Notes under the pieces: model-generated | Databases searched by the model: none | Told to the model about the DNA's origin: nothing | The model's input: only the letters and a program-made list of their open reading frames with translations | Shown here: positions 1-11,730 of the stretch, piece by piece | Numbering within the stretch: the stretch's first letter is position 1 | Layout of the letters: every line of letters starts with the position of its first letter | Assembly (NCBI GenBank): GCA_947626405.1 | Contig: CANQSE010000040.1 | Span: 1-11,730 of the forward strand | DNA from: an uncultured Acetatifactor sp. | GTDB lineage: Bacteria > Bacillota > Clostridia > Lachnospirales > Lachnospiraceae | Length of the DNA stretch: 11,730 nucleotides | Reading direction: 5' to 3' | Made by a program: the position numbers and the translations under genes

Positions 1-493
1 CAACCGTTTCCAAAGGCTCAAAAATACCTGTCGGCGCGTTAGGGTTTGGAAAAATTATGCCGCCGTTCGGCCTCATGTAATCCTCAGGTCTGATGTGCCA
101 TTCCTCGTCAAGCGCACACGTCTCATAGGGAATTTTATAGAGCCTTGCCCATACGTCATAAAAAGAGTATGTCACGTCAGGGAAAAGAATCGGCAGGGAA
201 CCGTTAAAAAATGCTATAAACGCCATTGAAAGGACATCGTCGGATCCCACACCCACAAACACCTGCTTCGGATCGACATGATAATACTCCGCAAGCGCAT
301 CAACAAGAGGCGCGGCTCCGGGATCAGGATAAAGCCTCAGAGCGCCGCAGTCAATACGGGATAAAAGCTCTGACACTCCCGGCGCCGGAGGATAAGGACA
401 TTCGTTTGTATTCAACTTTATAATATCCTTCAGTTTCGGCTGTTCTCCCGCCACATAGGGCGTCGTGCGCCTGACGTTATCTTCCCAGCTCAT
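1..493 (-). CDS. hisC: Histidinol-phosphate aminotransferase-like protein, 5' part only
   Basis: This is the N-terminal part (about 164 residues) of a fold-type I PLP-dependent aminotransferase; the gene continues beyond base 1. The translation starts MSWEDNVRRTTPY and contains landmarks of the HisC family: the LNTNECPYPP segment near residue 28, LYPDPG near residue 52, the cofactor-phosphate-binding GVGSDD near residue 77, and PNPNAPTG near residue 155. HisC converts imidazole-acetol phosphate and glutamate to histidinol phosphate in histidine synthesis, but related enzymes act on other substrates and the catalytic lysine is outside the window. Two starts are possible. ATG at 502 overlaps the glycosyltransferase stop as ATGA, but its GGGGG ribosome site is only about one base away. 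ATG at 493 has that site about 10 bases upstream and matches the usual family start, so I chose 493. Translation is probably coupled to the upstream gene. No other his genes are visible. Confidence 0.85.
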   Translation of the reverse strand, partial: MSWEDNVRRTTPYVAGEQPKLKDIIKLNTNECPYPPAPGVSELLSRIDCGALRLYPDPGAAPLVDALAEYYHVDPKQVFVGVGSDDVLSMAFIAFFNGSLPILFPDVTYSFYDVWARLYKIPYETCALDEEWHIRPEDYMRPNGGIIFPNPNAPTGIFEPLETV

Positions 494-498
494 TTTCT

Positions 499-1566
499 TC
501 ATTCCCCCTGTTTATCAATATAAGCGTCCGTCCCTTCAGACTGTTTGGGCGTCCTGCCCTCCAGCTTTTCAAGCTCCGCCCTGTATGCGCACGCCTGCTC
601 CTCGCTCCCGAGTGCGCCATAGCAGCGGATAAGTCCCTCGAGTCCAAGTTTTCCTCCCGTATGCAGATCCAAAAGAGGTTCCGTCTCGTACACGGCGTTG
701 TAATACCAGACCGTGGCCTCCGCCCAGTCGCCTCCGTCCTCATAGAACTTCCCCAGCTCCCAGCATATTTCGGAACAGGCTTTCTCCGCAACTACCTTCA
801 TCGCATATTTAAAAAAACAAACGACATCATTAGCAAGCCTTGCGTAACGGGCCACAACGCAGCACGACTCCGCAATCTCCTCACTGTCGCGTCCGTCGTC
901 CTCAACAGCCGCCCTGAAGTATTCCCATGCGTTTTCAAAATCCTCCCGCTCTCCGGCGAGCATCAGTTCTCTGGCATACAGATCATGCAGACGTTTCGGC
1001 AGTCTGTACCCCTCCCTGACGTGCTTTTCAAAATTTTTCAGATCGCGCCGCGCATGGTTTCCCTGCGCCATATGAATAACCGTTATGTCGCTGTCAAACA
1101 CCACAGGCTCAAGACGCACCGTCTCATGTACCGGCGCTTCCCACACAAATTCCCTGAGCCGTTTAAAAAGCTTCGGCCTGTATTCCTCGTCAAAATTATA
1201 AACCGTCCTGTACTGAAGCTGGTTTGCATATTTCATCTGGACTATCTCGATTTCCGGCAGCAGCGTTTCCTTCAGGATCCGGAATTTTTCCCTGTTTTCG
1301 CAGTCTAAGACCTCATCCGCATCCGCCGAGTAGATATACTCCATAGACGCCTTTGAAAAAGCATAGTTCCTGGCTGCGCTGAAATCGTCCGTCCATGCAA
1401 ATTCAAAAATTTTATCCGTGTATTCCGAAGCGATTTCACGGGTCCGGTCCGTGGAACCGGTATCAACAATGATGATCTCATCCATAAGGCCAGCCATGCT
1501 GTCAAGACATCTTGCAAGCACAGCTTCCTCATTTTTAACAATCATGCAAAGAGAAACCGTTACCAC
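499..1566 (-). CDS. Family 2 glycosyltransferase with C-terminal TPR-like helices
   Basis: A cytoplasmic GT-A glycosyltransferase of 355 residues. The N-terminus (SLCMIVKNEE, then IIIVDTGSTDRT near residues 31-42) is typical of GT2 enzymes of the TPR-linked, SunS-like type. D82-A83-D84 in SADADEVLD is the DxD motif that binds the metal and nucleotide sugar. Residues from about 190 to 335 are helical and rich in AWEYFRAAVE-like and ATVWYYNAV-like segments, consistent with TPR repeats that could hold an acceptor protein. The start is a GTG with a purine-rich GGTGGAG just upstream; an in-frame TAG lies farther upstream, and the next ATG (1545) would cut into the conserved first strand. The stop overlaps or abuts the hisC-like start. 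The acceptor is unknown. Modification of the neighbouring pilus or of its large secreted protein is a guess from position only; a cell-wall or peptide glycosyltransferase is equally possible. Confidence 0.88.
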   Translation of the reverse strand: MVTVSLCMIVKNEEAVLARCLDSMAGLMDEIIIVDTGSTDRTREIASEYTDKIFEFAWTDDFSAARNYAFSKASMEYIYSADADEVLDCENREKFRILKETLLPEIEIVQMKYANQLQYRTVYNFDEEYRPKLFKRLREFVWEAPVHETVRLEPVVFDSDITVIHMAQGNHARRDLKNFEKHVREGYRLPKRLHDLYARELMLAGEREDFENAWEYFRAAVEDDGRDSEEIAESCCVVARYARLANDVVCFFKYAMKVVAEKACSEICWELGKFYEDGGDWAEATVWYYNAVYETEPLLDLHTGGKLGLEGLIRCYGALGSEEQACAYRAELEKLEGRTPKQSEGTDAYIDKQGE

Positions 1567-1572
1567 CGCTCC

Positions 1573-1740
1573 ACCGCCTTTCCGACTTCCAGTTTTCCGA
1601 CTTCCGCCTTTCCACTATCCGGCTTTCAGCTATCCGACTTCCGCCTTTCCCACTTCCGGCTTTTCGACTTCCCAGCTTTTCGACTTCCCAGCTTTTCGAC
1701 TTCCCAGCTTTTCGACTTCCCAGCTATCCGGCTTTCCGAC
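1573..1740. repeat. 16-base tandem repeat array, partly degenerate
   Basis: Four perfect head-to-tail copies of GCTTTTCGACTTCCCA (plus-strand reading) occupy 1659-1722. Degenerate relatives of the unit (TTTCCGACTTCC, TATCCGGCTTTC and similar) fill the flanks from about 1573 to 1740. On the minus strand, which is the sense of the genes, the tract is rich in purines (12 of 16 bases per unit). It fills almost the whole interval between the prepilin peptidase stop and the glycosyltransferase GTG start. The minus-strand frame of the glycosyltransferase is closed upstream by TAG, so the array is not an N-terminal extension of that protein. The unit length is not a multiple of three. There are no unique spacers between units, so it is not a CRISPR. 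I do not recognise it as a named repeat family. Confidence 0.85.
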
Positions 1741-1757
1741 ACACATCAACAGATACT

Positions 1758-1786
1758 ATCATACCAAAATCAGAAAGGAGGCACAA
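1758..1786 (-). promoter_or_regulatory. Possible promoter for the glycosyltransferase and hisC-like genes
   Basis: On the minus strand a TATGAT -10 box (1758-1763) lies 17 bases downstream of TTGTGC (1781-1786). The -10 matches the consensus at five of six positions, the -35 only at three. The pair sits over the last codons and stop of the prepilin peptidase gene. It would start a transcript whose leader contains the whole 16-base repeat array. No terminator is visible between the peptidase gene and the glycosyltransferase, so read-through from the pilus operon is the alternative. Confidence 0.3.
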
Positions 1787-2423
1787 CCATTTCATGGCAA
1801 ATTTTATTAAAAATCAACACAAGTAAGAACCCAAAGGCTATATATGGAACAAACGGCGCCGGTCTTATCAGCCGCCCTCCAGCTCCCGCATTTTTCTTAA
1901 AAATCTGAACGGGGACAAAGAGCAAATATGCAAACGACATGTGCGCGGCAAAAGCTTCCGCTCCCATTCCAAGCCCCGCCTCAGCCACGGCGCATACGCA
2001 GAAAGCGTAGCAGTCTGCTTTTCCGTACAGCTTTGCAAACACAAAAAGCTGTATGAGCCAGAATACGGTAAGCTCCGCGAGAATGTTCCGACCTTCCTCC
2101 CACCCTGCGCACTCCCAGAGACGCCTCCACAGAAGCGCCGCACAGGGCGCGGCGCCCGTCCACCATACAAAATTATGCACCCTGCAGCTTAAGAGATCCG
2201 TAATGCAGGCAAGCAGCAGACATCCCGCAAAAACCTCAATAAGCGCAGTCTTCAAAAAATCCTCACGGCCAAAAATCCACCGCAGCAGGGCCCCCGACGC
2301 GGTGCCCGACGCCATAATTACAAGAATTTTCTTTCCGCAGCTTATACGCACCCAGAAGCAGGGATCCGTCTTATAAATAATCCATAATCCGGCCGCGGCC
2401 ACGGCCGGAATTATAAGCGTCAT
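1770..2423 (-). CDS. A24-family prepilin peptidase of the Tad locus
   Basis: A polytopic inner-membrane aspartyl protease of 217 residues, expected to cleave the leader of the Flp-type pilin and pseudopilins encoded upstream. The two catalytic aspartates are visible in family context: D76 in LLLACITDLLSCRVHN and D137 in LYGKADCYAF, the counterpart of the GxGD/GxAD motif. The later RPAPFVPYIAFG segment matches the conserved PF.P....G stretch that closes this family. Hydrophobic segments alternate along the whole chain. There is no N-terminal cytoplasmic N-methyltransferase domain with its cysteine pairs, as expected for TadV/CpaA-type short peptidases. The ATG overlaps the TGA of the large secreted protein gene as ATGA, so translation is probably coupled, and this is the last clear gene of the pilus operon. 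Cysteine content is high (about 11), which is unusual but has no obvious role. Confidence 0.85.
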   Translation of the reverse strand: MTLIIPAVAAAGLWIIYKTDPCFWVRISCGKKILVIMASGTASGALLRWIFGREDFLKTALIEVFAGCLLLACITDLLSCRVHNFVWWTGAAPCAALLWRRLWECAGWEEGRNILAELTVFWLIQLFVFAKLYGKADCYAFCVCAVAEAGLGMGAEAFAAHMSFAYLLFVPVQIFKKNAGAGGRLIRPAPFVPYIAFGFLLVLIFNKICHEMVVPPF

Positions 2424-5400
2424 CTGAGCCTGGTGCGGAGTTCGTCCAAAACGCTTCCTTCCACCTGCACCACTCCTACAACCGGATGCTCCTCAAGCTT
2501 TTTGTCGCCTTTGTAAGCCCGCACCGTGATCTCATAGCTGCCGTTCTGCGGTGTGTACAATGGTATCATAAACTGAATTTCTTCCTTTTGCAGATACGAC
2601 GGCGCGTCCGCATAGGAATACGTCCTGTTAAGCTCAGGGTTTTCATCCGTCATCTCCTGCGGAAATTCCACCTCCACCCGGTCCGCATAGCCCCATACGG
2701 AAAATGTCAGTATACCGCTTTCCCCGTTTTTAAATACGGGAGTATGCGGCTCGATCATCCTTTCTACCTTTGCCTCCAGCGCAAACTCTGTTGTCGCATA
2801 TTCAATCTGCGTTTCATTTCCCACATTGTCAACGGCGTAAGCCATCACGGAGAAATCTCCGCAGAAAACAGGCTCAGTTTCCGTTATTTCGACAGTTATG
2901 CAGTCACCGTCCTCAGACCTGTATACCTTTTCAATAGCATTATCACTGTTTCGGATCGTCACGCAGAAATCCCTTATACCGCTTAGTCCGTCCGATGCCG
3001 ACACCTTGAGCGTAACCGTTTTTTGGTTTCTGTCGATAAGGCTCATATCGCGCATTTGTTCCATTCCGTTTATTACAGGAGCCTGGGAATCCGCAAACAG
3101 CACGATCCCGTTTCCGCCGTCCCTTTGGCTTTCTGAGAAGACTATGTCTCCCTCCCAGTCAGCTCCGGCTCCGGGCGCGACCTTTATCTTTTTTCCCGAC
3201 ATCTCAGGCTCCAGCAGAAATTTCTGCTCGGCAATTATATCCCTGTTTCCGTTTCTTCTCTCCAGAACCGAATACGGATAGCGTAAAATTTTTGAGTCAC
3301 CTTCCTGAAAAAACGAAAGCTGATTTGACTCTATACTGATTTCATCCTGCACAATTGGACAGGATGGCACGTAAATCATGTCCCCGGCGCTCTGCGAATT
3401 GTATTCGGAGCGGAAAATAACATAGTTGATCTGATAATAATCAGAACAGTAGCCGTCAATATGCGCTCTGTACCTGAGCATAAAGGGCGTCACCCCGTCG
3501 CTTCTCACAAAATATACGCCTTTCCCGGCAGCATGAACGTTTTCTCCCGTCTCTATTTCCAGCGGGTCAGTATACAACGGCCATGCCGCGCCTGTATATT
3601 TCACAGGGATATGCGCACTCCCGCCGATATTTCCGGCTGCATCCACCGCGGCCACATGAAAATAGCATGTCCCCTTCGGATCCTTTACGTCCGGTTCAAC
3701 AATTGCGCTGCATTCCTTCGTGTAGGTTCCGTTGGATTTTGTCACGCCGGTGTCGGGACTGTAATCCGTAAGATAATAGTAACCCGCCACTCCCGACGCG
3801 AGTATATTACATGTTATATTTGAACGGCACAGAGGCTCCTTTAACTGCCGCATATGGGATTGTACCATATGAAAATACTCCGTACCGTTATCGGCAGGCT
3901 CCTCCCAGAGTATTTTAAGCTTTTGTCCCCCGAGCGCTTCCATTTTTATATTGGCAGAAATTGTCTCAGGTCCCGCCAAATCCGGCGCTGCCACGCCCTC
4001 CATTGACAGTTCACTCAAAAAACCCACCTCGACCGGCCGGATTGTAACGCTTCCGTTGCCCTGGTTTTTTCCCGCCTGCATATTGTAATTCACTGCGTAA
4101 TCGGTGTTTGCGTAACTGCTTCCTCCATAGGACGGGCCTGAGCGTATAATCTGTCCGTTTGTATAACCGCAGTTATAGCCTTCCCGCATCCCGCACCCGA
4201 GAGCATATGCCCTGACGACGTACGGCTGCGGTACGGTGCTCATGCCTTCCATGTTTGTGTTGCTGCAGTGATCCCCTATAAAATAATTCGTTACGGATCC
4301 GTGGTTGTGGCCCGTGCCGTCGCAGCTGACGACATAGTGATAATATATGCGCCATGTACACCCGCAGTCATAATTATAGAAATGTTTGCGCTCATTCAGC
4401 AGTACACGGTAAGGGCTGCAGAGCTTCGTCTTTTTATCCTCCACCGTATAACATCCCCCGCCGTTTTCGGAATCTCCGGTATGACGGTGATAACATGCGG
4501 AGCTTTCGCTGTGATTGTGGCGTATGTATTCACCCGCCAGACCTCCGCGGTATCCGCCTCCGCCGCCGGATACACCGCTCTGTCCTGTTTCAGTGTGCGT
4601 CAATCCGGCGCTGCTGCCACCCGCCCCGCCGTCGCTGTACTCAGAGGCGCCGCCTCCGCCACCCGCCACAAAAAGCAGTCCTTTTTGGCTGCTTACAATC
4701 CTTGTACACCCGCCGCCGTTTCCGTAGACAGTCGCCGCTCCGCCGCCCTGATATCCGTTTCTGCCGCCTATAAAGAGCGAAAGCACCTCTCCCTTTTCAA
4801 GCCATATATCCGCGGAAACCACACCGCCTCCGCCGCCCTTATGCGTCCCGTAATCCGCTCCCTGCGCTCCCTTAAGCGTAAGCGTGTATTTTCCCGACGC
4901 CGTCACGGTAAATGACTGTTCCCCTCCTGTATAAAAGTATGGGAACTCTTTATTATCCCATACTCTCATATCGCCAGTTTCCGTTACCGGGTACCAGTTC
5001 TTTTCATCGACGCTCTGATATACTTTGTAAATCTTGTCCTTTCCGTCAGGCTGTGACCACGTCAGATCCACCGCGCCTTTCCCCATGTTGGCGATGTGGT
5101 TGTCACGGGACACAAGCTTAAGCTCCACCCACTGCGCATATAACGTCATATCCCTGACAGGGACTATGGCGTCTCCCGCTTTTCCCGCAGGTCGCTCAAA
5201 GGCCTCGTCGTAATACCATCCACCAAAGGAAAACCCCTTTCTCTCGGCTTCCGGAAGCTTCACCGCAGCGGGAGCGTATACCGCCGTTACAGTATCGACA
5301 TTTCCGTCGGGAGCTGTGAAAAAGTATACGTTGTTCTGAAATTTTCCCATAAAGGGATAAGAGAGGATCCATTCCTTAAAATACATTGTTCCCGTAATAT

Positions 5401-5953
5401 CCGATACGGGGTTTCCGCCGTTTTCTTCAAATTTTATTCTGTATCCCTGCGGCGGTACCACACTGTTATTGGGCATTACAAAGCTGCTGGCGTAATCCTG
5501 CACAACCTCAAACGGTCCCGCGCTTCCCCCATAGCTTCCTCCCGCCAGATCCATGCGCAGCATGCTCCGCGAAACTTTCCACTGGGCGTAGAGCGTTACA
5601 ACCTCCCCTTCCCCGGAAGCCAGATCCAGAATTTCCGCACCGTCTCCATAGCTTACGCCGGAGCCGTCAGGCTGCGTGTTCCATCCGTCAAACTCATATC
5701 CGCCCCTGCTGTAATTGTTACGGGTAAGACACGTGGCAGGCGTAACCTCTTTTCCCTCGTACACACGGGCGTTGTGGTACATATGCAGACTGTCATTCAT
5801 ATATCCTCCGTAAGGCTCGGAGGTGTTGGGATCATAGTGTACCCTGTAACGATTCCACGAAACACCTTTACAGCGGTGCAGACCCATCGGTGCGCCCTGT
5901 TCCAGGTTCCGGCAGAAAGGACAGAGATAATAATAATCCAGCTCCTCTTTCAT
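2420..5953 (-). CDS. Giant glycine-rich InlB-repeat surface protein, downstream frame lacking its signal peptide
   Basis: This frame encodes 1177 residues of a putative extracellular adhesin. It opens with half of a zinc-ribbon-like segment (YYYLCPFCRN, C11 and C14). An InlB B-repeat follows at about 37-125, ending LYAQW, then a second FSFGGWYYDE...LYAQW block at about 238-275. A fibronectin-like stretch covers about 290-340. A glycine-rich domain resembling the ALK/LTK-type glycine-rich fold starts near 345 (GAQGADYG, GGGGG, LFIGG, LFVAGGGGG) and resumes near 605-638, ending GNGSVTIRP. Between these (about 476-600) is a His/Cys-rich insertion. Residues 650-1170 look like Ig/fibronectin-type beta modules (for example VSASDGLSGIRDF and AYAVDNVGNET). 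No LPXTG or C-terminal membrane anchor is seen. The ATG at 5953 has a poor ribosome site and no signal peptide follows it. The secretion signal and the first CxxC are in the overlapping upstream frame, so this is probably the 3' part of a frameshifted gene. Confidence 0.85.
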   Translation of the reverse strand: MKEELDYYYLCPFCRNLEQGAPMGLHRCKGVSWNRYRVHYDPNTSEPYGGYMNDSLHMYHNARVYEGKEVTPATCLTRNNYSRGGYEFDGWNTQPDGSGVSYGDGAEILDLASGEGEVVTLYAQWKVSRSMLRMDLAGGSYGGSAGPFEVVQDYASSFVMPNNSVVPPQGYRIKFEENGGNPVSDITGTMYFKEWILSYPFMGKFQNNVYFFTAPDGNVDTVTAVYAPAAVKLPEAERKGFSFGGWYYDEAFERPAGKAGDAIVPVRDMTLYAQWVELKLVSRDNHIANMGKGAVDLTWSQPDGKDKIYKVYQSVDEKNWYPVTETGDMRVWDNKEFPYFYTGGEQSFTVTASGKYTLTLKGAQGADYGTHKGGGGGVVSADIWLEKGEVLSLFIGGRNGYQGGGAATVYGNGGGCTRIVSSQKGLLFVAGGGGGASEYSDGGAGGSSAGLTHTETGQSGVSGGGGGYRGGLAGEYIRHNHSESSACYHRHTGDSENGGGCYTVEDKKTKLCSPYRVLLNERKHFYNYDCGCTWRIYYHYVVSCDGTGHNHGSVTNYFIGDHCSNTNMEGMSTVPQPYVVRAYALGCGMREGYNCGYTNGQIIRSGPSYGGSSYANTDYAVNYNMQAGKNQGNGSVTIRPVEVGFLSELSMEGVAAPDLAGPETISANIKMEALGGQKLKILWEEPADNGTEYFHMVQSHMRQLKEPLCRSNITCNILASGVAGYYYLTDYSPDTGVTKSNGTYTKECSAIVEPDVKDPKGTCYFHVAAVDAAGNIGGSAHIPVKYTGAAWPLYTDPLEIETGENVHAAGKGVYFVRSDGVTPFMLRYRAHIDGYCSDYYQINYVIFRSEYNSQSAGDMIYVPSCPIVQDEISIESNQLSFFQEGDSKILRYPYSVLERRNGNRDIIAEQKFLLEPEMSGKKIKVAPGAGADWEGDIVFSESQRDGGNGIVLFADSQAPVINGMEQMRDMSLIDRNQKTVTLKVSASDGLSGIRDFCVTIRNSDNAIEKVYRSEDGDCITVEITETEPVFCGDFSVMAYAVDNVGNETQIEYATTEFALEAKVERMIEPHTPVFKNGESGILTFSVWGYADRVEVEFPQEMTDENPELNRTYSYADAPSYLQKEEIQFMIPLYTPQNGSYEITVRAYKGDKKLEEHPVVGVVQVEGSVLDELRTRLR

Positions 5954-6404
5954 TTCCAGGTAACATATATGTTACCCGACGGCCGCAGTCTGCACAGTAC
6001 GCCATCCAGCCCGAATAATACGGGCTGTCGCACACCGATTTTCCAAAGGAAAGCCCATGATAATTACCCGTTGGATATATGCTGTGGACACATCTGGCAA
6101 AGCGATGTGCGATCTCCCACCTCGCCACAGGCACGCTCCCCTGCCGGTCGTAATCATAATAATGCTCTCCTGTCTGCAGTTTTGGCAGGGAAGATTTAAT
6201 ACCCGTGTTTACGGATGTTTCCCAGCCATACCATGTAACATTTTGTTCCCCCGCGTTTGTGGTCCAGGCTTTGCCGTCCGCGCTGAAGCTCACATACGGG
6301 CTGTTAAATATGGTCAGCCTTCCGTCCGCCAGAGCCGTGGCGGAAAAGCCCATAAAAAATATTGCAAATAATGCGGCTTTTATCAGATTTCGTCCTGTCT
6401 TCAA
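5868..6404 (-). pseudogene. N-terminal part of the giant surface protein, cut off by a frameshift
   Basis: A 178-residue frame with a clear Sec signal peptide: charged start MKTGRNLIK, hydrophobic core, and ATALA before a predicted cut after A26. The mature part holds aromatic-rich sequence, C105 and C125, and a YCADCG motif (C137, C140). In this frame the last 28 or so residues (from about NERGAG onward) look meaningless. Shifting by one base near 5954 instead continues into DYYYLCPFC of the downstream frame, giving a CxxC...CxxC zinc-ribbon-like pair and one protein of about 1325 residues. The start is TTG at 6404 with a strong GGAGGGAG site, 23 bases after the cpaB stop. It could be a pseudogene caused by an indel, a sequencing error, a phase-variable state or a programmed +1 shift. 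Two separate proteins seem less likely because the cysteine pairs are split between the frames. As it stands, this short secreted fragment is all that would be exported. Confidence 0.7.
5959..5976. repeat. 18-base perfect palindrome at the frame junction
   Basis: GGTAACATATATGTTACC reads the same on both strands. It lies inside the coding sequence just upstream of the point where the signal-peptide frame and the large downstream frame overlap (the downstream ATG is at 5953). In RNA it could form a short hairpin with little loop. As DNA it could be a protein-binding or recombination site, or it may be chance. Confidence 0.8.
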
Positions 6405-6427
6405 AGCGCTCCCTCCTTTTTATCCTG

Positions 6428-7096
6428 CTATTTCAACAGCTTCACCACGCGCAGGGATCCTTCGTCCAACAGCGCATAAAATTCCTCAACATCGCCTTCG
6501 TCAAGAAATACGTTTACCCTGGCTGCAGCCGTAACGGTGTCAGCGTTCGGGATCACCGTACCTGACGCATCGAACACCTGATGTACAAATATGTCACGCC
6601 ACACGGGACCTTCCCCATCGCCTCCCACACTGTAAATATTTATCCTGTCGCCCGTTCGCAGCACCCCTCCTGCGACCTGATAGATGTCGTCAGCCTTAAA
6701 GCCCGCCACCACCGGCCTGTCCATCTTTGCAAGAATCATATTCATCTGCGTGAACATACCCGTCGTCAGTATAGTTACCTCCTCTATGTCAAAGCAGGCT
6801 GCCAGCCCGGCGGCCTGTCCGGCATCGGTAAGCGCCGTTGGCGGGATGCAGCTTTTGTCGAGCTGCAATTCCTTGAAATAATAATTTATGTTGTCCTCTG
6901 TTATAAGCTGCCCCCTGGGGATTTCCACTGCGGCTGCAAATACGGTTCCTCTCTCGTATCTGGTGAGAATATTTTTTTCCATCTGAAGCATTGCGATAAA
7001 CACTGCGGCGGAAGCCGCCAGAGCCGCTATTACACCCCCTGTTCTGACACGCATTGAGCCTGTTTTTGTCTTCCTGGTTTTACGCCTGGTTTTCAT
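6428..7096 (-). CDS. cpaB: CpaB/RcpC-like SAF-domain pilus assembly protein
   Basis: A 222-residue single-span protein of the Flp pilus assembly type. A basic cytoplasmic N-terminus (MKTRRKTRKTKTG) precedes one membrane segment at about 22-41. A SAF-like region follows from about 50 (TVFAAAVEIPRGQLITEDNINYY), with the usual proline/glycine pattern at the switch into the second strand. The C-terminal half (AGGVLRTGDRINIYSV near 142, then VNVFLDEGDVEEFYALLDEGSLRVVKLL) matches the RcpC/CpaB arrangement. In Gram-negative Tad systems CpaB works in the periplasm near the secretin and may bind the cell wall. In a Gram-positive cell it probably sits outside the membrane against peptidoglycan. The ATG has AGGAGG about 12 bases upstream and overlaps the TGA of the broken repeat frame before it as ATGA. 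It is followed after 23 bases by the signal-peptide frame of the large surface protein. Confidence 0.85.
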   Translation of the reverse strand: MKTRRKTRKTKTGSMRVRTGGVIAALAASAAVFIAMLQMEKNILTRYERGTVFAAAVEIPRGQLITEDNINYYFKELQLDKSCIPPTALTDAGQAAGLAACFDIEEVTILTTGMFTQMNMILAKMDRPVVAGFKADDIYQVAGGVLRTGDRINIYSVGGDGEGPVWRDIFVHQVFDASGTVIPNADTVTAAARVNVFLDEGDVEEFYALLDEGSLRVVKLLK

Positions 7097-7119
7097 TTTT
7101 CTACTTTTCCTCCTGTTTT

Positions 7120-7286
7120 CACTCCTGACGCGGCGGAAGCCGCTGTTTCATATGCGGTTTCCGCTGTCGTTCCGTACGCAGTTTCCGCCGCCATTTCAGA
7201 TGCAGTTCCAGCGCCATTTCAGATGCAGTTCCAGCCGCCATTTTATATACAGTTTCCGCCGCCATTTCAGATACAGTTCCAGCCGC
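7120..7286 (-). repeat. 24-base repeat tract that looks like a broken coding repeat
   Basis: Seven tandem units are seen on the minus strand: 7286-7263, 7262-7239, 7238-7215, 7214-7192 (23 bases, one G missing), 7191-7168, 7167-7144 and a diverged 7143-7120. The early units share GCGGCTGGAACT...TCTGAAATG. Each unit is eight codons, read as Ala/Thr/Glu-rich peptide (MAAGTASE, MAAETVYK, TAETAYET). Frame A is open from ATG 7265 to a stop at 7119 (48 codons). After the one-base loss, frame B is open to TGA at 7095-7093, which overlaps the cpaB ATG as ATGA. Restoring one base joins the two frames. One more base in the AAAA run at 7293-7296 would also join the tract to the upstream pseudopilin-like gene as a C-terminal tail. 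There is no good ribosome site for an independent start. It could be a decayed tail, a variable tail, or a noncoding repeat. Confidence 0.75.
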
Positions 7287-7288
7287 CG

Positions 7289-7873
7289 TCAGTTTTCACT
7301 GTCAGCCACCACATCTACAAGCTTTCCTTTTCTAGCTTCCACCGTCACACCCAGAAATCCTTTTATCGTGTAGGAAATCTCGCTGTATACGCCTGTTGAT
7401 TCTATAAGGATCCCGTTTGGAGAAACCGCGCTTCCCAGCGCTTCTTCCCTTCTGCTCACATCCCTGCTGCGTCCAAAGCTCGTTATTTCCACCCTGTCGC
7501 CCTTAACGTTATACACAGTGTAATTCAGTATTGTCACAGGTCCTGTGATAAGTCCCTGCGAGCGGCACTCCCACTGATCGTCCAGATTCAGGTTTTCCTT
7601 TACCGCCCTGCGATATCTCTCATACGCCTCTTTCGGATCGCTTATGCTCAATGTGTGTGTTCTGCCGTATTCCTCTATGTCTACCACGGCGGACGCAAGA
7701 TTCGACAGGGCAAGAGCGTCCTCAAGGTACTGTGAGGACGCCACATACACATCCGTCTGCAAATGAGCGCACAGCATGATACCGAGAAACACGAGAAAAA
7801 ATATTCCGGCCGCCCATTCCGTCTGACCGCTCTCAGTGCTTGGCAGTGGAAACCCTCTTTTCCCGAATTTCAT
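7289..7873 (-). CDS. Single-span Tad pseudopilin-like protein
   Basis: A 194-residue protein I do not recognise by name. It has a short N-terminal region (MKFGKRGFPLPSTESGQTEW), one hydrophobic segment at about 21-38 (WAAGIFFLVFLGIMLCAHL), then a soluble domain. A helix follows the membrane segment directly (VASSQYLEDALALSNLASAVVDIEEYG), then a beta-rich part that includes two cysteines flanking the segment. This layout is that of TadE/TadF-type minor pilins, which prime or decorate Flp pili after cleavage by the prepilin peptidase. The start at ATG 7873 is chosen because GGAGGGGG lies immediately upstream; it overlaps the preceding gene by 41 bases. The frame is open farther upstream, but that extension lies entirely within the preceding gene and does not resemble a leader. 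It stops with SEN just before the 24-base repeat tract, and the tract may be its lost tail. Confidence 0.7.
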   Translation of the reverse strand: MKFGKRGFPLPSTESGQTEWAAGIFFLVFLGIMLCAHLQTDVYVASSQYLEDALALSNLASAVVDIEEYGRTHTLSISDPKEAYERYRRAVKENLNLDDQWECRSQGLITGPVTILNYTVYNVKGDRVEITSFGRSRDVSRREEALGSAVSPNGILIESTGVYSEISYTIKGFLGVTVEARKGKLVDVVADSEN

Positions 7874-8189
7874 ACTCCCCCTCCAGAATCCCTCTGATCT
7901 GCAGCACAATTTCTTCCCCGTATCCTGCCTGGTTAAACGTCGTTCCTCCAAGATCAATTTCGCTCAATCCTGTCTCTCTCAATTCGCCTATGAGCAAAAT
8001 GCGATCGGGATCCGACAGCCTGCCCTCAGTTTCCATCCGCAGTATATATTTTCTTGCAATCTGATCCACCTGGGCTTTCCTGCGGACCGCTCCCGCGTTT
8101 TGCATGTAGGCCAGCATTACCACCGTCATTGCAAGCATACAGAGCCCCGCCGCCACTATATCCGCCATGTTTCCCTTTTCCTTTTTCAT
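7833..8189 (-). CDS. Small DUF4320-like membrane-anchored Tad protein
   Basis: A 118-residue protein with a short charged start (MKKEKGN), one hydrophobic segment at about 9-29 (ADIVAAGLCMLAMTVVMLAYM), and a C-terminal soluble part with an amphipathic helix (VRRKAQVDQIARKYILRMETEG) and short strands. Its size, layout and place after the Flp-like pilin fit the DUF4320 family found in clostridial Tad loci, but I am matching by pattern only. A minor pseudopilin role is likely by context. The chosen ATG overlaps the pilin gene TGA as ATGA, with GGAG seven bases upstream. A later ATG at 8168 with AAGGGA is possible and would start closer to the membrane segment. The end of this gene overlaps the next start by 41 bases, which points to tight translational coupling. 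Confidence 0.7.
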   Translation of the reverse strand: MKKEKGNMADIVAAGLCMLAMTVVMLAYMQNAGAVRRKAQVDQIARKYILRMETEGRLSDPDRILLIGELRETGLSEIDLGGTTFNQAGYGEEIVLQIRGILEGEYEIREKRVSTAKH

Positions 8190-8407
8190 CCCGACACTCC
8201 CGAGAGAACCTTCTGCGCCTCCGTTGTCATGGACGTCACGATTGTCTCTATGAATTTCTGCAGACTGTCCTTCATGACCACGCACAGAAGCAGCGCGATA
8301 ATACACAGCCCTACCGTCACAAGTATTCCGTCGATACCTTCCTCCTTCTCAAGCCCCTTTTTGAAAACTCTTTTAATTCTGTAAAACATGACTCTTATTC
8401 CGTTCAT
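8186..8407 (-). CDS. Flp1-like type IVb pilin
   Basis: A 73-residue prepilin, likely the main subunit of the Tad pilus. A basic leader (MNGIRVMFYRIKRVFKKGLEKEEG) ends in glycine and is followed by a long hydrophobic helix (ILVTVGLCIIALLLCVVM, about 28-45) and a short polar tail. This matches the Flp1-like family of Gram-positive Tad loci in size and layout. Cleavage after G24 or G27 by the co-encoded peptidase is plausible. The glutamate usually found five residues after the cut in Flp pilins (G/XXXXEY) is missing for either site, while an acidic KEE precedes it. ATG 8407 is preferred because AAAGGGG lies four to five bases before it; a GTG at 8422 is in frame but overlaps that site. The gene follows TadC after 104 bases and overlaps the next gene by ATGA. 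Confidence 0.75.
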   Translation of the reverse strand: MNGIRVMFYRIKRVFKKGLEKEEGIDGILVTVGLCIIALLLCVVMKDSLQKFIETIVTSMTTEAQKVLSGVSG

Positions 8408-8427
8408 TTTTTCCCCTTTCACATGTT

Positions 8428-8462
8428 AAAAAAAGTCTGCCGCAAAACCGCCTTTTCCGCGG
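8428..8462 (-). terminator. Terminator-like hairpin and T-run before the pilin gene
   Basis: On the minus strand CCGC (8462-8459) can pair with GCGG (8443-8440), and inside it AAAA with TTTT around a GGCGG loop, with a two-base bulge. Seven Ts follow at 8434-8428 after five bases. The stem is weak and lies between tadC and the pilin gene, so it could be a partial terminator or an RNA-processing stop rather than an operon end. No other comparable signal is seen in the operon. Confidence 0.3.
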
Positions 8463-8511
8463 ATTTATTACGTGTGCTATAGCCAAAGCTTCAGTTTTTC
8501 AATTGCCAATT

Positions 8512-9351
8512 TTAAAAATTTACCGCCGCTCCAAACATATATGAGACGCAGGCGTAGAGCGCAAGGCCAAGGACAATGGCAAGCACGCCGAGCTGATAAA
8601 ACGTTATGCTCCGATCAAGCGCCCCTTTTCGTCTCTCCAAAACGGCGGCCTCCATGTCCTTAACCTGCTCGCCTATATCTCCGAGCAGCTCAAGAGCCTG
8701 TCCGGATTCAAGCGCCTGAAGAATAGTCACGCACAGGGCGTCTATATAACGATTGTCAAACTTCGCCTGAAAGCGTTCAAGCGCGTCAAAAATATCGGCC
8801 TTCATCACAATGTCTCCCGCCAGAGAAAGCAGCGCGTCCCGAAGTCTCCTCTCCCGCACGCTGCCATAACATTCCGCAAGCGCGTCAGTCACATAGACTC
8901 CGGCGCGAATCTGAATTTCAAGGGCATGGTACACAAGCTTTAATTCCGGCAGGAGCTTTTCATTGTCCTTTCCGTTGCCGTACAAAAGATACCATGACGG
9001 CAGAAAATACATTACGATTCCGGCAAAAACCCCCAGCCCCGCGTCAACCGCTGCGCAGGCAGCCAGACCGGTCAGTGCAAGCAGTATCCGGATCAAAAGA
9101 TAACGCTCCGGATTGATCCATGCACCGTAATGATACGAAGCGCCGTTTTTTTCAAGCCACCGTACGGTATTTTGATACCATCCGCTGTCCCTTTCCCTCT
9201 TTTTTAAAAATCCGCTGATCTCCCGCCATGTGGTGAGCACAAGCCTGTCCGGACGATATTCCTTCCCAAGACACCGAAACATCGCAAACACAAGCACCGC
9301 CGTCACCATCGGAATTATTTTTAATATGCTCTGAATCTGAACCTGTTCCAA
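8512..9351 (-). CDS. tadC: TadC-like pilus platform protein (T2SSF domain)
   Basis: An integral membrane protein of 279 residues with a GspF/T2SSF-type domain. It has an N-terminal hydrophobic segment (IIPMVTAVLVFAMFRCLG), a central hydrophobic pair near 80-125 (LLIRILLALTGLAACAAV and GIVMYFLPSWYLLYG), a cytoplasmic helical region, and a C-terminal segment (LGVLAIVLGLALYACVSYMFG). The helical region contains the usual ALEIQIRAGVYVTDALAECYG and ALERFQAKFDNRYIDALC stretches, where conserved helices meet the ATPase. With TadB it forms the inner-membrane platform on which TadA drives pilin addition. The start is assigned to TTG 9351 because a GGGAGG site lies six bases before it. An upstream in-frame start near 9468 would overlap tadB by 61 bases and has no leader-like sequence. 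The gap to tadB is then 56 bases. Confidence 0.8.
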   Translation of the reverse strand: MEQVQIQSILKIIPMVTAVLVFAMFRCLGKEYRPDRLVLTTWREISGFLKKRERDSGWYQNTVRWLEKNGASYHYGAWINPERYLLIRILLALTGLAACAAVDAGLGVFAGIVMYFLPSWYLLYGNGKDNEKLLPELKLVYHALEIQIRAGVYVTDALAECYGSVRERRLRDALLSLAGDIVMKADIFDALERFQAKFDNRYIDALCVTILQALESGQALELLGDIGEQVKDMEAAVLERRKGALDRSITFYQLGVLAIVLGLALYACVSYMFGAAVNF

Positions 9352-9407
9352 AATCCGCCTCCCTGTTTTGCCGCCTCTTTTTTCGCTTAACGGCTCCGAA
9401 ACTTTCC

Positions 9408-10349
9408 TTAAGACTGCGCACGGTACATCTGAGCGGCAAACAGACAGAAGATCAAAAGCATACCGCATATTCCGATTTTTCCCGGGACAGTTCCCGTCAC
9501 AAGCTTTGCAACCGAAATTCCGGTCAGCGATCCAACCGTGAACAGGACCGCAGCTGACATTACCAACAGAAGCGCCATATTAACCGCCGCCTCACGCAGC
9601 ATGACGCGCCTCTCCTGAGATATGCGCATATATTCCCTCAGACTCTTTCTGCTGCTTTTTACAAGAGCCGAGAAGTCCGCACAGTGACGAATACTGATCT
9701 CCATGTTTCTCGCCAGCTCCTTAAATTTCGGGTGCTCAATCTTTTCCGCCATGGACAACAGCGCCAATCCCGAATCCCCCGTCGTGCGGGCCTCATGGCA
9801 GCACTGATCCAGGGCGCTTCTGAGCGGCTCGTCCATATACCGGCTCACCTGGCTGAAAACGCCTGTTGCCTCCGCTGCCGTAACGCTGTAATTTCCCAGA
9901 AAATCCAGAAGCTTCATCAGATTGCTTCCCACCCTTCGCAGATTTATGCTCCGGAGGGCTTTTAACACAAATGCTTCTCCCAGCATAAGAAATGCGGACG
10001 CTGCCGCTCCCTGCCAAAAACCCGCCGCAAAGCACAACAGCGGAAAAAGCGCCGCAAAGAGTACCATATTTCCTGCGATCCACCATTCCACACCAAGTCT
10101 CGGGAAACGGTTTTTAAGACCGCTGTACTGAAGCTGCCGCTCCATCCACACCAAAAACGTGTGTCTGTTCTGCAGTTTAAGAAGCTGCTTTCTCCCTTCC
10201 AGCGTCCTTTGCCTTGCCGCCGAGTCCAGATCCGCCGCCGTCCTCTTTGCCAGCTCCAGGAAACGCCGAAAAATCCGGATTTCATAAAACAGGAGCCAAA
10301 AGCCCGAGAACAAAAGCAAATATATCACTGACAAAATAAACGCTCTCAT
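9408..10349 (-). CDS. tadB: TadB-like pilus platform protein (T2SSF domain)
   Basis: An integral membrane protein of 313 residues, the first of two paralogous T2SSF proteins. It opens with a membrane segment (ILSVIYLLLFSGFWLLFY, residues 4-21). A linker rich in basic residues follows, then a hydrophobic pair near 90-125 (GNMVLFAALFPLLCFAAGFW and SAFLMLGEAFVL), the cytoplasmic T2SSF helical core at about 140-235 (LMKLLDFLGNYSVTAAEATGVFSQ, then FKELARNMEISIRHCADFSALV), and two C-terminal membrane segments (MALLLVMSAAVLFTVGSLTG and GICGMLLIFCLFAAQMY). This is the standard TadB layout. It should form a heteromeric platform with the next gene product and contact the TadA ATPase. The ATG at 10349 has GGAAAGGA five bases upstream and follows the ATPase stop after 26 bases. 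Confidence 0.82.
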   Translation of the reverse strand: MRAFILSVIYLLLFSGFWLLFYEIRIFRRFLELAKRTAADLDSAARQRTLEGRKQLLKLQNRHTFLVWMERQLQYSGLKNRFPRLGVEWWIAGNMVLFAALFPLLCFAAGFWQGAAASAFLMLGEAFVLKALRSINLRRVGSNLMKLLDFLGNYSVTAAEATGVFSQVSRYMDEPLRSALDQCCHEARTTGDSGLALLSMAEKIEHPKFKELARNMEISIRHCADFSALVKSSRKSLREYMRISQERRVMLREAAVNMALLLVMSAAVLFTVGSLTGISVAKLVTGTVPGKIGICGMLLIFCLFAAQMYRAQS

Positions 10350-10375
10350 AATTTCCTTTCCGCCGCAAAACGGCT

Positions 10376-11542
10376 TTACAATATCCTCTTATAAATCAGG
10401 CTTTTCTTTCCGGGGTCCCATCCGCCGCACTCAAAAATCTCTTTTACACGAAAGTGCTCCATAAAGATCAGCGTCTGAAAACAATCCATCATTCTCATAA
10501 GCTCATCCCTTGAATACCTGCTTGCGTACATTGCGTAGTCCACCAGCTTGTCCGGCGCACGGTCCGCCGACGGCGCATGTATCGTGGCTGCGCAAAGCTG
10601 TCCCGTATATGCGGCGTTAAGCAGATATAAGGCCTCCGCGCCCTTAACCTCCCCGATGATAAAAAAATCCACATCCATTGTCAGTCCGGCTATGCTGATA
10701 TGCTCGAGGTCATAACTAATCTGCTGTTCCCCCGTCCCGGGCAGCGAGTGAAGAAACATCATGTCGGGGTGGAAACGTGTTGTGAGCTCGTCCGCCTGCT
10801 GCGCAACCAGCACCGCCACATCGTCCGGCAGCGTCTCCTTAAGCGCGTTTAAAAGCGTGGTTTTTCCGGAAGAATTACCTCCGCATATCAGGGTTGAGCC
10901 CTGCCTGAAACGACTGACAAGAAGCTCCGCCGTGTCACGATCCATCATGTTCTGCTCAATAAGCTCATTCATCTGAGGAAAATGCCTTGGAACCTTTCTG
11001 ATACAGAGATAGGGCTCACTGTATGTGTTTACAAGAGGCATCGAAACCGTAAAACGCAGGATAAAATCCGGATGGCTCTCATTGTCGGTGAATCTCTGAA
11101 TTGCATTAAGATTTGAAATGTTGACCTGATTTCTTGTGGCTATGTAATCAATAAACTGCCTGTACTCCCTGGGCGAAGCGAAAGCCACATCTGCGGCCAT
11201 ACGCTGCCCTTTTTTCTTGATGCGGATGTTGTCATAGCTCACAACCCTTATATCGGATATGCTCCTGTCGTCAATCAGCTCCGACAGCCTGGAATAACCG
11301 AAGATATAGCGTTCAAAATCTTCCAGCAGCTTTTTCCTGCTCTCCTGAGACGAAGGATAATATGTGGCTATGTGGCCTGCCGCCTCTGCCAGAAAGGCCT
11401 CTTTCGATAGCTGGCCCTTTCGCATCTGCATCAGAGACTGCTGCTTCTGGGTAGTGTAGTCATTCACCAGCTCCTGCAGCAGATCCGTCCCGACGGCATG
11501 CTGTTCTGTTTTAATGTTACAGATACCTCCCTTCCCGGACAA
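10376..11542 (-). CDS. cpaF: TadA/CpaF-family pilus assembly ATPase
   Basis: A cytoplasmic hexameric-type secretion ATPase that powers Flp pilus assembly. The N-terminal domain contains DDRSISDIRV (91-100) and PYLCIRKVPR (177-186), both characteristic of CpaF. Walker A is GGNSSGKTT (221-229, K227), the Walker B region is MDVDFFIIGEVKG (289-301, E298) and the His box is ATIHAPS (319-325, H322). Differences from the usual family text are Gln-Gln in the Asp-box position (VAQQADEL, near 246-253, where IEDTAEL is common) and GEVKG instead of GEVRG. The start is uncertain. The longest frame begins at TTG 11542 with a weak upstream site, but a strong AGGGAGG lies inside it at 11532-11526, ten bases before an in-frame ATT at 11515. 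A start at 11515 would remove nine residues. It is the first gene after the promoter and heads the operon. Confidence 0.87.
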   Translation of the reverse strand: MSGKGGICNIKTEQHAVGTDLLQELVNDYTTQKQQSLMQMRKGQLSKEAFLAEAAGHIATYYPSSQESRKKLLEDFERYIFGYSRLSELIDDRSISDIRVVSYDNIRIKKKGQRMAADVAFASPREYRQFIDYIATRNQVNISNLNAIQRFTDNESHPDFILRFTVSMPLVNTYSEPYLCIRKVPRHFPQMNELIEQNMMDRDTAELLVSRFRQGSTLICGGNSSGKTTLLNALKETLPDDVAVLVAQQADELTTRFHPDMMFLHSLPGTGEQQISYDLEHISIAGLTMDVDFFIIGEVKGAEALYLLNAAYTGQLCAATIHAPSADRAPDKLVDYAMYASRYSRDELMRMMDCFQTLIFMEHFRVKEIFECGGWDPGKKSLIYKRIL

Positions 11543-11637
11543 CGCGTCCCTGTGTTGCCAAAATCAAAGCGGTACAAAACTCTGTGATAAATGCGGGCTG
11601 AAACAGCCTGATAAAAATGATATAACGCGTTAAAAGA
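11543..11637 (-). other. Leader of the Tad operon, no gene seen
   Basis: This is the untranslated stretch between the 5' hairpin and the ATPase gene. It holds a small GGCTG-TTT-CAGCC stem (11609-11597) with no T-run after it and an AACGCGTT palindrome (11623-11630). I see no recognisable riboswitch, tRNA or open frame with a ribosome site. Confidence 0.5.
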
Positions 11638-11666
11638 CACTTAGATGAAGACGTCATTCCTAAGTG
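11638..11666 (-). promoter_or_regulatory. Inverted repeat at the predicted 5' end of the operon mRNA
   Basis: Transcribed leftward, CACTTAG (11666-11660) pairs with CTAAGTG (11644-11638), and inside it ATGA (11657-11654 in the sense of the transcript) pairs with TCAT (11648-11645) around CGTCT, with a two-base bulge. This gives an 11-pair stem starting at about the predicted +1. It could protect the transcript 5' end from RNases or be a second operator dyad. Confidence 0.55.
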
Positions 11667-11672
11667 ATAACT

Positions 11673-11693
11673 AATTTACACTAAATGTAAATT
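11673..11693. promoter_or_regulatory. Palindromic operator overlapping the promoter
   Basis: AATTTACA (11673-11680) and TGTAAATT (11686-11693) form a perfect 8+8 inverted repeat around a five-base centre. The right-hand half lies in the spacer just inside the -35 box and the left-hand half covers the -10 box. A dimeric repressor bound here would block RNA polymerase. I cannot assign it to a regulator: it does not fit the TACA-N2-TGTA spacing of CopY/BlaI-type sites or the TnrA/GlnR consensus. Confidence 0.65.
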
Positions 11694-11701
11694 TTTGTCA
11701 A
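11673..11701 (-). promoter_or_regulatory. Main promoter of the Tad pilus operon
   Basis: On the minus strand a perfect TTGACA (11701-11696) is followed after exactly 17 bases by TAAATT (11678-11673), which matches the -10 consensus at four of six positions. The predicted +1 is near 11666, giving a leader of about 125 bases before the ATPase gene. It resembles a housekeeping sigma-A promoter and is surrounded by AT-rich sequence. It is the strongest promoter I see in the window. Confidence 0.75.
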
Positions 11702-11730
11702 CACTTTTTTATACGCCGTCAAACAACAAT

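Follow-up and report, generated by a model that had tools for sequence, protein, structure and literature searches.

Slippage-controlled pili have been described in Bifidobacterium breve (PMC9187656). The closest known counterparts of the gene examined here are the large secreted proteins of Lachnospiraceae that carry List_Bact_rpt repeats (PF09479, InlB B-repeat-like), which have the same domain, architecture, locus and length. Copies from 98 further genomes of the genus, and the copy in the complete genome of Lachnospiraceae bacterium GAM79 (L096), are unbroken at the point of interest, whereas the gene described below is cut by a net loss of 38 nt. We know of no described function for the very large secreted Tad-locus protein of this gut genus.

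The Tad locus and its giant gene

The window, meaning the whole stretch of DNA analysed, is 11,730 nt long, and every gene described in it lies on the (-) strand. The locus begins with a TadA-like ATPase gene (10376..11542; Pfam T2SSE, 52.9 bits against a cut-off of 24.9), for which the best NCBIfam hit was a TadA family ATPase below cut-off (89.6 vs 373.15). It continues with a TadB-like T2SSF gene (9408..10349; Pfam 27 bits, above the cut-off of 25.2), a TadC-like T2SSF gene (8512..9468; 25.1 bits, just below the same cut-off of 25.2), a small Flp-pilin-like gene labelled by position and size (8186..8422), and two genes labelled by position, one pseudopilin-like (7833..8306) and one TadE/pseudopilin-like (7289..7957). 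A CpaB/RcpC-like (SAF) gene (6428..7096; below curated cut-offs) is the upstream neighbour of the giant gene. The downstream neighbour is a prepilin-peptidase-like gene (1770..2423), labelled by position and with no Pfam or NCBIfam hit. The same gene order was found in 10 of 10 loci, taken from nine genomes of the genus and strain GAM79 (AP018536.1), and in all ten the giant-protein gene sits between the CpaB-like and prepilin-peptidase-like genes as it does in the window. Against the relative G005, identity is 91% for the TadA-like ATPase, 52% and 55% for the N-terminal and C-terminal parts of the giant protein, and 53% for the prepilin-peptidase-like gene; few genes of the locus change as fast as that of the giant protein (2420-6404).

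The second gene downstream of the one for the Cys-rich secreted protein is a GT2 glycosyltransferase gene (499-1566, (-) strand), with a SunS-family peptide S-glycosyltransferase as its best NCBIfam hit, below cut-off. It occurs near the giant gene in seven of the ten loci and was not found in L103, L105 or L096, of which the L096 and L105 sequences end soon after the Tad locus.

In the window the giant gene is represented by two open reading frames. The N-terminal frame (5868..6404, (-) strand) has 178 codons and a TTG start at 6404 preceded by a Shine-Dalgarno-like AGGAGG (6412..6417, (-) strand; read by eye). Read by eye, it opens with a signal-peptide-like stretch, which is followed by a Cys-rich domain as far as CADC (C137/C140) and then by about 30 residues that are out of frame. 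The C-terminal frame (2420..5953, (-) strand) has 1177 codons, begins inside the motif DYYYLCPFC, which supplies the second CxxC pair (C11/C14), and shows no signal peptide at its start. It contains List_Bact_rpt repeats scoring above curated cut-offs (Pfam PF09479, 53.7 bits vs 27; TIGR02543, 26.8 vs 20.95), a glycine-rich stretch and a conserved C-terminus. An internal ATG stands at codon 52 with GGAGG four bases upstream, and the gene call for this fragment in the protein collection (P0001) begins at that codon. The two frames overlap by 86 bases (5868..5953, (-) strand) in different registers, and a TAA in the register of the C-terminal frame just upstream of it (5972..5974, (-) strand) bars that frame from upstream extension. 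The first-pass annotation had given this anatomy correctly in its coordinates, both cysteine pairs, overlap and difference of register. It had also called the end of the N-terminal frame unconvincing; these last residues are a shifted reading of the family's YYYLCPFC region (shifted-frame match, E 3.3e-4). The names adhesin and zinc-ribbon-like, which it used for the protein and its motif, are putative.

One unbroken gene in relatives

The two parts were each searched against 61 genomes; matches to the N part came from 24 of them and matches to the C part from 29, the source genome being counted in each. Eighteen of the 24 non-self places matched by the N part lie in open frames of 1,338-1,556 codons, and the remaining six lie in frames of 229, 242, 597, 620, 723 and 1,106 codons. 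A wider search took P0122, a homologue spanning the join, as its query against 138 genus genomes and gave matches in 99 (including the source genome) and none in 39. All 103 non-self places, from 98 other genomes of the genus, run stop-free from before the first CxxC past the second (query 174-177), and the window alone among the 104 loci is split at the linker between the two pairs, giving two pieces. The open frame is 1,322-1,650 codons long in 77 of the 103 places and 229-1,106 codons in the other 26, so the full-length form is the rule without being universal. Several of the shorter frames are near 580 or 700 codons, and the set may comprise contig ends, shorter architectures or breaks elsewhere; in G023 both ends of the protein are kept within 597 codons.

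In the protein collection 7,999 candidates were scored and 1,237 proteins matched, of which the best 120 were taken. Among these listed matches all 119 non-self full-length homologues (1,313-1,519 residues) run unbroken across the linker, as judged by motif for 110 and by eye for nine with variant motifs. In all ten syntenic loci the N part is in frame with the best C-part alignment, and a protein query found no second copy of the gene in the source genome, which is 84.85% complete. From these comparisons the proposal of one ancestral gene is strongly supported, with the two frames as its two ends, at a length of about 1,340 residues where about 1325 had been suggested. The proposal also withstood the check set for it, since the homologues are not consistently separate genes and chains carrying CADC- and YYYLCPFC-type motifs together were found.

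The missing block

When the DNA was aligned with six relatives, the window lacked one single block of 38 nt at the join (5963..5964, (-) strand), and all six relatives are gap-free there. The segment encoded by the block, YMS-x-EAA, separates the two CxxC pairs; across the 25 rows of alignment A1 its Y never varies, and its M and S each reach at least 90% conservation. The distance from the CxxC[G/N] motif to the YYYLCP-type motif is 25-31 residues in motif-bearing relatives and 28 in the six aligned ones, against 46 nt in the window; two stop-containing rows in this comparison were chance matches. In this protein, identity to the nearest relative is only about 55%, so the 38 nt must be read as a net figure against relatives. 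In a confident structure model of the intact homologue P0122 (mean pLDDT 88.3), the missing block covers a helix at 153-157 between the two Cys pairs, as mapped by eye.

The one-base frame change first proposed, near 5954, is therefore not borne out: a one-base insertion or deletion is ruled out by the DNA alignment, and the join lies about 10 bases from that position, between 5964 and 5963. There is no homopolymer of at least four bases at 5871-6020 of the window and no tandem or direct repeat at the join, around which only two 10-nt inverted pairs were found. With no more than these pairs, and no second place in the source genome found by a protein query, an invertible or duplicated element was rejected.

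We consider it probable that a recent, short, out-of-frame deletion has inactivated the gene in this strain. In the genus there is one gene, usually of 1,322-1,650 codons, for a large secreted protein in the Tad pilus locus. The deletion, of 38 nt when measured against near relatives, would have struck the N-terminal Cys-rich domain, between its two CxxC pairs, and thrown the remainder of the gene out of frame. The cell would then make at most a 178-residue secreted stub with a nonsense end, while the C-terminal 1,177 codons would go untranslated or, if started internally, give a cytoplasmic product; a start at the codon-52 ATG is possible and would yield a protein without a signal peptide. 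Loss of function is thus the likeliest state of the gene in this strain. About one in 21-30 substitutions in the C part would create a stop, and 62-88 neutral substitutions (1.8-2.5% of sites) would bring a 95% chance of at least one, but none is present in the 1,177 codons. The break should accordingly be young if the C part is no longer under selection, and the stop-free downstream frame supports the earlier suggestion that it is recent. On this evidence the annotation should be corrected to one broken gene, in place of two genes or a one-base shift.

Alternative explanations

An assembly or consensus fault is unlikely but is the chief competitor: the gene would be whole in the source cells, and the draft contig would have lost 38 nt as it was built, for example from mixed strains. 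The draft consists of 287 contigs totalling 1.97 Mb at the completeness given above, and the window is the whole of one of them (C40). The protein collection has the broken allele from a single contig, and a look for another assembly of the species gave none; with one assembly only, a real deletion and an assembly fault look alike. That the gene is among the two most variable of the locus favours strain mixing. Against such a fault, a 38-nt loss is not typical of base-calling errors, the join has no collapsible repeat, and each of the other complete genes of the window is covered for the most part, in one frame, by its best single alignment to G005 or G035. The first-pass suggestion of a sequence error thus fails for a single miscalled base, given the 38 missing nucleotides, and survives as a candidate in the form of an assembly fault.

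The frequency of breaks in the same draft was gauged by setting 689 open frames, drawn from about 1.0 Mb of G005, against 0.36 Mb of the source genome (the window plus 20 of its 287 contigs, truncated at 20 kb). Of 63 orthologue-like frames, 55 were unbroken, three were split and five had internal stops. The splits comprised the gene under study, a clear one-base break (L114, about 7548-7566 on C9) in a transporter-like gene, presumably of MFS type, that is unbroken in G005, and a 740-codon G005 frame represented by two frames with little similarity between them (L123, about 13667-13741 on C18), which may be a gene fission or a break. One of the stop-containing frames (L116, on C11) is a gene, which we take to be CbiB-like, with one internal stop relative to G005; the other four may not be real genes. 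The one-base break and the second split frame count towards an assembly fault, and show that the draft is not free of breaks, whether real or artefactual.

A phase-variable switch, of which the window would hold one state of a reversible ON/OFF change, is very improbable for this strain, and the earlier term "switchable" does not suit a locus whose block is missing from the DNA and whose join lacks a slippage repeat. The idea draws on broken copies that recur in public data and on a comparable intragenic tract that controls pili in Bifidobacterium breve (PMC9187656). The join has none of the homopolymers or repeats on which slipped-strand mispairing acts, and slippage could not reverse a 38-nt loss. 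None of the 103 other genus places is broken at the linker. Nor is the linker a slippage hot spot in the genus: homopolymers of at least six bases have a density of 0.56 per kb in 38 distinct linkers and of 1.0 per kb in the rest of the gene. A run of seven G was seen in the CxxC linker of the intact homologue at L103 (genome G122) and is a possible slippage site.

Broken copies in public data were surveyed with two further protein searches, whose length rule confines them to short proteins; one gave 5 non-self hits and the other 67, among which the 5 recur. Seventeen of the 67 end at profile columns 134-164, but several of the linker-ending proteins have no out-of-frame tail and are perhaps contig ends, so that clustering of the ends is not taken as proof. 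Four ends (P0127, P0129, P0135 and P0187; CLLYTSDAADE, DVYKRQ) resemble what we take to be translated sequencing-adapter read-through at contig ends. Short proteins with a tail of at least five residues numbered 42, including that of the window, and 18 of these tails, 17 of them non-self, match shifted family DNA at E<=0.05. Seven of the 17 break in or at the edge of the same linker (columns 133-164); since P0124, P0125 and P0126 were rows of the search alignment, and P0125 and P0155 match only at E 0.047, this apparent clustering is biased and weak. Further break sites lie at columns 103-118, 215 and 227. Outside the seven, P0183 and P0188 resemble pieces of the P0144 and P0156 alleles.

The strongest case for a switch comes from P0136, a protein of 188 residues that stands for 50 member sequences on 25 contigs of up to 104 kb. 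Up to residue 165, all of its 5-residue words recur in 10 intact full-length alleles; past that point it reads EKILFFIITFVLFAGT where the intact alleles read EKNPVFYYYLCPFC, a tail that would fit the gain or loss of one base in an A-run. The same out-of-frame tail, in the same linker, is present in P0124. P0136 is a frame-broken allele not confined to one assembly, and a slippage switch in its lineage is possible from the sequences compared. It is unlikely that the linker is a recurrent point of inactivation in gut Lachnospiraceae, with the short P0136-type A-run as an ON/OFF switch in some lineages and the window as an irreversible OFF variant. If such breaks are reversible, they would offer a testable switch of a surface structure in common gut commensals. 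The P0136-type alleles are accordingly a lead worth keeping, while the break in the window is of low interest alone.

Programmed ribosomal frameshifting, joining both frames into one protein, is suggested by a downstream frame open for 1,177 codons and overlapping the upstream one, but is barely credible here: a frame change at the linker occurs in none of the relatives examined, where a programmed event should be conserved. Its +1 product would also miss the YMS-x-EAA block, so a simple ribosomal step would not yield the protein of the family. No recognised +1 signal was seen by eye, and "recoded", another of the states first considered, is disfavoured for the window by the absence of the block from its DNA and of any slippage repeat. 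Equally improbable are two working genes, a small secreted protein and a separate C-terminal one, in spite of the good ribosome-binding site of the N part and the internal ATG with its GGAGG at which P0001 starts, because the parts are never separate in the relatives examined, the C part lacks a signal peptide and begins inside a domain, the N part terminates in out-of-frame residues, and the CxxC pairs of what is modelled as one region would be divided between the two products.

Relation to known systems

An out-of-frame deletion thus remains the preferred reading for the window, in a very large, fast-evolving secreted protein whose gene holds a constant position in the Tad locus throughout a gut genus and of which broken alleles circulate. 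The gene is like the ordinary frame-break pseudogenes of Antonov et al. 2013 (PMC3711429) in that one genome stands against unbroken relatives and no recoding motif was seen. It is unlike them in its probable cause, a multi-base deletion where theirs is a point indel. From the sortase-dependent pilus of Bifidobacterium breve (PMC9187656) the window differs in being a Tad locus with no tract at the break; it resembles that system in that the gene concerned is pilus-related, encodes a surface protein of a gut commensal and belongs to a wider family in which frame-broken alleles occur.
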